This document shows positions 1 to 64,000 of a stretch of 64,000 nt of DNA, in pieces (position 1 is the first letter of the stretch; every line of letters starts with the position of its first letter). Both the position numbers and the translations under genes were made by a program. The notes under the pieces are model-generated. The model was given only the letters and a program-made list of their open reading frames with translations. It was not told the origin of the DNA and ran no database searches. Origin of the DNA: Wenxinia marina DSM 24838 (lineage in GTDB: Bacteria > Pseudomonadota > Alphaproteobacteria > Rhodobacterales > Rhodobacteraceae); the NCBI RefSeq assembly GCF_000379485.1, contig NZ_KB902310.1, positions 186,001-250,000 on the forward strand, read 5' to 3'.

Positions 1-18
1 GCGCGCGACGTCCGGAAT

Positions 19-40
19 GGTGGGTTTCACCCACCCTACA
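19..40 (-). repeat. Palindromic intergenic repeat, family A
   Basis: Read on the minus strand this is a copy of TAGGGTGGGTGAAACCCACC, a 7-bp perfect inverted repeat (GGTGGGT / ACCCACC) around a three-base loop. Near-identical copies lie at 33321-33340 and 62551-62567, and a degenerate copy at 4276-4293. It sits just upstream of the first permease gene, so it probably marks the gap between an upstream gene outside the window and this operon. Confidence 0.8.
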
Positions 41-89
41 TCGCCCGAGGCGGCCCCGCTGCCGCGCCGGCCCACCCGGAGGGAGCCCG

Positions 90-1039
<950 letters not shown>

Positions 1040-1043
<4 letters not shown>

Positions 1044-2983
1044 CGACCCTCGCGCTCATCGCCCGCAACCGCCTCGCCCTCTGGGGCGGGATCGTCCTGA
1101 TCCTCGTGATCCTTCTGGCCCTCGTCACGCCGTGGCTGCCGCTGTACCCCCCGAACGCCACCGATCCGTCGATCAAGAACGCCTGGTTCGGGGAGGAGGG
1201 GCACCTCCTCGGCACCGACCATCTCGGCCGCGACATCCTCTCGCGCCTCCTGTGGGGGACGCGGGTGTCGCTGGCGATCGGCTTCGCCTCCGCCGTGATC
1301 GCCGCGGTGCTGGGGGCCGCCATCGGCATCGTCGCGGGTTATTTCGGCGGGCGGACGGACAACATCCTGATGCGGCTGATCGACCTCATCATGGGGTTTC
1401 CCTACATCCTGCTGGCGCTCGCCATCGTCGCCGCCCTCGGCCCCGGCCTGATGAACGCGCTGATCGCGGTGGCGGCGGTGAACATCCCGTTCTTCGCCCG
1501 CAACATCCGCGGCGTGACCGTCGGCATCGCCCACAAGGAGTTCGTGGACGCGGCCAAGCTCGCCGGGATGGGGCATGTCCGCATCATCCTGACAGAGATC
1601 CTGCCGAACGTGGTGCCGGTGATCGTCGTTGCCGCCTCGACCACGGTCGGTTGGATGATCCTCGAGACGGCGGGCCTGTCCTTCCTCGGCCTCGGCTCGC
1701 AGCCGCCGGACCCGGACCTCGGCTCGATGCTGGGGCTGGCGAAGGACTCGCTCATCACCGACCCGCATGTCAGCTATCCGCCGGGCCTGATGATCCTGAT
1801 CATCGTCATGTCCATCAACCTCCTCGGCGACGGCATCCGCGACGCGCTGGACCCGCGCTTGCGCTCCGGCGCGCTGTCGCGGCCCGCCGCGGCGACGACC
1901 GTGGACCGCAGGGGCGCAGCGCCGGCCTTCCGCGACGAAGGAATCCTCGAGATGACCGACCTCTCGACCGAGTTCCGCCTCAAGCGCCGCACCTACAAGG
2001 CGGTCGGCGGCGTCACCCTCGCGGTGAAGCCCGGCGAGTGCCTCGGCATCATCGGCGAAAGCGGCTCCGGCAAGTCGGTCACCGCGCTCTCCGTCATGGG
2101 CCTCGTCGCCTCGCCGCCCGGCGTCATCACCGGCGGCGCGGTCTATGTCGAAGGCGAGGACACGGTCGGCATGCCCTATCGCCAGCTCCGCGCGCTGCGC
2201 GGCGACCGCGTCGCCTACATCTTCCAGGACCCGCTCGCCACGTTGCACCCGCTCTTCACCGTCGGCGACCAGCTGGTGGAGGCGATCCGCGTGCACCACC
2301 GCGTCTCGGACAAGGAGGCGCGGGCGAAGGCGCTGGAGCTGCTGAAACAGGTCCGCATCCCGAACGCCGAGAGCCGCATCGACAGCTACCCGCACGAGAT
2401 GTCGGGCGGCATGCGCCAGCGGGTCGGCATCGCGATGGCGCTGGCGAACGACCCCGAGGTCATCATCGCCGACGAACCGACGACCGCGCTGGACGTGACC
2501 GTTCAGGCGCAGATCCTGTCGCTGCTCTCGGACCTGCGGCGCGAGCGCGGCCTCGCCATCGTCTTCATCACCCACGATTTCGGCGTCGTCGCCCAGCTCT
2601 GCGACCGCGTCGCCGTCATGTATGCCGGCCGCATCGTGGAGGAGGGGAGCACCTCCGACATCCTCCGCTCGCCCGCGCACCCCTACACGAAACGCCTCAT
2701 CGCCTGCGTCCCCGAACTGGGCGAGGGCAAGCGCGCGCTCGCCGCGATCCCGGGCCTGCCGCCGGCGGTGGACCGGCTGCCGGACGGCTGCCACTTCGCC
2801 GACCGCTGCCCGAAGGCGCGGGACGTCTGCCGGCAGGACGACGTGGCGCTGATGGGGCAGGGCGGACGCGCCGTGCGGTGCCTGTTCCCCGAGGCCGAGG
2901 TGCCCGGCGCGCCCGAGGCGGTCCCCGGCCCGCCGGTGGAGGCCGAGCCGATCACGGCAGACAGAGTGGAGGCCGCTCAATGA
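1040..2983 (+). CDS. Fused ABC permease (DppC type) and ATPase (DppD type)
   Basis: One uninterrupted 647-residue frame joins two subunits that are usually separate. Residues 1-275 are a DppC-like permease with an N-terminal transmembrane segment, a GTDHLGRD motif and five more membrane spans. After a proline/alanine linker (about 275-300) comes a complete nucleotide-binding domain: Walker A GESGSGKS at 339-346, signature MSGGMRQR, Walker B IIADEP, and a C-terminal oligopeptide/HPY-type cysteine tail ([15 protein letters not shown]). The start is GTG at 1040, overlapping the preceding stop (GTGA), and the stop overlaps the next ATG (ATGA). Fused permease/ATPase proteins are known in this transporter family, so a real fusion is likelier than a sequencing error. 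The ATP site faces the cytoplasm. Confidence 0.88.
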
Positions 2984-3954
2984 GTGCTGCGCTGAAGCTG
3001 GAGAACCTCACCAAGGACTTCCCCGTCGGCAAGCGGATGTTCGGCCCGCCGAGGGGGGTGGTCCATGCCGTCCGGCCGGTGACGCTGACGGTGGAGACGG
3101 GCGAGACGCTCGGCATCGTCGGCGAGAGCGGCTGCGGCAAGTCCACGCTGGCGCGGATGCTGGTCGGCCTGCTGTCGCCCACCGACGGCACGATCGAGAT
3201 CGAGGGCGCCGCGCTCGACAACGCCGACCCGTCCGAATTCGGCAGGAAAATCCAGTACGTCTTCCAGGACCCGATCTCGTCCCTGAACCCGCGCAAGACG
3301 ATCCGGCAGGTGATGGAGGCTCCGCTGAAGCACCTGCATTCCATGCCCAAGGCGCGGCGTCGCGAGCGGATCGCCGAGATATTCGACGCCGTGAACCTGC
3401 GGGAGGAGTTCCTCGACCGTTACCCGCACGAGTTCTCCGGCGGACAGGCGCAGCGGATCGGCATCGCCCGGGCGCTCGCGGCGGAGGCGCGCATCCTGAT
3501 CCTGGACGAGCCGGTCTCGGCGCTGGACGTCAGCGTGCAGGCGCAGGTGCTGAACCTGCTGGCGCGGCTGAAGGCGGAGCTGGGGCTTACGTACCTGTTC
3601 ATCTCCCACGACCTCGCCGTGGTCGAGGCGGTGTCCGACCGGGTCGCGGTGCTCTACTTCGGCGCGGTCGTGGAGGTGGGGCGCGCCGAGGACGTCTTCC
3701 GCGCCCCCCGGCACCCCTACACGAAGTTGCTCGCCGACAGTGCGCCTGTCGTGGGCCGCGATCTCAAGGCACCCGAAGGGCGGGAGACCGAGTTGCCCGA
3801 TCCGCTGAATCCGCCGACGGGCTGCGCCTTCCGCGCGCGATGTCCGCGGGCGGTGGACCGCTGCGCGGCGGAGGACCCGCCGTTGATGGAAATGGGGTCG
3901 GGGCAGCTTGCGGCGTGCTTCAATCCGGTGCCTGAGGGTGAGGCGGCCAAGTGA
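2980..3954 (+). CDS. Peptide ABC transporter ATPase (DppF/OppF type)
   Basis: This is the second ATPase of the importer, pairing with the nucleotide-binding half of the preceding fusion protein. The 324-residue product carries Walker [10 protein letters not shown]-loop YVFQDP, signature FSGGQAQR, Walker B ILILDEP, H-loop ISHD, and the C-terminal cysteine-rich tail of oligopeptide ATPases (GCAFRARCPRAVDRC). The ATG overlaps the upstream stop (ATGA), so the two are translationally coupled. It is the last gene of this + strand operon; the next genes converge on it. Confidence 0.92.
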   Translation: MSAALKLENLTKDFPVGKRMFGPPRGVVHAVRPVTLTVETGETLGIVGESGCGKSTLARMLVGLLSPTDGTIEIEGAALDNADPSEFGRKIQYVFQDPISSLNPRKTIRQVMEAPLKHLHSMPKARRRERIAEIFDAVNLREEFLDRYPHEFSGGQAQRIGIARALAAEARILILDEPVSALDVSVQAQVLNLLARLKAELGLTYLFISHDLAVVEAVSDRVAVLYFGAVVEVGRAEDVFRAPRHPYTKLLADSAPVVGRDLKAPEGRETELPDPLNPPTGCAFRARCPRAVDRCAAEDPPLMEMGSGQLAACFNPVPEGEAAK

Positions 3955-4003
3955 CTTCGCCCCGTCTTTAGGACCGTTCGATCCGATCCCCACAACCCGT
4001 CCC

Positions 4004-4032
4004 GCCCGGGCGGCGGCGCCAGCCGCCCGGGC
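4004..4032. terminator. GC-rich hairpin between convergent transporter operons
   Basis: An 11-bp perfect inverted repeat (4004-4014 GCCCGGGCGGC pairs with 4022-4032) with a seven-base loop lies 50 bases after the + strand operon. There is no T-tract, so if it terminates it may do so poorly or with Rho. The rest of the 336-base gap 3955-4290 shows no gene; it ends with a degenerate family A repeat. Confidence 0.45.
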
Positions 4033-4275
4033 AACGGATGGCCGCCCCCCGGCCAGCCGCTTCGCCAACGTCTTCCGGGACGTCCGCGTCCGGCGTGGTT
4101 GAGGGATAAAGCACTCCGGGCGATGGCTCTCGCACGGCTGACCGCGGCCATCCGCTGCCCTCTCGTTTCAAGCCTCCTGGACTCGCCGACCGATACGCTC
4201 TCGGGGCGCGAAGAGGTCCTTCAGCGCCCCGGCATGGTCTCGAAGGATGCGATGAACCAAGCCGGGGCCGGGGCA

Positions 4276-4293
4276 GCGGGTTTCACGCACCTA
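4276..4293 (-). repeat. Degenerate family A repeat overlapping a stop codon
   Basis: On the minus strand the stop codon of the ATPase gene 4291-5271 is the TAG that opens TAGGTGCGTGAAACCC. This aligns with the family A consensus TAGGGTGGGTGAAACCCACC with one gap and three substitutions. The ispG stop at 33321 is arranged the same way. Confidence 0.5.
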
Positions 4294-5271
4294 CGCCCGC
4301 TCCGCCTCAACCACCTCGTCCTCCGGGAAATGACACGCTGCCGGGTGCGGCGTCCCCTCCAGAGCCGGCCGGACCTCGCGGCACACGTCCTGCGTCTTCC
4401 AGCAGCGCGGCGCGAAGGGGCACCCCGGCGGCACGTTCAGCGGCGAAGGCAGCTCGCCCTTCAGCTCGATCCGCCGCCGACCCGCGCCCGGCTCCGCCCG
4501 CGGCGTGGCCGAGAGCAGCGCCCGCGTGTAGGGGTGCCGTGGCCGCTCGAACACCTCGTCCTTCGGTCCGGTCTCCACCGGGCGGCCAAGGTACATCACC
4601 ACCACGTCGTCCGCGATGTGCCGCACGACGGACAGGTCGTGGCTGATGAACAGGTACGCCAGCCCCAGCCGCTCCTGCAAATCCAGCAGCAGGTTCAGGA
4701 TCTGGCTCTGGATCGACAGGTCCAGCGCCGAGACCGGCTCGTCCAGTACCAGCAGCCGCGGCTCGAGCATCAGCGCCCGGGCCACCGCGATCCGCTGCCG
4801 CTGACCGCCCGAGAACATGTGCGGGTAGCGGTCGTAATGCTCGGGCCGGAGGCCGACGAGGCGCATCATCTCGCGCCCCTTCTCCTGCCGCTCCTTCGCC
4901 GACATGTCGCGGCGGTTGATCTTCAGCGGTTCCTCCAGGATCGCCCCGACCCGCTGGCGCAGGTTGAGCGATCCGTAGGGGTCCTGGAAGACGATCTGCA
5001 CCTCGGTCCGCAGGCGGTCCCAGTTCTCCGGCACCGTGGGGATGCCGGCGATCGACAGCTTCCCGCGGGTCGGTTCCTCGATGAGCGTGACCATGCGGGC
5101 GAGGGTGGACTTGCCGCAGCCGCTCTCGCCGACGACGGCGAGGGTCTTGCCGGGGGACAGGGTGAAGGACGTGTCGGTGACCGCCCGGACGAGACCGGGC
5201 TTGCCGAAGAGGCCGCCGCCGACCTCGTAGTCGCGGCCGAGATCCTCGGCGATCAGGACGGGCTCGCTCAT
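4291..5271 (-). CDS. Peptide ABC transporter ATPase (DppF type), second importer
   Basis: This is the distal ATPase of the minus-strand peptide importer operon. The 326-residue product has Walker [10 protein letters not shown]-loop VFQDPYGS, signature FSGGQRQR, Walker B LLVLDEP and H-loop ISHD. The C-terminal oligopeptide-type cysteine region contains CPFAPRC. It begins four bases inside the end of the preceding ATPase gene (ATGA overlap) and is the last gene of its operon. It is clearly a paralogue of the 2980-3954 product, but differences throughout the helical domain argue against a recent duplication. Confidence 0.92.
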
Positions 5272-6242
5272 GCCGCCACCTCGGGTGCGTGCAGGGGATA
5301 GTGGCAGCGCGCGCGCCCCAGCTCCGCCGGCTGGACCGGCGGCGGCACGGTGCGGCAGCGCTCGTCCGCGAACTGGCAGCGGGGCGAGAAGAGGCAGCCC
5401 TGCGGCCGGTCGTGCTGACCGGGGACGACGCCGGGGATGGTCGCCAGCCGGCGCTCGGTCGCCCGCTCGGGCAGCGCGGCGAGGAGGGCGGCGGTGTAGG
5501 GGTGGTGCGGCGTGGCGAAGAGGTCGGCGACCGGCTGGTCCTCGACCTTCTGGCCGGCATACTGCACCGCCACCCGCTCCGCCGTCTCGGCCACCACGCC
5601 CATGTCGTGGGTGATCAGGATCAGGCCCATCCCGGTGTCGCGCTGCAGCCCGGTCAGCAGGTCCAGGATCTGCGCCTGGATCGTCACGTCGAGCGCCGTC
5701 GTCGGCTCGTCCGCGATCAGCAGGCGCGGCCGGCAGGCGATCGCCATCGCGATCATCACCCGCTGGTTCATGCCCCCCGACAGCTGGTGCGGAAACGCCT
5801 TCAGCCGCCGCTCTGCATCGGGGATGCCGACCATCGTCAGCAGCTCCACCGCGCGGTCCTGGCGCTGTCGGGAATTGAGGTCGGTGTGCTGGCGCAGCGC
5901 CTCGCGGATCTGGAAGCCGGTGGTGAAGCAGGGGTTCAGGCTGCTCATCGGCTCCTGGAAGATCATGGCGAGGTCGCGGCCGATGATCTGCCGGCGCGCG
6001 CGGCCCGACAGGCGCCGAAGGTCCTGCCCGTCGAAGCTCATCTCGTCGGCCGTGATCGTCGCGGTCCAGGGCAGGAGGCCCATCGTGGCGAGCATCGAGA
6101 CGGACTTGCCCGACCCGCTCTCGCCGACGATGGCGAGGATCTCGCCCTCGCCCACGTCCACGTCCACGCTGTCGACCGCGCGGAACTGGCCGCCGCCGGT
6201 GGCGAACTCGACGGTCAGGTTGCGGATGCGCAGCAGGCTCAC
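5268..6242 (-). CDS. Peptide ABC transporter ATPase (DppD type), second importer
   Basis: This is the first ATPase of the minus-strand importer, 324 residues, with Walker [10 protein letters not shown]-loop IFQEPMSS, signature LSGGMNQR, Walker B LLIADEP, H-loop ITHD and a C-terminal cysteine cluster ([14 protein letters not shown]). The frame stays open further upstream, but homology to DppD begins at [14 protein letters not shown] therefore take the GTG at 6242, which overlaps the TGA of the BrnA-like gene (GTGA). Its translation would thus be coupled to brnA rather than directly to the permease gene, which is unusual for this transporter type. Confidence 0.9.
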
Positions 6243-6520
6243 AGGCCCACCGCCTTGCGCAGCGCGTCGTTCATCCGCGTCTGCCATCCCGGCCCGTCCG
6301 CCTTGAACCGCTCCACCACGTCGGGGTCGAGACGCAGCGTAGTCTGAACCTTGGGATTGGGCGCGCGGGGGCGACCGCGGGTGCCGGCCTGCAGTACGCC
6401 GGTCCTGCGGATATGCGCCTCCCACTCCGGGGTCGAGATGTCAGGGATGTCGTCGTCCTCGAACACGGTCTCAGTCTCGGCCTGCGAGGTCCGGCGCATA
6501 CTTTCGTTTCTCGCGTTCAT
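6239..6520 (-). CDS. brnA: BrnA-type antitoxin
   Basis: The 93-residue product fits the BrnA antitoxin family. It has an acidic, probably flexible N-terminal half that would bind the toxin, then a proline-rich hinge ([11 protein letters not shown]). A short C-terminal ribbon-helix-helix-like DNA-binding segment follows ([14 protein letters not shown], then [13 protein letters not shown]). Known BrnA proteins neutralise BrnT and repress their own promoter. It overlaps brnT upstream by about 50 bases; an internal ATG at 6499 would shorten the overlap to 29. Its stop overlaps the GTG of the downstream ATPase gene. Confidence 0.82.
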
Positions 6521-6752
6521 TGGCTTTCCTCATGCTTATGACCCGTCGCCGGGACCCGCGCTCGGTCCACACGACGATGGCGAGACGCGCTCCGATGTAG
6601 CCGACGGTCACGATCCGGTTCTCGCGGTAGTCCTGCCGCATGTCCGGGAAGTCGAGATGCGGTCCCTCCCAGATTTCAGCGGCGAGAGCCACATCCAGAC
6701 CACGCTCCGCCAGGATGCGCCGCCGCTTGTCCTCGTCGTACTCTACGTCCAT
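6471..6752 (-). CDS. brnT: BrnT-type toxin (putative ribonuclease)
   Basis: The 93-residue product has the BrnT layout. It starts with a DVEYDEDKRRRILAERGLD segment, followed by the WEGP / R-(D/E)-N-R-(I/V) strand region (YRENRIVTVGYIG), the VVWTERG strand and the conserved C-terminal [17 protein letters not shown] helix. Characterised BrnT proteins are RelE-fold ribonucleases that cut RNA in growth arrest. Toxin precedes antitoxin, as is usual for this family. No good ribosome-binding site is visible before the ATG, so expression may be weak or depend on read-through from the permease gene 27 bases upstream. The family assignment is firm; toxicity here is inferred. Confidence 0.85.
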   Translation of the reverse strand: MDVEYDEDKRRRILAERGLDVALAAEIWEGPHLDFPDMRQDYRENRIVTVGYIGARLAIVVWTERGSRRRVISMRKANEREKRKYAPDLAGRD

Positions 6753-6779
6753 TTCATGTAGTTACGAAAAATCCTTCGG

Positions 6780-7687
6780 TCAACTCCGCTTCAGCTTCGG
6801 ATCCAGGGCGTCGCGCAGGCCGTCGCCCATCAGGTTGATCGAGAGGACCGTCACCAGGATCGCGAGACCGGGCAGGGTGACGACCCACCAGGCGCGCAGC
6901 ACGAACTCGCGTGCGTCGGCGAGCATGGTGCCCCATTCCGGCGTCGGCGGCTGCGCCCCCATGCCGAGGAAGCCGAGGGCGGCGGCGTCGAGGATGGCGG
7001 TCGAGAAGGACAGGGCCGCCTGCACGATGATGGGCGCGAGGCAGTTCGGCAGCACGGTGACGAACATCGTCCGCAAGGTGCCGGCGCCCACGACGCGGGC
7101 GGAGGTGACGTAGTCCTTCGTCCGCTCGTTCAGGACCGAGGCGCGGGTGAGGCGCACGTAGTGCGGCTGCAGCACCAGCGCGATCGCGATCATCGCGTTC
7201 AGCAGGGTCGGCCCCAGGATCGCCACCAGCACCAGCGCCAGCAGCAGCGACGGGAAGGCGAGGATGATGTCCATCAGCCGCATGATCACGGTGTCGAGCC
7301 AGCGCGGCGCGAACCCGGCGATCAGGCCGAGGAGGATGCCGCCCGTGGCGGCGACCACCACCACGACGATGCCGACGAAGAACGAGAAGCGCGCGCCGTA
7401 CAGCAGCCGGGACAGCATGTCCCGGCCCACCGCGTCGGTGCCGAGGGGGAAGGCCCAGGTGCCGCCCTCCTGCCAGACCGGGGGCTGCAGCGTGTGCGCG
7501 CGGAACTGCTCGGTCGGGTCGTAGGGGGCAAGGAGGTTGGCGAAGACGGCGACGAACACGAACACGGCAAAGACGTAGAGGCCGATGACGGCGCCCCGGT
7601 TCTCGCGGAAATAGCGCCAGAACTCGGCGAGACGGCCGGGGCGCGTGCCGATGGTGCTGCGGGCGGTGGCGGAGGAGGCGTCGGACA

Positions 7688-7688
<1 letters not shown>
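6780..7688 (-). CDS. Peptide ABC transporter permease (DppC type), second importer
   Basis: This is the second membrane permease of the minus-strand importer, 302 residues. A cytoplasmic N-terminus is followed by a transmembrane segment (about 37-57), the periplasmic loop with the typical GTDAVGRD motif, and five more spans. The EAA-like loop falls around YVTSARVVGAG. It ends in DALDPKLKRS, the usual DppC terminus. The ATG at 7688 overlaps the upstream permease stop (ATGA). In most such operons the next gene would be the DppD ATPase; here brnT-brnA intervenes. Confidence 0.93.
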
Positions 7689-8695
<1,007 letters not shown>

Positions 8696-8720
8696 GAGCG
8701 GACGGCTCCCGACAGGGGCC

Positions 8721-8900
8721 ACCCGTCCCGGGCCTGACCCGGGACCTCGCGCGGACGCGCGGGCCGATCGAGGCCCCGGCTCAGGGCCGGGGCGGGATCC
8801 TTGCGCGGGCGCCCGAGTTCCCACCCGTCCCGGGCATGACCCGGGACCTCGAACGGCATCGCGGGTCGAACGAGGCCCCGGCTCAGGGCCGGGGCGCAGA
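8721..8900. repeat. Tandem pair of family C GC palindromes
   Basis: Two direct copies (about 8721-8795 and 8823-8895) of a composite element. Each holds a CCCGTCCCGGG...CCCGGGACCTC palindrome followed by GAGGCCCCGGCTCAGGGCC and its mirrored GGGGC. Related copies occur at 33399, 36048, 46122 and 49126. The pair lies inside the peptide importer operon, between peptidase and permease genes, where folded RNA could limit read-through or protect an mRNA end. Confidence 0.8.
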
Positions 8901-8942
8901 GCTTGCGGCTAGGGGCCGAGGCGGGCAGGGCGGCCACGGCGC

Positions 8943-10037
8943 TCATCCGACCACCCTCAGCTCGCGCGGGAAGGTCGTCAGCGAGCGACAGCCTTCCTCG
9001 GTCACCAGCAGGTCGTCCTCGATCCGGATGCCGAACAGGCCCTCCTTCTTCAGGCTCGGCTCGTTGGTGAAGACCATCCCCGGCTGCAGGACCTGCGAAT
9101 TGCCGCGCATGATGTAGGGCGCCTCGTGCACGTCGCGCCCCAGCCCGTGCCCGGTCTTGGAGCCGATGCGGTCGGCGTAGGGCGACGCCTCCAGCACGCT
9201 CATGACCGCGTCGTCTACGTCGTGGGCGGTGATGCCGGCGCGCGTCACCTCGTGGCCGCGGGCGTTGGCGGCGCGGACCACCTCGTAGACGTCCGCCGCC
9301 TCGTCCGTCGCATGGCCGACGAAGAATGTCCGCGTGATGTCGGCGCAGAGGCCGCCCCAGCGGGCGCCGAAGTCGATCAGCAGCGGATCGCCGGCCCGCA
9401 GCGCATAGTCGGCGCGGGCGTGGCCGTGGGCGCGGGCGGAATTGTCGGCGGCGACCACGATGGGCGAGAAGGCGAGATCCTCGGCGCCGGCGGCGAACAT
9501 CGCGGCGATCAGGCGGCTCTCGACCTCCTTCTCGGTCATGCCGGCGCGGACCACATCCAGCGTCTCGGCCAGCGCCGTCTCGGTGATCGCGATCGCGCGC
9601 TCCATCGCCGCGATCTCGTCCTCCGTCTTGCACAGGCGCAGGCCCGAGATGGCGGTCTCGCCGTCGACGATGCGCAGATCGCCGTAGGCGGCCTTGAGGG
9701 CGTGGTGGACGAAGACGCGCATCACCTGCCCCTCGACCGCGAGGGAGGAGACGGGGACGGCGCGGGCCAGCGCGGCGAAGGCATCGGCGTAGCCGGACTG
9801 GTCGCGCCAGTCGAACACCTCGCCGGGAAAATCGAGAAGCGCCCACGAGCCCAGCTCCAGCTGCGGCACCACGGCGGCGGGCGGGCCCTCAGCCGGGATC
9901 ACCGCGACGAGCGGGCGTTCGTTGGTGCCGAAGTCGGCGCCGAAGGTGCGGGCGAAGTTGGGGCCGGGGACGAGCGCCACGGCATCGACCCCGAGCTCGG
10001 CGCAGAGCGTCCGGAGGGGTGCGAAACGGTCTGACAT
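8943..10037 (-). CDS. M24-family metallopeptidase (Xaa-Pro peptidase type)
   Basis: This is a 364-residue cytoplasmic peptidase of the PepP/PepQ (M24B) group, which removes residues next to proline using two metal ions. The N-terminal creatinase-like domain covers about residues 1-130 and the pita-bread catalytic domain the rest. Expected metal ligands are visible in order: Asp in LLIDFG, Asp in CADITRTF, His in TGHGLGRDVHE, Glu in TNEP and Glu in RIEDD. It lies between the binding-protein gene and the permease genes of the peptide importer, so imported peptides are its likely substrates. No signal peptide is seen. Confidence 0.9.
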   Translation of the reverse strand: MSDRFAPLRTLCAELGVDAVALVPGPNFARTFGADFGTNERPLVAVIPAEGPPAAVVPQLELGSWALLDFPGEVFDWRDQSGYADAFAALARAVPVSSLAVEGQVMRVFVHHALKAAYGDLRIVDGETAISGLRLCKTEDEIAAMERAIAITETALAETLDVVRAGMTEKEVESRLIAAMFAAGAEDLAFSPIVVAADNSARAHGHARADYALRAGDPLLIDFGARWGGLCADITRTFFVGHATDEAADVYEVVRAANARGHEVTRAGITAHDVDDAVMSVLEASPYADRIGSKTGHGLGRDVHEAPYIMRGNSQVLQPGMVFTNEPSLKKEGLFGIRIEDDLLVTEEGCRSLTTFPRELRVVG

Positions 10038-10089
10038 GGAACCTCGGGGGAGAAGGGGGCGGGGCCGCGAACGGCCCCGCCCGAACGGC

Positions 10090-11661
10090 TCACTCGGCGA
10101 GCGAGACCTCGGTGAAGATGTGGCCGCCCAGCGGGTGGACGACGTAGCCTTCGACTTCAGGACGCATCGGCATGAACACGACCGAGTGCGCGATGGTCGC
10201 CCACGGGGCCTGCTCCTTGAAGATGACCTGCGCCTGGCGGTACAGTTCGGCCCGCTCTTCCTGGTCGGTCAGGACCTTGGCTTCCTGGATCAGGTCCTCG
10301 AAGGGCTGATGGCACCACTGCGCGCGGTTCGAGTTCTCGACGCCGTCGCAGCCGAGGAGGACGGCCAGGAAGTTGTCCGGATCGCCGTTGTCGCCGGTCC
10401 AGCCGAGGAGCACGGCGCCGTCACGGTCGAGCGCGGAGGACCGCTCGAGATACTCGCCCCACTCGTAGGACACGATCTCGACGTCGACGCCGATCTCGGC
10501 GAAGTCTTCCTGGATCAGCTCGGCCATGCGGCGGGCGTTCGGGTTGTACGGCCGCTGCACGGGCATCGCCCAGATCTTCATGGACAGGTCCTCGACGCCC
10601 GCGTCGGCGAGCATCTGGCGCGCCGCCTCGGGATCGTAGGAATCATCCTCGATCTCTTCGTTGTAGGACCACATGGTCGGCGGGATCGGGTTCGTCGCGA
10701 CCTCGCCCGAGCCCTGGAACACGACGTCGAGGATCGCTTCCTTGTCGATCGCCATGTTCAGCGCGCGGCGCACGTCCGGGTTGTCGAACGGCGGCTGCTG
10801 GGTGTTGTAGGCGAGGTAGCCGACGTTGAGGCCTTCCTGCTCCATCACCACGATGTTCGGATCTTCCTGCATCGCGGCCACGTCCGCCGGGGCGGGGTAG
10901 GGCATGATGTGGCACTCGCCCGCCTGCAGCCGCTGGTAGCGGACGGAGGCGTCGGGCGTGATCGCGAACACCAGGTTGTCGACCTTCGGCAGGCCTTCTT
11001 CCCAGTAGTTCTCGTTCGCGGCGTAGCGGATCACCGCGTCGGTCTGGTAGTCGACGAAGGTGAAGGGGCCGGTGCCGATCGGACGCTGGTTCAGCATCTC
11101 GGGCGTGCCGGCCGCTTCCATCGCGTCGGCGTACTCCTTCGACACGATCGAGGCGAAGTCCATCGCCATGTTGGCGATGAAGGGCGCCTCGGGCCGGGTG
11201 AGGTTGAACACGACGGTCATGTCGTCCGGGGCCTCGATCGACTCGATCAGGTCGCCCATCGACATCGAGTTGAAGTACTCGCCCGAGAAGCCTTCCTCCA
11301 TCTGCCGCTCGAACGAGTAGATCACGTCCTCGGCGTTGAACTCGCGCGTGGGCGTGAACAGGTCGTTGGAGTGCCACTGCACGCCGGGGCGCAGGTGGAA
11401 CGTGTAGGTCAGGCCGTCGTCCGAGGCCTCGTAGCTCTCGGCCAGCGCCGGCTCGGTCTCGGTCGTGCCGGTCACGAACTGGACGAGCTGGTTGTAGATC
11501 GGGTGGCTCGAGGCGTCGAAGGTGGTGCCGGCGGTATAAAGCGCCGGATCGAAGCCCTCGGGCGAGCCTTCCGAGCAGTAGACGAGGGTCTGCGCCGCGG
11601 CGCCGCCCGCGCCGAGGGTCAGCGCGATCGCGGCCGCCCCCAGCTGTCGCATCGGTGTCAT
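10090..11661 (-). CDS. Periplasmic peptide-binding protein (SBP family 5)
   Basis: This is the solute-binding protein of the minus-strand importer, 523 residues. A signal peptide ends near AAAQ (about residues 1-24), followed by the bacterial extracellular family 5 fold: FDPALY near the N-terminus, then YTFHLRPGVQWH, and YNTQQPPFDNPDVRRALNMAIDK in the second lobe. The ATG at 11661 has AGGGAGA upstream; a second ATG at 11652 is possible. As first gene of the operon it is followed after 52 bases by the M24 peptidase. Whether it binds dipeptides, longer peptides or another ligand is not evident. Confidence 0.92.
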   Translation of the reverse strand: MTPMRQLGAAAIALTLGAGGAAAQTLVYCSEGSPEGFDPALYTAGTTFDASSHPIYNQLVQFVTGTTETEPALAESYEASDDGLTYTFHLRPGVQWHSNDLFTPTREFNAEDVIYSFERQMEEGFSGEYFNSMSMGDLIESIEAPDDMTVVFNLTRPEAPFIANMAMDFASIVSKEYADAMEAAGTPEMLNQRPIGTGPFTFVDYQTDAVIRYAANENYWEEGLPKVDNLVFAITPDASVRYQRLQAGECHIMPYPAPADVAAMQEDPNIVVMEQEGLNVGYLAYNTQQPPFDNPDVRRALNMAIDKEAILDVVFQGSGEVATNPIPPTMWSYNEEIEDDSYDPEAARQMLADAGVEDLSMKIWAMPVQRPYNPNARRMAELIQEDFAEIGVDVEIVSYEWGEYLERSSALDRDGAVLLGWTGDNGDPDNFLAVLLGCDGVENSNRAQWCHQPFEDLIQEAKVLTDQEERAELYRQAQVIFKEQAPWATIAHSVVFMPMRPEVEGYVVHPLGGHIFTEVSLAE

Positions 11662-11731
11662 GATGGTCTCCCTGTGGATTGTCGTCGCGTCCCGTCCTTG
11701 CCGGCGAGGCCGGAGGCGGAACCTGCGCGAG

Positions 11732-11759
11732 AGACTACTAGGCGGCGGCAGGATGGCAA
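11732..11759 (-). promoter_or_regulatory. Candidate promoter of the peptide importer operon
   Basis: On the minus strand TTGCCA (11754-11759) and TAGTCT (11732-11737) are 16 bases apart, about 70 bases upstream of the binding-protein start. This is a by-eye match only. Confidence 0.35.
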
Positions 11760-11865
11760 CCCGTGCCCTTGCGGCGGCTGCGGCCCGTCCCGGCCCCTTC
11801 GTGCGTCGTCGCGGCGCCGTCCAGCTTGACCCGCGCGCCCCGGTGGCGTAGCGACCCTAGGCGCG

Positions 11866-11939
11866 GCGGGTGTGATGTAATGGTAGCCTGTCAGTCTTCC
11901 AAACTGATCGCGCGGGTTCGATTCCCGCCACCCGCTCCA
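11866..11939 (+). tRNA. tRNA-Gly, anticodon UCC
   Basis: The 74 bases fold as a complete tRNA. Acceptor strand GCGGGTG pairs with CACCCGC, followed by T and an encoded CCA (11937-11939). The anticodon stem-loop TCAGT-CTTCCAA-ACTGA puts TCC at 11898-11900, and the T-arm is GCGGG-TTCGATT-CCCGC. The anticodon UCC reads GGA and GGG glycine codons. Confidence 0.97.
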
Positions 11940-11961
11940 GCCCTCCCGCCCGCCCTCGCGC

Positions 11962-11990
11962 TTGCTGCGGCCCGCGTCGCTGTCTAGGTA
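11962..11990 (+). promoter_or_regulatory. Candidate promoter of the ABC exporter gene
   Basis: TTGCTG (11962-11967), a 17-base spacer and TAGGTA (11985-11990) lie 30 bases before the ATG at 12020. The same TTGNNN-17-TAGNTA layout appears before ispG and the cyclophilin pair. Confidence 0.5.
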
Positions 11991-12019
11991 GCCGGCGGGG
12001 ACCGGGAAGGGACGCGATC

Positions 12020-13813
12020 ATGGCCGACGCACCGAGACAGGCCGTCGAGGACCGGGCCGCATCGCGCCGCATCGGCGCGCTGGCGGCCCTCTGGCCCTTC
12101 CTGCGGCCCTATGTCGGATGGCTGTCGCTGGCGCTGGTGGCCCTGGTATCGACGGCGATGATCTCGCTGGTGATGCCGATCGCCGTGCGCCGCGTGGTCG
12201 ACAATTTCGGGCAGGCGCCCGAGCAGCTTCTCGACAGCTACTTCCTCGCCGCCATCGGCATCGTCGCGCTCCTCGCCGTGGGCACGGCGCTGCGCTACTA
12301 CCTCGTCACCCGCCTCGGCGAGAGGGTGGTCGCCGACATCCGCAAGTCCGTCTTCGACCGCATGATCGGCATGAGCCCCGCCTTCTACGAGCGGATCATG
12401 ACCGGAGAGGTCCTCAGCCGGATCACCACCGACACGACGCTGATCCTGTCGGTCATCGGCTCGTCCGTGTCGGTCGCGCTGCGCAACGTCCTGATCCTCT
12501 TCGGCGGCATCGCCCTGATGGTCTGGACCAGCGCCAAGATGGCGCTTCTGGTCCTGTGGCCGATCCCGCTGATCCTGCTGCCGATCGTCCTGATGGGCCG
12601 CTCGGTCCGGCGCCTGTCGAAGGAGAACCAGGACTGGATCGCCGCCTCGTCCGGCGGCGCGTCCGAGCAGTTGCTGGCGGCCCAGACGGTGCAGGCCTTC
12701 ACCCACGAGGGGCAGAGTCGGGCCGGTTTCGCCGAGGTCACGGAGCGCAGCTTCGACGTGGCCCGCCGCCGCATCCGCACCCGGGCCATCATGACGGCGA
12801 TCGTGATCTTCATGGCCTTCTCGGGCGTCGTCGGGTTCCTGTGGATGGGCGCCAACGACGTCCGCGACGGCACCATCACGGTGGGCGAGCTCGTCCAGTT
12901 CCTCATCTACACGGTCATGGTGGCGGGCGCGGTCGGCGCCCTGACCGAGATATGGGGAGAGCTGCAGCGCGCCGCCGGCGCGACGGAGCGGCTGGTGGAG
13001 CTGCTGACCGCCGAGGACACCGTTCTCGACCCCGCCGCCCCGGTCGCGCCGGCCGTCCCCCGCCGGGGCGAGATCGAGTTCGACGACGTCACCTTCCACT
13101 ATCCCTCGCGGCCCAACGTCTCGGCCCTCGACGGCGTGTCGCTGAAGGTCGCGCCGGGCGAGACGGTCGCCCTCGTCGGCCCCTCCGGCGCCGGGAAGAC
13201 GACGATCATCCAGCTGATCCTGCGCTTCTACGACCCGCAGTCGGGCGCGGTCCGGCTCGACGGGGTGGACCTGCGCGATCTGGAACGCGAGGAGTTCCGC
13301 CGCTCGGTGGCACTGGTGCCGCAGGACCCGGTGATCTTCGCCGACACCGCGCGCGAGAACATCCGCTTCGGCCGCCCGGACGCGACCGACGCCGAGGTCG
13401 AGGCCGCCGCCCGCGCCGCCGCCGCGCACGACTTCCTGGTGGAGCTGCCCGAGGGCTACGACACCTACGTGGGCGAGCGCGGCGTCATGCTGTCCGGCGG
13501 GCAGAAGCAGCGCATCGCCATCGCCCGCGCCATCCTGCGCGCGGCGCCGGTGCTGCTGCTGGACGAGGCGACCTCCGCCCTCGACGCCGAGAGCGAGCGG
13601 CTGGTGCAGCAGGCGGTGGACGGGCTGGCGGAGGGGCGGACCACCCTGATCGTCGCCCACCGCCTCGCGACGGTGAAGAAGGCCGACCGCATCTTCGTGT
13701 TCGAGGCCGGCCGCATCGTCGCCACCGGCACCCATGACGAGCTGGTGGCCGGGGGCGGTCTCTACGCCCGCCTCGCCCGGCTGCAGTTCACCGAAGGGCT
13801 CGCCGCCGAATAG
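12020..13813 (+). CDS. ABC exporter, fused membrane and ATPase domains (MsbA-like)
   Basis: This is a 597-residue half-transporter that should act as a homodimer in the inner membrane. Residues 1-320 form a six-span exporter domain; the 330-597 region is the nucleotide-binding domain, with Walker A GPSGAGKTT, Q-loop VPQDPVIF, signature LSGGQKQR, Walker B VLLLDEA and H-loop VAHR. The subgroup includes lipid A flippases and multidrug exporters; the sequence alone does not decide the substrate. It directly follows the tRNA-Gly gene and has its own candidate promoter. The next gene starts 119 bases downstream. Confidence 0.92.
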   Translation: MADAPRQAVEDRAASRRIGALAALWPFLRPYVGWLSLALVALVSTAMISLVMPIAVRRVVDNFGQAPEQLLDSYFLAAIGIVALLAVGTALRYYLVTRLGERVVADIRKSVFDRMIGMSPAFYERIMTGEVLSRITTDTTLILSVIGSSVSVALRNVLILFGGIALMVWTSAKMALLVLWPIPLILLPIVLMGRSVRRLSKENQDWIAASSGGASEQLLAAQTVQAFTHEGQSRAGFAEVTERSFDVARRRIRTRAIMTAIVIFMAFSGVVGFLWMGANDVRDGTITVGELVQFLIYTVMVAGAVGALTEIWGELQRAAGATERLVELLTAEDTVLDPAAPVAPAVPRRGEIEFDDVTFHYPSRPNVSALDGVSLKVAPGETVALVGPSGAGKTTIIQLILRFYDPQSGAVRLDGVDLRDLEREEFRRSVALVPQDPVIFADTARENIRFGRPDATDAEVEAAARAAAAHDFLVELPEGYDTYVGERGVMLSGGQKQRIAIARAILRAAPVLLLDEATSALDAESERLVQQAVDGLAEGRTTLIVAHRLATVKKADRIFVFEAGRIVATGTHDELVAGGGLYARLARLQFTEGLAAE

Positions 13814-13932
13814 GGCAGGTGGCCCGTTTCGCAGCGTTACCACTTGCCCCGAGGGCCGCGACCGCCGCAGAGTCAGGCGCAAGAGGCCGCTCCGGGAGAG
13901 GCGGCTGTACGACAAAGGGGAGGAGACGGCAG

Positions 13933-15828
13933 ATGGGCTTTGCCTCGGTCGCCGATCGCGACGCCATCGAGAACGAAGCGGCGTGGGACGCCCGGGACTG
14001 GCCGGCCACGACGTGGGGCCTGATCGAGCGGACGACCGCGAAGTATCCCGAACGGCCCGCCGTCACCTACCAGATGTTTTCCGACCCCAAGGCTCCGGAC
14101 GAGACGCTCAGCTGGACCGAGCTGAAGGGCGAGGTGGCGCGGACTGCGAACTTCCTGCGCTCGCTCGGCATCGGCGAGTCCGACGTCGTCGCCTACCTGC
14201 TGCCGAACTGCACCGAGACGGTGCTGACCTACCTCGGCGGGCAGACCGCCGGCATCGTGAACCCGATCAACCCGCTGCTCGACCCCGAGCACATCGCCGG
14301 CATCCTGCGGCAGACCGGCGCCAAGGTGCTGGTGACGCTGCGCGCCTTCCCCAAGACCGACGTCGCCCAGAAGGCGGCCGAAGCGGTGAGGCTGGCGCCG
14401 AACGTGAAGCACATCGTGGAGGTGGACCTCCTGCGCTACCTGACCGGGGTGAAGCGGCTGATCGTGCCGCTGATCCGGCCGAAGGTGAAGGCGCCGGACG
14501 GGGTGACGGTGCACCAGTTCCGCAAGGCGATCGCCGCGCAGCCGACGCGGCTGACCTTCGAGGCGCCGACGAAGGACCGCGTCGCGGCCTACTTCCACAC
14601 CGGCGGCACCACCGGCATTCCCAAGGTCGCGCAGCACCGCTTCAAGGGCATCGTCTACAATGCCTGGCTCGGCCAGCGGCTGCTGTTCGAGCATGACGAC
14701 GTCGAGATCTGCCCACTGCCGCTGTTCCACGTCTTCGCGGCGACCGTCGCGCTGGGCTGCGCGCTCGGCTCGGGCTGCCAGATCGTGTTCCCGACGCCGC
14801 AGGGCTATCGCGGCGAGGGGGTGTTCGACAATTTCTGGAAGCTGGTGGAGCGGCACAAGGTCACCTTCATGATCACCGTGCCGACGGCGATGTCGGCGCT
14901 GATGCAGCGCCGCGTCGACGCCGACATCTCGTCGCTGAAGCTCGCCTTCTGCGGCTCGGCGCCGCTGCCCTTGGAGCTGTACAAGCGGTTCGAGAGCGCG
15001 GCCGGCGTGACCATCTGCGAGGGCTACGGCCTGACGGAGGCGACCTGCCTCGTCTCGATCAACCCGCCCGAGGGCGAGAAGAAGGTCGGCTCCATCGGCG
15101 TGCCGTTCCCGCATTGCGAGGTGCGGATCATCCACCACGAGACGGGCGAGCCCTGCGCCGCGGACGAGGTGGGCGAGATCTGCGTCTCCAACCCCGGCGT
15201 CTGGCCGGGGCATACCTACACCGAGGCGAAGAAGAACGCCGACATGTTCCGGGCCGAGCCGGGCGGGGCGAACGATCCCAAGTACCTGCGCACCGGCGAT
15301 CTGGGGAAGATCGACGCCGACGGTTACGTCTGGATCACCGGCCGGGCGAAGGATCTCATCATCCGCTCGGGCCACAACATCGACCCCGCCGAGATCGAGG
15401 AGGCGCTGGCCGGCCACGACGCCGTCGCCTTCGTCGGCGCGATCGGCCAGCCCGATTCCTACGCTGGCGAGCTGCCCTGCGCCTACGTGGAGCTGGTGTC
15501 GGGCGCGACCGTCACCGAGGCCGAGCTCATGTCCTACGCGCAGGAGCGCATCCATGAGCGGGCGGCGCATCCCAAGTACCTGGAGATCCTGGACGAGCTG
15601 CCGAAGACGGCGGTCGGCAAGATCTTCAAGCCGGACCTGCGGCGCCGCGCGATCTCCCGCGTCTACGGCAAGGCGCTGTCCGACGCCGGCCTCGCGGCCG
15701 AGGTGGACGATGTCTACGAGGACCGCACCCGCGGCCTCGTCGCGAGGGTGCGCCGCACCGGGGCCGTCGACGAGGCAGCCGTCGCGCGCGTACTCGGCGA
15801 CTACACCCGCCCCTGGGAATGGGTGTGA
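13933..15828 (+). CDS. Acyl-CoA synthetase (AMP-forming, ANL family)
   Basis: This 631-residue enzyme activates a carboxylic acid to acyl-AMP and then to the CoA thioester. It shows the P-loop-like YFHTGGTTGIPK, the GYGLTEAT adenylate-binding motif, the hinge GDLGKIDADGY, and the C-terminal lysine in KTAVGKIFK. The frame is open upstream, but ATG at 13933 has a strong GGGGAGGAG site in front and matches family N-termini (MGFASVADRDAIE). The N-terminal domain is longer than in typical medium-chain ligases, and the substrate cannot be named. It is transcribed alone, with a convergent cold-shock gene downstream. Confidence 0.88.
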   Translation: MGFASVADRDAIENEAAWDARDWPATTWGLIERTTAKYPERPAVTYQMFSDPKAPDETLSWTELKGEVARTANFLRSLGIGESDVVAYLLPNCTETVLTYLGGQTAGIVNPINPLLDPEHIAGILRQTGAKVLVTLRAFPKTDVAQKAAEAVRLAPNVKHIVEVDLLRYLTGVKRLIVPLIRPKVKAPDGVTVHQFRKAIAAQPTRLTFEAPTKDRVAAYFHTGGTTGIPKVAQHRFKGIVYNAWLGQRLLFEHDDVEICPLPLFHVFAATVALGCALGSGCQIVFPTPQGYRGEGVFDNFWKLVERHKVTFMITVPTAMSALMQRRVDADISSLKLAFCGSAPLPLELYKRFESAAGVTICEGYGLTEATCLVSINPPEGEKKVGSIGVPFPHCEVRIIHHETGEPCAADEVGEICVSNPGVWPGHTYTEAKKNADMFRAEPGGANDPKYLRTGDLGKIDADGYVWITGRAKDLIIRSGHNIDPAEIEEALAGHDAVAFVGAIGQPDSYAGELPCAYVELVSGATVTEAELMSYAQERIHERAAHPKYLEILDELPKTAVGKIFKPDLRRRAISRVYGKALSDAGLAAEVDDVYEDRTRGLVARVRRTGAVDEAAVARVLGDYTRPWEWV

Positions 15829-15896
15829 ATGGCCCGCAGGGATGAGGCCGGAGATCCCGGCGTGGGTCTCGTCGGTGCCGCTTGATCCTCGGCATG

Positions 15897-15925
15897 AAAA
15901 GGGCGTGGCCGATGCGGCCACGCCC
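15897..15925 (-). terminator. Intrinsic terminator of the cold-shock gene
   Basis: A perfect 10-bp stem, GGGCGTGGCC (15901-15910) with GGCCACGCCC (15916-15925), has a five-base loop. On the minus strand it is followed by TTTT (15900-15897). It lies 36 bases past the cold-shock stop codon. The same stem could also stop transcription arriving from the acyl-CoA synthetase gene. Confidence 0.8.
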
Positions 15926-15960
15926 GATGTCCGGTCAGCGGGGAGGGCGCGGCCTGCGCC

Positions 15961-16167
15961 TCATTCCTTCCGCAGGTTTCCCGCCATCTGCCGCCCGTCG
16001 CGGCCCTCGATCAGGTCGTATTCCACCTGCTCGTTATCGGCGAGGCCGGTCAGGCCGGCCTGCTCGACCGCCGAGATGTGGACGAAGATGTCCTTGCCGC
16101 CGGTCTCGGGGGCGATGAACCCGTAACCTTTCGTGGTATTGAACCATTTCACGGTGCCCTTGGGCAT
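15961..16167 (-). CDS. Cold-shock domain protein (CspA family)
   Basis: This 68-residue single-domain protein binds single-stranded nucleic acid and is expected to act as an RNA chaperone. It has GTVKWFN at the N-terminus, RNP1 as KGYGFI, RNP2 as DIFVHI, and the usual EYDLIEGRDGRQMAGNL end. Two in-frame ATGs are close together (16182 and 16167). I choose 16167 because GGAGA stands nine bases before it and family members begin MxxGTVKWFN. A leader of about 85 bases follows the candidate promoter at 16260-16285. Confidence 0.93.
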   Translation of the reverse strand: MPKGTVKWFNTTKGYGFIAPETGGKDIFVHISAVEQAGLTGLADNEQVEYDLIEGRDGRQMAGNLRKE

Positions 16168-16259
16168 TTGCGCCGTCTCCATGTCGTCGCCCCGTGCGGG
16201 GCAGGGGGGCAGGTCGTCCGGCGCTGTCTCAGAAGCAGTCCGTTCACCTTCGGGGCGTA

Positions 16260-16285
16260 AACGGAAAACGCCAGCGGCAGGTTCC
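16260..16285 (-). promoter_or_regulatory. Candidate ECF/EcfG-like promoter of the cold-shock gene
   Basis: On the minus strand GGAAC (16281-16285), a 17-base spacer and CGTT (16260-16263) match the GGAAC-N16/17-CGTT consensus known for EcfG-type general stress sigma factors in alphaproteobacteria. This places a transcription start about 85 bases before the ATG. Whether this organism has such a sigma factor is not visible here. Confidence 0.45.
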
Positions 16286-16347
16286 AAGCCGGGGGCCGTT
16301 TCCTCCGTCCGCGGCCTGCGCTAGGGTCGCCGCTGAAGGGGGGAATC

Positions 16348-16671
16348 ATGCGTTTCCTGGGCCTTAGCAACTGCGACACCTGCCGCCGCGCCCTGTCGGA
16401 GCTGCGGGAGGCGGGGGTGGAGCCCGAGGTGATCGACGTGCGCGAGGGCCTGACGCCGGACCTCGCCGCCGCGATCCTGACGGACGTGGGCGAGGCCGCG
16501 CTGAACCGCCGCTCCACCACCTGGCGCGCGCTCCCCGAGGCGGAGCGCACTGCCGATCCCGCCGCCCTGCTCGCCGCCCATCCGACCCTCCTCAAGCGGC
16601 CCGCGATCGAGGTGGACGGACGCTGGTCCGTCGGCTGGGACGCCGCCGCCCGCGCGCGGGCGCTTGGCTAG
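16348..16671 (+). CDS. ArsC/Spx family thioredoxin-fold protein (YffB-like)
   Basis: This 107-residue small thioredoxin-fold protein belongs to the arsenate reductase/Spx superfamily. The N-terminal CDTCRRA provides a CxxC pair (Cys10 and Cys13 in the numbering from this ATG), and LLKRPAIEVDGRWSVGW near the C-terminus matches the family's conserved RP and GW positions. Many family members have no proven arsenate reductase activity, and there are no ars genes nearby. A redox or regulatory role is therefore as likely. It reads divergently from the cold-shock gene. Confidence 0.8.
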   Translation: MRFLGLSNCDTCRRALSELREAGVEPEVIDVREGLTPDLAAAILTDVGEAALNRRSTTWRALPEAERTADPAALLAAHPTLLKRPAIEVDGRWSVGWDAAARARALG

Positions 16672-16692
16672 GCCGCTCGCGCTTCCTATCTG
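16664..16692 (+). promoter_or_regulatory. Candidate promoter of the small membrane protein gene
   Basis: TTGGCT (16664-16669), a 17-base spacer and TATCTG (16687-16692) begin inside the last codons of the ArsC-like gene and end 31 bases before the ATG at 16724. Confidence 0.4.
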
Positions 16693-16723
16693 GCTGGCAT
16701 CACCGCACGAAAGGCCCCGTCCC

Positions 16724-17086
16724 ATGCGCAACGCCGCACTCGTCCTCGGCATCGTCGCCGGCCTGATCGGCATGATCGTCGGCACCGTCTCCTACGGCTG
16801 GACGACCTTCGTCGCTGCGAACCCCGAGGCCGAGATGTGGAACTTCGCCAACCCCGCATTCGTGCAGGCGGTGTCGGTCGGCGGACCGATCCTTGCCCTC
16901 GCGGGCGGGGCGATGGCCAAGGTGCACGCACTGATCGGCGGGGTTCTGTTGCTCCTGTCTTCGGCGCTGATGATGCTGGCGTTCGGCTTCAACGTGGGCA
17001 CGATGTTCCCGATCGCGCTCGCCGCGCTGGCGGGTCTCCTCGCCATCGCCGCGGGCAAGCCGGACGAGCCCAGGGCGCACTTTTGA
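16724..17086 (+). CDS. Small membrane protein of unknown function
   Basis: The 120-residue product has four hydrophobic segments (about residues 4-27, 46-64, 68-88 and 91-110 from MRNAALVLG) and a short charged tail ending in EPRAHF. The frame extends upstream into the ArsC-like gene, but ATG 16724 is preceded by AAAGG and starts directly before the first membrane span. I do not recognise the family. It is last before a 377-base gap and converges on thrS. Confidence 0.65.
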   Translation: MRNAALVLGIVAGLIGMIVGTVSYGWTTFVAANPEAEMWNFANPAFVQAVSVGGPILALAGGAMAKVHALIGGVLLLLSSALMMLAFGFNVGTMFPIALAALAGLLAIAAGKPDEPRAHF

Positions 17087-17463
17087 AGACCAGCCGGTCC
17101 AGCGACAGCGGCCCGGCGCCCCGCCACCCGCACCATGAGCGCCGGCATCCGGAGCACCCGCTGATCGAGGATCAGCGCGTCCGGTCCCCGTGTCGGACCA
17201 GGCGCCGACGGTCGAGGTGTCCGCGCCGTTGCCGACGATTCTCCGCATTTCCGCCGTGGTGCGGACGGGGATCCGCCTCGCGACGATCGCGGGGGCGGTG
17301 ACCGGGGGGCGGGTGCTGCGGTCGTGAGGGTGGTTCTTGCCACCCCAGCAAGGCGTCCGGGTCGTCGTGGGTAGTGACGGCGGGTTCCGACCCAGCGGCG
17401 GGTCTCCCCGCCCCGGACAGGTCGCCTGCCCGCAGGGTGGGAGACACCCGCCGCCGACCGCGG
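17087..17463. other. Intergenic gap between convergent genes, no firm gene
   Basis: This 377-base gap separates the small membrane protein gene from the 3' end of thrS. A 45-codon GTG-started + frame (17190-17327) has a plausible hydrophobic/basic composition but no ribosome-binding site or recognised relatives, so I do not call it. Near the thrS end, about 17396-17455, an imperfect inverted repeat (GGCGGGTCTCCC against GGGAGACACCCGCC) could act as a terminator for thrS. Confidence 0.5.
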
Positions 17464-19458
17464 TTACGCCAGGTCCGGTGGCGTCGCCTCGCGCCCCAGC
17501 GCGCCGATCACGTCGTCCAGCGCCGACACCTCCGTCGCCTTCTCGCCCAGCCGCCGCACGGTCACGGTCCGTTCCGCAACTTCGCGGGCGCCGACGGCGA
17601 GGATCACCGGCACCTTGCCGACCGAGTGCTCGCGGACCTTGTAGTTGATCTTCTCGTTCCGCGTGTCCGCCTCGGCCCGGACGCCGGCCGCCTTCAGCGC
17701 GGCCACCACCTCGTGCACGTAGTCGTCCGCCTCGGACACAATGGACGCCACCACCACCTGCCGCGGCGCCAGCCAGAACGGCAGCTTGCCGGCATGCTCC
17801 TCGATCAGGATGCCGATGAACCTCTCGAACGAGCCCAGCGTCGCGCGGTGCAGCATGAAGGGCCGGTGCTTCTCGCCGTCCGGCCCCACGTACTCCGCGT
17901 CCAGCCGCTGCGGCAGGTTGGGGTCCACCTGGAAGGTGCCGCACTGCCAGACCCGGCCGATCGCGTCGGTCAGGTAGAAGTCGAGCTTGGGGCCGTAGAA
18001 GGCGCCGTCGCCGGGTTCCAGCGTGTAGGTGCGGCCCGTCTTGCGGATCGCCTGCTCCAGCGCGTTCTCGACATAGTCCCAGCTTTCCTCCGTGCCGACG
18101 CGCTTCTCCGGCCGGGTCGCGAACTTGATCTCGAAGGTGGGGAAGCCGAGTTCGGCGTAGATGTCGGCGAGGAACTCGATGAAGCGGGCGCACTCGGCCT
18201 CGATCTGATCCTCGGTGCAGAAGATGTGCGCATCGTCCTGGGTGAAGCCGCGCACCCGCATGATGCCGTGCAGCGCCCCCGAGGGCTCGTAGCGGGTGCA
18301 GGAGCCGAACTCGGCGAGGCGCAGCGGCAGGTCGCGGTAGGATTTCAGGCCCTGGTTGTAGACCTGCACGTGGCAGGGGCAGTTCATCGGCTTCAGCGCG
18401 TTCACCCGCGTCGCGGCCTTGTCGCGCACGGCGGCGTCGTCATCTTCGCCGTCACGGCTCTCGTCCACCTCGACGATGAACATGTGGTGCTGGTACTTGT
18501 CCCAGTGGCCCGACGCTTCCCACAGCTTGCGGTCCACCACCTGAGGCGTGTTGATCTCGCGGTAGCCGCCGGCGCGCTGCTTGCGGCGCATGTAGTCCTG
18601 CAGCGTCGTGTAGATGGTCCAGCCGTTCGGGTGCCAGAACACCTGGCCCGGCGCCTCCTCCTGCATGTGGAAGAGGTCCATCTCGCGGCCCAGCTTGCGG
18701 TGGTCGCGCTTCGCGGCCTCCTCCAGCATGTGGAGATGCGCCTTCAGGTCGTCGCGGTTCCGAAACGCCACGCCGTAGATGCGCTGCAGCATCTGTCGCT
18801 TGCTGTCGCCCCGCCAGTAGGCGCCGGCCACGTTCATCAGCTTGAACGCATCCGCCGGGACCTGGCCGGTGTTCTGCAGGTGCGGGCCGCGGCAGAGATC
18901 CTGCCAGTCCCCGTGCCAGTACATGCGGATCGGCTGGCCGTCGTCGGGGATCGCCTCGACCAGCTCGACCTTGTAGGTCTCGCCGGTCTCCCGGTAGTGC
19001 GCTATCGCGCGGTCGCGGTCCCACACCTCGGTCCGGACCGGCTCGCGGGCGTTGATGATCTCCTTCATCTTCGCCTCGATGGCGCCGAGATCCTCGGGCG
19101 TGAACGGCTCCGCCCGGTCGAAATCGTAGTACCAGCCGTGCTCGATCACCGGGCCGATCGTGACCTTCACGTCCGGCCACAGCTCCTGCACCGCGCGGGC
19201 CATGATATGGGCGAGGTCGTGCCGGATGAGTTCGAGCGCGGGGGCGTCGTCCTTCATCGTGTTGATCGTGATCTCGCCGTCCGCCTCGATCGGCCAGGCG
19301 AGGTCCCAGTGCCGGCCGTCCAGCTGCGCGCTGATCGCGCGCTTGGCGAGGGAGGGGGCGATGCTCTCCGCCACCTCGGCGGCGGTCACGCCGGCGGGGT
19401 AGGCGCGTTCGCTGCCATCGGGGAACTTGAGGGAAATCTGGGACTGGTCGAGGCTCAT
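17464..19458 (-). CDS. thrS: Threonyl-tRNA synthetase
   Basis: This enzyme charges tRNA-Thr with threonine in the cytoplasm. The 664-residue product has an N-terminal TGS domain ([17 protein letters not shown]), the editing domain with [16 protein letters not shown] and its later cysteine motif, the class II catalytic core ([29 protein letters not shown], then [14 protein letters not shown]), and a C-terminal anticodon-binding domain. ATG 19458 is chosen because the TGS domain starts immediately after it, although the frame is open further up. It is monocistronic and divergent from the MFS gene. A weak TTGACC element (19545-19550) may be part of its promoter. Confidence 0.97.
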
Positions 19459-19606
19459 GGCCTGGCTCCTCGTCGGTTCGGCGCCCACGGAACGCCCGGT
19501 TGCGGGTATGTCGTCGCGCCCGAGATGGCGCAGGCGGGTCGTGCGGTCAAGAGCGGGCGACCGGCAGCGGCTGGACCTGACGGCCGGGTGGGCCAAGTCT
19601 GGCGGC

Positions 19607-20911
19607 ATGACCAGCGCGCGCCCCTTCCTCGACCACGAGTTCGACGAAAGTCTCTTCACCACCCTCGCCGGCCAGGCCGGAGGGAGCGATCTGACGGATC
19701 ACGCGGAGGCGGCGGAGCCGGCGAACGGCCTGCGCCATCTTGCGGCCCTGTCCGCCTCCAAGGTCGCGGACGGGCTGATCGACCCCAAGCTGGTCCTGTC
19801 GTGGCTGCTGACGCATCTGGGCGCGGGCGCCGGGGTGACCGGCCTGCTGGTGCCCGTCCGCGAGGCCGGGGCGCTGCTACCGCAGCTCTTCGCCGCGCGG
19901 CCCGTCCACCGGATGGCGCGGCGCAAGTGGGCCTGGGCCGGCGGCGCCTTCGTGCAGGGGGCCGCGGCGGCGGGGATCGCCCTCGCCGGCTGGACGATGG
20001 CGGGGGCGGCGGCGGGCTGGACGATCCTGGGCCTGCTTGCGCTGCTGGCCGTGGCTCGGTCGGTCTGCTCGGTCAGCTACAAGGATCTCCTCGGCAAGAC
20101 CGTCGGCAAGACGCGGCGGGGCGCCGTCACCGGCGCGGCGAGTTCCGCGGCGTCGGGCGCCGTCATCCTGTTCGCGCTGGCCCTGATGACCGGGATCGCG
20201 AACCGCGAGGGGCTGGTCCTCGGGGCCATCGCGCTGGCCGCTCTGGCGTGGGTGAGTGCGGCCGTGGTGATGGCCCGCCTCGACGAGGAGGACCGGCTTG
20301 GCACCGGCGGCGACACGCCGCTCGGCCAGCTGGCGCTGCTCTGGCGGCGGCCGCAGCTTGGCCGGTTCGTCCTCGCCCGGCTACTGCTGGTCGGCACTGC
20401 CCTGGCGCCGCCGTACCTCGTCATCCTCGCCTCCACGGCCGGCGACGGCGCGCTCGAGGCGCTGGGCGCGCTCGTCCTCGCGTCCGCCGCGGCGTCGCTG
20501 TTGTCGTCGTTCGTCTGGGGGCGGCTGTCGGACCGGTCGTCGCGCAAGGTGCTGATCCTGTCGGGCGTCGCGGGCGGGGTCGCTCTGGCGCTGGCGCTGG
20601 GCCTGCACGCCGCGGGTCTGGCGGGGCGCTACTGGGCGATGCCGGCGGTGCTGTTCGTGCTGATGATCGCCTATCACGGGGTGCGGCAGGGGCGGTCGAC
20701 CTATCTCGTCGACAGGGCGGGCGAGGGCGACCGGGCGACCTATACCGCCGTCGCCAACACCGCCGTCGGCGTCGGCCTCCTCGCCGCCGGGGCGGGGGCC
20801 GCGGCGCTGGCAAGCTGGGGCGTGGCCCTTGTCATCGGGGTCTTCGCCGTGATGTGTGGGGCGGGCGCGGCGCTGGCGCTGGGACTGGACGAGGTGGAGG
20901 AGGGCGCATGA
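19607..20911 (+). CDS. MFS transporter
   Basis: This 434-residue membrane protein looks like a major facilitator. A soluble N-terminus of about 60 residues is followed by roughly 11-12 hydrophobic segments and a central loop with the [12 protein letters not shown] stretch. [13 protein letters not shown] motif, typical of the MFS cytoplasmic loop, starts the second half. The substrate is unknown. It starts 148 bases from the divergent thrS, and its stop overlaps the next ATG (ATGA), so it is co-translated with the alpha/beta hydrolases that follow. Confidence 0.8.
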
Positions 20912-21660
20912 CCGACTGGTTGACGACGCCGCAGGGGCGGCGGATCGCCCTCAACCGGACGGATGGGCAGGGGCCGACGGTGATCTTCCTCGGCGGTTTC
21001 CGCTCGGACATGGAAGGCACCAAGGCGCTGCACCTGGAGGCGTGGGCGCGCGCGCAGGGCCGCGCCTTCGTGCGGTTCGACTATTCCGGCCACGGCGTCA
21101 GCGAGGGCGCGTTCGAGGACGGCTCCATCGGCGACTGGCGCGACGACGCGGCGGCGGTGCTGGACAGCGTCGCGGGGCCGGCGGTGCTGGTCGGCTCGTC
21201 GATGGGCGGATGGATCAGCCTCCTGCTTGCCCGGGACCGGGCGGCGGATGTGGCGGGCCTCGTCACCATCGCGGCGGCGCCCGACTTCACCGAGGACGGT
21301 TACTGGGCCGGCTTCTCCGACGCCGAGCGGGCGGCGCTGGCCGAGGCGGGGCTGGTGCTGGTGCCGTCGGCTTACGGCGATCCCTATCCGATCACGCGGC
21401 GGCTGATCGAGGAGGGGCGGAACACGATGGTCCTGCGCACGCCCCTGTCCCTACCGATGCCGGCGCGGTTCCTGCAGGGCACGGCGGACGAGGACGTGGA
21501 CCTGACGACCGCCTACCGGCTGATGGAGCATGCGACGGGGCCGGACCTGCGGCTGACGGTGGTGAAGGGCGCCGATCACCGGTTCTCGGACGACGATTGC
21601 CTCGCGCTCATCGTCCGCTCGGTCGAGGAGGTGCTGGCCCGTGCGGGCGCCGCCGCCTGA
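20908..21660 (+). CDS. Alpha/beta hydrolase, ABHD10-like
   Basis: This 250-residue cytoplasmic hydrolase opens its fold with VIFLGGFRSDMEGTKA, a stretch typical of ABHD10-like thioesterases/esterases. A complete triad can be read: nucleophile Ser in GSSMGG, Asp in the TADEDVD loop and His in GADHRFS. It is the first of three consecutive alpha/beta hydrolase genes. It overlaps the MFS gene by four bases, and its end overlaps the next gene by 20. The natural ester or thioester substrate is not known. Confidence 0.85.
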   Translation: MTDWLTTPQGRRIALNRTDGQGPTVIFLGGFRSDMEGTKALHLEAWARAQGRAFVRFDYSGHGVSEGAFEDGSIGDWRDDAAAVLDSVAGPAVLVGSSMGGWISLLLARDRAADVAGLVTIAAAPDFTEDGYWAGFSDAERAALAEAGLVLVPSAYGDPYPITRRLIEEGRNTMVLRTPLSLPMPARFLQGTADEDVDLTTAYRLMEHATGPDLRLTVVKGADHRFSDDDCLALIVRSVEEVLARAGAAA

Positions 21661-22549
21661 CGATCCCGCCGCGCTGGACGGCTGGCTCGCCACGCGCGAG
21701 GCGGCGGTGCCGGCGCTGCGCGCGGGGCAGGCGGCGCGGATCGTCTGGGCCGGACGGCCGGGTCAGGTGACGCGCCTGTCGCTGGTCTACCTCCACGGCT
21801 TTTCCGCCGGCCCGCTGGAACTGTCGCCGCTGCCCGAGCGGCTGGCGGCGGAGTTGGGCGCGAACCTCTTCCTGCCGCGACTGACGGGCCACGGGCAGGA
21901 CGGACCCGCGCTGGGCCGCGCGACCCTGCCGGAGTGGCGCGCGGACGTGCGCGAGGCGCTGCAGATCGGCGCGACGATCGGGGAGCGGACGGTGGCCCTC
22001 GGCACCTCCACCGGCGGCACCCTGCTGGCCATCGCGCTGGGGCGGGGCGCGGACCTTGCGGGGGCGGTATTCCTGGCGCCGAACTTCGCCATCGGGCGGG
22101 GGTGGAAGCCGCGGCTGCTGGAGGCGCCGCTGGCGCGGCTGTGGGTGCCGTGGATCCTCGGCCCGCACCGCAGCTTCGAGGCGGCGAGTCCGGCGCACGC
22201 GGCGAACTGGACGCTGCACTATCCCAGCCGAGCCGTCGTGCCGGTGGCGCAGGCGGTCCGCGCTGCCCGCGCCCTTCGGTACGAGGCGATCCGCACGCCC
22301 GCCTTTTTCGCCTTCACCGCCCATGACGAGGTGGTGGATCCGGCCGCGACGCGCCGCGTGATCGACCGCTGGGGCGGGCCGACGACGGCGGATGAGCTGA
22401 CGATGGGACCGGGCGACGATCCGCGTGGCCACGTCGTTGCCGGCGACGCGATGAGCCCGGGCCAGACCGACGGACTCGTCGCCAGGCTGGCGGAGTGGGT
22501 CCGCGGTCTCGGCGGCAAGCCGCCGTCCGGCGGCGGGCCGGCCGATTGA
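21641..22549 (+). CDS. Alpha/beta hydrolase (carboxylesterase-like)
   Basis: This is the second hydrolase of the cluster, 302 residues, started by GTG inside the preceding gene. Visible elements are the oxyanion-hole region VYLHGFSAGP, nucleophile Ser in GTSTGG, Asp in TAHDEVVD and a late His in DPRGHVVAGD, so the triad appears intact. The 20-base overlap with the upstream gene suggests tight translational coupling. It resembles the carboxylesterase/lysophospholipase-like group, but the substrate is unknown. Confidence 0.8.
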   Translation: MRAPPPDDPAALDGWLATREAAVPALRAGQAARIVWAGRPGQVTRLSLVYLHGFSAGPLELSPLPERLAAELGANLFLPRLTGHGQDGPALGRATLPEWRADVREALQIGATIGERTVALGTSTGGTLLAIALGRGADLAGAVFLAPNFAIGRGWKPRLLEAPLARLWVPWILGPHRSFEAASPAHAANWTLHYPSRAVVPVAQAVRAARALRYEAIRTPAFFAFTAHDEVVDPAATRRVIDRWGGPTTADELTMGPGDDPRGHVVAGDAMSPGQTDGLVARLAEWVRGLGGKPPSGGGPAD

Positions 22550-22600
22550 CGACGGGCGGCGGGGCGGGCAGGCCGCGCACGTCGTGACGAGGAGCAGCAT

Positions 22601-23323
22601 ATGGCGGGACAGAAGACCGAACCGCTCGTCCTCTTGCCCGGCTTCCTGGCCGACGCCGGCCTGTTCCGGCCGCAGGTCGAGGCGCTGTCGGGCGACATTC
22701 CCGTCACCGTCGCGCCCACCGCCGGCGGCGAGCGGGTGGAGGAGATCGCCTCGTCCCTGCTCGGCGTGCTGCCGGGGCGGATCGCCCTTCTCGGCCACGG
22801 CTTCGGCGGCGTCGTCGCGCTGGAACTGGCGCGCCGCGCGCCGGAGCGGATCGCGCGGATCGCGCTGATCGCCGCCACGCCGCTGGCGGGGACGCCGCAC
22901 GAGTCGGCCGCGCTGGAGGCGCGCATCGTCGCGGCGCGGAGCGGCCGCCTGTCCGATGCGCTGGAGGCCGAGGTGCCGGCGGCGGCGCTCGCGCCCGGCG
23001 CCGGCCGGGGGCCGGTGATGGCCGCGCTGCGCGAGATGGCGAAGCGGACCGGCGGGCCGGGCTACGTGCGCCAGCTGCGCGCCTTCCAGCGGCGCAAGGA
23101 CCAGCAGGCGGTGCTGCACCGCCTCGGCCGGCCGACGCTGATCCTGTGTGGCGCGCACGACACCCTCGTGCCGGTGAAGCGCCACAGCTTCATGGCCGAG
23201 ATGGTGCCGGGGGCGACCCTGGAGGTGATCGACGATGCCGGCCACCTGCCGACGCTGGAGACGCCGGACGCGGTCACGCGCGCGATCCGGGAATGGATGG
23301 GGCTGCCGCTGGTGCTGGGGTAA
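22601..23323 (+). CDS. Alpha/beta hydrolase-fold protein lacking the nucleophile serine
   Basis: This 240-residue alpha/beta hydrolase-fold protein has HG-like LLPGFLADAG at the oxyanion site, Asp in GAHDTLVP and His in DAGHLPTLE. The nucleophile elbow reads GHGFGG (residues 65-70) instead of GHSxGG. Gly67 is encoded by GGC at 22799-22801, one base from the serine codon AGC. If the base is correct the protein cannot use the usual serine mechanism and may be a binding or regulatory protein, or an enzyme decaying. It follows the second hydrolase after 51 bases and is probably in the same operon. Confidence 0.8.
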   Translation: MAGQKTEPLVLLPGFLADAGLFRPQVEALSGDIPVTVAPTAGGERVEEIASSLLGVLPGRIALLGHGFGGVVALELARRAPERIARIALIAATPLAGTPHESAALEARIVAARSGRLSDALEAEVPAAALAPGAGRGPVMAALREMAKRTGGPGYVRQLRAFQRRKDQQAVLHRLGRPTLILCGAHDTLVPVKRHSFMAEMVPGATLEVIDDAGHLPTLETPDAVTRAIREWMGLPLVLG

Positions 23324-23400
23324 CCGGTTTCCACCGGAAACCGGGACGAAAGCCGGTCGGGCTTTCGAGGCGATGTCCGGATCGGACACTGCGCCTTCGG

Positions 23401-23976
23401 TCAGGCCATGCGTGGGCTCCGCCGCTCCGCCTCGGTCAGGCGGCGGGGCCGGGCGACCGGGCGGCCGTCCGCGTCGAAGAACGGGTTCGCCGTCCACCGT
23501 CCCGACAGCCGTGCCGGCAGGCTGCGCCGCGCGAGGCCCCACAGGAACGCGGCAGTTCCCGTCGTCTTCGGCTTGCCGCCCGGGGTCGGCACGAACGCCA
23601 CGCCGCGCACCGGCCCCAGCGGCGCCGGGTCGGGGATCGCGTCGATATAGGCGCTGGCGAACGGCATGCCCTTCGTGCCGGGTGTGTTGAAGAGAGGCGT
23701 GCCGCAGCAGTCGGCGTACCAGCGCAGGAACTTGGGGTTGCGCCACGAGAGGCAGGCGAGCCGGTCGGCACCACGCTCGATCCGCACCCGGTCGGGCGTG
23801 GTCTGCCAGTAGCCGACGCCGACGTCGGGATCGCGGTCGCGCTGCAGCCAACGCGCGGCGCCGCGGCAGTCGGCGCAGTGGCACGTCACGCGCGTCCCCT
23901 GGGCGAGGGCCGGGCCGGCGTCGGTCAGCGTGCCGCCGACGGCGCCGCAGCGGCAGGAGAAGGGGACGTCTGTCAT
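23401..23976 (-). CDS. GFA-like zinc protein (DUF6151 type)
   Basis: This 191-residue protein has the cysteine pattern of the glutathione-dependent formaldehyde-activating (GFA) fold: CRCG near the N-terminus, CHCADCRG and later YADCCGTPLFN, which would hold structural and active-site zinc. It is longer than classic GFA domains and fits the related DUF6151 group; no enzymatic activity is established. ATG 23976 is used because homology begins with the PFSCRCG motif just after it. It converges with the hydrolase cluster and lies downstream of the aldolase gene on the opposite side. Confidence 0.7.
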   Translation of the reverse strand: MTDVPFSCRCGAVGGTLTDAGPALAQGTRVTCHCADCRGAARWLQRDRDPDVGVGYWQTTPDRVRIERGADRLACLSWRNPKFLRWYADCCGTPLFNTPGTKGMPFASAYIDAIPDPAPLGPVRGVAFVPTPGGKPKTTGTAAFLWGLARRSLPARLSGRWTANPFFDADGRPVARPRRLTEAERRSPRMA

Positions 23977-24068
23977 CGGGGCCTCCGGTCTGGACGCCCC
24001 TCCGATAGCAGCTTTCCCCTGACAGGTCGCGTCAGCAGTCGCCTGCCGCGCGACCGTCATCTCAGCGC

Positions 24069-24956
24069 CTACGGCGCGACCGAGGCGTCGTAGATCGACT
24101 GGATCGCGCCGCCGAGCATCGAATTGAAATCGTCATCCGACTGCTGCGCCGACAGACCCTCGCTGAGGCCGCGGGAGAAGCTGGCGATCATCCCCTCGTT
24201 CTGCGCCAGCAGCGCGTTCGCCTCGTCCCGGCTGTACCCGCCGGAGAGGGCGACCACGCGCATCACCTTGGGGTGCTCGATCAGCGGGCGGTAGAAGTTC
24301 GCCTGCGTGGGCAGCGACAGCTTCAGCATGACCTCCTGGTCCTGGCTCTCCAGGTGCTTCAGGATCTCGTCCTGCAGCATCGCCTCGGCCTCGGCCTTGT
24401 CGGAAATGGTGATCGTCACCTCCGGCTCGAGGATCGGGACGAGGTCGTGGCCGAGGATGCGCTGGCCGATCTCGAACTGCTGCGCGACGTTCGCTGCGAT
24501 GCCCTTCTCGTTCGCGGCGCCGATGACCGAGCGCATCTTCGTGCCGAACACGCCCTTGGACGCGGCGCGGGACAGCAAACTGTCCAGATCGTCCATGTCC
24601 TTCATCAGCTGGCAGCCGTCGACCTCGGGCATCAGGCCCTTGTCGCACTTGAGGAACGGCACGACCCGCTTTCGCTCCCACAGGTACTGGGGCGCGGGCA
24701 TTCCCTCGAACTCGCGGTCCATCGTCTGCTCGAACAGGATCGCGCCGATGACCCGGTCGCCGTCGAACTCGGGCGAGGTGACGATGCGGCTGCGCATCTG
24801 GTGGATCAGGTCGAACATGCCGGCCTCGTCCGACCAGGCATCCTCGGCCACGCCGTACTGCGCCAGCGCCTTGGGGGTGGAGCCCCCGGACTGGTCCAGC
24901 GCGGCGATGAAGCCGCGGCCCTCGCGCATCTGCTGCGCCATCGTCGCGTTCGGCAT
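24069..24956 (-). CDS. Class I fructose-bisphosphate aldolase
   Basis: This enzyme splits fructose 1,6-bisphosphate into glyceraldehyde 3-phosphate and dihydroxyacetone phosphate through a lysine Schiff base. The 295-residue product contains FIAALDQSGGSTPKAL near the N-terminus, the KCDKGL stretch, VPILEPEV and the Schiff-base region EVMLKLSLPTQ. Its length fits the bacterial class I family. The ATG at 24956 has AGGGAGG in front. It stands directly downstream of pgk (74-base gap) with its own candidate promoter, linking two glycolytic/gluconeogenic steps. Confidence 0.93.
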   Translation of the reverse strand: MPNATMAQQMREGRGFIAALDQSGGSTPKALAQYGVAEDAWSDEAGMFDLIHQMRSRIVTSPEFDGDRVIGAILFEQTMDREFEGMPAPQYLWERKRVVPFLKCDKGLMPEVDGCQLMKDMDDLDSLLSRAASKGVFGTKMRSVIGAANEKGIAANVAQQFEIGQRILGHDLVPILEPEVTITISDKAEAEAMLQDEILKHLESQDQEVMLKLSLPTQANFYRPLIEHPKVMRVVALSGGYSRDEANALLAQNEGMIASFSRGLSEGLSAQQSDDDFNSMLGGAIQSIYDASVAP

Positions 24957-24987
24957 GGGGAGCCTCCCTTTCCCGTGATTTTCGAGG

Positions 24988-25016
24988 GTTATGGGCGAGG
25001 GGGGCGCCCCCCGCAA
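24988..25016 (-). promoter_or_regulatory. Candidate promoter of the aldolase gene
   Basis: On the minus strand TTGCGG (25011-25016), a 17-base spacer and CATAAC (24988-24993) lie 32 bases before the aldolase ATG, in the gap after pgk. It would allow expression separate from pgk. Confidence 0.4.
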
Positions 25017-25030
25017 TCCTGTTAGCGCCG

Positions 25031-26218
25031 TCAGCCGAGCGCGGCGACGCCGGGCAGATCCTTGCCCTCCATCCATTCCAGGAACGCGCCGCCGGCGGTC
25101 GAGACGTAGGTGAAGTCCGGCGCGACGCCGGCCTTGTTGAGCGCCGCCACCGTGTCGCCGCCGCCGGCGACCGAGGTCAGGCCGGCGGTCAGCGTCAGCT
25201 CCGCCGCCTTCTGGGCGGCCGCATTGGTGGCCGCGTCGAACGGCGCGATCTCGAACGCGCCCAGCGGGCCGTTCCAGACCAGCGTCTTCGCCTCCTCCAG
25301 CACCTGCGAGATGTGCGCGACGCTGTCGGGGCCGGCGTCGAGGATCATCGCGTCCGCCGGCACGTCCTCGACCTTCACCACCTCGCTGTCGGCGCCGGCC
25401 TTGAACTCGCGGGCGACCACCACGTCGCGGGGGAGGAGGATGGTGCACCCCGCCTCCACCGCCTTCTCGCCGATCTCCTTCGCGGTGCCGGTCAGGTCGT
25501 GCTCGCACAGCGACTTGCCGACGTCGTAGCCCTGGGACGCAAGGAAGGTGTTCGCCATGCCGCCGCCGATCACCAGCGTGTCCACCCGGGTCACGAGGTT
25601 GGCGAGGAGGTCCAGCTTGGTCGACACCTTGGCGCCGCCGACCACCGCGACGACCGGGCGGCGCGGGGTGCCGAGGGCCGCGTCGAGGGCGGAGAGTTCC
25701 TCGGCCATCAGCCGGCCGGCGCAGGCGGGCAGGAGGTGGGCGAGCGCTTCGGTCGAGGCGTGGGCACGGTGCGCGGCCGAGAAGGCGTCGTTGCAGTAGA
25801 CGTCGCCGTTGCGGGCCAGCTGTTCGGCGAAGTGGCGGTCGTTCTTCTCTTCCTCGGCGTGGAAGCGCGTGTTCTCCAGCAGCGCGACCTCGCCCTCGTG
25901 CAGCCCGTCCACCACCTCGTGCGCGGCGGGGCCGACGCAGTCGGAGGCGAAGATCACCTTGTGCCCCAGCGCCTCCTGCAGCGCGGGGACGATCTGGCGC
26001 AGGCTCATCGACGGGTCGGGCTCGCCCTTCGGCCGGCCGAAATGGGCGAGGAGGACCGGCGTGCCGCCGGCCTCGAGGATGTCCTTCACGGTGGGCACGA
26101 TGCGGTCGATCCGGGTCGTGTCGGTGACGCGGCCGTCCTCGACGGGGACGTTGATGTCGACGCGGGTCAGGACCCGCTTGCCCCGCAGATCCATGTCGTC
26201 GAGGGATTTCCAGGGCAT
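25031..26218 (-). CDS. pgk: Phosphoglycerate kinase
   Basis: This cytoplasmic enzyme transfers phosphate between 1,3-bisphosphoglycerate and ADP. The 395-residue product has the N-terminal substrate-binding [11 protein letters not shown] and [10 protein letters not shown], the central VGGAKVSTK, and the C-terminal nucleotide-binding [10 protein letters not shown] and [12 protein letters not shown] motifs, all canonical. It is transcribed toward the aldolase gene and diverges from the cyclophilin pair. Confidence 0.97.
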
Positions 26219-26283
26219 CTCGCGCTCCTCCGGTCAGGGTCTGGCGGATAGGTGGCGCGGGGGCGCCCCCCCGTCAACCGCGC

Positions 26284-26312
26284 TTGCCGCGACCGCCGCA
26301 CTCGCCTAGCTA
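26284..26312 (+). promoter_or_regulatory. Candidate promoter of the cyclophilin pair
   Basis: TTGCCG (26284-26289), a 17-base spacer and TAGCTA (26307-26312) lie 36 bases before the ATG at 26349. It belongs to the same TTGNNN-17-TAGNTA class seen before ispG and the ABC exporter. Confidence 0.5.
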
Positions 26313-26348
26313 TCGCCCGAACCGAAAAGGCTACCGAGGAGGAGCCCC

Positions 26349-26849
26349 ATGGCCGAGATCAAGGATCCGGAGAACACGATCGTCATCGAGCTGAAGGACG
26401 GCCCGGTCACGATTGAGCTTCTGCCTGACGTCGCGCCCAAACATTGCGAGCGGATGAAGGAACTGGCCCGTGCCGGTGCCTACGACGGCGTCGTCTTCCA
26501 CCGCGTCATCGACGGCTTCATGGCCCAGACCGGCGACGTGGAGCATGGCAAGGACGGCGGAAACGTGCGCCGCGCCGGCACCGGCGGGTCGGACCTGCCG
26601 GACCTGCCGGCGGAGTTCTCGGGCGTGCCCCACGACCGCGGCACGCTCGGCGCCGCCCGGTCGCAGAACCCGAACTCGGCCAACAGCCAGTTCTTCATCA
26701 ACTTCAAGGACAACCATTTCCTGAACCGGCAATACACGGTCTACGGCCGCGTCATCGAGGGGATGGAGCATGTCGACGCCATCACCCGCGGCGAGCCGCC
26801 GGCGAACCCGGACAGGATGATCAGCGTGAAGGTGGCCGCCGATGCTTAA
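26349..26849 (+). CDS. Cytoplasmic peptidyl-prolyl isomerase (cyclophilin)
   Basis: This 166-residue cyclophilin catalyses cis/trans isomerisation of X-Pro bonds. Core motifs are GVVFHRVIDGFMAQTGD, NSANSQFFINF and the YTVYGRVIEGM strand; the catalytic Arg and Phe/Met positions are present. There is no signal peptide, so it is cytoplasmic, unlike its neighbour. A strong GAGGAGG site precedes the ATG. The end overlaps the next gene by eight bases. Confidence 0.95.
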   Translation: MAEIKDPENTIVIELKDGPVTIELLPDVAPKHCERMKELARAGAYDGVVFHRVIDGFMAQTGDVEHGKDGGNVRRAGTGGSDLPDLPAEFSGVPHDRGTLGAARSQNPNSANSQFFINFKDNHFLNRQYTVYGRVIEGMEHVDAITRGEPPANPDRMISVKVAADA

Positions 26850-27390
26850 GTACGTTCTTCCCCTGACGCTCCTTGCGTCCCCCGCCCTCGCCACCGGCCT
26901 CGAGATCGACGTCGCCGGCGAGGCGAACGGCACCATCGTCATCGACCTGTTCGAGGACGTGGCGCCCCAGCATGTCGAGCGGATCACCACGCTGGCCGAA
27001 GAGGGCGCCTACGACGGCGTCGTCTTCCACCGCGTGATCCCCGGCTTCATGGCGCAGACCGGCGACGTGGAGTTCGGCCGCGCGGGCGGCGATACCGGCC
27101 GCGCCGGCATGGGCGGCTCCGACCTGCCGGACCTGCCGGCGGAGTTCTCGGACACCCCGTTCACCCGCGGCGTGGTCGGCATGGCCCGGAGCGCGGACCC
27201 GAACAGCGCCAATTCGCAGTTCTTCATCATGTTCGCGGACGCGCCGCACCTCGACGGGCAGTACACCGTCGTCGGCCAGGTGACCGAGGGGCTGGACGTG
27301 CTCGATTCGATCAAGATGGGCGAGGCTGCCGCCAACGGCGCGATCTCGGGCGAGCCGGACGTCATGTCGGACGTCCGCGTCACCGAGTGA
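26842..27390 (+). CDS. Exported peptidyl-prolyl isomerase (cyclophilin)
   Basis: This is the second cyclophilin of the pair, 182 residues. A signal peptide (MLKYVLPLTLLASPALA, cleavage near residue 17) directs it to the periplasm. The core GVVFHRVIPGFMAQTGD, NSANSQFFIMF and YTVVGQVTEGL motifs closely parallel the upstream protein, so the two look like paralogues from a tandem duplication followed by gain of export. The eight-base overlap ties its translation to the cytoplasmic copy. Confidence 0.94.
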   Translation: MLKYVLPLTLLASPALATGLEIDVAGEANGTIVIDLFEDVAPQHVERITTLAEEGAYDGVVFHRVIPGFMAQTGDVEFGRAGGDTGRAGMGGSDLPDLPAEFSDTPFTRGVVGMARSADPNSANSQFFIMFADAPHLDGQYTVVGQVTEGLDVLDSIKMGEAAANGAISGEPDVMSDVRVTE

Positions 27391-27449
27391 ACCGGCGGCG
27401 CCGGTCCGTGACGTGACGGGAGGGGGCGGCGCGGCCGCCCCCTTTCCTT

Positions 27450-27794
27450 TCAGGCGCAGGGCAGGGCGATCCAGCTGCTCCCGCCATTGCCGATGCCGTA
27501 ATAGGTCAGCCCGTCCGGCATGACGCCGCCGCAATAGGCGGTGAGCGCCGCCTCGGCCCGCGCCTGCGCCTCGTAGGGCAGGGACGCGCCGTCCGGTTCG
27601 GTCACGACCAGCGCGCCGATGAGGGGGGAGGGGCTGATGTCCGACCCGTCGGGCAGGGTGGTGGGCGTGTAGACCGCGAGTTCGGGGTCCTCCATCACTA
27701 CGGCCGGCCCGAACCCGGTCTCGATCACCGCATTCGCGGCGCAGGCCGACAGGCTGGCGAGGATGAGGGCCGCCCCTGCGGCGCGCGCGCTCAT
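27450..27794 (-). CDS. Small lipoprotein of unknown function
   Basis: This 114-residue protein has a lipoprotein signal (ILASLSAC, lipidated Cys18), so it should be membrane-anchored on the periplasmic side. The mature part carries two further cysteines (YCGG and the C-terminal LPCA), which could form a disulfide. I do not recognise a family. It overlaps the stop of the M20 peptidase gene (ATGA), so it is translated from the same mRNA. Confidence 0.75.
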   Translation of the reverse strand: MSARAAGAALILASLSACAANAVIETGFGPAVVMEDPELAVYTPTTLPDGSDISPSPLIGALVVTEPDGASLPYEAQARAEAALTAYCGGVMPDGLTYYGIGNGGSSWIALPCA

Positions 27795-29176
27795 GCGCTC
27801 AACGCCGCGAGGATGCGGGCCCAGCTGCGGATGCCCTTGTGGAACGAGCGCAGATCGTACTTCTCGTTCGGCGAATGGATCAGGTCGTCGTCCTTGCCGA
27901 AGCCGATGAGCATCGAATCCATCCCCAGCTCGGTCTTGAAGTAGCCGGCGACCGGGATCGACCCGCCCGAGCCGATGAAGGCGGCTTCCTTCGGCCATTC
28001 GTCCGACAGCGCCTGCCGCGCGATCTCGAAGGCCGGGTCGTCCGTCGCCATCACGCTCGCCGGGCCGGCGCCGTGGCCGTGGAACTCCACCGAGCAGTCG
28101 GCGGGGACCATCTCGCGCACCATCGCGCGGAAGCTCTCGCGGATCTTCAGCGGGTCCTGCGTGCCGACGAGGCGGAAGCTGACCTTGGCGCTGGCCTTCG
28201 AGGGCAGCACGGTCTTGAAGCCCTTGCCGGTGTAGCCGCCGGTGATGCCGTTGAACTCGCAGGTCGGGCGCGCCCAGATCATCTCCAGCACCGAGCGGCC
28301 CTCCTCGCCCGCCGGCACCGACAGGCCGACGTCGCCGAGGAAGGCCGAGGCGTTGAAGCCGAGGCCGTCCCACTGCGCGCGCATCTCGTCCGAGATCTCG
28401 GGCACGCCGTCGTAGAAGCCGGGGACGGTGATGCGGCCGCTCTCGTCGTGGAGGCTCGCGAGTATCTTCGCCAGCACCCGGACCGGGTTCATCGCCGCGC
28501 CGCCGTACATGCCGGAATGCAGGTCCTTGTCCGGCCCGGTGATCGTGATCTCCTCGCCGAGGAGGCCGCGCAGCATGGTCGTGATCGCCGGCGTGTCGTG
28601 GTCGAAGAGGCCGGTGTCGCAGATCAGGGCGAGGTCGGCCCGCAGCTCGTCCGCGTTCTCCCGCAGGAACGGGATCAGGCTGGGCGAGCCCGATTCCTCC
28701 TCGCCCTCGAAGAAGATCGTGAGGCGCGAGGGCAGGGACCCGTGGACGGTCTTCCACGCCCGGCACGCCTCGACGAAGGTCATCAGCTGACCCTTGTCGT
28801 CGGACGCGCCGCGGCCGCGGATGACCTTGCCCTCCTCGGTCTCCTGCACCTCGGGGTCGAACGGGTCGCGCCGCCAGAGGTTGAGCGGATCGACCGGCTG
28901 CACGTCGTAGTGGCCGTAGAACAGCAGGTGCCGGCCGCCCTCGCCGCCGTGGCCGGTGACCATCGGGTGGCCGGTGGTCGGTCGCTTGGCAGCCTCGAAT
29001 CCCATGGAGGCGAGGTCGGCGACCAGCCAGTCGGCGGCGGTCTCGACATGGCCGTCGTAATCGGAATCGGTCGAGATGGAGGGGATGCGCAGGAGCGACT
29101 TCAGACGCTCGACCGCGTCGCCGAGATCGGCGTCGATGCGGGCGAGGACGGGGTCGAGGCGGGGATCGTCGGACAT
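27791..29176 (-). CDS. M20-family metallodipeptidase
   Basis: This 461-residue cytoplasmic zinc dipeptidase belongs to the M20 family. Metal and catalytic residues can be read as His in FYGHYDVQP, Asp in GASDDKG, the Glu pair in FEGEEESGS, Asp in ICDTGLF and the late His in IHSPNEKYD. A dimerisation domain (about residues 215-375) is inserted as usual. No signal peptide is seen. The lipoprotein gene follows by overlap. It diverges from hemA across a gap that holds an FNR-like box. Confidence 0.92.
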   Translation of the reverse strand: MSDDPRLDPVLARIDADLGDAVERLKSLLRIPSISTDSDYDGHVETAADWLVADLASMGFEAAKRPTTGHPMVTGHGGEGGRHLLFYGHYDVQPVDPLNLWRRDPFDPEVQETEEGKVIRGRGASDDKGQLMTFVEACRAWKTVHGSLPSRLTIFFEGEEESGSPSLIPFLRENADELRADLALICDTGLFDHDTPAITTMLRGLLGEEITITGPDKDLHSGMYGGAAMNPVRVLAKILASLHDESGRITVPGFYDGVPEISDEMRAQWDGLGFNASAFLGDVGLSVPAGEEGRSVLEMIWARPTCEFNGITGGYTGKGFKTVLPSKASAKVSFRLVGTQDPLKIRESFRAMVREMVPADCSVEFHGHGAGPASVMATDDPAFEIARQALSDEWPKEAAFIGSGGSIPVAGYFKTELGMDSMLIGFGKDDDLIHSPNEKYDLRSFHKGIRSWARILAALSA

Positions 29177-29253
29177 GGGCGGGCTCCTGTCTTGGCGTGT
29201 CGGGCAGACCCTGACCTTGCCCGCGGTCGCTGTCCAGCGGCGGGGCGGGATTG

Positions 29254-29267
29254 CTGATCCAGATCAA
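29254..29267. promoter_or_regulatory. FNR/FnrL-type binding site upstream of hemA
   Basis: CTGAT-CCAG-ATCAA matches the FNR consensus TTGAT-N4-ATCAA at nine of ten fixed positions. Its centre lies about 137 bases before the hemA start and 84 bases before the divergent peptidase start. FnrL control of hemA is established in Rhodobacter sphaeroides, so oxygen-responsive regulation of haem synthesis is the likely role here. Confidence 0.75.
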
Positions 29268-29397
29268 GGCGACCCTTGTCGGCAAATGGTTCAACACTAC
29301 GGAAAACCGCACCTGCGCAGACAAAATGTAGCAGTGTCATCCGCCGCTCGGCGGCGCTATAAGGCGGCGATCCTGCCGCAAGTTGGAAAGGTCACCC

Positions 29398-30621
29398 GTG
29401 GATTTCGACAAGGCACTCGACGGCGCCCTCCGCCGCCTCCACGACGAGGGGCGCTATCGCACCTTCATCGACATCGCGCGCGAGAGGGGGCAGTTCCCCC
29501 ACGCCACCTGGCACCGTCCCGACGGGACCGAGCGGCCGGTGACGGTGTGGTGCGGCAACGACTATCTCGGCATGGGCCAGCATCCGGCGGTGCTGGCGGC
29601 GATGCACGAGGCGATTGACGCGGTCGGCGCCGGCTCGGGCGGGACGCGCAACATCAGCGGCACCACGGTCTACCACAAGCGGCTCGAGTCCGAGCTGGCG
29701 GATCTTCACGGCAAGGAGGCGGCGCTTCTCTTCACGTCCGCCTACATCGCCAACGATGCGACCCTGTCGACGCTGCCGCGGCTGTTCCCCGGCCTCATCA
29801 TCTATTCCGACGAGCTGAACCACGCCTCGATGATCGAGGGCATCCGCCGCAACGGCGGCGCCAAGCGCATCTTCCGCCACAACGATGTGGAGCATCTGCG
29901 CGAGCTGATGGCCGCGGACGATCCGGCCGCGCCCAAGCTGATCGCCTTCGAGTCGGTCTATTCGATGGACGGCGACTTCGGCCCCATCGCCGCGCTCTGC
30001 GACGTGGCGGAGGAGTTCGGCGCGCTGACCTACCTCGACGAGGTTCACGCGGTCGGCATGTACGGCCCCCGCGGCGGCGGCGTGGCCGAGCGGGACCGGC
30101 TGACCCACCGGATCGACATCGTCAACGGCACGCTCGGCAAGGCGATCGGCGTGCATGGCGGCTACATCGCGGCCAGCGCGAAGATGGTCGACGCCATCCG
30201 CTCCTACGCGCCGGGCTTCATCTTCACCACGTCGCTGCCGCCCGCCGTGGCGGCCGGAGCCGCGACCTCGGTCGCGTGGCTGAAGGCGCATCCGGAGATC
30301 CGCGACCAGCACCAGACGCAGGCGAGGATACTCAAGACCCGCCTGCGCGGCCTCGGCCTGCCGATCATCGACCACGGCAGCCACATCGTGCCGCTGATCG
30401 TCGGCGACCCCAAGCACACCAAGCTGCTGTCGGACATGCTGCTCGACCAGCACGGCATCTACGTGCAGCCGATCAACTTCCCGACCGTGCCCCGCGGCAC
30501 CGAACGGCTGCGCTTCACGCCGTCTCCGGTCCACGGTCCGCGCGAAATAGACGCGCTGGTGCACGCTCTCGATGCATTGTGGAGCAGATGCGCGCTCAAC
30601 CGGCAGGAGCTGGCGGGCTGA
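29398..30621 (+). CDS. hemA: 5-aminolevulinate synthase
   Basis: This PLP enzyme condenses glycine and succinyl-CoA to 5-aminolevulinate, the first step of haem and tetrapyrrole synthesis in alphaproteobacteria. The product is 407 residues. The GTG at 29398 is chosen over the in-frame TTG at 29383 because GGAAAGG lies seven bases before it and because the PLP lysine (NGTLGKAIG) then falls at residue 248, as in Rhodobacter. Other landmarks are GTRNISGTT, the DEVHAVG PLP-binding Asp, and the C-terminal [10 protein letters not shown]. The FNR-type box upstream suggests oxygen control. Confidence 0.96.
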
Positions 30622-30775
30622 ATCGCGCCGATCGGGTCGATTCCGGTTTTCTGCGAATGCAGCCGGTTTTCGTGTATGCTAGCCCCACAAAAGGCAGGCA
30701 CCGGTTCACGAATCGTCGGGGACGCGATAGCGATCCGGGACAACCTGCTCGGGGGCAGGCGAACGGGACAGCTGC

Positions 30776-32131
30776 ATGATCGGGCGAGTCTACAAGCGCG
30801 AGCAGCCGGCGGAGAACGACGCCGAAGCCAAGGGCTTCGATGCGTTCGAGTTGCGGCTGGGCGACGTGATGCGGGGCGAGCGGGCGACGCTCGGCAAGTC
30901 CCTGCTCGACGTCCAGCGCGAGCTGAAGATCAAGGCCGCCTACATCGCCGCGATCGAGAACTGCGATCCCACCGCCTTCGACACGCCCGGCTTCATCGCG
31001 GGATACGTTCGCTCCTATGCTCGTTACCTCGGCATGGATCCGGACGAGGCCTTCGGCACCTTCTGCAACGAGAGCGGGTTCCGCCCCGCCCACGGCATGT
31101 CGCCGTCGGCGTCGGCCGCCCGGACGCCGCGCCCCGAGCAGCGGGTCCCGGACGAAGGGCCCGGTCGCGACATCTTCGCCTCGTCCGCGACCCCGTTCAT
31201 CCCCGCAGGCGACAGCCTGTTCGCAGGGCTGGAGCCGCGCGCCCTCGGGTCGGTCGCCGTGCTGATTGCGCTGATCGGCGGTCTCGGCTGGGGGGCCTGG
31301 TCGGTGCTGCAGGAGGTGCAGAAGGTCCGCTTCGCGCCCGTGGAGCAGGCGCCGACGGTGGTGGCCGAGCTCGATCCCCTCGCCGGTGCGACCCGCCCCG
31401 AGGCGGTGGTGGCCGAGGTGCCGGACACCGTCCTGCCCTCGCCCGAGGCGCTGGATCGGCTGTACCGGCCGCAGGCCCTGGATGTGCCGGTGCTGGTCGC
31501 CCGGGACGGGCCCATCGCCAGCCTGTCGCCCCGCTCGGTCGGCGCGCTGCTGCCGCAGGTCGACAACGGCGCGCGCCTGCCCGGCGCTGTCCCGGCCGAG
31601 GGCGAGCGCTTCGCCGCGGCCGACGAGGCTGCCGGCCCCGTGGAAGCGGAGGTCGAGATTCCCACCGGCTCCGGCGCGGTGCCGCCGCAGCAGGTGGCGG
31701 CGTTGGGCGCGGGGCTGATGCCGCCGGGGATCGGTCCGGTGCCGCAGGTGACGTCGCCGGTGCCCGAGATGCAGATCGTCGCCGTCCGCCCGGCCTGGGT
31801 CCGCGTCCGGTCGGCCGAGGGCACGACGCTGTTCGAGAAGATCATGGACGCCGGCGAGACCTGGCAGATTCCCGTCACGGAAGAGCCGGCGACCCTGCGC
31901 GTGGGCGAGTCCGGCGCGCTCTACTTCGCGGTGAACGGCCAGCATTACGGCCCCGCCGGTCCGCGCGGTCAGATCACGTCCGACCTCGCCCTGTCGGCCG
32001 ACACGCTGACGAGCGCCTACCAGGTCGCGGATCTCACCGCCGACACCGACTTGGCCGAGTTCGTCCGCTATGCCGAGGCGCAGATCGCCGCCCCGGCCGT
32101 GCCGGACGCGGAGGGCGCCGCGTCGGAATGA
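30776..32131 (+). CDS. RodZ-like helix-turn-helix membrane protein
   Basis: This 451-residue bitopic protein has a cytoplasmic helix-turn-helix domain at residues 22-95 (TLGKSLLDVQREL, AAYIAAIENCD, RSYARYLGMD). A proline/serine-rich stretch, one membrane span (about 157-176), a long low-complexity periplasmic linker and a C-terminal DUF4115-type beta domain (WVRVRSAEGTTLFEKIMDAGETWQIP) follow. This layout matches RodZ, which links MreB to the cell-wall machinery in rod-shaped cells. The neighbour ispG is often next to such genes in Rhodobacterales. Cell-shape function is inferred from the family. Confidence 0.82.
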   Translation: MIGRVYKREQPAENDAEAKGFDAFELRLGDVMRGERATLGKSLLDVQRELKIKAAYIAAIENCDPTAFDTPGFIAGYVRSYARYLGMDPDEAFGTFCNESGFRPAHGMSPSASAARTPRPEQRVPDEGPGRDIFASSATPFIPAGDSLFAGLEPRALGSVAVLIALIGGLGWGAWSVLQEVQKVRFAPVEQAPTVVAELDPLAGATRPEAVVAEVPDTVLPSPEALDRLYRPQALDVPVLVARDGPIASLSPRSVGALLPQVDNGARLPGAVPAEGERFAAADEAAGPVEAEVEIPTGSGAVPPQQVAALGAGLMPPGIGPVPQVTSPVPEMQIVAVRPAWVRVRSAEGTTLFEKIMDAGETWQIPVTEEPATLRVGESGALYFAVNGQHYGPAGPRGQITSDLALSADTLTSAYQVADLTADTDLAEFVRYAEAQIAAPAVPDAEGAASE

Positions 32132-32141
32132 CGCCGGCGCG

Positions 32142-32170
32142 TTGAAGGGCGGCGGCGCCCGCCATAGGTA
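32142..32170 (+). promoter_or_regulatory. Candidate promoter of ispG
   Basis: TTGAAG (32142-32147), a 17-base spacer and TAGGTA (32165-32170) end 20 bases before the ispG ATG. It lies wholly between the rodZ-like gene and ispG. Confidence 0.5.
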
Positions 32171-32189
32171 GCGGCGCGTGGAGGCCCCG

Positions 32190-33323
32190 ATGAGTCACAA
32201 TCCCGTCCGCCCCTGGCGGAACATCGACCGGCGCAAGTCCCGCCGCATCATGGTCGGCTCGGTCCCGGTCGGCGGCGATGCCCCGATCTCGGTCCAGACG
32301 ATGACCAACACGCTGACGACCGACGTCGCCGCGACCGTGGCGCAGGTTCAGGCCGCCGCCGAGGCGGGGGCCGACATCGTCCGCGTCTCGGTTCCCGACG
32401 AGGCGTCCTCGAAGGCGCTGCGCGAGATCGTGCGCGAGAGCCCGGTGCCCATCGTCGCCGACATCCACTTCCACTACCGCCGCGGCATCGAGGCCGCCGA
32501 GGCCGGCGCCGCGTGCCTGCGGATCAATCCCGGCAACATCGGCGACGCCAAGCGCGTGCGCGAGGTGACGCAGGCGGCCAAGGACCACGGCTGCTCGATC
32601 CGCATCGGCGTGAACGCCGGCTCGCTGGAGCGGCACCTGCTGGAGAAGTACGGCGAGCCGTGCCCGGACGCGATGGTGGAGAGCGCGCTCGACCACATCC
32701 GGCTACTCGAGGACAACGACTTCCGCGAGTACAAGATCAGCTGCAAGGCCTCCGACGTCTTCCTCGCCGCCGCCGCCTATCAGGCGCTGGCCGAGGCGAC
32801 GGACGCGCCGCTGCACCTCGGCATCACGGAGGCGGGCGGGCTGATGACCGGCACGATCAAGAGCGCGATCGGCCTCGGCAACCTCCTCTGGATGGGGATC
32901 GGCGACACGATCCGGGTGTCCCTGTCCGCCGACCCGGTGGAGGAGGTGCGCGTCGGCTACGAGATCCTCAAGGGGCTCGGCCTGCGGCACCGGGGCGTGA
33001 ACATCATCTCGTGCCCGTCCTGCGCGCGGCAGGGCTTCGACGTCATCAAGACGGTGGAAGTCCTTGAAAAGCGGCTGGAACATATCAAGACGCCGATGTC
33101 GCTGTCGATCATCGGCTGCGTGGTGAACGGCCCCGGCGAGGCGCTGATGACCGACGTCGGCTTCACCGGCGGCGGGGCCGGCAACGGCATGGTCTATCTC
33201 GCGGGGCGGCAGTCGCACCGGATGAGCAACGAGGCGATGGTCGATCACATCGTCGAGCAGGTCGAGAAGAAGGCCGCCGAGATCGAGGCGCGGGGCGTGG
33301 AGACGGCGACGGCGGCCGAGTAG
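32190..33323 (+). CDS. ispG: 4-hydroxy-3-methylbut-2-en-1-yl diphosphate synthase
   Basis: This iron-sulfur enzyme acts late in the MEP pathway of isoprenoid synthesis, turning MEcPP into HMBPP. The 377-residue product has [10 protein letters not shown] near the N-terminus. Its 4Fe-4S ligands are Cys275 and Cys278 (SCPSC) and Cys310 ([11 protein letters not shown]), with the catalytic-loop Glu at 317. A GTG twelve bases upstream is possible, but ATG 32190 has GGAGG six bases before it and matches family N-termini. The TAG stop is the first triplet of a family A repeat. Confidence 0.97.
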
Positions 33324-33340
33324 GGTGGGTGAAACCCACC
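33321..33340 (+). repeat. Family A palindromic repeat supplying the ispG stop codon
   Basis: The 20 bases are the exact family A sequence TAGGGTGGGTGAAACCCACC. Its first three bases are the ispG stop codon, and the following hairpin (7-bp stem) would form directly after translation ends. Confidence 0.85.
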
Positions 33341-33398
33341 GCCGGAGCCACGTCACTGGCCCGGCGGCCGCCCGTGGTCACGCGGGGCGCCCGGCGGA

Positions 33399-33495
33399 TC
33401 GGGGCCCCGGGTCAAGCCCGGGGCGCGACGGCTCATGCCCGGTGCGTGACACAGCCGGTGTGAAGACCCCGCCCCGGCCCTGAGCCGGGGCCTCG
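33399..33495. repeat. Two family C GC palindromes
   Basis: GGGGCCCCGGGTCAAGCCCG with its mirrored GGGGC (about 33399-33430) and a CCCCGGCCCTGAGCCGGGGC palindrome (about 33467-33495) fill the gap between the ends of ispG and the thiolase gene, which face each other. They are related to copies at 8721, 36048, 46122 and 49126. Confidence 0.75.
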
Positions 33496-33541
33496 CGGGA
33501 TCAGGCGCCCGGCCGCCCCACTTGGGACCTTGCCCCTCGCC

Positions 33542-34714
33542 CTACCGCTCCAGCGCCAGCGCGATCCCCTGGCCGCCGCCGATGCACATCGTCACCAGCG
33601 CGCGCCGCCCGCCGATCCGCTCCAGCTCGTACAGCGCCTTCACCGTCAGGATCGCCCCCGTCGCGCCGACCGGATGGCCGAGGGCGATGGCGCCGCCGTT
33701 GGGGTTCACCTTGTCGCCGTCGAGGCCCAGAGCCCGGCTGACCGCCAGCGCCTGCGCCGCGAAGGCCTCGTTCGATTCGATCACGTCGAAGTCGCCGGCG
33801 GACCAGCCCGTCTTCTCCAGCAGCTTCTCGACCGCCGGGATCGGCCCGATCCCCATCACCTCCGGCCGGACTCCCGCCACCGCGTAGCCGGCGATCCGCG
33901 CCCGGGGCGTTAGCCCCGCTGCCTCGGCTACATCGGCCCGCGCCAGCACCACGGCGGCCGCGCCGTCGTTGATCCCGCTGGCGTTGCCCGCCGTCACTGT
34001 GCCGTCCTTCTGGAAGACCGGCTTCAGCGCGGCCAGCTTCTCCGCCGACGTCTCCTTGGGATGCTCGTCCCGCGCGAACTGCACCTCGTCCCGCTTCACC
34101 CGCACCGTCACCGGGACGATCTGGTCGTCGAACCGCCCCTCGGCGATCGCGCGCGCCGCCCGCTGCTGGCTCGCCAGCGCGAAGGCGTCCTGGTCCTCGC
34201 GGGAAATGCCATGCTCGGCCGCCACGTTCTCGGCGGTGACGCCCATGTGCCCGGTGCCGAACGGGCAGTTCAGCGCGCCCAGCATCATGTCGCGCACGCG
34301 CACGTCGCCCATCTTGGCGCCCCAGCGCTGCCCGTCGACCACGAAGGGCGAGCGCGACATGCACTCCGCCCCGCCCGCCAGCGCGAAGTCGGCGTCGCCG
34401 AGCATCAGCGCCTGCGCCGCCGACACGATGGCCTGCGCGCCCGAGCCGCAGAGACGGTTGACGGTCATCGCCGGCACGCTGTCCGGGATGCCCGCCTGCA
34501 TCGCGGCGATGCGGCCGACATACATGTCCTTCGGCTCGGTGTTGATGACGTGGCCGAAGACGACGGTGCCGATCCGCCCCGGCTCCACCCCCGCGCGCTC
34601 CATCGCCGCCTTGGCCGCGACGGTGCCGAGGTCATAGGGCGGCGTGCCGGCGAGGCTGCCGCCGAAGGTGCCGATGGCGGTGCGCGCGCCGCCGAGGATG
34701 ACGATGTCGGTCAT
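33542..34714 (-). CDS. Thiolase (acetyl-CoA acyltransferase)
   Basis: This 390-residue thiolase would either join two acyl-CoA units or cleave a 3-ketoacyl-CoA. Active-site residues are Cys89 in NRLCGSG, His in ALGHPVGATG and the second Cys in MCIGGGQG near the C-terminus. The tetrameric biosynthetic-type loop region is present. The family includes PhaA, BktB and AtoB. With no pha, fad or mevalonate genes beside it, the direction and chain length stay open. It is a single gene, convergent with ispG and divergent from kbl. Confidence 0.92.
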   Translation of the reverse strand: MTDIVILGGARTAIGTFGGSLAGTPPYDLGTVAAKAAMERAGVEPGRIGTVVFGHVINTEPKDMYVGRIAAMQAGIPDSVPAMTVNRLCGSGAQAIVSAAQALMLGDADFALAGGAECMSRSPFVVDGQRWGAKMGDVRVRDMMLGALNCPFGTGHMGVTAENVAAEHGISREDQDAFALASQQRAARAIAEGRFDDQIVPVTVRVKRDEVQFARDEHPKETSAEKLAALKPVFQKDGTVTAGNASGINDGAAAVVLARADVAEAAGLTPRARIAGYAVAGVRPEVMGIGPIPAVEKLLEKTGWSAGDFDVIESNEAFAAQALAVSRALGLDGDKVNPNGGAIALGHPVGATGAILTVKALYELERIGGRRALVTMCIGGGQGIALALER

Positions 34715-34837
34715 GAAGGCCTCCCGTTTGCGGAGTGACTCTACGCGCCTCGGCGCGGGCGGGAAGGGAAACGTCCCGTCAGGACCCCTCGGCCCCGGGC
34801 CCGCGTTGCGCTAGGACGGGACGGAAAAGGGGGCACC

Positions 34838-36019
34838 ATGAGCCGATTCCTCGACGACATCGCCGGCCGGCTGGACGAGATCCGGGCCGAAGGCCTGTGG
34901 AAGACCGAGCGCGAGATCAGCGGCGCCCAGGGGCCGCGGGTGCAGGTGGACGGACGCGAGGTGATCAACCTCTGCGCCAACAACTACCTCGGCCTCGCGG
35001 ACGATCCGCGGCTGGTGGAGGCGGCCAAGCGGGCGATGGACGAGGCCGGCTACGGCATGGCCTCGGTGCGGTTCATCTGCGGCACGCAAGGTCTGCACCG
35101 GCAGCTGGAGCGGCGGCTGGCGGCCTTCCTCGGCCACGAGGATTCGATCCTCTTCGCCGCCTGCTTCGACGCCAACGGCGCTCTGTTCGAGCCGCTGCTG
35201 GGACCGGAGGATGCGGTGGTCTCGGACGCGCTGAACCACGCCTCGATCATCGACGGCATCCGCCTGTGCAAGGCGCAGCGGTACCGCTACGCCAACTCGG
35301 ACATGGACGAGCTGGAGGCGCGGCTGAAGGAAGCGCGGGAGGCCGGCGCCCGGCACGTGATGATCGCGACCGACGGCGTGTTCTCGATGGACGGCTACCT
35401 CGCCAAGCTGGCGGAAATCCGGGCGCTGGCGGACCGTTACGACGCGCTCCTCATGGTGGACGATTGCCATGCGACGGGCTTCATGGGGCCGAAGGGCGCG
35501 GGCACGCCCGCCCATTGCGGCGTCAGGGCGGACCTGCTGACCGGGACGCTCGGCAAGGCCCTCGGCGGCGCGCTCGGCGGCTACATCGCCGGGCCGCAGG
35601 CGGTGGTGGACCTGCTCCGCCAGAGGGCGCGGCCGTACCTGTTCTCCAACGCGCTGCCCCCGCCGGTGGTGGCGGCGGGGCTTACGGCGCTCGACCTCGT
35701 GGAGGCGGGGGACGACCTGCGGGCGCAATTGTTCGAAAACACGGCCTACTGGCGCGAGGGGCTGGACCGCCTCGGCTTCGACCTGCTGCCGGGCGAGCAT
35801 CCGATCGTGCCGGTGATGCTGTACGAGGCCCCGAAGGCGCAGGAGATGGCGCGCGCGCTGTTCGAGGAAGGGGTCTACGTGTCCGGCTTCTTCTTTCCGG
35901 TCGTGCCGAAGGGCCGGGCGCGGATCCGCACGCAGATGTCGGCGGCGCTGACGCGCGCCGACCTCGACGAGGCGCTGGGCGCGTTCGAGCGGGCGGGCAG
36001 GACGGTGGGGGCGATATGA
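34838..36019 (+). CDS. kbl: Glycine C-acetyltransferase (2-amino-3-ketobutyrate CoA ligase)
   Basis: This PLP enzyme cleaves 2-amino-3-ketobutyrate with CoA into glycine and acetyl-CoA, the second step of threonine breakdown. The 393-residue product belongs to the alpha-oxoamine synthase family, with Lys240 as PLP lysine ([10 protein letters not shown]), the DDCHATG motif and FICGTQGLH near residue 80. It is closely related in fold to HemA in this window. The tdh gene, making its substrate, follows after 109 bases containing family C palindromes. Confidence 0.96.
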
Positions 36020-36047
36020 GCCGGGATGTCGCTGCGGGCCGGCACAT

Positions 36048-36110
36048 CGCGCCCCGGCCCCCGCGCCGGGGCCCCGCAGGCAGGAGGCCCCGGGTCGGGC
36101 CCGGGGCGGG
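36048..36110. repeat. Family C GC palindromes between kbl and tdh
   Basis: CGCCCCGGCCCCCGCGCCGG with a mirrored GGCCCC (about 36048-36076), then GGCCCCGGGTCGGGCCCGGG (about 36083-36110), lie in the kbl-tdh gap. In RNA they would fold into two stable hairpins between co-directional pathway genes. Confidence 0.75.
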
Positions 36111-36128
36111 TATTCCCGGAGGGACCCG

Positions 36129-37166
36129 ATGAGCAACATGATGCGCGCCCTGCAGAAGACGCACGCCGGCGAGGGGCTGGAGATGGTGCGCGTGCCGGTG
36201 CCGGAGATCGGGCCGGACGACGTGCTGATCCGGGTGAACAAGACCGGCATCTGCGGCACCGACATGCACATCTGGGCCTGGGACGAGTGGGCGGCGCGGA
36301 CGGTGCCGGTGCCGCTGGTCACGGGGCACGAATTCGCCGGCGAGATCGTCGAGATCGGGCGCGACGTGGAGGATCTGAAGGTCGGGCAGCGCTGCTCGGG
36401 CGAGGGGCACCTGATCGGCCGCCATTCGCGGCAGAGCCGGGCCGGCAAGTTCCACCTCGACCCCGAGACGCGGGGCATCGGCGTGAACGAGCCCGGCGCC
36501 TTCGCCGAGTACCTGCGCCTGCCGGCCTTCAACGTGGTCCCGCTGCCTGACGCCATCGACGACGAGATCGGCGCGATCCTCGACCCGCTGGGCAACGCGG
36601 TCCACACGGCCCTGTCCTTCGACCTGGTGGGCGAGGATGTCCTGATCACCGGCGCCGGCCCCATCGGCATCATGGCCGCCGCGGTCGCCCGCCATGTCGG
36701 CGCGCGGCACGTCGTCATCACCGACGTGAACCCCGCCCGGCTGGACCTGGCGGCGAAGGTGGTGGACGTGGTCACGGTGAACGTGGCGGAGGAGGAGCTG
36801 CGCGACGTGTTCCCGCGGCTCAACATGAAGCAGGGCTTCGACGTCGGGCTCGAGATGTCGGGCAACCAGCGCGCGCTCGACCAGATGGTCGAGACGCTGA
36901 CGATGGGCGGGCGGATCGCGCTCCTCGGCATCCCGCCCGGCAAGTCGCCGGTCGACTGGAGCCGCATCGTCTTCAAGGCGATCACGATCAAGGGCGTCTA
37001 CGGCCGCGAGATCTTCGAGACCTGGTACAAGATGATCGCGATGCTCGAGAACGGGCTCGACGTGCGCGGGGTCATCACCCACCGGATGCGCGCGGACGCC
37101 TACCGCGACGGCTTCGCCACGATGGGGTCGGGCGCCTCGGGCAAGGTGGTCCTCGACTGGACCTGA
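36129..37166 (+). CDS. tdh: L-threonine 3-dehydrogenase lacking the structural zinc site
   Basis: This medium-chain alcohol dehydrogenase oxidises threonine to 2-amino-3-ketobutyrate with NAD, feeding Kbl. The 345-residue product keeps catalytic-zinc ligands Cys42, His67 and Glu68 (ICGTD, GHEF) and the NAD-binding GAGPIG. The structural zinc lobe is different: the four cysteines of the E. coli enzyme align with Gly97, Ser100, Ser103 and Asp111 ([20 protein letters not shown]). The rest of the sequence and the kbl linkage support Tdh function. The ATG at 36129 has GGAGGGA upstream; an in-frame ATG three codons later is possible. Confidence 0.92.
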
Positions 37167-37241
37167 GAGCGGTTTGACAAATCCTGTCGACGGGCGCACC
37201 CGTGCGCCCGTCCCGTCCCCCCGCGCCGCCCGGAGTCGTCC

Positions 37242-38342
37242 ATGCCGTCCACGCCCTCGCCGCTCCGCCTGCTGCTCGCCGGCGGTCTCGGCTTCGCCAT
37301 GATGGGCGCGCTGCCCGGCCTCTACGGCCTCGCCATTCCGGCCTGGACCGCACGGTTCGGGGCGGGCGGCGAGGGTCTGGTCCTGACGCTGCACGGCTTC
37401 GGCTCGTTCCTGGCGGTGATGGCGGGGCTGTTCGGCGTGCGGGGGTTGACGATCCGCGTGGCGCTGCTGCTGCTGGCGGCCGGGGCGGCGGGCCTCGGCC
37501 TCGGCGGCGGCTGGGCGGGGGTGATGGCGGCGGCGTTCGTGACCGGGACCGGCTTCGGGATGCTGTCGCTGATCGTGAACCGCCGCTTCCTGACCGAGTT
37601 CGGCGCCCGCGGGCCGGGCATGGTCGGCCTCGTGAACGCGGTCTACGGCGTGGGCGCGATCCTCGCGCCGCAGGCGGTGGTTCTGGCGGGAGAGCGGATC
37701 GGGCCGGTCTACCTCGGCCTCGCGATCCTGCTCGCGGCCATCGTGCCGGTTGCCCAGCCGGCGCCGCGGGTGCCGGCGGCGGCGGGGCTGCCGCCGCTGC
37801 ATGCCGGGCGGCTGTCGATCCTCGGCTTCGTCTTTGCCGCCGTGATGCTGGAGGTCGGGCTGTTCGGCTACGGTCCGTCGGCGCTGCTGGCGCTCGACCT
37901 GCCCACGCGGCGGGTGGCGCTGCTGACGTCCGGCTTCTTCGCGGCCTTCCTGCTGGCGCGGCTCTCGCTCTACTGGCTGGCGGACCGGGTGCGGCCCGAG
38001 CACCTGTTCCTCGGCGGTTTCGTCGGCGTGGTCGCCGCCATGGCCGCGGCGATGCTCGGCGCGCCCGAGGCGGGCTTCGCCCTGTCGGGCGCGGCGGTCG
38101 GCATCCAGTTCCCCACCTTCTACGTCTGGGCCGCGCGGGTCTTCGGCAGCGACCCCCGCTACGGCTCGGTCCCGCTGATCGGCTCGCTCGCCGCGGCTAC
38201 GCTGGGGCCGCTCCTTCTGGTGCCGGTGCTGGCGGCGGGCGGTGCGACGGCGCTGTTTCCGGCCGCGCTCGCCATCGCGGCGGTGGCGGCGGTCGCCCTC
38301 GTCGTCAGCCTGCCGCGGATCGGGCGCTTGGCCGCGGCGTGA
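37242..38342 (+). CDS. MFS transporter
   Basis: This 366-residue, strongly hydrophobic protein has about 11-12 membrane spans and a short cytoplasmic middle loop (PAPRVPAAAGLPPLHAGR). Loop motifs such as NRRFLTEFGARGPG and YWLADRVRPEHL fit major facilitators. It is shorter than most MFS proteins, which average above 400 residues. The substrate is unknown. It follows tdh by 75 bases and could share its transcript, but no functional link is evident. Confidence 0.78.
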   Translation: MPSTPSPLRLLLAGGLGFAMMGALPGLYGLAIPAWTARFGAGGEGLVLTLHGFGSFLAVMAGLFGVRGLTIRVALLLLAAGAAGLGLGGGWAGVMAAAFVTGTGFGMLSLIVNRRFLTEFGARGPGMVGLVNAVYGVGAILAPQAVVLAGERIGPVYLGLAILLAAIVPVAQPAPRVPAAAGLPPLHAGRLSILGFVFAAVMLEVGLFGYGPSALLALDLPTRRVALLTSGFFAAFLLARLSLYWLADRVRPEHLFLGGFVGVVAAMAAAMLGAPEAGFALSGAAVGIQFPTFYVWAARVFGSDPRYGSVPLIGSLAAATLGPLLLVPVLAAGGATALFPAALAIAAVAAVALVVSLPRIGRLAAA

Positions 38343-38751
38343 CGCCCTTCGGCGTTCGCCCGGTCGCAGGGCCTGCTCCTCTCCTTCGTATGTCGGGCAA
38401 ACACGCCTCGATCGCGGTCGGCTTGCACGACGCCGGGGCGGAGGCGCTGGCGGAGAGGTCGTCGCCTGTGCCGGGGAAGCGATCAAGTGCCGGGTTTCCC
38501 CCCAAATGCGCGTCTGTCAGACTTGCTGCGAGTCGTCGGAGCGTCGGGACGAACTGGCTTCGCCGGCGCCTTCGGCGTCCGTGACCCCCCGCCGGGTCGC
38601 GAGAGCGGCGCGGGGGGAGGGGAAATCCGGCGGCTGCTCGGGGGGCCACCTCGCGGCGGCGCCGCACCTTCTGGAGGGGCCGGGGGCGTGGTCGAGGTCG
38701 GGTCTCCGATGCGGGGCCGGAGTACCTCTCGACGGATCTGTGGGTGGTGCC
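38343..38751. other. Intergenic stretch with no recognisable gene
   Basis: The 409 bases between the MFS gene and the small membrane protein gene hold open frames on both strands, but none has a ribosome-binding site, a recognisable domain or a plausible composition. I see no repeat of families A-D and no RNA gene here. Confidence 0.5.
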
Positions 38752-39003
38752 ATGATGGCGATCTGGTTGCTTCAGGGGGCGGCGTTCCTGGCGTGGGCGG
38801 CGCTGATGTTCCGCACCCTGTTCCTGCTGCGGCGACGCGCGGCGGACCGGACGGGCGCGATGTTCCCGGGTCCGCTCACGTTCCTGGCGGAGGTTCGCAT
38901 CTGGCTGCGCGATCCGGGGGAGCGGGGTCCTCGACGGGCGTTGAGCCTCGTCACGCTTGCGCTGATCGGGCTGACGGGACTGAATGCCGCAGCGATGCCG
39001 TGA
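38752..39003 (+). CDS. Small membrane protein upstream of the Att-like ABC genes
   Basis: This 83-residue product has two hydrophobic segments (about residues 2-24 and 64-81) separated by a basic/proline loop (RRRAADRTGAMFPG, RIWLRDPGERG). Two ATGs stand in tandem (38752, 38755). The ribosome-binding site is weak (GGGTGGTG). I do not recognise the family. It ends 41 bases before the ABC ATPase gene on the same strand, so it may be a small partner of that transporter. Confidence 0.6.
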   Translation: MMAIWLLQGAAFLAWAALMFRTLFLLRRRAADRTGAMFPGPLTFLAEVRIWLRDPGERGPRRALSLVTLALIGLTGLNAAAMP

Positions 39004-39044
39004 CGGCTTTCCCCGCGGCGGCCGCGGCTTAGCTGGGTAGGTCG

Positions 39045-39701
39045 ATGCTGTTGCGTGTGCGCGATCTCACCAAGACCTATCCCGGCGCCGAGGGGCCGGT
39101 GCAGGTGCTGTCGGGTATCGACCTCGACCTCGGGGACGGCGAGACCCTGGCGCTGACCGGCGAGAGCGGGTCGGGGAAGTCGACGCTGCTGCACCTGATT
39201 GCGGGGCTGGAGCCGGCGGATGGCGGGACGATCCTGCTGGCCGGGAAGGATGTCGGCAAGCTGGGCGACGGTGGCCGCGCGGCGCTGCGCCGCGGGACGG
39301 TGGGCGTTGTGTTCCAGCAGTTCAACCTGATCCCGTCGCTCACGGTGGCGGGCAACATCGCCTTTCAGGCGCGCCTGGCCGGGCGTCACGACCCGGACGG
39401 AGCGGCGCAGCTGGCCCAGCGGCTGGGCCTCGGCGATCATCTGGCCAAGTATCCCGAAGCGCTGTCGGGCGGGCAGCAGCAGCGGGTCGCGATTGCGCGG
39501 GTCCTGGCGGCGCGGCCGCGGCTGGTGCTGGCGGACGAGCCGACGGGGAACCTCGACGAGGCGACGGCGGAGCGGGTGCTGGATCTGATGCTGGAGCTGG
39601 TGGCCGAGGCCGGGGCGGCGCTGATGGTGGTGACGCACTCCGAGCGGCTGGCGTCGCGGCTGGGGCGGCGGGCGCACCTGTCCCGCGGGCGGATCGCGTG
39701 A
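39045..39701 (+). CDS. ABC ATPase of an AttE/LolD-type export system
   Basis: This 218-residue ATPase belongs to the MacB/LolD/FtsE group, which drives FtsX-type permeases. Motifs are Walker [11 protein letters not shown]-loop VVFQQFNLIP, signature LSGGQQQR, Walker [14 protein letters not shown] and H-loop VVTHS. The next genes encode its presumed FtsX-type permease and a secreted lipocalin-like protein, the order seen in Att-type clusters. A family B repeat lies between this gene and the permease gene. Confidence 0.9.
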   Translation: MLLRVRDLTKTYPGAEGPVQVLSGIDLDLGDGETLALTGESGSGKSTLLHLIAGLEPADGGTILLAGKDVGKLGDGGRAALRRGTVGVVFQQFNLIPSLTVAGNIAFQARLAGRHDPDGAAQLAQRLGLGDHLAKYPEALSGGQQQRVAIARVLAARPRLVLADEPTGNLDEATAERVLDLMLELVAEAGAALMVVTHSERLASRLGRRAHLSRGRIA

Positions 39702-39716
39702 GGGGGGGCGGGCAGA

Positions 39717-39792
39717 AGGGGCGCTGCCCCTCTTGGCCCCGGGACAGGCCCGGGGCCAATTCACCCCGGAGGTATTTGGGGCAAGATAGGGG
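39717..39792. repeat. Family B repeat with terminator-like palindrome
   Basis: An 11-bp perfect stem (39733-39743 TTGGCCCCGGG with 39749-39759) and a five-base loop are followed by TTCACCCCGGAGGTATTTGG and GCAAGATAGGGG. The whole element is nearly identical to 47304-47379, and its right half to 56629-56690. Here it sits between the ATPase and permease genes of one operon. Confidence 0.85.
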
Positions 39793-39801
39793 ACAGGAGC
39801 G

Positions 39802-42183
39802 GTGATCCGGGTGGTTCTCGGCGCGCTCCTGTCCGGGTGGCGGCGGGCGCCGTTGCAGCTGGTGACGCTGCTGGCGGGGCTGGCGCTGGCGACGGCGCTG
39901 TGGGCCGGGGTGCAGGCGATCAACGCCGAGGCGCGGGCGAGCTACGACGCGGCGGCGGCGACGCTGGGCGAGGGGCGGTTCGACCAGATCGTGGCGGCGG
40001 ACGGCGGGGCGATCCCGCGGGAGACCTACGTGGCGCTGCGGCGGGCCGGGTGGCTGGTCTCGCCGGTGATCGAGGGGCGGCGGGACGGGGTGCGGGTCGT
40101 CGGACTCGATCCGCTGACGGCGCCGGGCGGGCTGGGGCCGGTGGACCTCGACGAGGGCGAGGTCGGCGCGTTCCTCAGCGAGGCGGGCGCGGTCTACGGG
40201 CGGGCGGACGCGCTGGCGGCGTTGGGTGACGTCGCGCCGGCGAAGGTCGTGGCGCCGGAGGTGGCGCCGGGGACCGTGCTGACGGACCTGCGGGTGGCGG
40301 CGCGGCTGCTGCCGGAGGCGGGGATCGGGCGGCTGATCGTGGCGGACGTGCAGCCGCTGGGGCGGCCGGCGCTGGAGGAGGTGGCGCCCGGGCTCTCGCT
40401 GCGGAGCGCGCAAGGCGCGGCGGACGTCGGGCGGCTGACCGACAGCTTCCACCTGAACCTGACGGCGTTCGGCGCGCTGGCCTTCGTCGTCGGGATCTTC
40501 ATCGTGCACGGCGCGATCGGGCTGGCGTTCGAGGAGCGGCGGCCGGTGATCCGGACGCTGCGGGCGCTGGGCGTGCCGCTGGGGCCGCTGATGGCGGTGA
40601 TCGGAGCGGAACTCGTGGTGCTGGCGCTGGTCGCCGGGGCGGTCGGGCTGGCGCTCGGCTACCTGATCGCGGCGGCTTTGCTGCCGGACGTGGCGGCGAC
40701 GCTGGGCGGGCTCTACGGCGCGGAGGTGGCGGGGAGCCTGTCGTTTCGGCCAGGCTGGGCGCTGGCGGGCCTTGGCATGACGCTTGTCGGGACGGCCGTG
40801 GCGGGCGGCGGGGCGCTGCTGGCTCTGGCGCGGATGCCGGTGCTGGCGGCCGCGCGGCCGCGGGCCTGGGCGATGGCCGGCGGGCGGCGGCGGGCGCGGC
40901 AGACGGCGGGCGGGCTGGCGCTGCTGGTGCTGGCGGCGCTGGTCCTGTGGCGGGGCGGCGGGCTGGTCGCGGGGTTCGCGGGGCTGGGCGCCTTGATGCT
41001 GGGCGGGGCGCTGATGCTGCCGCCGCTCCTCGATCTCGCGCTGGCGGCGGGGGCGCGGACGGCGCGACGGCCGGTGGCGGACTGGTTCTGGGCCGACAGC
41101 CGGCAGCAGCTGCCCGGCCTGTCGCTGGCGCTGATGGCGCTGCTCCTCGCCATGGCGGCGAATGTGGGCGTCTCGACGATGGTGTCGTCCTTCCGGGTCA
41201 CGTTCGAGCGGTTCCTCGACCAGCGGCTGTTCGCGGACCTCTACGTGCAGGCAGAGGACGGCGAGCAGGCGGCGCGGATCGAGGCCGTCGCCGTGGCGGC
41301 CGGGGCCGAGGTGCTGCCGCGGGTGGGCGTCGAGGCGACGCTGGCGGGCCAGCCGGGCGAGGTGCTTGCGGCGCGGGAGAGCGCGGCGTTCGAGGCGAAC
41401 TGGCGGTTCCTGGACGCCGCGCCGGAGCCGTGGGCGGGGGTCTGGGCGGGCGAGGGGGTTCTGGTCAACGAGCAGCTGGCGCGGCGGTCCGGCCTCGGCC
41501 CCGGCGACAGGCTGGAGGTGGTCGAGGGGACCGGTCTGCCGATCCTCGGGGTCTACGGCGACTACGGCAATCCGGTGGGGCAGGCGGTCGTCGGGGAGGC
41601 GCTGTTCCGGCAATTGTACCCGGAGGCGGAGGCGACGCAGTTCGGCATCAGCGGCGCGGATCCGGGCGCGCTGGCGGAGGGGCTGACGTCACAGGCGGGT
41701 CTGCCCGCGGGGGCGATCACCGATCAGGCGGCGGCGAAGCGGTTCTCGCTGGCGGTGTTCGAGCGGACGTTCAGCGTGACCGGCGCCTTGAACGTGCTGA
41801 CGCTGGCCGTGGCGGGGTTCGCGATGCTGATGAGCCTCTTGACGCTGGCGGGGATGCGCCTGCCGCAGCTGGCGCCGGTCTGGGCGCTGGGGCTGACGCG
41901 GGCGCGGCTCGGGCGCCTCGACCTGGTGCGGGCGGTGATGCTGGCGGCGTTCACGGCCGTTCTTGCAATCCCGCTGGGGCTGGCGCTGGCGTGGGTGCTG
42001 CTCGCGGTCATCAACGTGGAGGCGTTCGGCTGGCGGCTGCCGATGATCCTGTTCCCGTGGGACTATGTCCGGCTGGTCCTGCTGGCGCTGGTGGCGGGCG
42101 GCCTCGCCGCGCTGTGGCCGGCGTGGCGGCTGGCGCGGACGCCGCCGGCGGTGCTGCTGAAGGTGTTCTCGGGTGAGAGGTAG
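39802..42183 (+). CDS. Large FtsX-type ABC permease (AttFG-like)
   Basis: This 793-residue inner-membrane protein has two MacB-like halves. The first has an N-terminal span (about 15-38), a periplasmic domain, and three spans around 225-345. The second has a central span (about 445-465), another periplasmic domain, and three C-terminal spans (about 660-780). This duplicated layout is typical of permeases paired with an AttE/LolD-type ATPase and no separate second permease. The start is GTG at 39802 with CAGGAGC before it. The end overlaps the lipocalin-like gene by 11 bases. Confidence 0.88.
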   Translation: MIRVVLGALLSGWRRAPLQLVTLLAGLALATALWAGVQAINAEARASYDAAAATLGEGRFDQIVAADGGAIPRETYVALRRAGWLVSPVIEGRRDGVRVVGLDPLTAPGGLGPVDLDEGEVGAFLSEAGAVYGRADALAALGDVAPAKVVAPEVAPGTVLTDLRVAARLLPEAGIGRLIVADVQPLGRPALEEVAPGLSLRSAQGAADVGRLTDSFHLNLTAFGALAFVVGIFIVHGAIGLAFEERRPVIRTLRALGVPLGPLMAVIGAELVVLALVAGAVGLALGYLIAAALLPDVAATLGGLYGAEVAGSLSFRPGWALAGLGMTLVGTAVAGGGALLALARMPVLAAARPRAWAMAGGRRRARQTAGGLALLVLAALVLWRGGGLVAGFAGLGALMLGGALMLPPLLDLALAAGARTARRPVADWFWADSRQQLPGLSLALMALLLAMAANVGVSTMVSSFRVTFERFLDQRLFADLYVQAEDGEQAARIEAVAVAAGAEVLPRVGVEATLAGQPGEVLAARESAAFEANWRFLDAAPEPWAGVWAGEGVLVNEQLARRSGLGPGDRLEVVEGTGLPILGVYGDYGNPVGQAVVGEALFRQLYPEAEATQFGISGADPGALAEGLTSQAGLPAGAITDQAAAKRFSLAVFERTFSVTGALNVLTLAVAGFAMLMSLLTLAGMRLPQLAPVWALGLTRARLGRLDLVRAVMLAAFTAVLAIPLGLALAWVLLAVINVEAFGWRLPMILFPWDYVRLVLLALVAGGLAALWPAWRLARTPPAVLLKVFSGER

Positions 42184-43231
42184 GCGCGCCTTCCTCGCGC
42201 GGCTCGCGGCGCTGTCGGTGCTGGTCCCCGTGCGCGCGGCCGCGCAGGGCTTCGCCGGCCTCGCGACCGAGGCGGAGGGGTTCACGCTGCCGCGGCCGGA
42301 CCCGACCTTCTCGTTCCCGGCGGATCACGGGCCGCACCACGACTTCCGGATCGAGTGGTGGTACGTCACCGCCAACCTCAAAGGGCCGGACGGCACGCCC
42401 TACGGCGTGCAGTGGACGCTGTTCCGCAGCGCCCTCGCCCCCGCGGAGGCGGAGGGGTGGGACAGCCCGCAGGTCTGGTTCGGCCACGCCGCGCTGACGA
42501 CGCCCGAGCGGCACTTCGCGACCGAGCGCTACGCGCGGGGCGGCATCGGGCAGGCGGGCGTGACGGCGGAGCCGTTCGCGGCCTGGATCGACGAGTGGCA
42601 CCTGCAGGGCGAGACGCTGAGCGACGTGGCGATGGCGGCGACGGGGCCGGACTTCGGCTACGACCTGGCGTTGGTGGCCGAAGGACCCCTGGTGTTCCAC
42701 GGCGAGGGCGGCTTCTCGGTCAAGTCGGACGCGGGGCAGGCGAGCTACTACTATTCGCAGCCGTTCTACCGGGCGGAGGGGCGGCTGCTGCTGCCGTCGG
42801 GCACGGTGGAGGTGACGGGGCGGGCGTGGCTCGACCGGGAATGGTCGTCGCAGCCGCTGGAAGAGACGCAGGAGGGCTGGGACTGGTTCTCGCTGCACTT
42901 CGAGAGCGGGGAGCGGCTGATGTTGTACCGCCTGCGCGAGAGCGGGGGCGGCGCCTACACCGCCGCCACCTGGATTGCGGCTGACGGCACGGCGGAGGCG
43001 GTGCCGGACGGGTATGCCACCGCCGAGCCGCTGGAGAGCGGGGAGGTCGCGGGGCGGCAGGTGCCGCTGGTCTGGCGGCTGCGCTGGCCGGAGCGGGGGC
43101 TCGACGTGGTGACGCGGCCGGTGAATCCGAACGCGTGGATGGGGCTGACGATCCCGTACTGGGAGGGGCCGGTGAGCGTGGAGGGTTCGCATGACGGGCG
43201 GGGATACCTGGAGATGACGGGATATGAGTGA
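42173..43231 (+). CDS. Secreted lipocalin-like protein (AttH/CrtC-like)
   Basis: This 352-residue protein has a signal peptide (RRAFLARLAALSVLVPVRAAAQ) and the twin lipocalin-like domains of the AttH / carotenoid 1,2-hydratase superfamily. The family hallmark FRIEWWYVTANLKG lies near residues 60-73, and GRAWLDREWSSQPL near 222-235. Lipocalin-type barrels bind hydrophobic molecules. With the upstream ATPase and FtsX-like permease, a role in extracting or handing on a lipid-like ligand in the periplasm is plausible, but the ligand is unknown. Translation starts with GTG inside the permease gene. Confidence 0.85.
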   Translation: MRGRRAFLARLAALSVLVPVRAAAQGFAGLATEAEGFTLPRPDPTFSFPADHGPHHDFRIEWWYVTANLKGPDGTPYGVQWTLFRSALAPAEAEGWDSPQVWFGHAALTTPERHFATERYARGGIGQAGVTAEPFAAWIDEWHLQGETLSDVAMAATGPDFGYDLALVAEGPLVFHGEGGFSVKSDAGQASYYYSQPFYRAEGRLLLPSGTVEVTGRAWLDREWSSQPLEETQEGWDWFSLHFESGERLMLYRLRESGGGAYTAATWIAADGTAEAVPDGYATAEPLESGEVAGRQVPLVWRLRWPERGLDVVTRPVNPNAWMGLTIPYWEGPVSVEGSHDGRGYLEMTGYE

Positions 43232-43760
43232 CCTGGCGGCGTTCCTCGCCGAGGGGTGGGCGGCGCTGGAGGCGGCGAGCCGGGACGCGGACGATCCGAT
43301 GCGGCTGGTGGCGCTCGCCTCGCTGGGGGCGGAGGGCCCGCAGGCGCGGTTCGTGGTGCTGCGGCGGGCGGATGCGCGGGCGGCGGAGCTGGAGGTGCAC
43401 ACCGACAGCGCGACGCCCAAGGTCGAGGAGCTGAGCGCCGATCCGCGGGCTGCGCTGGTGGCGTGGTCGCCCGAACGGCGGCTGCAGGTGCGCGCAACGG
43501 GGCGCGTCGGCATCCGGGCGGGGACGGCGGCGGAGTGGGCGTTGGTGCCGGCGGAGGCGCGCGTGAGCTACGGGACGGAGCCGCGGCCGGGGACGCCGAT
43601 CGACGGCGCCTACGCCTACGACAAGCCGGCGCGGGAGGAGCGGTTCGCGGTGCTGATCCTGCATGTCGAGGCGATGGACCTCGTCCACCTGCCGGAGCGG
43701 CACCGGCGGGCGCGGTTCCTGCGCGGCGACGGCTTTCGGGGGCAGTGGCTGGCACCCTGA
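43224..43760 (+). CDS. PNPOx-like flavin-binding protein
   Basis: This 178-residue cytoplasmic protein has the split-barrel fold of pyridoxamine 5'-phosphate oxidase: ARFVVLRRADAR and LEVHTDSATPKVEEL in the FMN-binding half, AALVAWSPERRLQVRATG, and a C-terminal half ending near RRARFLRGDGF. It lacks the full PdxH C-terminal motif, so vitamin B6 synthesis is doubtful. It may use FMN for another reaction. It overlaps the lipocalin-like gene by ATGAGTGA and is the last gene of this operon. Confidence 0.82.
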   Translation: MSDLAAFLAEGWAALEAASRDADDPMRLVALASLGAEGPQARFVVLRRADARAAELEVHTDSATPKVEELSADPRAALVAWSPERRLQVRATGRVGIRAGTAAEWALVPAEARVSYGTEPRPGTPIDGAYAYDKPAREERFAVLILHVEAMDLVHLPERHRRARFLRGDGFRGQWLAP

Positions 43761-43778
43761 GGGCGGTCGGCCTATCAC
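43750..43778 (+). promoter_or_regulatory. Candidate promoter of selD, leaderless arrangement
   Basis: TGGCAC (43750-43755), a 17-base spacer and TATCAC (43773-43778) end six bases before the selD ATG. A start seven bases after the -10 would coincide with the ATG, and no ribosome-binding site is present, so a leaderless mRNA is possible. Confidence 0.35.
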
Positions 43779-43784
43779 ACCGGC

Positions 43785-45920
43785 ATGGACAGCCTGCCCC
43801 TCACCCGCGACCTCGTGCTGATCGGCGGCGGCCATACCCATGCGCTGGTCCTGCGGCGCTGGGCGATGCAGCGCCTGCCGGGGGTGCGGGTGACGGTGAT
43901 CGACCCGGCACCCGCGGCCGCCTATTCGGGGATGCTGCCGGGCTTCGTCGCCGGGCATTACACGCGGGACGATCTCGACATCGACCTGCACAGGCTCGCC
44001 GCAGCCGCGGGGGCGCGGCTGGTCTTGGGGCGTGCGACGGCGCTGGATCCGGCGGCGCGGTCCGTGTCGGTCGAGGGGCGACCGGACATCCCCTACGACG
44101 TGGCCTCGGTCGATATCGGCATCACCTCGGCCATGCCGGAGCTGCCGGGCTTCGCGGAGCACGCGGTGCCGGCCAAGCCGCTGGGGCCGTTTGCAACCCG
44201 CTGGGACGCCTTTGCGACGGGAACCGGCGCTGCGCGCATCGCGGTGATCGGCGGCGGCGTCGCGGGGGCGGAGCTGGCGATGGCGATGGCCTGGCGTCTG
44301 CGGGGCGAGGGGCGGGCGGCCGAGATCGTCGCGATCGACCGCAGCGCCGCCCTGAAGGAAGCGACGGAGCGGGGGCGGCGCATCCTGCGCGAGCGGCTGG
44401 CGGCGCTGGGCGTGACGCTGATCGAGCACGCCTCGGTCGCGGAGGTGACGGCGGACGGCGTGCGGCTGGAGGACGGGCGGCAGATCGCCGCCGATCTGAC
44501 GGTCGGTGCGGCGGGGGCCGTCGCGTGGGACTGGTTGGCCGGGACGGGACTGGAGACGCAGGACGGGTTCCTCGTCATCGACCGGTTCCTGCGAACGTCC
44601 GACCCGGCGGTCTTTGCGGCCGGCGACTGCGCCCACATGGCCGACAGCCCGCGCCCGAAGGCCGGGGTCTACGCCGTGCGGCAGGCGCCGGTGCTGCACG
44701 CCAACCTGCGGGCTGCGCTCTCGGGCGGGCGGCTGACGGCGTACCGGCCGCAGAGGGACTACCTGAGGTTGATCTCTCTCGGCCGGAAAGCGGCTGTGGC
44801 CGAGAAGTGGGGGCAGGCGATCGCCGGGCCTCTGCTGTGGCGGTGGAAGGACCGGATCGACCGGCGCTTCATGGACCGCCTGAACGACGTGCGCCCGATG
44901 GAGCGGCCGCCGCTGCCGCCGCTCGTCGCGGACGGGGTGCGCGAGGCGCTGGGCGACAAGCCGATGTGCGCCGGCTGCGGCGCCAAGGTCGGGCGCGGGG
45001 CGCTGCGGGCGGCGCTGGGAGACGGTCCGCCGGGCGACGACGCGGCGGTGCTGGAGATCGGCGGGGCGCGGCAGGTGATCTCGGCCGACCACCTGCGGGC
45101 GGTGGTCGCCGATCCGTGGCTCGCGACCCGGATCGCCGCGGTACACGCGCTTGGCGACGTCTGGGCGATGGGCGCCCGGCCGCAGGCAGCGCTGGCGAGC
45201 CTGATCCTGCCGCGCATGTCGGCCGAGCTGCAGGAGCGGACATTGCGCGAGATCATGGCCGCCGCGCGTGACGTGATGGACGCGGCGGGGGCGGAGATCG
45301 TCGGTGGGCACACCTCGCTGGGGGACGAGCTGACGATCGGGTTCACGGTGACGGGCCTCTGCGCGCGCGACCTGGTGACGCTGGCGGGCGCGCGGCCGGG
45401 GGATGCGCTGGTGCTGACCAAGGCGCTGGGCTCGGGCGTGGTGATGGCCGGCGCGATGGCGGGACGCACGCGGGGCGCCGACCTGGCGGCGTGCCACGAC
45501 GCGATGGCGGCGGGGCAGGGGGCGGCCTCCCGCCTGCTCGCACGGGCGGCGCATGCGATGACCGACGTGACGGGCTTCGGCCTCGCGGGGCATCTCGGCG
45601 GGATTTGCGAGGCGTCGGGCGTCGCGGCGGAGGTGGACCTCGCCGCGCTGCCGCTGCTGCCGGGGGCCGAGGCGATGGCGGCGGCGGGGGTGCGGTCGTC
45701 GCTGTGGGCCGACAACCGCGGCGGGGCGGGGCCGGTCTTCGGGGCGTCCGGGGCGCGGGGGGACCTGATGTTCGATCCGCAGACCGCCGGCGGGCTGCTG
45801 GCGGCGGTGCCGGGGGACATGGGCGAGGGGCTGGTCGCCGAGTTGCGGGCAGCGGGGTACGACGCCGCCGTGGCGATCGGGCGGATCGTGGAGGGCGCGC
45901 CCGGGGTGGCCTGCAAGTGA
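43785..45920 (+). CDS. selD: Selenide, water dikinase fused to an FAD oxidoreductase
   Basis: This 711-residue two-domain protein makes selenophosphate from selenide and ATP. Residues 1-370 form an NADH-dehydrogenase-like FAD oxidoreductase (LVLIGGGHTHALVL, second dinucleotide motif IAVIGGGVAGAELA, FAAGDCAHM). Residues 385-711 are SelD. Catalytic Cys398 and Lys401 lie in MCAGCGAKVG, followed by the PGDDAAVL metal/ATP site and DVTGFGLAGH. The N-terminal domain presumably supplies reduced selenium; that link is inferred. This long form is known in marine bacteria and cyanobacteria. The mnmH gene, which uses selenophosphate, lies just downstream on the opposite strand. Confidence 0.94.
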   Translation: MDSLPLTRDLVLIGGGHTHALVLRRWAMQRLPGVRVTVIDPAPAAAYSGMLPGFVAGHYTRDDLDIDLHRLAAAAGARLVLGRATALDPAARSVSVEGRPDIPYDVASVDIGITSAMPELPGFAEHAVPAKPLGPFATRWDAFATGTGAARIAVIGGGVAGAELAMAMAWRLRGEGRAAEIVAIDRSAALKEATERGRRILRERLAALGVTLIEHASVAEVTADGVRLEDGRQIAADLTVGAAGAVAWDWLAGTGLETQDGFLVIDRFLRTSDPAVFAAGDCAHMADSPRPKAGVYAVRQAPVLHANLRAALSGGRLTAYRPQRDYLRLISLGRKAAVAEKWGQAIAGPLLWRWKDRIDRRFMDRLNDVRPMERPPLPPLVADGVREALGDKPMCAGCGAKVGRGALRAALGDGPPGDDAAVLEIGGARQVISADHLRAVVADPWLATRIAAVHALGDVWAMGARPQAALASLILPRMSAELQERTLREIMAAARDVMDAAGAEIVGGHTSLGDELTIGFTVTGLCARDLVTLAGARPGDALVLTKALGSGVVMAGAMAGRTRGADLAACHDAMAAGQGAASRLLARAAHAMTDVTGFGLAGHLGGICEASGVAAEVDLAALPLLPGAEAMAAAGVRSSLWADNRGGAGPVFGASGARGDLMFDPQTAGGLLAAVPGDMGEGLVAELRAAGYDAAVAIGRIVEGAPGVACK

Positions 45921-45930
45921 TTTGACGGGA

Positions 45931-46090
45931 GGGCAGCGGCTGGCCGAGGGCAGACGCTCCGACGCTGCGGTAGGAGCGCTATCTCGCCACCCCCGCAGAA
46001 CCCCTATCGTCTCGCAGGTGGAGAGGAAGCGTCCGGCCGGGGGGCGGCCAGACGCTGCCCGGGCCGCTGGCGCGGCTCATTCCGGGCGGG
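45931..46090. repeat. Family D repeat, first copy
   Basis: Two blocks match 62603-62708. The block at 45931-45960 matches 62603-62632 at 25 of 30 positions (core GGGCAGACGCTC), and 46064-46090 matches 62682-62708 at 24 of 27 (core GCGCGGCT...TCCGGGCGGG). Between them lies an imperfect hairpin around 46031-46055. The element sits between the 3' ends of selD and mnmH. Confidence 0.65.
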
Positions 46091-46121
46091 GGCATGTGGA
46101 ACCATCGCGCTGGAAACGCTG

Positions 46122-46190
46122 GCCGGGTCTTGAGCCGGGGATTGGGCCGTACGCCAGGATCCGCGAGGCCCCGGCTCGAGGCCGGGGCGC
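46122..46190. repeat. Family C GC palindromes near the mnmH 3' end
   Basis: A degenerate half (CCGGGTCTTGAGCCGGGG, about 46122-46140) and GAGGCCCCGGCTCGAGGCC with its mirrored GGGGC (about 46163-46190) stand 20 bases before the mnmH stop region. They are placed like the family C pairs in other gaps of this window. Confidence 0.7.
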
Positions 46191-46209
46191 GGACCGCTGC
46201 GTGCGCCGG

Positions 46210-47268
46210 TCAGTCCGGTCCGCGCTCCATGATCGCGCGGATCTGCGCGGCCGCCGCGTCGAGCGATCCCGTCTCCAGGTCCGGCACCGCGACCTCCGCC
46301 AGCACGTCCGCCCCGATGGTGGCGCGGGACTTGGCGTAGGCGGGGTCGTAATGCTGCTCGGCCAGCGCGCGGGTCAGGTCGACGCGGCGGCCCTCGTCGA
46401 TGAGGGCGAACCAGCCGTCCACGACCTCGCCGCCGCGCAGGCGGCGCAGGTACGACAGCTTTTCCTTCAGGCCCTCGTCGTCGGACAGGATGTCGTCGTA
46501 GGCGCGGGCGAGGTAGCGGGCGCGGGACTCCACCGGCGCGGCGACCTCGATGCGCGGCGCGGCCTTCATCGCGGCCCACATCGCGGGCGGGATCAGGATG
46601 TCGCCGACCTTGTTGCTCTCCGCCTCGACCAGCACCGGGCGGGCCGGGTCGAGCCGCGACAGAGCGACGGCGAGGTCGGTCTCGAAGGCCTTCTGGTCCG
46701 GCTGGCCGCCGGGCATGGCGCCCAGCAGCGAGCCGCGGTGGCGGGCGAGGCCCTCGAGGTCGATCACCTGCCCGCCGCGCGCCGCCACCAGACCGAGGAG
46801 TTCGGTCTTCGCCGTGCCGGTGAAGCCGTCGAGCAGGATCAGGCGGTGCGGCACGCGCCCCGCATACAGGCTGGCATGGACGAGGCGGCGGTACGAGCGG
46901 TAGCCGCCCTCCACCACCTCGGCGCGCCAGCCGATCTCGCGCAGCATCCAGCCGAACGAGCCGGATCGCTGCCCGCCCCGCCAGCAATAGACCAGCGGCC
47001 GCCAGCCGCCCTCGTGATGGGCGAGCGGTCCCGCGATGTGGCGCGCGGCGTTCTGGAAGACGAGCGCGGCGCCGATCTTGCGGGCGAGGAACGGGCTCTG
47101 CTGCACGTAGATCGTGCCGACTCGCGCCCGCTCCTCGTTGTCGAGGACGGGCAGGTTGATCGCGCCGGGGACGTGATCCTCGGCGTATTCGGCCGGGGAG
47201 CGGACGTCGATCACGGTGTCGAAGCCGTGGGCGAGCAGGTCGAGGAGCGTGTCGAAGCGGAGCGCCAT
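46210..47268 (-). CDS. mnmH: tRNA 2-selenouridine synthase
   Basis: This enzyme replaces sulfur by selenium at the wobble 2-thiouridine of certain tRNAs, using selenophosphate from SelD. The 352-residue product has an N-terminal rhodanese domain with catalytic Cys95 (VYCWRGGQRSG), then a P-loop domain with GFTGTAKT at 148-155. The frame runs further upstream through a repeat, but MALRFDTLLDLL at 47268 is the family start. It converges with selD. No selA, selB or selC is seen, so in this window selenium serves tRNA modification only. Confidence 0.95.
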   Translation of the reverse strand: MALRFDTLLDLLAHGFDTVIDVRSPAEYAEDHVPGAINLPVLDNEERARVGTIYVQQSPFLARKIGAALVFQNAARHIAGPLAHHEGGWRPLVYCWRGGQRSGSFGWMLREIGWRAEVVEGGYRSYRRLVHASLYAGRVPHRLILLDGFTGTAKTELLGLVAARGGQVIDLEGLARHRGSLLGAMPGGQPDQKAFETDLAVALSRLDPARPVLVEAESNKVGDILIPPAMWAAMKAAPRIEVAAPVESRARYLARAYDDILSDDEGLKEKLSYLRRLRGGEVVDGWFALIDEGRRVDLTRALAEQHYDPAYAKSRATIGADVLAEVAVPDLETGSLDAAAAQIRAIMERGPD

Positions 47269-47303
47269 GGGATCGGGCGTAGCCGAGGCGGCGGCGGGGG
47301 GAA

Positions 47304-47379
47304 AGGGGCGCTGCCCCTCTTGGCCCCGGGACAGGCCCGGGGCCAATTCACCCCGGAGGTATTTGCAGCAAGATAGGGG
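47304..47379. repeat. Family B repeat upstream of mnmH
   Basis: This nearly exact copy of 39717-39792 has the 11-bp stem at 47320-47330 and 47336-47346, then TTCACCCCGGAGGTATTTGC and AGCAAGATAGGGG. It lies 35 bases before the mnmH start, in inverse orientation to that gene. The rest of the 319-base gap (47380-47587) has no gene; a TTGACC at 47532-47537 and AGGAGG before 47588 probably belong to expression of the malonyl-CoA synthetase gene. Confidence 0.85.
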
Positions 47380-47587
47380 AGCGGGGCGGTCGTCCGATCG
47401 GGAAGGGGGCACGGGATGGTCAGGCGGTCTGCAAGGCAGGAGGGGGGGGCGCTTCCCATCCCGCGTGGGGGGCGCTGCTCCTCATGGCCTCCCGGCCCCC
47501 TCCGGAGCAGGACAGGGGAGCGGGTCGGGCCTTGACCCCGGCGGCGTGCGCGGCATGACGGGGGCGGGAAGCGCAGGAGGACGCGGG

Positions 47588-49090
47588 ATGGGCAATCCGC
47601 TGTGGGAGGCGCTGTTCGCGCCGCACGAGGGGGCCGGGACGCCGTTCCTGCACCTGCCGGACGGGGCGGTGCTGACGCATGGCGCGTTCCTCGACCGGGC
47701 GGCGCGGATGGCGACGGCGCTCCGGCAGGCGGGCGCGGGCCCGGGCGACCGGATCGCGGTGCAGGTGGAGAAGTGCCCCGACATGCTCGCCGTCTATGCG
47801 GCCTGCGTGAAGGCGGGGATCGTGTTCCTGCCGCAGAACACCGCCTACACGCCGGCGGAGGTCGACTACTTCGTCGGCGATTCCGGTGCGCGGCTGCTGC
47901 TGGCGGATCCGGCGGCGGAGGGGCTGGCCGCGGTGGTGGAGCGTCACGGCGCGGCGCTGATGACGCTGGCGGGCGGCGGGGCGGGGAGCCTCGCGGCGGC
48001 GGCCGACGGGGCGGCGCCGATGGCGCGGGTGGAGGCGGCGGGCGAGGACGACCTGGCGGCGATCCTCTACACCTCTGGCACGACCGGGCGGTCCAAGGGG
48101 GCGATGCTGTCGCAGCGGAACCTGCTGTCGAACGCGCAGGCGCTGGCGACGGCGTGGGGGTTCACGGCGGACGACGTGCTGATCCACGCGCTGCCAATCT
48201 TCCACACGCACGGGCTGTTCGTGGCCACCAACATCTCGCTCCTCGCCGGGGGGGCGATGATCTTCCTGCCCAAGTTCGACGCGGACGCCGTGATCGACGC
48301 GCTGCCGCGGGCGACGTCGATGATGGGGGTGCCGACCTTCTACACGCGCCTTCTGGCGTCGGAGCGGTTCACGCGCGAGGCCGCGGCGCACATGCGCCTC
48401 TTCGTCTCCGGCTCCGCGCCGCTGCTGGCCGAGACGCACCGCGCGTTCGAGGCCCGCACCGGCAGCCGGATCCTCGAGCGGTACGGCATGACCGAGACCA
48501 ACATGAACACCTCGAACCCGCTGGTGGGCGAGCGGCGGGCGGGGACGGTCGGGCCGGCTCTGCCGGGGGTGGAGGTGAAGGTCTGCGACGGCGAGGGGCG
48601 GGAGCTGCCGCGGGGCGAGATCGGCACGGTGGAGGTGCGGGGGCCGAACGTGTTCCTCGGCTACTGGCAGATGCCCGAGAAGACGGCGGAGGAGCTGCGC
48701 CCAAGCGGGTTCTTCAACACCGGCGATCTCGGCGTGATGGCGCAGGACGGGTACCTCACCATCGTCGGACGGGCGAAGGACCTCGTGATCTCGGGCGGAC
48801 TCAACGTCTATCCCAAGGAAGTGGAGGACGCGCTCGACGCCCTGCCGGGGGTCGAGGAGAGCGCGGTGATCGGCGTGCCGCATCCCGACCTCGGCGAGGC
48901 GGTCGTCGCGGTGGTGGTGCCGGAGGCGGGGTACGCGCCGGACGAGGCGGGGCTGCTGGCGGGGCTGGCGGATCTGGCGGGCTTCAAGCGGCCGAAGCGG
49001 ATCGTGCTGGTGGGCGAGCTGCCGCGGAACACGATGGGCAAGGTGCAGAAGGCGGCGCTCCGGGCGGCCCATGCGGGGCTGTTCGGGTAG
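47588..49090 (+). CDS. Malonyl-CoA synthetase (MatB-like)
   Basis: This 500-residue AMP-forming ligase of the ANL family is close to MatB, which activates malonate (sometimes methylmalonate) to the CoA ester. Motifs are ILYTSGTTGRSKGAML, ALPIFHTHGLFVA, RYGMTETNMN, the GRAKDLVISGG hinge and the C-terminal lysine in NTMGKVQKA. The MTETNMNTSNP stretch is typical for malonyl-CoA synthetases. The ATG at 47588 is preceded by AGGAGG. There is no malonate decarboxylase or transporter gene recognisable next to it, though an MFS gene follows. Confidence 0.85.
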   Translation: MGNPLWEALFAPHEGAGTPFLHLPDGAVLTHGAFLDRAARMATALRQAGAGPGDRIAVQVEKCPDMLAVYAACVKAGIVFLPQNTAYTPAEVDYFVGDSGARLLLADPAAEGLAAVVERHGAALMTLAGGGAGSLAAAADGAAPMARVEAAGEDDLAAILYTSGTTGRSKGAMLSQRNLLSNAQALATAWGFTADDVLIHALPIFHTHGLFVATNISLLAGGAMIFLPKFDADAVIDALPRATSMMGVPTFYTRLLASERFTREAAAHMRLFVSGSAPLLAETHRAFEARTGSRILERYGMTETNMNTSNPLVGERRAGTVGPALPGVEVKVCDGEGRELPRGEIGTVEVRGPNVFLGYWQMPEKTAEELRPSGFFNTGDLGVMAQDGYLTIVGRAKDLVISGGLNVYPKEVEDALDALPGVEESAVIGVPHPDLGEAVVAVVVPEAGYAPDEAGLLAGLADLAGFKRPKRIVLVGELPRNTMGKVQKAALRAAHAGLFG

Positions 49091-49125
49091 GGGGTTCGGT
49101 ATTCCATCGTGGGACGGCCCGTCGC

Positions 49126-49232
49126 ACGAGGCCCCGGCTCGGGGCCGGGGCGGGTCGGTCGGGGTGGCACAGGTCACGCCGGACGATGCCGCGGCCCACC
49201 CGTCCCGAGCCTGACCCGGGACCCCGCGCGAT
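49126..49232. repeat. Family C palindromes before the MFS gene
   Basis: GAGGCCCCGGCTCGGGGCC with mirrored GGGGC (about 49126-49155) and CCCGTCCCGAGCCTGACCCG with GGGACC (about 49196-49232) repeat the composite seen as a tandem at 8721-8900. They fill most of the 328-base gap 49091-49418; I see no gene in the remainder. Confidence 0.78.
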
Positions 49233-49418
49233 GACGCCCTCCCGGAGGTCAGAAGCGGAGTCGGACGGCGGGCGCGGGCTTGCGGGAGGCACCGTCTCGG
49301 GGCCGGGGCGGCCCGGGCGGGGCGCGGCGGTCGAGGCGCCGGCGGTCGCGCGGTGCGCAGCCGCTTGCCGTCCCCGCCGCGGCATGTCACCCCGCCCCGG
49401 GAAGAGGGGGAGGGGCGG

Positions 49419-50585
49419 ATGCGCATCGGACTGGCGGTTCTGGTGGTGGCCTACGCGCTGTCGCAGTTCTACCGCGCCTTCCTGGCCGTTCTCGCGCCGA
49501 CGCTGATCGACGAGATCGGCGCGACTCCCGAGGGGCTCGCCACTGCGTCGGGGCTGTGGTTCCTCGTCTTCGCCGGCATGCAGATCCCCGTCGGCTGGGC
49601 GCTCGACCGGGTCGGGCCGCGCTGGACGGCGGCGTTGCTGCTGGCCCTCGGCGGGGGCGGCGGTGCGGCGGTCTTCGCCGCGGCGGCGGGGCCGGGCGCG
49701 GTCACCTGGGGGATGGTGCTGCTCGGCATCGGCTGCTCGCCGGTGCTGATGGCGTCCTACTACATCTTCGCGCGGATCTACTCGCCGCGGGTCTTCGCGA
49801 CGCTCGCCGGGGCGGTGATCGGCCTCGGCAGCCTCGGCAACATCGCCGCCGCCTCGCCGATGGCCTGGGCGGTGGAGGCGTTCGGCTGGCGCGAGACGCT
49901 GTGGGGGCTGGCGGCCGGATCGCTGGCCGTGGCGGCGCTGATCGCGCTGACGGTGCGCGACCCGGCGCGGGTGGAGGGCGGGGCGCGGGGCGGCCTGCTC
50001 GACCTGCTGCGGATCCGGGCGCTGTGGCCGATCCTGGTATTGACGGCGGTCAGCTACGCCCCGTCGGCCAGCCTGCGGGGGCTGTGGGCCGGGCCCTACG
50101 TCGGCGAGACCTTCGGAGCGGACGCGATCACCATCGGCCGTGTCGCGCTGATGATGGGGCTCGCGATGATCGCGGGCAATTTCCTGTACGGCCCGCTGGA
50201 CCGGCTGTTCGGGACGCGAAAATGGGTCGTCTTCGGCGGCAACGCGATCTGTGCGGCGTCGTGCCTCGCGCTTGCGCTGGCGCCGGCGTCGGGGCTGGTG
50301 ACGGCGACCGCGCTCCTGATGATCGTCGGCGCCTCGGGCGCGTCCTACCCCGCCATCGTCGCCCATGCCCGCGCCTTCGCGCCGGCGCATCTTGCCGGGC
50401 GGGGCGTGACGCTGGCCAACCTGTTCTCGATCGGCGGGGTGGGGGTGATGCAGCTGGCCACCGGACCGGTCTTCGAGACGGGCGCGGACCCGGTCGCCGG
50501 CTTCCAGAGACTGTTCCTGTTCTACACGGCGCTGCTGGCCGCGGGCCTCGTCGCCTACCTCTTCGCCGAGGACCGGCTGGACTGA
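49419..50585 (+). CDS. MFS transporter
   Basis: This 388-residue protein has twelve predicted membrane spans. A cytoplasmic loop WALDRVGPRWTA after the second span and YGPLDRLFGTRKW in the second half match the MFS loop motif. SYYIFARIYSPRVFATLAG and SPMAWAVEAFGWRETLW resemble organic-anion and nitrate/nitrite-type facilitators, but I cannot name the substrate. The ATG at 49419 has GGGGGAGGGG just upstream; the open frame before it is repeat sequence. Confidence 0.82.
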   Translation: MRIGLAVLVVAYALSQFYRAFLAVLAPTLIDEIGATPEGLATASGLWFLVFAGMQIPVGWALDRVGPRWTAALLLALGGGGGAAVFAAAAGPGAVTWGMVLLGIGCSPVLMASYYIFARIYSPRVFATLAGAVIGLGSLGNIAAASPMAWAVEAFGWRETLWGLAAGSLAVAALIALTVRDPARVEGGARGGLLDLLRIRALWPILVLTAVSYAPSASLRGLWAGPYVGETFGADAITIGRVALMMGLAMIAGNFLYGPLDRLFGTRKWVVFGGNAICAASCLALALAPASGLVTATALLMIVGASGASYPAIVAHARAFAPAHLAGRGVTLANLFSIGGVGVMQLATGPVFETGADPVAGFQRLFLFYTALLAAGLVAYLFAEDRLD

Positions 50586-50589
50586 CCCC

Positions 50590-50618
50590 TTTCGCCACGG
50601 CAGCCCGCGCGATATAGC
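50590..50618 (+). promoter_or_regulatory. Candidate promoter of asd
   Basis: TTTCGC (50590-50595), a 17-base spacer and TATAGC (50613-50618) lie 43 bases before the asd ATG. The -35 is weak and the -10 good. Confidence 0.45.
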
Positions 50619-50661
50619 GCCCCGTCCGCAAGGACGCTGTTTCGCAAAAGGGGCCAGTCGA

Positions 50662-51684
50662 ATGGGCTACAAGGTCGTCGTCGTCGGCGCCACGGGCAAC
50701 GTGGGCCGGGAAATGCTCAACATCCTCGCCGAGCGGGAATTCCCCGTCGACGAGATCGCCGCTCTCGCCTCGCGCAAGAGCCTCGGCACCGAGGTGAGCT
50801 TCGGCGACAGGACACTCAAGACCAAGGATCTCGCCCAGTTCGACTTCACCGGGTGGGACATCGCGCTGTTCGCGGTGGGCTCCGAGGCGACGAAGGAGTA
50901 CGCGCCCAAGGCGGCCGGTGCGGGCTGCGTCGTGATCGACAATTCGTCGCTCTACCGCTACGACCCCGACGTGCCGCTGGTGGTGCCCGAGGTGAACGCC
51001 GACGCGGTCCTCGGCTATTCCAGGAAGAACATCATCGCGAACCCCAACTGCTCCACCGCGCAGATGGTGGTGGCGCTGAAGCCGCTGCACGACCGGGCGC
51101 GGATCAAGCGCGTCGTCGTCTCGACCTACCAGTCCGTCTCGGGCGCCGGGAAGGAGGGGATGGACGAGCTGTGGGACCAGACCAAGGCGATCTACAACCC
51201 GGTCACCGAGGTCGCGCCGAAGAAGTTCCAGAAGCAGATCGCCTTCAACGTGATCCCGCACATCGACGTCTTCATGGAGGACGGCTCGACCAAGGAAGAG
51301 TGGAAGATGGTCGCCGAGACCAAGAAGATCCTCGACACGAAGATCAAGGTCACCGCGACCTGCGTCCGCGTGCCGGTCTTCGTCGGCCATTCCGAGGCGA
51401 TCAACATCGAGACCGAGGACTTCCTCGACGAGGAGGAGGCGCGCGACATCCTGCGCGAGGCGCCGGGGGTCATGGTCGTCGACAAGCGCGAGCCGGGCGG
51501 CTACGTCACGCCGATCGAGTGCGTGGGCGACTTCGCCACCTTCGTGAGCCGAATCCGCCAGGATTCCACGATCGACAACGGCCTCAACCTCTGGTGCGTC
51601 AGCGACAACCTCCGCAAGGGCGCGGCGCTGAACGCCGTGCAGATCGCCGAGGTGCTCGGCCAGCGGTGCCTGAAGAAGGGTTGA
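50662..51684 (+). CDS. asd: Aspartate-semialdehyde dehydrogenase
   Basis: This NADPH enzyme reduces aspartyl-4-phosphate to aspartate semialdehyde, the branch point toward lysine/diaminopimelate, threonine and methionine. The 340-residue product has the nucleotide motif VGATGNVG, active-site Cys130 in NPNCSTAQM, the STYQSVSGAG loop, and the catalytic RVPVFVGHSEA region. Length and motifs are canonical. It is transcribed alone, with a candidate promoter before and a 14-bp hairpin after. Confidence 0.97.
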   Translation: MGYKVVVVGATGNVGREMLNILAEREFPVDEIAALASRKSLGTEVSFGDRTLKTKDLAQFDFTGWDIALFAVGSEATKEYAPKAAGAGCVVIDNSSLYRYDPDVPLVVPEVNADAVLGYSRKNIIANPNCSTAQMVVALKPLHDRARIKRVVVSTYQSVSGAGKEGMDELWDQTKAIYNPVTEVAPKKFQKQIAFNVIPHIDVFMEDGSTKEEWKMVAETKKILDTKIKVTATCVRVPVFVGHSEAINIETEDFLDEEEARDILREAPGVMVVDKREPGGYVTPIECVGDFATFVSRIRQDSTIDNGLNLWCVSDNLRKGAALNAVQIAEVLGQRCLKKG

Positions 51685-51700
51685 TTCGAGGCGAGTCAGG

Positions 51701-51738
51701 GATCCGGCGACCTGTCCAAAAGGTCAGGTTGCCGGATC
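51701..51738 (+). terminator. Terminator-like hairpin after asd
   Basis: A 14-bp stem with one G-T wobble (GATCCGGCGACCTG at 51701-51714 with 51725-51738) and a ten-base loop starts 16 bases after the asd stop. There is no T-tract. Confidence 0.7.
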
Positions 51739-52082
51739 GGGGCGTCCTGCCGTAGTTTATCGTCGGCAGACGTGCAAATTCTGCTTTGCATTTTGGCAAT
51801 GAACCCGCCGAATTGCGGCGCCGGCGTGGCCAAACCGACCCTTCAGGGCAAAAGCATGGCAGGGGCGCGGCAGGACCACGTCCAGTTTAGTGCCTCTAAC
51901 GCCAATCCCCACCGCTTCATGGCACAATCTTAGGTTGTTTTCTAGCCTTGTCAGGCGTTTACCCGTGGGGCGGAAACGAGGCGAACTGCAACACAATTCC
52001 GCCACGAGCGACTCGGCAAATGTCCCTGTCGGCGGAACGCGAACCACTCTCCGCCGGGCAGCAAACGCAACGGAGACAGACC
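51739..52082. other. AT-richer intergenic stretch before two tiny ORFs
   Basis: These 344 bases are visibly less GC-rich than the surroundings, notably about 51755-51810 and 51920-51965. No frame has a ribosome-binding site or known domain. A poor -35/-10 pair (TTGTTT, 17 bases, TTTACC) near 51935-51965 might serve the tiny ORF at 52083. An sRNA or a transferred fragment would also fit, but nothing decides it. Confidence 0.45.
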
Positions 52083-52190
52083 ATGAGCCTTGCAGACAAA
52101 GCGCGCCGCAACCGCGAAGCCGCCCTCGAAGCCGTGCGCTGCCGCCGCACCAACATCTTCCACGTCGAGCCGGTTCGCGCCCGCCGCTGA
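52083..52190 (+). CDS. Tiny basic protein, 35 residues, unknown
   Basis: A 35-codon frame has a good ribosome-binding site (CGGAGACAGACC before the ATG). The product begins MSLADKARRNREAALEA, is very basic, and has one cysteine (Cys20) and an NIFHVEP segment near the end. A helix over residues 3-18 is likely. A 13-bp hairpin stands 89 bases downstream. I do not recognise a family. The position, start signal and terminator make it a plausible real gene; its role could be RNA- or membrane-related, but that is a guess. Confidence 0.5.
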   Translation: MSLADKARRNREAALEAVRCRRTNIFHVEPVRARR

Positions 52191-52278
52191 GCCCCGACGA
52201 GGAGACCAGGATCACAAGGATACGGCTGTCGTCGGCACCCCCCCAAACGTCAGACGCCCGACGGTAGCCGTCATAGTG

Positions 52279-52310
52279 GAGGGGCCCCGGAAATTAGTCC
52301 GGGGCTCCTC
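52279..52310 (+). terminator. Strong hairpin after the 35-codon ORF
   Basis: A 13-bp stem with one wobble pair (GAGGGGCCCCGGA at 52279-52291 with TCCGGGGCTCCTC at 52298-52310) has the loop AATTAG. It lies between the two tiny ORFs and has no T-tract. Confidence 0.7.
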
Positions 52311-52388
52311 TGCACACCCGGTCCCGGATCCCGCCAATCCTTCTTCGCCCGTCGGGTACGAGCGACCCGCCCCTCAGGAGCCGCCAGA

Positions 52389-52532
52389 ATGAGAGACACC
52401 GTCCAGTCCAGCCACGTCCCGCCGCAGATGCGCCTCGAAGGCTGCCTGCCGGGTGCCTCCTTCGGCTCCATCGCCGATGCGATCCGGACGGCGGGTCCCC
52501 AGCAGGGCCGCCTGGGCCGCCGCTTCGGCTGA
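52389..52532 (+). CDS. Tiny protein, 47 residues, unknown
   Basis: A 47-codon frame is preceded by CAGGAGCCGCCAGA, a good ribosome-binding site. The product begins MRDTVQSSHVPPQMRL, contains GCLPGASFGSIADAIRTAG in the middle and ends GRLGRRFG. It is mildly basic with no signal peptide or membrane span. A perfect 9-bp hairpin follows 29 bases after the stop. It looks like a companion of the 35-codon ORF: same strand, similar spacing, own hairpin. No family is recognised. Confidence 0.5.
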   Translation: MRDTVQSSHVPPQMRLEGCLPGASFGSIADAIRTAGPQQGRLGRRFG

Positions 52533-52561
52533 TACCCTATTGCCAGAAGACCCTCCTCGGT

Positions 52562-52584
52562 GGGGCCCGGCCAGTCCGGGCCCC
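52562..52584. terminator. Hairpin between the 47-codon ORF and the carbonic anhydrase gene
   Basis: A perfect 9-bp stem, GGGGCCCGG (52562-52570) with CCGGGCCCC (52576-52584), has a five-base loop. It lies in the gap between convergent genes, so it can serve both strands. Confidence 0.7.
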
Positions 52585-52632
52585 TACTCGTTCGGGGGGC
52601 CGGCGTCCGGCCGCCGGGTGCGCGCCGTACGC

Positions 52633-53277
52633 TCAGACAGGGTGGAAGACGCCGGTCTCGGCGTCCAGCACTTCCAGCCCGCCGGTGGAGATGTCGTTCC
52701 AGCAGCCGTGCAGCGTCAGTTCCTCGGCCTCGACCGCGGACTTCACGAACGGAAACGTCATGAGATTGCCGAGCGACGTCATCACCGCCGCCTTCTCGAG
52801 AGCAGCGACGCGCGTCGCCTCGTCCCCCTCGGGCAGGTCGGCGTAGCCGGGGCGCAGCAGGTCCATCCAGCGGCCGACGAAGCTGGTCTTGTCCTCCAGC
52901 GCCGGCGCGTTGCCCTCGCACATGTCGTAGCAGCCGCGCACGCCGCCGCAGGCGGAATGGCCCATGATGATGAGGTGCGCGACGCGCAGCGTCGTGACCG
53001 CGTACTCAACGGCGGCAGAGGTGCCGTGCTGGTTGCCGTCCGGCTCGTACGGGGGGACGAGGTTGGCGATGTTGCGATGGATGAAGAACTCGCCCTGATC
53101 GGCCCCGAAGATCGAGGTGACGTGGACCCGGCTGTCGCAGCAGGAGATGACCATCGCCCGCGGCCGCTGCCCTTCCTCGGCGAGGCGGCGGTACCAGCTG
53201 CGGTTCTCGGCATAGCTCGTGGCCTTCCAGCCGTGGTAGCGCCGAACGAGGTAGTCGGGAAGGGGCCGGGCCAGCAT
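52633..53277 (-). CDS. Beta-carbonic anhydrase
   Basis: This zinc enzyme interconverts CO2 and bicarbonate. The 214-residue product has the beta-class ligands Cys47 and the Asp48-Arg50 dyad in ISCCDSR, then His107 and Cys110 in MGHSACGG, and the HRNIANLVPP motif. There is no signal peptide, so it is cytoplasmic. It lies close to the urea importer; CO2/bicarbonate handling after urea breakdown is a possible reason, but no urease genes are in the window. Confidence 0.95.
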   Translation of the reverse strand: MLARPLPDYLVRRYHGWKATSYAENRSWYRRLAEEGQRPRAMVISCCDSRVHVTSIFGADQGEFFIHRNIANLVPPYEPDGNQHGTSAAVEYAVTTLRVAHLIIMGHSACGGVRGCYDMCEGNAPALEDKTSFVGRWMDLLRPGYADLPEGDEATRVAALEKAAVMTSLGNLMTFPFVKSAVEAEELTLHGCWNDISTGGLEVLDAETGVFHPV

Positions 53278-53343
53278 GGGGACACTCCTGGTGGTTCGCC
53301 AATGGTGTAGGACGCATTCGCGGAGAATTCGAGACGGGACGTC

Positions 53344-53829
53344 GTGCGATCTTCACCGTCTGGAAAGGCCGATCCGCCAGAAGGGCAGGCGGGGGCGCTG
53401 CGGCGCGAGGTGGCCAGGATGGTGACGGGTAATGGAAGGGCCGCCGATGCGGCCGGCTGCGTCCGGCTGCGGCATTGCGAGGTCTTGAGGCTGGATCCCG
53501 AGCCTCTGATGCGGTTGCGGGCCGGTCTGGGACCGCAGGAAAGCGCGGTCGAGGTCGGCCAGCTGCGGGAGAGGCTGATCGAATTGAGGCGACGGATCGC
53601 CGAGACGCTGGCCGAGGGGCGGTGGCACATGGTCGCCGAGGCGGCGGCCGGCGTGGCCGAGCTGGGGTGCCGGCTGGGCGTGCCGGAACTGCACCAGGCC
53701 GGGCGGAACCTCGCCGACTGCGCGCGCGGCGCCGACGGGACGGCACTCGTGGCGACGGCCGGCCGCGTCCTGCGGCTTTCGGACCGGGCGGTGACAGCTG
53801 TCGGCGCGCTGCGCCGTGAGTCCGACTGA
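53344..53829 (+). CDS. Protein of unknown function, helix-rich
   Basis: The frame from GTG 53344 gives 161 residues; ATG 53419 (GAGGTGG upstream) would give 136 and is perhaps the better start. The product is largely helical, with repeating leucine/alanine heptads (LRERLIELRRRIAETLAEG, MVAEAAAGVAELGCRLG, LHQAGRNLADCARG). This may be a four-helix bundle reminiscent of Hpt or histidine-kinase dimerisation domains, but I see no conserved phospho-His motif. It is divergent from the carbonic anhydrase gene and convergent with urtE. Confidence 0.6.
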   Translation: MRSSPSGKADPPEGQAGALRREVARMVTGNGRAADAAGCVRLRHCEVLRLDPEPLMRLRAGLGPQESAVEVGQLRERLIELRRRIAETLAEGRWHMVAEAAAGVAELGCRLGVPELHQAGRNLADCARGADGTALVATAGRVLRLSDRAVTAVGALRRESD

Positions 53830-53882
53830 CCCGGCGGGGCGGCGGTGGGGCCCCGGCGGGGCTTCCATCCTGCCGCCAGCCC

Positions 53883-54578
53883 TCAGATCGAGACCCGGGC
53901 CAACAGGCCCTCTCGGTCGACCTCGGCCCGCGGGGCGGACAGGACGACCTCGCCGCGGTTCAGGGCGACGAACGTGTCGGCGAGGCGATAGGCGAAGTCG
54001 AAATACTGCTCCACCAGCACGATCGCGATCTCGCCCTCGGTCCGCAGCTGCGAAATTACCTCGCCGATCTGCTGGATGATGTTCGGCTGGATGCCCTCGG
54101 TCGGCTCGTCCAGCAGAAGGACGCGGGGACGCGTGATCAGCGCCCGCGCGATGGCCAGCTGCTGCTGCTGCCCGCCGGACAGGTCGCCGCCGCGGCGGGC
54201 GCGCATCTGCTTCAGCACCGGGAACAGCTCGAAGATCCGGTCCGGCACGCCGCGGTCCCCGGCCGGCAGGCAGGCGAATCCCGATTCCAGGTTCTCCTGC
54301 ACGCTCATCAGCGGGAACACCTCGCGCCCCTGCGGCACGTAGGCGATCCCGGCCCGCGCCGCGGCATAGGCGGACGGAGGACCGAGGTCGCGGCCGTCCA
54401 GCGCGATCGAGCCCGCCTCGAACGGGTGCCGTCCTGCGATCGCCTTCAGGAGCGACGTCTTGCCCACCCCGTTCGTCCCCATGACCGCCGTCACCGCGCC
54501 GGGGCGGGCGACGAGGTCGATCCCGTGGAGGATCCGGCTCTGTCCGTACTTGAGGGTAAGTCCCCTGACTTCCAGCAT
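53883..54578 (-). CDS. urtE: Urea ABC transporter ATPase UrtE
   Basis: This is the second ATPase of the urea importer, 231 residues, of the LivF type. Motifs are Walker A GTNGVGKTS, Q-loop YVPQGREVFP, signature LSGGQQQQLAIARAL, Walker B VLLLDEPTEGIQP and the VEQYFDFA stretch typical of UrtE. It follows urtD after three bases and is the last gene of the operon. Confidence 0.95.
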   Translation of the reverse strand: MLEVRGLTLKYGQSRILHGIDLVARPGAVTAVMGTNGVGKTSLLKAIAGRHPFEAGSIALDGRDLGPPSAYAAARAGIAYVPQGREVFPLMSVQENLESGFACLPAGDRGVPDRIFELFPVLKQMRARRGGDLSGGQQQQLAIARALITRPRVLLLDEPTEGIQPNIIQQIGEVISQLRTEGEIAIVLVEQYFDFAYRLADTFVALNRGEVVLSAPRAEVDREGLLARVSI

Positions 54579-54581
54579 CGC

Positions 54582-55322
54582 TCAGCGTCCCAGATACACG
54601 TCGATGACCTGCTGGTCGCGCGTCACGTGGTCGAGGCTGCCCTCGGCCAGGACCGACCCCTCGTGCAGCACCGTCACCTTGCAGTCCAGGCGGCGCACGA
54701 ATTCCATGTCGTGCTCGACCACCACCACGGCGCGGGTCTCGGCGGCGCGCTTGAGGAGGTCTGTCGTGTGCTCGCGCTCGGCCGGGGTCATGCCCGCCGC
54801 CGGCTCGTCCACCAGCAGCAGGCGCGGGTCCTGCGCCAGCAGCATGCCGATCTCCAGCCACTGCTTCTGGCCGTGGCTCAGCTCGCCGGAGATGCGGGTC
54901 AGTTGGTCGGCGAGGCCGATCTCGGCGGCGATGGCGGCGATCCGCTCGGCCTCGGAGCCCCGGTCGCGGCCGAAGAGCACCCGCAGGGGGCCCCGCCGCT
55001 GCTTCAGCGCCATGCCGAGGTTCTCGGCCACGGTCTGCGCCTCGAAAACTGTCGGCTTCTGGAACTTGCGCCCGATCCCCTCCTGCGCGATCCGGCTCTC
55101 GCTCATCCCCAGCAGGGACGCGCCCTTGTCGCCCCAGAGGACCCGGCCCTCGTCGGGCTTGGTCTTGCCGGTGATGATGTCCATGAAGGTCGTCTTGCCG
55201 GCGCCGTTCGGGCCGATGACGGCCCGCAGCTCGGGCTCGCCGATCTGGATCGACAGGTTGTTGATGGCGCGGAAGCCGTCGAACGTGACGGAGACGCCGT
55301 TGACCTCGAGCAGGGTGGTCAT
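54582..55322 (-). CDS. urtD: Urea ABC transporter ATPase UrtD
   Basis: This is the first ATPase of the urea importer, 246 residues, of the LivG type. Motifs are Walker A GPNGAGKTT, the GRKFQKPTVFEAQTVAENL region characteristic of UrtD, signature LSHGQKQWLEIGMLL and Walker B LLLVDEPAAGMTP. The signature has H where most ABC proteins have G (LSHGQ), which is normal for UrtD. The ATG at 55322 overlaps the urtC stop (ATGA). Confidence 0.95.
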   Translation of the reverse strand: MTTLLEVNGVSVTFDGFRAINNLSIQIGEPELRAVIGPNGAGKTTFMDIITGKTKPDEGRVLWGDKGASLLGMSESRIAQEGIGRKFQKPTVFEAQTVAENLGMALKQRRGPLRVLFGRDRGSEAERIAAIAAEIGLADQLTRISGELSHGQKQWLEIGMLLAQDPRLLLVDEPAAGMTPAEREHTTDLLKRAAETRAVVVVEHDMEFVRRLDCKVTVLHEGSVLAEGSLDHVTRDQQVIDVYLGR

Positions 55323-56551
55323 GCTTCCTCCTGCCCCTCGCGCCGGCGCCACGCGCCCTGGTCGGGGCCGTAATCGCCGACCCGCTCCTCCTCCACCGGG
55401 CGGCGGGCGGTGATGAGGTCGAACAGGCCGCCGATGCCCTTGGGGGCGAAGAGGGTGACGGCGACGAAGGACAGGCCGAGCAGCACCAGCCACCAGTCCG
55501 TCCACTGGATCACGTAGACCCCGAGGTCGATGGGCGGCGCGCTGCCGCCGGTGAACCAGCTGGAGAGCAGCGACACGAACGCCGCCCCGATGACCGCGCC
55601 GTAGAGCCGCCCCCGGCCGCCGATGGCGACCCAGACGGCGAGGTAGATCGACGCGATGGGCGCGACCTCGGCCGGATTGATGATGCCAGCCTGCGGGTAG
55701 TAGAGGACGCCGGCGAGGCCGGCGACGACAGCCGTGAGGGTAAACACGAAGAGCTTGAACCCCTCGACCGGGTAGCCGAGGAACCGCACCCGCGCCTCGT
55801 TGTCCCGGATCGCGCGGATCACGCTGCCCATCCGGCCCGAGACCACCCAGGCGAAGAGGATGTAACCGGCGCCGAGTGCGAGCGCCGAGGCCCAGAGGAA
55901 GACGAGGCTGATTGTGGACTGCGGGACGTGTCCGTAGCCGGGGATGTTCTGCAGGCCGGACAGGCCGTTGTTGCCGCGCAGGCCGCTCTCGTTCTGGAAC
56001 AGGTAGAGGGACAGGGCGAGCGTCATCGCCTGGGTCAGGATCGACAGGTACACGCCGGTCACGCGGCTGCGGAAGGCGAGCCAGCCGAAGACGAGGGCGA
56101 GGAGGCCGGGCACCAGCAGGGCGGCCATGAGCTGCAGCGGCAGCGAATGGGCGAACGCCCAGACCGGCGGGAAGTCGGACGATCCGACCACGCCGAAGAT
56201 CTGGGACCCGATCGCGTCCGATATCTCCTGCGGCGTCGGCGGGATCGGCCGGGCGGCGAGGTTCTCGGCCACGATCGCCTCGGTCCGGGCGTACATCAGC
56301 CACATGCCGATCGCGTAGCCGCCGAGGCCGAAGAACGCCATGTGACCGAGGGAGAGGATGCCGCAATAGCCCCAGACGACGTCCATCGCCACGGCGACGA
56401 GGCAGAGGCAGAGTGTCTTGCCCAGCGTCTTGACGAGCGAGGTGGAGACGAGGCCGGCCTGCGCCATCAGCGTCACCGCGAGGGTGAAGAGCGCGAGGAG
56501 GAGCAGGAACCACAGGACGGACGGGTTCTTCGCCAGAAAGCCCTGCCTCAT
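55319..56551 (-). CDS. urtC: Urea ABC transporter permease UrtC
   Basis: This LivM-type inner-membrane permease has 410 residues from the ATG at 56551 (MRQGFLAKNPSVLWF). It has about nine to ten membrane spans. The CGILSLGHMAFFGLGGYAIGMW stretch and the RAIRDNEARVRFLGYPVEGFKL loop are UrtC/LivM hallmarks. The frame is open 15 codons further, but those codons are arginine-rich repeat sequence. A 211-base gap holding a family B repeat separates it from urtB. Confidence 0.95.
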   Translation of the reverse strand: MRQGFLAKNPSVLWFLLLLALFTLAVTLMAQAGLVSTSLVKTLGKTLCLCLVAVAMDVVWGYCGILSLGHMAFFGLGGYAIGMWLMYARTEAIVAENLAARPIPPTPQEISDAIGSQIFGVVGSSDFPPVWAFAHSLPLQLMAALLVPGLLALVFGWLAFRSRVTGVYLSILTQAMTLALSLYLFQNESGLRGNNGLSGLQNIPGYGHVPQSTISLVFLWASALALGAGYILFAWVVSGRMGSVIRAIRDNEARVRFLGYPVEGFKLFVFTLTAVVAGLAGVLYYPQAGIINPAEVAPIASIYLAVWVAIGGRGRLYGAVIGAAFVSLLSSWFTGGSAPPIDLGVYVIQWTDWWLVLLGLSFVAVTLFAPKGIGGLFDLITARRPVEEERVGDYGPDQGAWRRREGQEEA

Positions 56552-56628
56552 GCGCCGGGCCCCGCCGCGTTTGCGCCGCCTTCGACGTCGCCCCACGCCG
56601 CGTTCCGCGGCGCGGGGAGGGGGACGCG

Positions 56629-56690
56629 GTCCCCCTCTTGCCCTGCGGGCAATTCACCCCCCGGAGGTATTTGGAGCAAGATAGGAGCAG
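56629..56690. repeat. Family B repeat (partial) between urtB and urtC
   Basis: CCCTCTTGCCCTGCGGGCAA, then TTCACCCCCCGGAGGTATTT and GGAGCAAGATAG, match the right half of the copies at 39717 and 47304; the palindromic left part is shortened (TTGCCCTGCGGGCAA). It lies inside the urt operon. Confidence 0.8.
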
Positions 56691-56762
56691 CTTGCAGGGC
56701 GCAGGGCCGCACCGTCAGAACGAAGGGCAGGGCGGGGGCGAAGGCGAGCGGGTGCATCGGCG

Positions 56763-58715
56763 TCAGTCCCCCGCGGCGCGGCCCTTGAGGGCGACGATGC
56801 CCTTGGGCCGGAACTGGATGAAGAGGATGATGAAGAGGATCATGTAGGTCTGCGCGGCCAGCGTGTTCGAGGGGTTGAACCACTCGATCCCCTTCTGCAG
56901 CCCGCCGATCATCGTGGCGCCCGCGAGCGTGCCCCAGACGTTACCGACGCCGCCCACGACCACGGTCATGAAGCTCTGCACGATGTAGCCCGATCCCATC
57001 TCGGACGTGACCTGCGCGTAGAGGCCGATGGCGACGCCGGCGATGCCGGCGATGCCGCTGCCCAGGCCGAAGGTCAGCATGTTGATGCGGCCGGGGTTGA
57101 TGCCCATCGAGGCGGCCATGCCGGGGTTCTGGGTGACGGCGCGGACCTCCAGGCCGAGGCGGGTGCGCTTCAGGATGAAGAGCAGGACGGCGAGGAAGAC
57201 GAGGGCGAGGGCGAAGATCGCGATCCGGATGTAGGAGATCGAGATCAGATCCGACGGCTCCCACGACCCGCCGAGCCAGGAGGGGGAGGTGAGGGGGCGG
57301 GCCTGGGTGCCGAAGATGTTCTTGGCCATCTGCTGCAGCGCGATGGAGATGCCGAAGGTCGCGAGCAGCGTCTCCAGCGGGCGGTGGTAGAGCCAGCGGA
57401 TCACCAGCCGCTCCATCGCCACGCCGGCGGCGAAGGTGACGGCGAAGGCCAGCGGCAGCGCGATCAGGATGGCGACGGTGTAGTTCGGCACCCAGCCCCA
57501 TTGCTGGACCACGTAGCCGGTATAGGCGCCCATCATGATGAACTCGCCATGGGCCATGTTGATGACGCCCATCACGCCGAAGGTGATGGCCAGCCCGATG
57601 GCGGCGAGGAAGTAGATCGAGGCCAGCGACAGCGCGTCGAGGGCGAGATCGGCGCTCTGCGCCGCCGCGACCTTGAGCTCGGTCGCGGACAGGGCGCGTT
57701 CGGCGGCGTCGGTGATGGCGGGGTCGGGTTCGACATATTCGTCCCAGAAGGCGTGGGAGGCGAGGGCCTCGGCGATCCCGTCGTCGGTGAGCCGCGGCTG
57801 GACGAGGCCAGCCTCGGCCAGCGCGGCATAGGCGCGGTCGCGCGCGTCCGGGTCGCCGAGCGTCTCGACGGGCACGCCGGCGACGACGCCGTCCGCGAGG
57901 TTGGCGGTCAGGGCGGCGAGAACGTCGCCGGCGGGGACGCGCGGCGGGGCGAGCTCCTCGGCCACCAGCATCTCGTACGCCTCGTCCTCGGCGATGGCGC
58001 CGCCGGGGCGCAGCTCGCGGGCGATGTTGGCGTCCTCGGGCAGGGCGGCGGCGGCCTCGCGGCGGGTGGCGACGATGCGGTTGAGGATGGCGCGGGCGTC
58101 GACGGCGGTCTCGCCGGCGAAGCTCTCGATGGCCGCGATCCGCGCCTCGGGCGTGTCGCCGTAGAGGGCGGTCAGCATGCGGGCGAGGCGTTCCTTCTGG
58201 GCGCGCAGAGCGGCGTCGGGCTCGTCCTCGACGGAGGCGGCGAGGGGGGCGAGCTGCTCGGGCTCCATCGCGCGGGCGATGGCGGTGACGGCGGCGCGGC
58301 GGCGCGCGGGGTCGGGGTCGGCCAGCTGGAACTCGACCAGGGCCGAGGCGATCTCGCGGCGCACGCCCCCGTTGGGGCGGATCTCGGAAATCTCGGAGGC
58401 GGCGGCGGTGCCGACCGGCTCTTCGGTCGAGATGTCGAGGAGGGCGTAGCTGCCGTCGTCCTGCTCCTCGGCGTAGAAGAAGAGGCCGTCGGAGGCGCGG
58501 ACCCAGACGGCGCGATCCTGCCAGCGTTCGAGGAAGGTCGCGACGCCGGGCAGGTCGCTGTCGTCCAGCGCGTCCAGAACGGTGCCGACGGTGGCGCGTG
58601 ACGGGCTCTCCACCTCGGCGCGGTGGGCCTGCAGGACGTCCTGCAGCGTCCCCTGCGCGAGGGCCGGCAAGGCGGCGGCGATCAGCCCGCAGGCGATCAG
58701 GAGGGCGCGGATCAT
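56763..58715 (-). CDS. urtB: Urea ABC transporter permease UrtB, long form
   Basis: This LivH-type permease has 650 residues. A signal peptide (MIRALLIACGLIAAALPALAQ) is followed by a periplasmic helical domain of about 330 residues rich in alanine/glutamate, then eight or nine membrane spans from about residue 360 on. The permease part contains LASIYFLAAIGLAITFGVMG, INMAHGEFIMMGAYTGY and VRAVTQNPGMAASMGIN. Long UrtB with such an N-terminal domain is common in proteobacteria; the domain's purpose is not established. A 13-bp hairpin lies between urtA and this gene. Confidence 0.94.
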   Translation of the reverse strand: MIRALLIACGLIAAALPALAQGTLQDVLQAHRAEVESPSRATVGTVLDALDDSDLPGVATFLERWQDRAVWVRASDGLFFYAEEQDDGSYALLDISTEEPVGTAAASEISEIRPNGGVRREIASALVEFQLADPDPARRRAAVTAIARAMEPEQLAPLAASVEDEPDAALRAQKERLARMLTALYGDTPEARIAAIESFAGETAVDARAILNRIVATRREAAAALPEDANIARELRPGGAIAEDEAYEMLVAEELAPPRVPAGDVLAALTANLADGVVAGVPVETLGDPDARDRAYAALAEAGLVQPRLTDDGIAEALASHAFWDEYVEPDPAITDAAERALSATELKVAAAQSADLALDALSLASIYFLAAIGLAITFGVMGVINMAHGEFIMMGAYTGYVVQQWGWVPNYTVAILIALPLAFAVTFAAGVAMERLVIRWLYHRPLETLLATFGISIALQQMAKNIFGTQARPLTSPSWLGGSWEPSDLISISYIRIAIFALALVFLAVLLFILKRTRLGLEVRAVTQNPGMAASMGINPGRINMLTFGLGSGIAGIAGVAIGLYAQVTSEMGSGYIVQSFMTVVVGGVGNVWGTLAGATMIGGLQKGIEWFNPSNTLAAQTYMILFIILFIQFRPKGIVALKGRAAGD

Positions 58716-58739
58716 GTCGGGACCTCGGAAAGTGGGGGC

Positions 58740-58780
58740 CCGGGGGCGCGGGTGGGAATGCAAGGTTCCCGCGCCCCCGG
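58740..58780 (-). terminator. Intercistronic hairpin between urtA and urtB
   Basis: A 13-bp perfect GC stem (58740-58752 with 58768-58780, core CGGGGGCGCGGG) and a 15-base loop start 15 bases after the urtA stop and 25 bases before the urtB start. It has no T-tract. It could stabilise the urtA mRNA 3' end or reduce read-through, giving more binding protein than permease. Confidence 0.65.
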
Positions 58781-58794
58781 TTCGGTGCGTCCGG

Positions 58795-60084
58795 TCAGTA
58801 GTTCGAGGTCCGCTGGACGCAGGTCTGGGTCTCGGTGTTGTACATGCCGCAGTCCCACTCGATCCAGTTGCTGTCGAGCACCGCCGACTCGGGCAGGAAG
58901 TCCGTCCAGGCGTCGCCCGGCACCGGCTCGGTCTCGGAGATGATGTCGAACTGGCCGTCGGCGCGGATCTCGCCGATCAGGACAGGCTTGCTGAGATGGT
59001 GGTTCGGCAGCATCTCGGCCGTGCCGCCGGTGAGGTTCGGATAGGTCTGGCCGACCATCGTGTCGATGATCGTGTCGATGTCGGTGGTGCCCGCCTCCTC
59101 GACCGCCTGCACCCACATGTTGAAGCCGATGTAATGCGCCTCCATCGGGTCGTTGGTGACGCGCGCGTCGTCGCCGATGAAGGCGTGCCAGGCCTCGATG
59201 AACTCGTCGTTCTCGGGCGTGTCGGCGGACATGAAGTAGTTCCAGGCCGCGAGGTGTCCCTCGAGGTCGGACGTGTCGAGGCCCGACAGTTCCTCCTCGC
59301 CGACCGAGAAGGCGACGACGGGGATGTCGTCGGCGCTGACGCCCTGGGCGGCCAGCTCCTTGTAGAAGCCGACGTTGGCGTCGCCGTTGATGGTCGAGAT
59401 CACGCCGACCTGGGAGCCGTCCGAGGACAGCTCGACCACGTCCGAGACGATGGTCGACCAGTCGGACTGTCCGAACGGCGTGTAGTTGACGAAGATGTTC
59501 TCCTGCGGGATGCCGGCGTCGAGCAGGTACTGCTCGAGTATGTTGTTGGTCGTCCGCGGATAGACGTAGTCGGTGCCGAGGAGGGCGAACTTCTCGACGC
59601 CCAGCTCTTCCAGGAAGTAGTCGACGGCCGGAATCGCCTGCTGGTTCGGCGCGGCGCCGGTGTAGAAGACGTTGCGCGAGGATTCCTCGCCCTCGTACTG
59701 GACGGGGTAGAAGAGAAGGCCGTTCAGCTCTTCCAGGACCGGCAGCACGGACTTGCGGCTGACCGAGGTCCAGTTGCCGAAGATCACGTCGACCTCGTGG
59801 GTCTCGATCAGCTCGCGCGCCTTCTCGGCGAACAGCGGCCAGTCGGAGGCGGGGTCGACGACGACCGCCTCGATCTCGCAGCCGAGGAGGCCGCCGGCCT
59901 CGTTCTGCCGCTCGATGAGCATCAGCATCACGTCCTTCAGGGTGGTCTCGGAGATTGCCATCGTGCCCGACAGCGAGTGCAGGATGCCGACCTTGATCGG
60001 ATCCTCGCAGGTCTCCTGGGCCGCAGCTGCCCCGGCGGCCAGCAGCGCGGCCGCGGAAAGGGTGGAAAGAAGGCGGTAGGTCAT
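58795..60084 (-). CDS. urtA: Urea ABC transporter substrate-binding protein UrtA
   Basis: This periplasmic urea-binding protein has 429 residues and a signal peptide of about 23 residues (LLSTLSAAALLAAGAAAAQ). Family motifs are IKVGILHSLSGTMAISE, NWTSVSRKSVLPVLEE, GLLFYPVQYEGEE, FYTGAAPNQQAIPAVDYF and the C-terminal YNTETQTC region. The frame is open far upstream, but MTYRLLSTLS is the obvious start. It heads the operon urtABCDE. The 456-base region upstream separates it from lolC. Confidence 0.97.
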   Translation of the reverse strand: MTYRLLSTLSAAALLAAGAAAAQETCEDPIKVGILHSLSGTMAISETTLKDVMLMLIERQNEAGGLLGCEIEAVVVDPASDWPLFAEKARELIETHEVDVIFGNWTSVSRKSVLPVLEELNGLLFYPVQYEGEESSRNVFYTGAAPNQQAIPAVDYFLEELGVEKFALLGTDYVYPRTTNNILEQYLLDAGIPQENIFVNYTPFGQSDWSTIVSDVVELSSDGSQVGVISTINGDANVGFYKELAAQGVSADDIPVVAFSVGEEELSGLDTSDLEGHLAAWNYFMSADTPENDEFIEAWHAFIGDDARVTNDPMEAHYIGFNMWVQAVEEAGTTDIDTIIDTMVGQTYPNLTGGTAEMLPNHHLSKPVLIGEIRADGQFDIISETEPVPGDAWTDFLPESAVLDSNWIEWDCGMYNTETQTCVQRTSNY

Positions 60085-60540
60085 CTGGTCAAGTGTCCCC
60101 AAATCCCGTGCGGCATGCCCGGACGGCGACGAACGGCGCCCCTTGCGGGGGCGCGGCAGGCCGCTACCTGAGAGACCGCAGCAGTCATTTTCTGTTGCCG
60201 CCGCGTGGGGACGTCGATCTGTCCAGGGTAGGCGCCCCCGCGCGGCTCGTGCGAGTCGGCGTTGCGCCGACGCCGACCATGAAACGCCCGCCTGTCGCCG
60301 CGGCAACGTCGGCCCCGCCCGCTTAGGGGACGCGGTCGCCCCGGTTGATCGCAAATTGGGCATGTGGCCGGCGGGCGCCCATTTCGCAGGCGCAGAAACG
60401 ACGGGCCAGGGGCAGGAGGCCGTCACGTGGCCATGGCGCCGCGGGCCTACGGCCTCGTGAGGCGCCCGGCCGCGCCGCTTGACCCCGTGCGGGAGGGGGG
60501 CGAAACAGGCGGACCTTTCGCCGCCCGGGGATCCCGCGCC
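60085..60540. other. Divergent intergenic region between urtA and lolC
   Basis: This 456-base region must carry promoters for both directions, but I cannot identify convincing ones, and I see no clear sigma-54 element. It has two small stems: 60136-60142 with 60148-60154 in the urtA leader, and 60255-60261 with 60265-60271 (GTCGGCG/CGCCGAC). No riboswitch consensus is recognised, and no small gene is supported. Confidence 0.5.
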
Positions 60541-61854
60541 ATGTCCGATCCGAATACCGGCCCGCGCCCGGCCCGCCGCACGCCGCCCTTCGCGGGGTTC
60601 GAGTGGATGATCGCCTGGCGCTACCTCCGCGCCCGCCGGGCCGAGGGCGGGGTCAGCGTGATGACCTGGATCAGCCTCATCGGCGTCACGCTCGCCGTCT
60701 TTGCCCTGATCGCGACGCTGGCCGTCCGCGCCGGCTTTCGCGCCGAGTTCGTGGACACGATCCTCGGCTCCAACGCCCACGTCACCGTCTTCCATGCGGT
60801 GGAGGTGGATGCGAACGGCAATACCAGCCGCACCATAGCAGACTACCAGGACATGTCCGCCCGCGTGGCCGAGGTGCCGGGCGTGACCCGCGCCGCGCCG
60901 CTGGTGAAGGGGCAGGTGATGGCGACGCTGCGGTCGGCCAACAGCGGAGTCGAGGTGTTCGGCATCGCGCCCGAGGATCTGGAGACGATCCCCCGCATCG
61001 CCGATCCCGGGACGGCGCAGGGCGACATCGCCCGCTTCGACGAGGGCATCGCCATCGGCTCGGGCGTCGCGCGCGAGCTGGGGGCGCAGGTGGGCGACCG
61101 GATCCGGCTCATCAACCCCAACGGGGTGCGCACCGTCACCGGCATCTCGCCCCGCATCTCGGCCTACGAGGTCACCTACATCTTCTCGGCCGGGCGCTAC
61201 GACATCGACCGCACGCGGGTCTACCTGCCCATCGGGGAGGCGCAGACCTTCTTCGCCAAGGAGGGCGTGGCCGACGAGATCGAGGTCTTCGTCGAGACCC
61301 CGGACGAGGTGGAGCGCTACCTGCCCGCGATCCAGGCGGCGGCGGGCGAGCGGGCACTGGTCTGGACCTGGCGCGACAGCGCCGGCAGCTTCCTGCGGGC
61401 GCTGACGATCGAGGACAACGTGATGTTCGTGATCCTGTCCATCCTCGTCCTGATCGCGAGCATGAACATCATCTCGGGCCTCATCATGCTGGTGAAGAAC
61501 AAGGGCCGCGACATCGGCATCCTGCGCACGATGGGCCTGACCGAGGGTGCGGTGCTGCGGGTCTTCTTCATCTGCGGGGCCTCCATCGGCACCGCGGGGA
61601 CGCTCCTCGGCGTTCTGCTGGGGTGCCTGTTCGCGATCTACATCGACCCGATCTTCTCGGCCGTGAACTACCTCTCGGGCGGCGGCGTGTGGGACCCCTC
61701 GATCCGCGGCATCTACGCCCTGCCGGCCAAGCTGCAGCCGGTGGACGTGGTCAAGGCGGTGTCGCTGTCGCTGCTCCTGTCCTGGGTCGTGACGATCTTT
61801 CCCGCCCGGCGCGCGGCGCGGATGAACCCGGTGGAGGCGCTGCGCTATGAGTGA
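60541..61854 (+). CDS. Lipoprotein-releasing ABC permease (LolC/LolE type)
   Basis: This 437-residue inner-membrane protein extracts lipoproteins for transfer to the outer membrane, working with LolD. It has the N-terminal [30 protein letters not shown] region with the first span, a large periplasmic MacB-like domain (about residues 65-290), and three C-terminal spans with [25 protein letters not shown] single LolC/E gene, as here, implies a homodimeric permease. The ATG at 60541 has only a weak ribosome-binding site, and the end overlaps lolD by eight bases. Confidence 0.93.
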
Positions 61855-62521
61855 CGCCCTGCGCCTGACCGGCATCGAGAAGGCCTACAATGCCGGCAAG
61901 CCGAACGAAGTGCGGGTGCTGCACGGCATCGACCTGTCGGTCGCGGCGGGCGAGGTCGTGGCCCTGGTCGCGCCGTCCGGCGCCGGCAAGTCGACGCTGC
62001 TGCACATCGCAGGGCTTCTCGACGTCGCCGATGCCGGCACGGTGACGCTGGGCGGGCAGGCGGTGACCGGCCTGTCGGACCGCCGCCGCACCGCGCTCCG
62101 CCGGTCCGAGGTCGGGTTCATCTACCAGTTCCACCACCTGCTGCCCGAGTTCACCGCGCTCGAGAACGTCGTCCTGCCGCAGCTCGCCGACGGCCGGCCG
62201 CGGGGCGAGGCCGAGGCGCGGGCGAAGGGGTTGCTGGCGCAGGTCGGGCTGGAGGCGCGGGGCGACCACCGCCCGGCCGAGCTGTCGGGAGGCGAGCAGC
62301 AGCGCGTCGCCTTCTGCCGCGCGCTGGCGAACGCGCCGCGGCTGCTGCTGGCGGACGAACCGACGGGCAACCTCGACCCGGGGACCTCGGACCGGGTGTT
62401 CGGGGCGCTGATGGACCTGGTCCGGGGGACGGGCCTCGCGGCGCTGATCGCGACGCACAACCTGGAGCTGGCCGCCCGGATGGACCGCACTGTGCGGCTG
62501 GAGGCCGGCCGGATCGGCTGA
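61847..62521 (+). CDS. lolD: Lipoprotein-releasing ABC ATPase
   Basis: This 224-residue ATPase powers LolC/E. Motifs are Walker [11 protein letters not shown]-loop [18 protein letters not shown] (the LolD hallmark), signature LSGGEQQR, Walker [13 protein letters not shown] and H-loop IATHN. The ATG lies in ATGAGTGA overlapping the permease stop. It is related to the 39045-39701 ATPase but distinct from it in the Q-loop region. Confidence 0.95.
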
Positions 62522-62550
62522 ACGTGCCCGGCCGCCGTCCAGAGGGGGAG

Positions 62551-62567
62551 GGTGGGTGAAACCCACC
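62551..62567 (+). repeat. Family A palindromic repeat after lolD
   Basis: GGTGGGTGAAACCCACC, the palindromic core of family A, lies 30 bases past the lolD stop. This copy lacks the leading TAG. Confidence 0.8.
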
Positions 62568-62602
62568 GCTCCGCCCGCTCGCCAGGCTCGCGCCCGCCGC
62601 GA

Positions 62603-62708
62603 GGGCAGGGTCTGGCCACGGGCAGACGCTCTGCCGGTGATGGTCAGCGGTTCATGGTGCGGCCCCGCACGACCTCTTTCGCCGCTTGCGCGGCTGAGTC
62701 CGGGCGGG
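62603..62708. repeat. Family D repeat, second copy
   Basis: Two blocks (62603-62632 and 62682-62708) match 45931-45960 and 46064-46090 at 25 of 30 and 24 of 27 positions. The spacing between blocks is shorter here (49 against 103 bases). It lies between the ends of lolD and the DMT-type gene. Confidence 0.65.
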
Positions 62709-62765
62709 AACTCTTCGGCTGCGACGCTGCCGATCCTTCCCGACGTTCCTCCCCATCCCGCCCGC

Positions 62766-63218
62766 TCACCGCGCCGCCAGCTGCGTGATCACCACCCCCA
62801 GCCCCATCACGCCCAGCCCCAGCCCCCGCATCCATGTCAGCGGCTGCGCCGTCGCGGTGAACAGGCCGAACTGGTCGATCAGCGCCGCCGACACCAGCTG
62901 TCCCAGCAGCACGAAGAACACCGCGTTGCCGACGCCGAAGCTCGGCGCCACCCAGGTCACCGACAGCACGTAGAAGGCGACGAAGAGGCCGCCCGTCAGC
63001 TGCCAGCGCGGCGCCGCCGCGAGGCCGGCCCGGGCCCCGGGCGCGGTCAGCAGCATCACCGCGAGCGCCGCCGCGAACGCCACCACGAACAGCACCGCGG
63101 CCGCCGCCGCGGGTGCGCCCAGTGTCCGCCCCAGCGCCGCGTTGATCGCGGCGAGGACGGGGATGCCGAGGCCGGCGGCGAACATCAGGGCGGCGGCGGT
63201 GAGGGGCGAGGGGGCCAT
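62766..63218 (-). CDS. DMT-type small membrane protein (YdcZ/DUF606-like)
   Basis: This 150-residue protein has five hydrophobic segments and the layout of the DUF606/YdcZ branch of the drug/metabolite transporter superfamily: AAGLGIPVLAAINAALGR at the N-terminus, then PRWQLTGGLFVAFYVLSVTWVAPSFGVGNA and LLGQLVSAALIDQFGLF. Such proteins often act as pairs or dimers; the substrate is unknown. ATG 63218 starts directly before the first span, and the open frame upstream is not conserved. Confidence 0.82.
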   Translation of the reverse strand: MAPSPLTAAALMFAAGLGIPVLAAINAALGRTLGAPAAAAAVLFVVAFAAALAVMLLTAPGARAGLAAAPRWQLTGGLFVAFYVLSVTWVAPSFGVGNAVFFVLLGQLVSAALIDQFGLFTATAQPLTWMRGLGLGVMGLGVVITQLAAR

Positions 63219-63425
63219 GGAGAACTCCGGCGTGGGCGACAGGCCGACACTTGCGCGGCGCCCCGCCCGACTCAAGGCGGACCCGCCGGGTCGAGGCAGC
63301 GGCGAGACGACCCGGTGCGCTTCTCCAGCAACCATCCGAACCCGGAACTGGACCTGAGCACGCCACTGCCCCATGATGGGGCCGAAGGGCCCGACGTCAG
63401 AGGCCCGAAGACGGACCGAGCGGAC

Positions 63426-63818
63426 ATGCGACATCTCACAGCCCTTCCGGCGCTCGCCGCCACCCTCCTCCTCGCCGCCTGCGAGGAGCCGGAGGTGGAC
63501 GGCGCCGCCTTCTTCGCGGACAACTGCACCCAGTGCCACGGCCCCGCGGGCCGCGGCGACGGCCCGCTGGCCGAGGGCCTGGGCACGCCGCCCGCGGACC
63601 TCACCCGCATCTCCGCGCGCAATGGCGGCGAGTTCCCCCTCGTCCACGTCATGTCGGTGATCGACGGCTATGCCCGCGGCGACCGCGCGATGCCCGCCTT
63701 CGGCGCCGCCGACCTCGGCGACACCATCGTGGTCGAGATCGAGGAGGGGGTGGGCACGCCGGTGCCGTCGATGCTGTGGGCGCTGGCGGGGTACCTGGAG
63801 TCGATCCAGGAGCCGTAG
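63426..63818 (+). CDS. Cytochrome c lipoprotein
   Basis: This 130-residue single-haem cytochrome c is anchored by a lipid. The lipobox is LLLAAC with Cys19, the haem site CTQCH at residues 34-38, and the likely sixth ligand Met89 (RAMPAFG). PLAEGLGTPPADLTRI between them is typical of small periplasmic cytochromes of this group. It would carry electrons on the outer face of the inner membrane (or on the outer membrane). Neighbours give no redox partner. It diverges from the DMT-type gene. Confidence 0.88.
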   Translation: MRHLTALPALAATLLLAACEEPEVDGAAFFADNCTQCHGPAGRGDGPLAEGLGTPPADLTRISARNGGEFPLVHVMSVIDGYARGDRAMPAFGAADLGDTIVVEIEEGVGTPVPSMLWALAGYLESIQEP

Positions 63819-63939
63819 GGGGCGGCGGCGCGCGCGAGGATCCTGGAGAGAGCTTCGGTGCGCTGCAAGATGCCCCGGAGGCACGCCCGGACCGGCCCAG
63901 GAGCCGCCCGCCCCGGCCCCGGAGCCGGCAACTGTAACC

Positions 63940-64000
63940 TCAGGGGTTGGCTGTCGCGTAATCCTTGGCGTCGCGGAGCATGGCGTTGAGGACGGTGAGG
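63940..64000 (-). CDS. C-terminal fragment of a transposase-like gene (cut by the window edge)
   Basis: The last 61 bases read on the minus strand as LTVLNAMLRDAKDYATANP followed by a stop. The LTVLNAMLRD helix resembles the C-terminus of IS110-type transposases. Only 19 residues are visible, so the family call is tentative. The gene starts beyond the right edge. Confidence 0.4.
   Translation of the reverse strand, partial: LTVLNAMLRDAKDYATANP

Follow-up and report, generated by a model that had tools for sequence, protein, structure and literature searches.

On the basis of sequence comparison, we find support for ORF1, a 35-aa open reading frame lying in the gap that separates asd from a convergent carbonic anhydrase (CA) gene within a 64,000-nt stretch of Wenxinia marina DSM 24838 DNA (referred to from here on as the window), as a conserved small-protein gene and one copy of a family that we call type B. 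We define type B as ORF1-like, Arg-rich proteins with the motif LxxKARxxRxxAL and type A as the products of a partner ORF with the motif VTRxExxxLFAxE. The type A/B family is uncatalogued and without a Pfam or NCBIfam match; neither database named a family for any type A or type B protein scanned. We consider it fairly probable that the type B proteins, including ORF1, are stress-related, cationic, helical mini-proteins that have the asd-CA gap as their commonest site, are served by an ECF promoter in several relatives, and bind RNA or a partner protein. Proteins of fewer than 50 aa are often missed, and this locus shows such an uncatalogued family in tandemly duplicated form.

Small open reading frames in the asd-CA gap

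The upstream landmark of the locus is asd, which encodes aspartate-semialdehyde dehydrogenase (50662-51684, + strand; NCBIfam NF011456, E 3.8e-158; TIGR01296, E 5.1e-140), and the downstream landmark is the convergent CA gene (52633-53277, - strand; Pro_CA, PF00484, E 6.1e-42). Just 3' of the asd stop codon stands a strong hairpin (51701-51738, + strand; z -5.57, 0 of 200 shuffles as stable), the third of the locus and absent from the preliminary description, which probably ends the asd transcript. It is followed by the presumed promoter or 5'UTR region of ORF1 (51745-52082, + strand), in which no ECF-type promoter was seen. An AT-richer stretch had been described after asd, and the GC profile bears this out: the two 500-nt steps covering 51500-52249 have the lowest GC (0.608 and 0.620) between 49000 and 55000, where all other steps lie at 0.644-0.774. 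ORF1 (52083-52190, + strand) and a second frame of 47 aa, ORF2 (52389-52532, + strand), were found where they had been placed, both with ATG starts, and their start signals, CGGAGACAG and CAGGAGCC, are both present in the sequence. We compared the gap with 1000 dinucleotide shuffles, of which 2% contained two same-strand ORFs of at least 35 codons with an ATG and a Shine-Dalgarno (SD) sequence and 21% contained at least one ORF of this kind. By these shuffles, the pair is mildly unusual and a single such ORF is not.

Two further features of the window were noted. Divergent from the CA gene lies a 155-aa frame (53362-53826, + strand) that has no Pfam match and possibly an Hpt-like fold; ORFs of 127-153 aa occupy the corresponding position in three related genomes (G308, G156, and G139). 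Elsewhere, a direct repeat of 107 nt, 88% identical, is present at 39703-39809 and 47290-47396, and both copies carry the same perfect GC-rich hairpin (39733-39759 and 47320-47346).

Type A and type B proteins in related genomes

The predicted product of ORF1 has a pI of 11.7 and contains 26% Arg, and the type B proteins measured (n = 7) are all strongly basic (pI 11.5-12.0, 19-26% Arg); the lengths in the family range from 29 to 72 aa. In a single-sequence AlphaFold model, ORF1 forms one helix over residues 3-25, with a pLDDT of about 91 over the first 20 residues, and in alignments A1, A3, and A4 ORF1 has the LxxKARxxRxxA(L/V) block at its N-terminus. ORF1 is itself a row of the type B profiles, so its own profile score holds by construction; a profile-free DNA search also ties ORF1 to the congener (E 6.2e-12). 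When 61 genomes were searched in this way, four matched, the window's own included, and the only other genome of the genus among the 61 matched the ORF1 stretch twice. The order of genes at the congener locus (L005) is asd, a 56-aa type A ORF, three tandem type B ORFs (36, 36, and 29 aa), and the convergent CA gene, and each small ORF has its own start signal. Two small-protein genes had been suggested as one reading of the locus. This stands for ORF1, which has homologous frames with their own start signals at the asd-CA site in the congener and in other genera, but not for ORF2, as judged by the homolog search described below.

In G308, G156, and G139, type B lies beside the CA gene with type A upstream, and in G139 also beside asd. 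Further, a type A profile found type A in four genomes (G226, G311, G285, and G207) where it adjoins separately found type B ORFs; these genomes were absent from both of the profiles that found them. No type A partner lies directly upstream of ORF1, and type A has no match in the window's own genome (E<=0.01) or in locus L121. By eye, we also noted a conserved 5'UTR block (CACCGCATCCCTTACC) just before type A in L011 and L044 (and in L154 by translated frame), flanked by a possible stem that, in L011 and L044, paired changes seem to preserve; the sites of the CACCGCATCCCTTACC block have no Rfam match at gathering score.

To describe how widely type B occurs, we used a wider profile of 18 sequences, drawn from 15 of the searched genomes and one named locus. 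Among 295 genomes of the window's own bacterial family (Rhodobacteraceae, as judged from the named asd hits; 15 of the 295 in the profile), it matched 25 at E<=1e-4 and 48 at E<=0.01, the latter being an upper figure that includes unrelated matches such as that in G130. Thirty of the 48 matched genomes were inspected as loci, the weaker 18 being left out. Within a 1.5-kb flank, asd was present at 13 of the 30 loci and the CA gene without asd at two, and 15 were near neither; a recognizable type A stood beside type B at nine, five of which are rows of the type A profile and four of which are not (G285, G311, G199, and G194). Among the genomes outside the type B profile, 6 of 15 were asd-linked (G283, G252, G032, G176, G194, and G124). 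Tandem type B copies were seen in G273, G253, and G199 at loci away from asd and CA. We conclude that the commonest site seen for type B is between asd and the convergent CA gene.

Type B was also sought in 80 named asd loci, which were scored with a profile that has no rows from them, some of its rows having been found via an earlier profile with four named-locus rows. The top four of 18,942 frames lie 226-466 nt after asd, and the fifth lies about 300 nt from the end of a CA gene; the carriers of the five are Rhodobacteraceae bacterium CCMM004, a Rhodobacteraceae MAG, Salipiger pentaromativorans, Salipiger pallidus, and, weakly, Celeribacter ethanolicus. By this profile, most of the 80 loci are without type B. 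Across a class-wide sample, type B matches at E<=5e-4 came from 3 of 376 genomes, two of the same bacterial family and one, weak (3.7e-4), from another. Some candidates were set aside: many weak type B matches (residues 4-17), that in G130 among them, share the context prhelrAEKARRNREAALNAF and look like a longer unrelated protein, and one type A protein matched Pfam Sgf11 weakly (E 0.077), below the cut-off of that model. One type B protein was also searched against plasmids, where nothing matched, and the accessible part of the open-access literature yielded no paper on the type A/B family or on a small-ORF locus between asd and CA.

Several observations bear on whether the frames are translated. 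The start signals and protein motifs of types A and B are kept across genera in which DNA similarity is slight. Within the conserved blocks, variation is greatest at third codon positions (type A alone, P 0.044; type B alone, P 0.033; both together, P 0.006), the blocks having been picked for protein conservation, which favors this result; an earlier type B set (n = 8) gave P 0.058. The comparison of synonymous with non-synonymous change, which the preliminary description had proposed as a check, gave a divided answer. In most but not all other pairs pS exceeds pN, but between the window ORF1 and the congener copies there is almost no synonymous excess (pS 0.31-0.35, pN 0.26-0.28); some wider pairs show pS 0.63-0.67 and pN 0.34-0.39 and others do not (0.42 and 0.39). 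The near-equal pS and pN of window and congener indicate that constraint on the window ORF1, the second half of whose protein has diverged, is weak or limited to the first half; dN/dS between the two is uninformative.

It could be argued that both ORFs arose by chance in a long intergenic region and that the hairpins are the terminators of asd and the CA gene. The 21% of shuffles with at least one comparable ORF would agree with this, as would the many such ORFs without an evident relative in other asd-downstream regions and the lack of a homolog for ORF2. However, ORF1 homologs were found by protein profile at the same locus in other genera, and ORF1-like copies stand in tandem in the congener, and we therefore regard a chance origin of both frames as improbable; for ORF2 alone, the argument stays valid. 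Our preferred reading is that ORF1 is a type B gene and that ORF2 is probably either a lineage-specific gene or a chance, non-functional ORF.

This assessment of ORF2 draws on homolog searches, codon composition, a structure model, and the shuffles. When 41 genomes, including its own, were searched, the best match outside its own genome had an E of 0.003, and the three best match loci outside its own genome have neither asd nor CA; at E<=1, matches in 30 of the 41 genomes were scattered and chance-like. In G040, 56 bases match the ORF2 stretch at the DNA level (E 1e-3); they are part of a long open frame, and we treated the match as a chance one. The structure model is of low confidence. The codon log-odds of ORF2 are positive in its own frame only, of six, and its composition looks coding, which would also suit the view that the two ORFs make up a single small-protein operon, with ORF2 as a highly diverged type A protein moved behind type B. 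In keeping with that view, type A adjoins type B at nine of the 30 loci inspected, and ORF2 scores 28 against the congener type A, compared with a shuffle mean of 20.9. The corresponding P of 0.064 is the best of nine comparisons with types A and B, none of them significant (the other eight gave P 0.27-0.83), whereas three true type A pairs gave 0 of 500 in the same test. Further, ORF2 is without the VTRxE..LF..E motif, the gene order would be reversed, and a strong hairpin stands between the two ORFs. We regard descent of ORF2 from type A as improbable.

Hairpins, and an ECF-type promoter in relatives

The preliminary description had placed a strong hairpin after each ORF. This is accurate for hairpin 1 (52276-52313, + strand; 16 pairs, -33.5 kcal/mol, z -6.33, a stability matched by 0 of 200 shuffles), which is the longest of the 18 stems of at least 10 pairs across the whole window, but not for hairpin 2 (52562-52584, + strand), which lies between the convergent ORF2 and CA genes and is unexceptional given its composition (z -1.40, matched by 15 of 200 shuffles). 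Neither is followed by a T-run, and a terminator scan listed neither; hairpin 1 is the probable end of the ORF1 transcript or a 3' stabilizer. The suggestion that an ORF and its own hairpin form a repeated unit does not carry over to the congener, where the spacers that separate the three type B ORFs (25 and 51 nt) have weak folds (-3.2 and -5.6 kcal/mol) and the strong folds come after the last type B ORF.

An sRNA locus had been offered as the alternative to small-protein genes, and we found no support for it: Rfam 15 has no match at gathering score in 51690-52640, its single such match in the window being a tRNA at 11866-11936. In its fuller form, this alternative holds that the stretch is a regulatory RNA locus whose small RNAs end in hairpins and code for protein incidentally or as a second function, comparable with the CcsR RNAs that adjoin ccaF1, a DUF1127 gene. 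The strength of hairpin 1 speaks for it, as does the fact that the ccaF1-CcsR arrangement is known from Rhodobacter, as the available portion of the source has it (PMC10253847). Yet the five Rfam matches at the small-ORF stretch are all below threshold, and at 20 related loci the matches at gathering score were confined to a cobalamin riboswitch and a tRNA, both away from the small ORFs. Further, no strong hairpin separates the congener's tandem type B copies, and the protein motif is kept in relatives despite slight similarity in DNA. We consider a regulatory RNA locus unlikely and retain the small-protein reading for ORF1.

We examined 14 upstream regions, each from a locus with a located first small ORF. 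The motif GAAAC-N17-CGTG/C, which was read by eye from the same 14 regions in which it was later counted, begins 68-83 nt upstream of the first small ORF in five of them (G308, G156, G226, G275, and L114), compared with a mean of 0.05 in shuffles; none of 2000 shuffle sets reached five of 14, and the background over all DNA retrieved is 0.004 per 300 nt. Scored with a weight matrix for which these sites served as part of the training data, four regions lay far above the null and L114, at 5.9, lay below the 95% point of 8.5. The clear form in these four is TGAAACT-N16-CGTG, the fifth (L114) being a weak variant, and the other nine regions have no such promoter. Upstream of ORF1, the best weight-matrix score is 2.4 (null median, 1.5; 95% point, 8.5).

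The strict form TGAAAC-N17-CGTGG had 13 matches in seven genomes versus three for a reversed control. Of the 13, three precede the small-ORF operon, two precede fasciclin genes in G226, and the remaining eight fall at sites without an assigned target. At the sigma loci, which we took as the surroundings of the closest ECF sigma matches in the seven genomes, the promoter precedes a fasciclin-like gene located after a sigma and an anti-sigma gene in three of seven cases (G226, G308, and G275). Pfam recognizes RskA_C in the anti-sigma factors of G226 and of the window's genome and Fasciclin in one of the two G226 targets. In G285 (L126/L157), the type A/B operon and an ECF sigma gene point away from each other, and the region between them holds a CGTA variant of the promoter. 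The operons of G139 and G311 are without the promoter, and these genomes have only distant sigma matches (27% identity). The window's genome and the congener have sigma orthologs (54% and 57% identity), and strict promoter matches number zero in both; no variants of the promoter were found at either operon, the fasciclin-like gene after the congener's sigma pair is without it, and the words shared by the two upstream regions are too short to be informative. Before one other fasciclin gene in each of the two genomes, we noted a CAACT-N16-CGTAG variant by eye. At locus L193 of the window's own genome (contig C41), the SigK/RskA pair is followed, 3' of the anti-sigma gene, by a repeated unit that resembles GACGCGTCCCTGGCCTGACCCGGGACC.

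In relatives, the type A/B operon looks like a regulon member because it has its promoter in common with the sigma-linked fasciclin genes, which suggests a stress regulon that includes the small-ORF operon and the SigK/RskA-fasciclin module. In the window's genus, the ECF promoter of the operon would have been lost or exchanged, and the window itself is missing type A and the extra type B copies; here, hairpin 1 probably ends the transcript of ORF1, and ORF2 would probably be lineage-specific or non-functional. More tentatively, and with somewhat less confidence than we have in stress-related mini-proteins as such, we propose that an undescribed family of cationic mini-proteins, made up of types A and B and amplified in tandem, is a standing part of a Rhodobacteraceae SigK/RskA-type ECF stress regulon, with the asd-CA gap as its home site, and has drifted from ECF control in the window's genus. 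If true, this would enlarge a stress regulon whose recognizable targets here are fasciclin genes. The presence of the promoter in several genera makes the condition of type A/B expression predictable and directly testable in culturable relatives.

Comparison with known systems

As had been noted, neither ORF resembles a known family: Pfam and NCBIfam name none for ORF1 or ORF2. Matches to the Pfam model of DUF1127, which we take to be PF06568, were absent for ORF1 and ORF2 at E<=1, for 4 of 4 A1 members at E<=10, and, at E<=5, for all 6 type A proteins, all 12 type B proteins, and all 6 further small proteins scanned, the Pfam search filters dropping most matches above about 0.1. The conserved motif of DUF1127 presumably differs from those of types A and B. 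We conclude that the type A/B proteins resemble DUF1127 proteins in kind and are not members by the Pfam test. According to the available portions of the sources, CcaF1, a DUF1127 protein of Rhodobacter sphaeroides, binds RNA, and its gene has an RpoHI/RpoHII promoter and is thus under stress-sigma control (PMC10253847), and the DUF1127 proteins of Agrobacterium (SDPs), present in three copies, bind PhoR (PMC12501420). The likeness to DUF1127 proteins (CcaF1, SDPs, and YjiS) lies in very short length, richness in Arg, more than one copy per genome, and, for ccaF1, stress-sigma control, as far as these portions describe them (PMC10253847, PMC12501420). By analogy, the type A/B proteins may act as short cationic helices whose target is RNA or an acidic patch on a partner protein, and so be functionally like DUF1127. 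In contrast with DUF1127, the promoter in type A/B relatives is of the ECF type and not of the RpoH type, and, unlike at ccaF1, there is no CcsR-like RNA among the Rfam families found (Rfam may hold no CcsR model).

The second system to which we compared the locus is the SigK-RskA module. A photooxidative-stress study of R. capsulatus describes, in its available portion, a SigK-like RpoE with an RskA-like ChrR, and one table, in which chrR also stands, lists the fasciclin gene RSP_1409 as induced in R. sphaeroides (PMC7074977). The same table gives no R. capsulatus homolog for RSP_1409, and the available text mentions no small-protein operon (PMC7074977); a further difference is that the operons of the window and the congener are without the promoter. 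The likeness is that the type A/B promoter in relatives is the one before the fasciclin genes behind sigma and anti-sigma genes. The RpoE/ChrR pair in the available portion of that study suggests oxidative stress as the type A/B condition (PMC7074977), and, by this analogy, the type A/B proteins would be made during envelope or (photo)oxidative stress.
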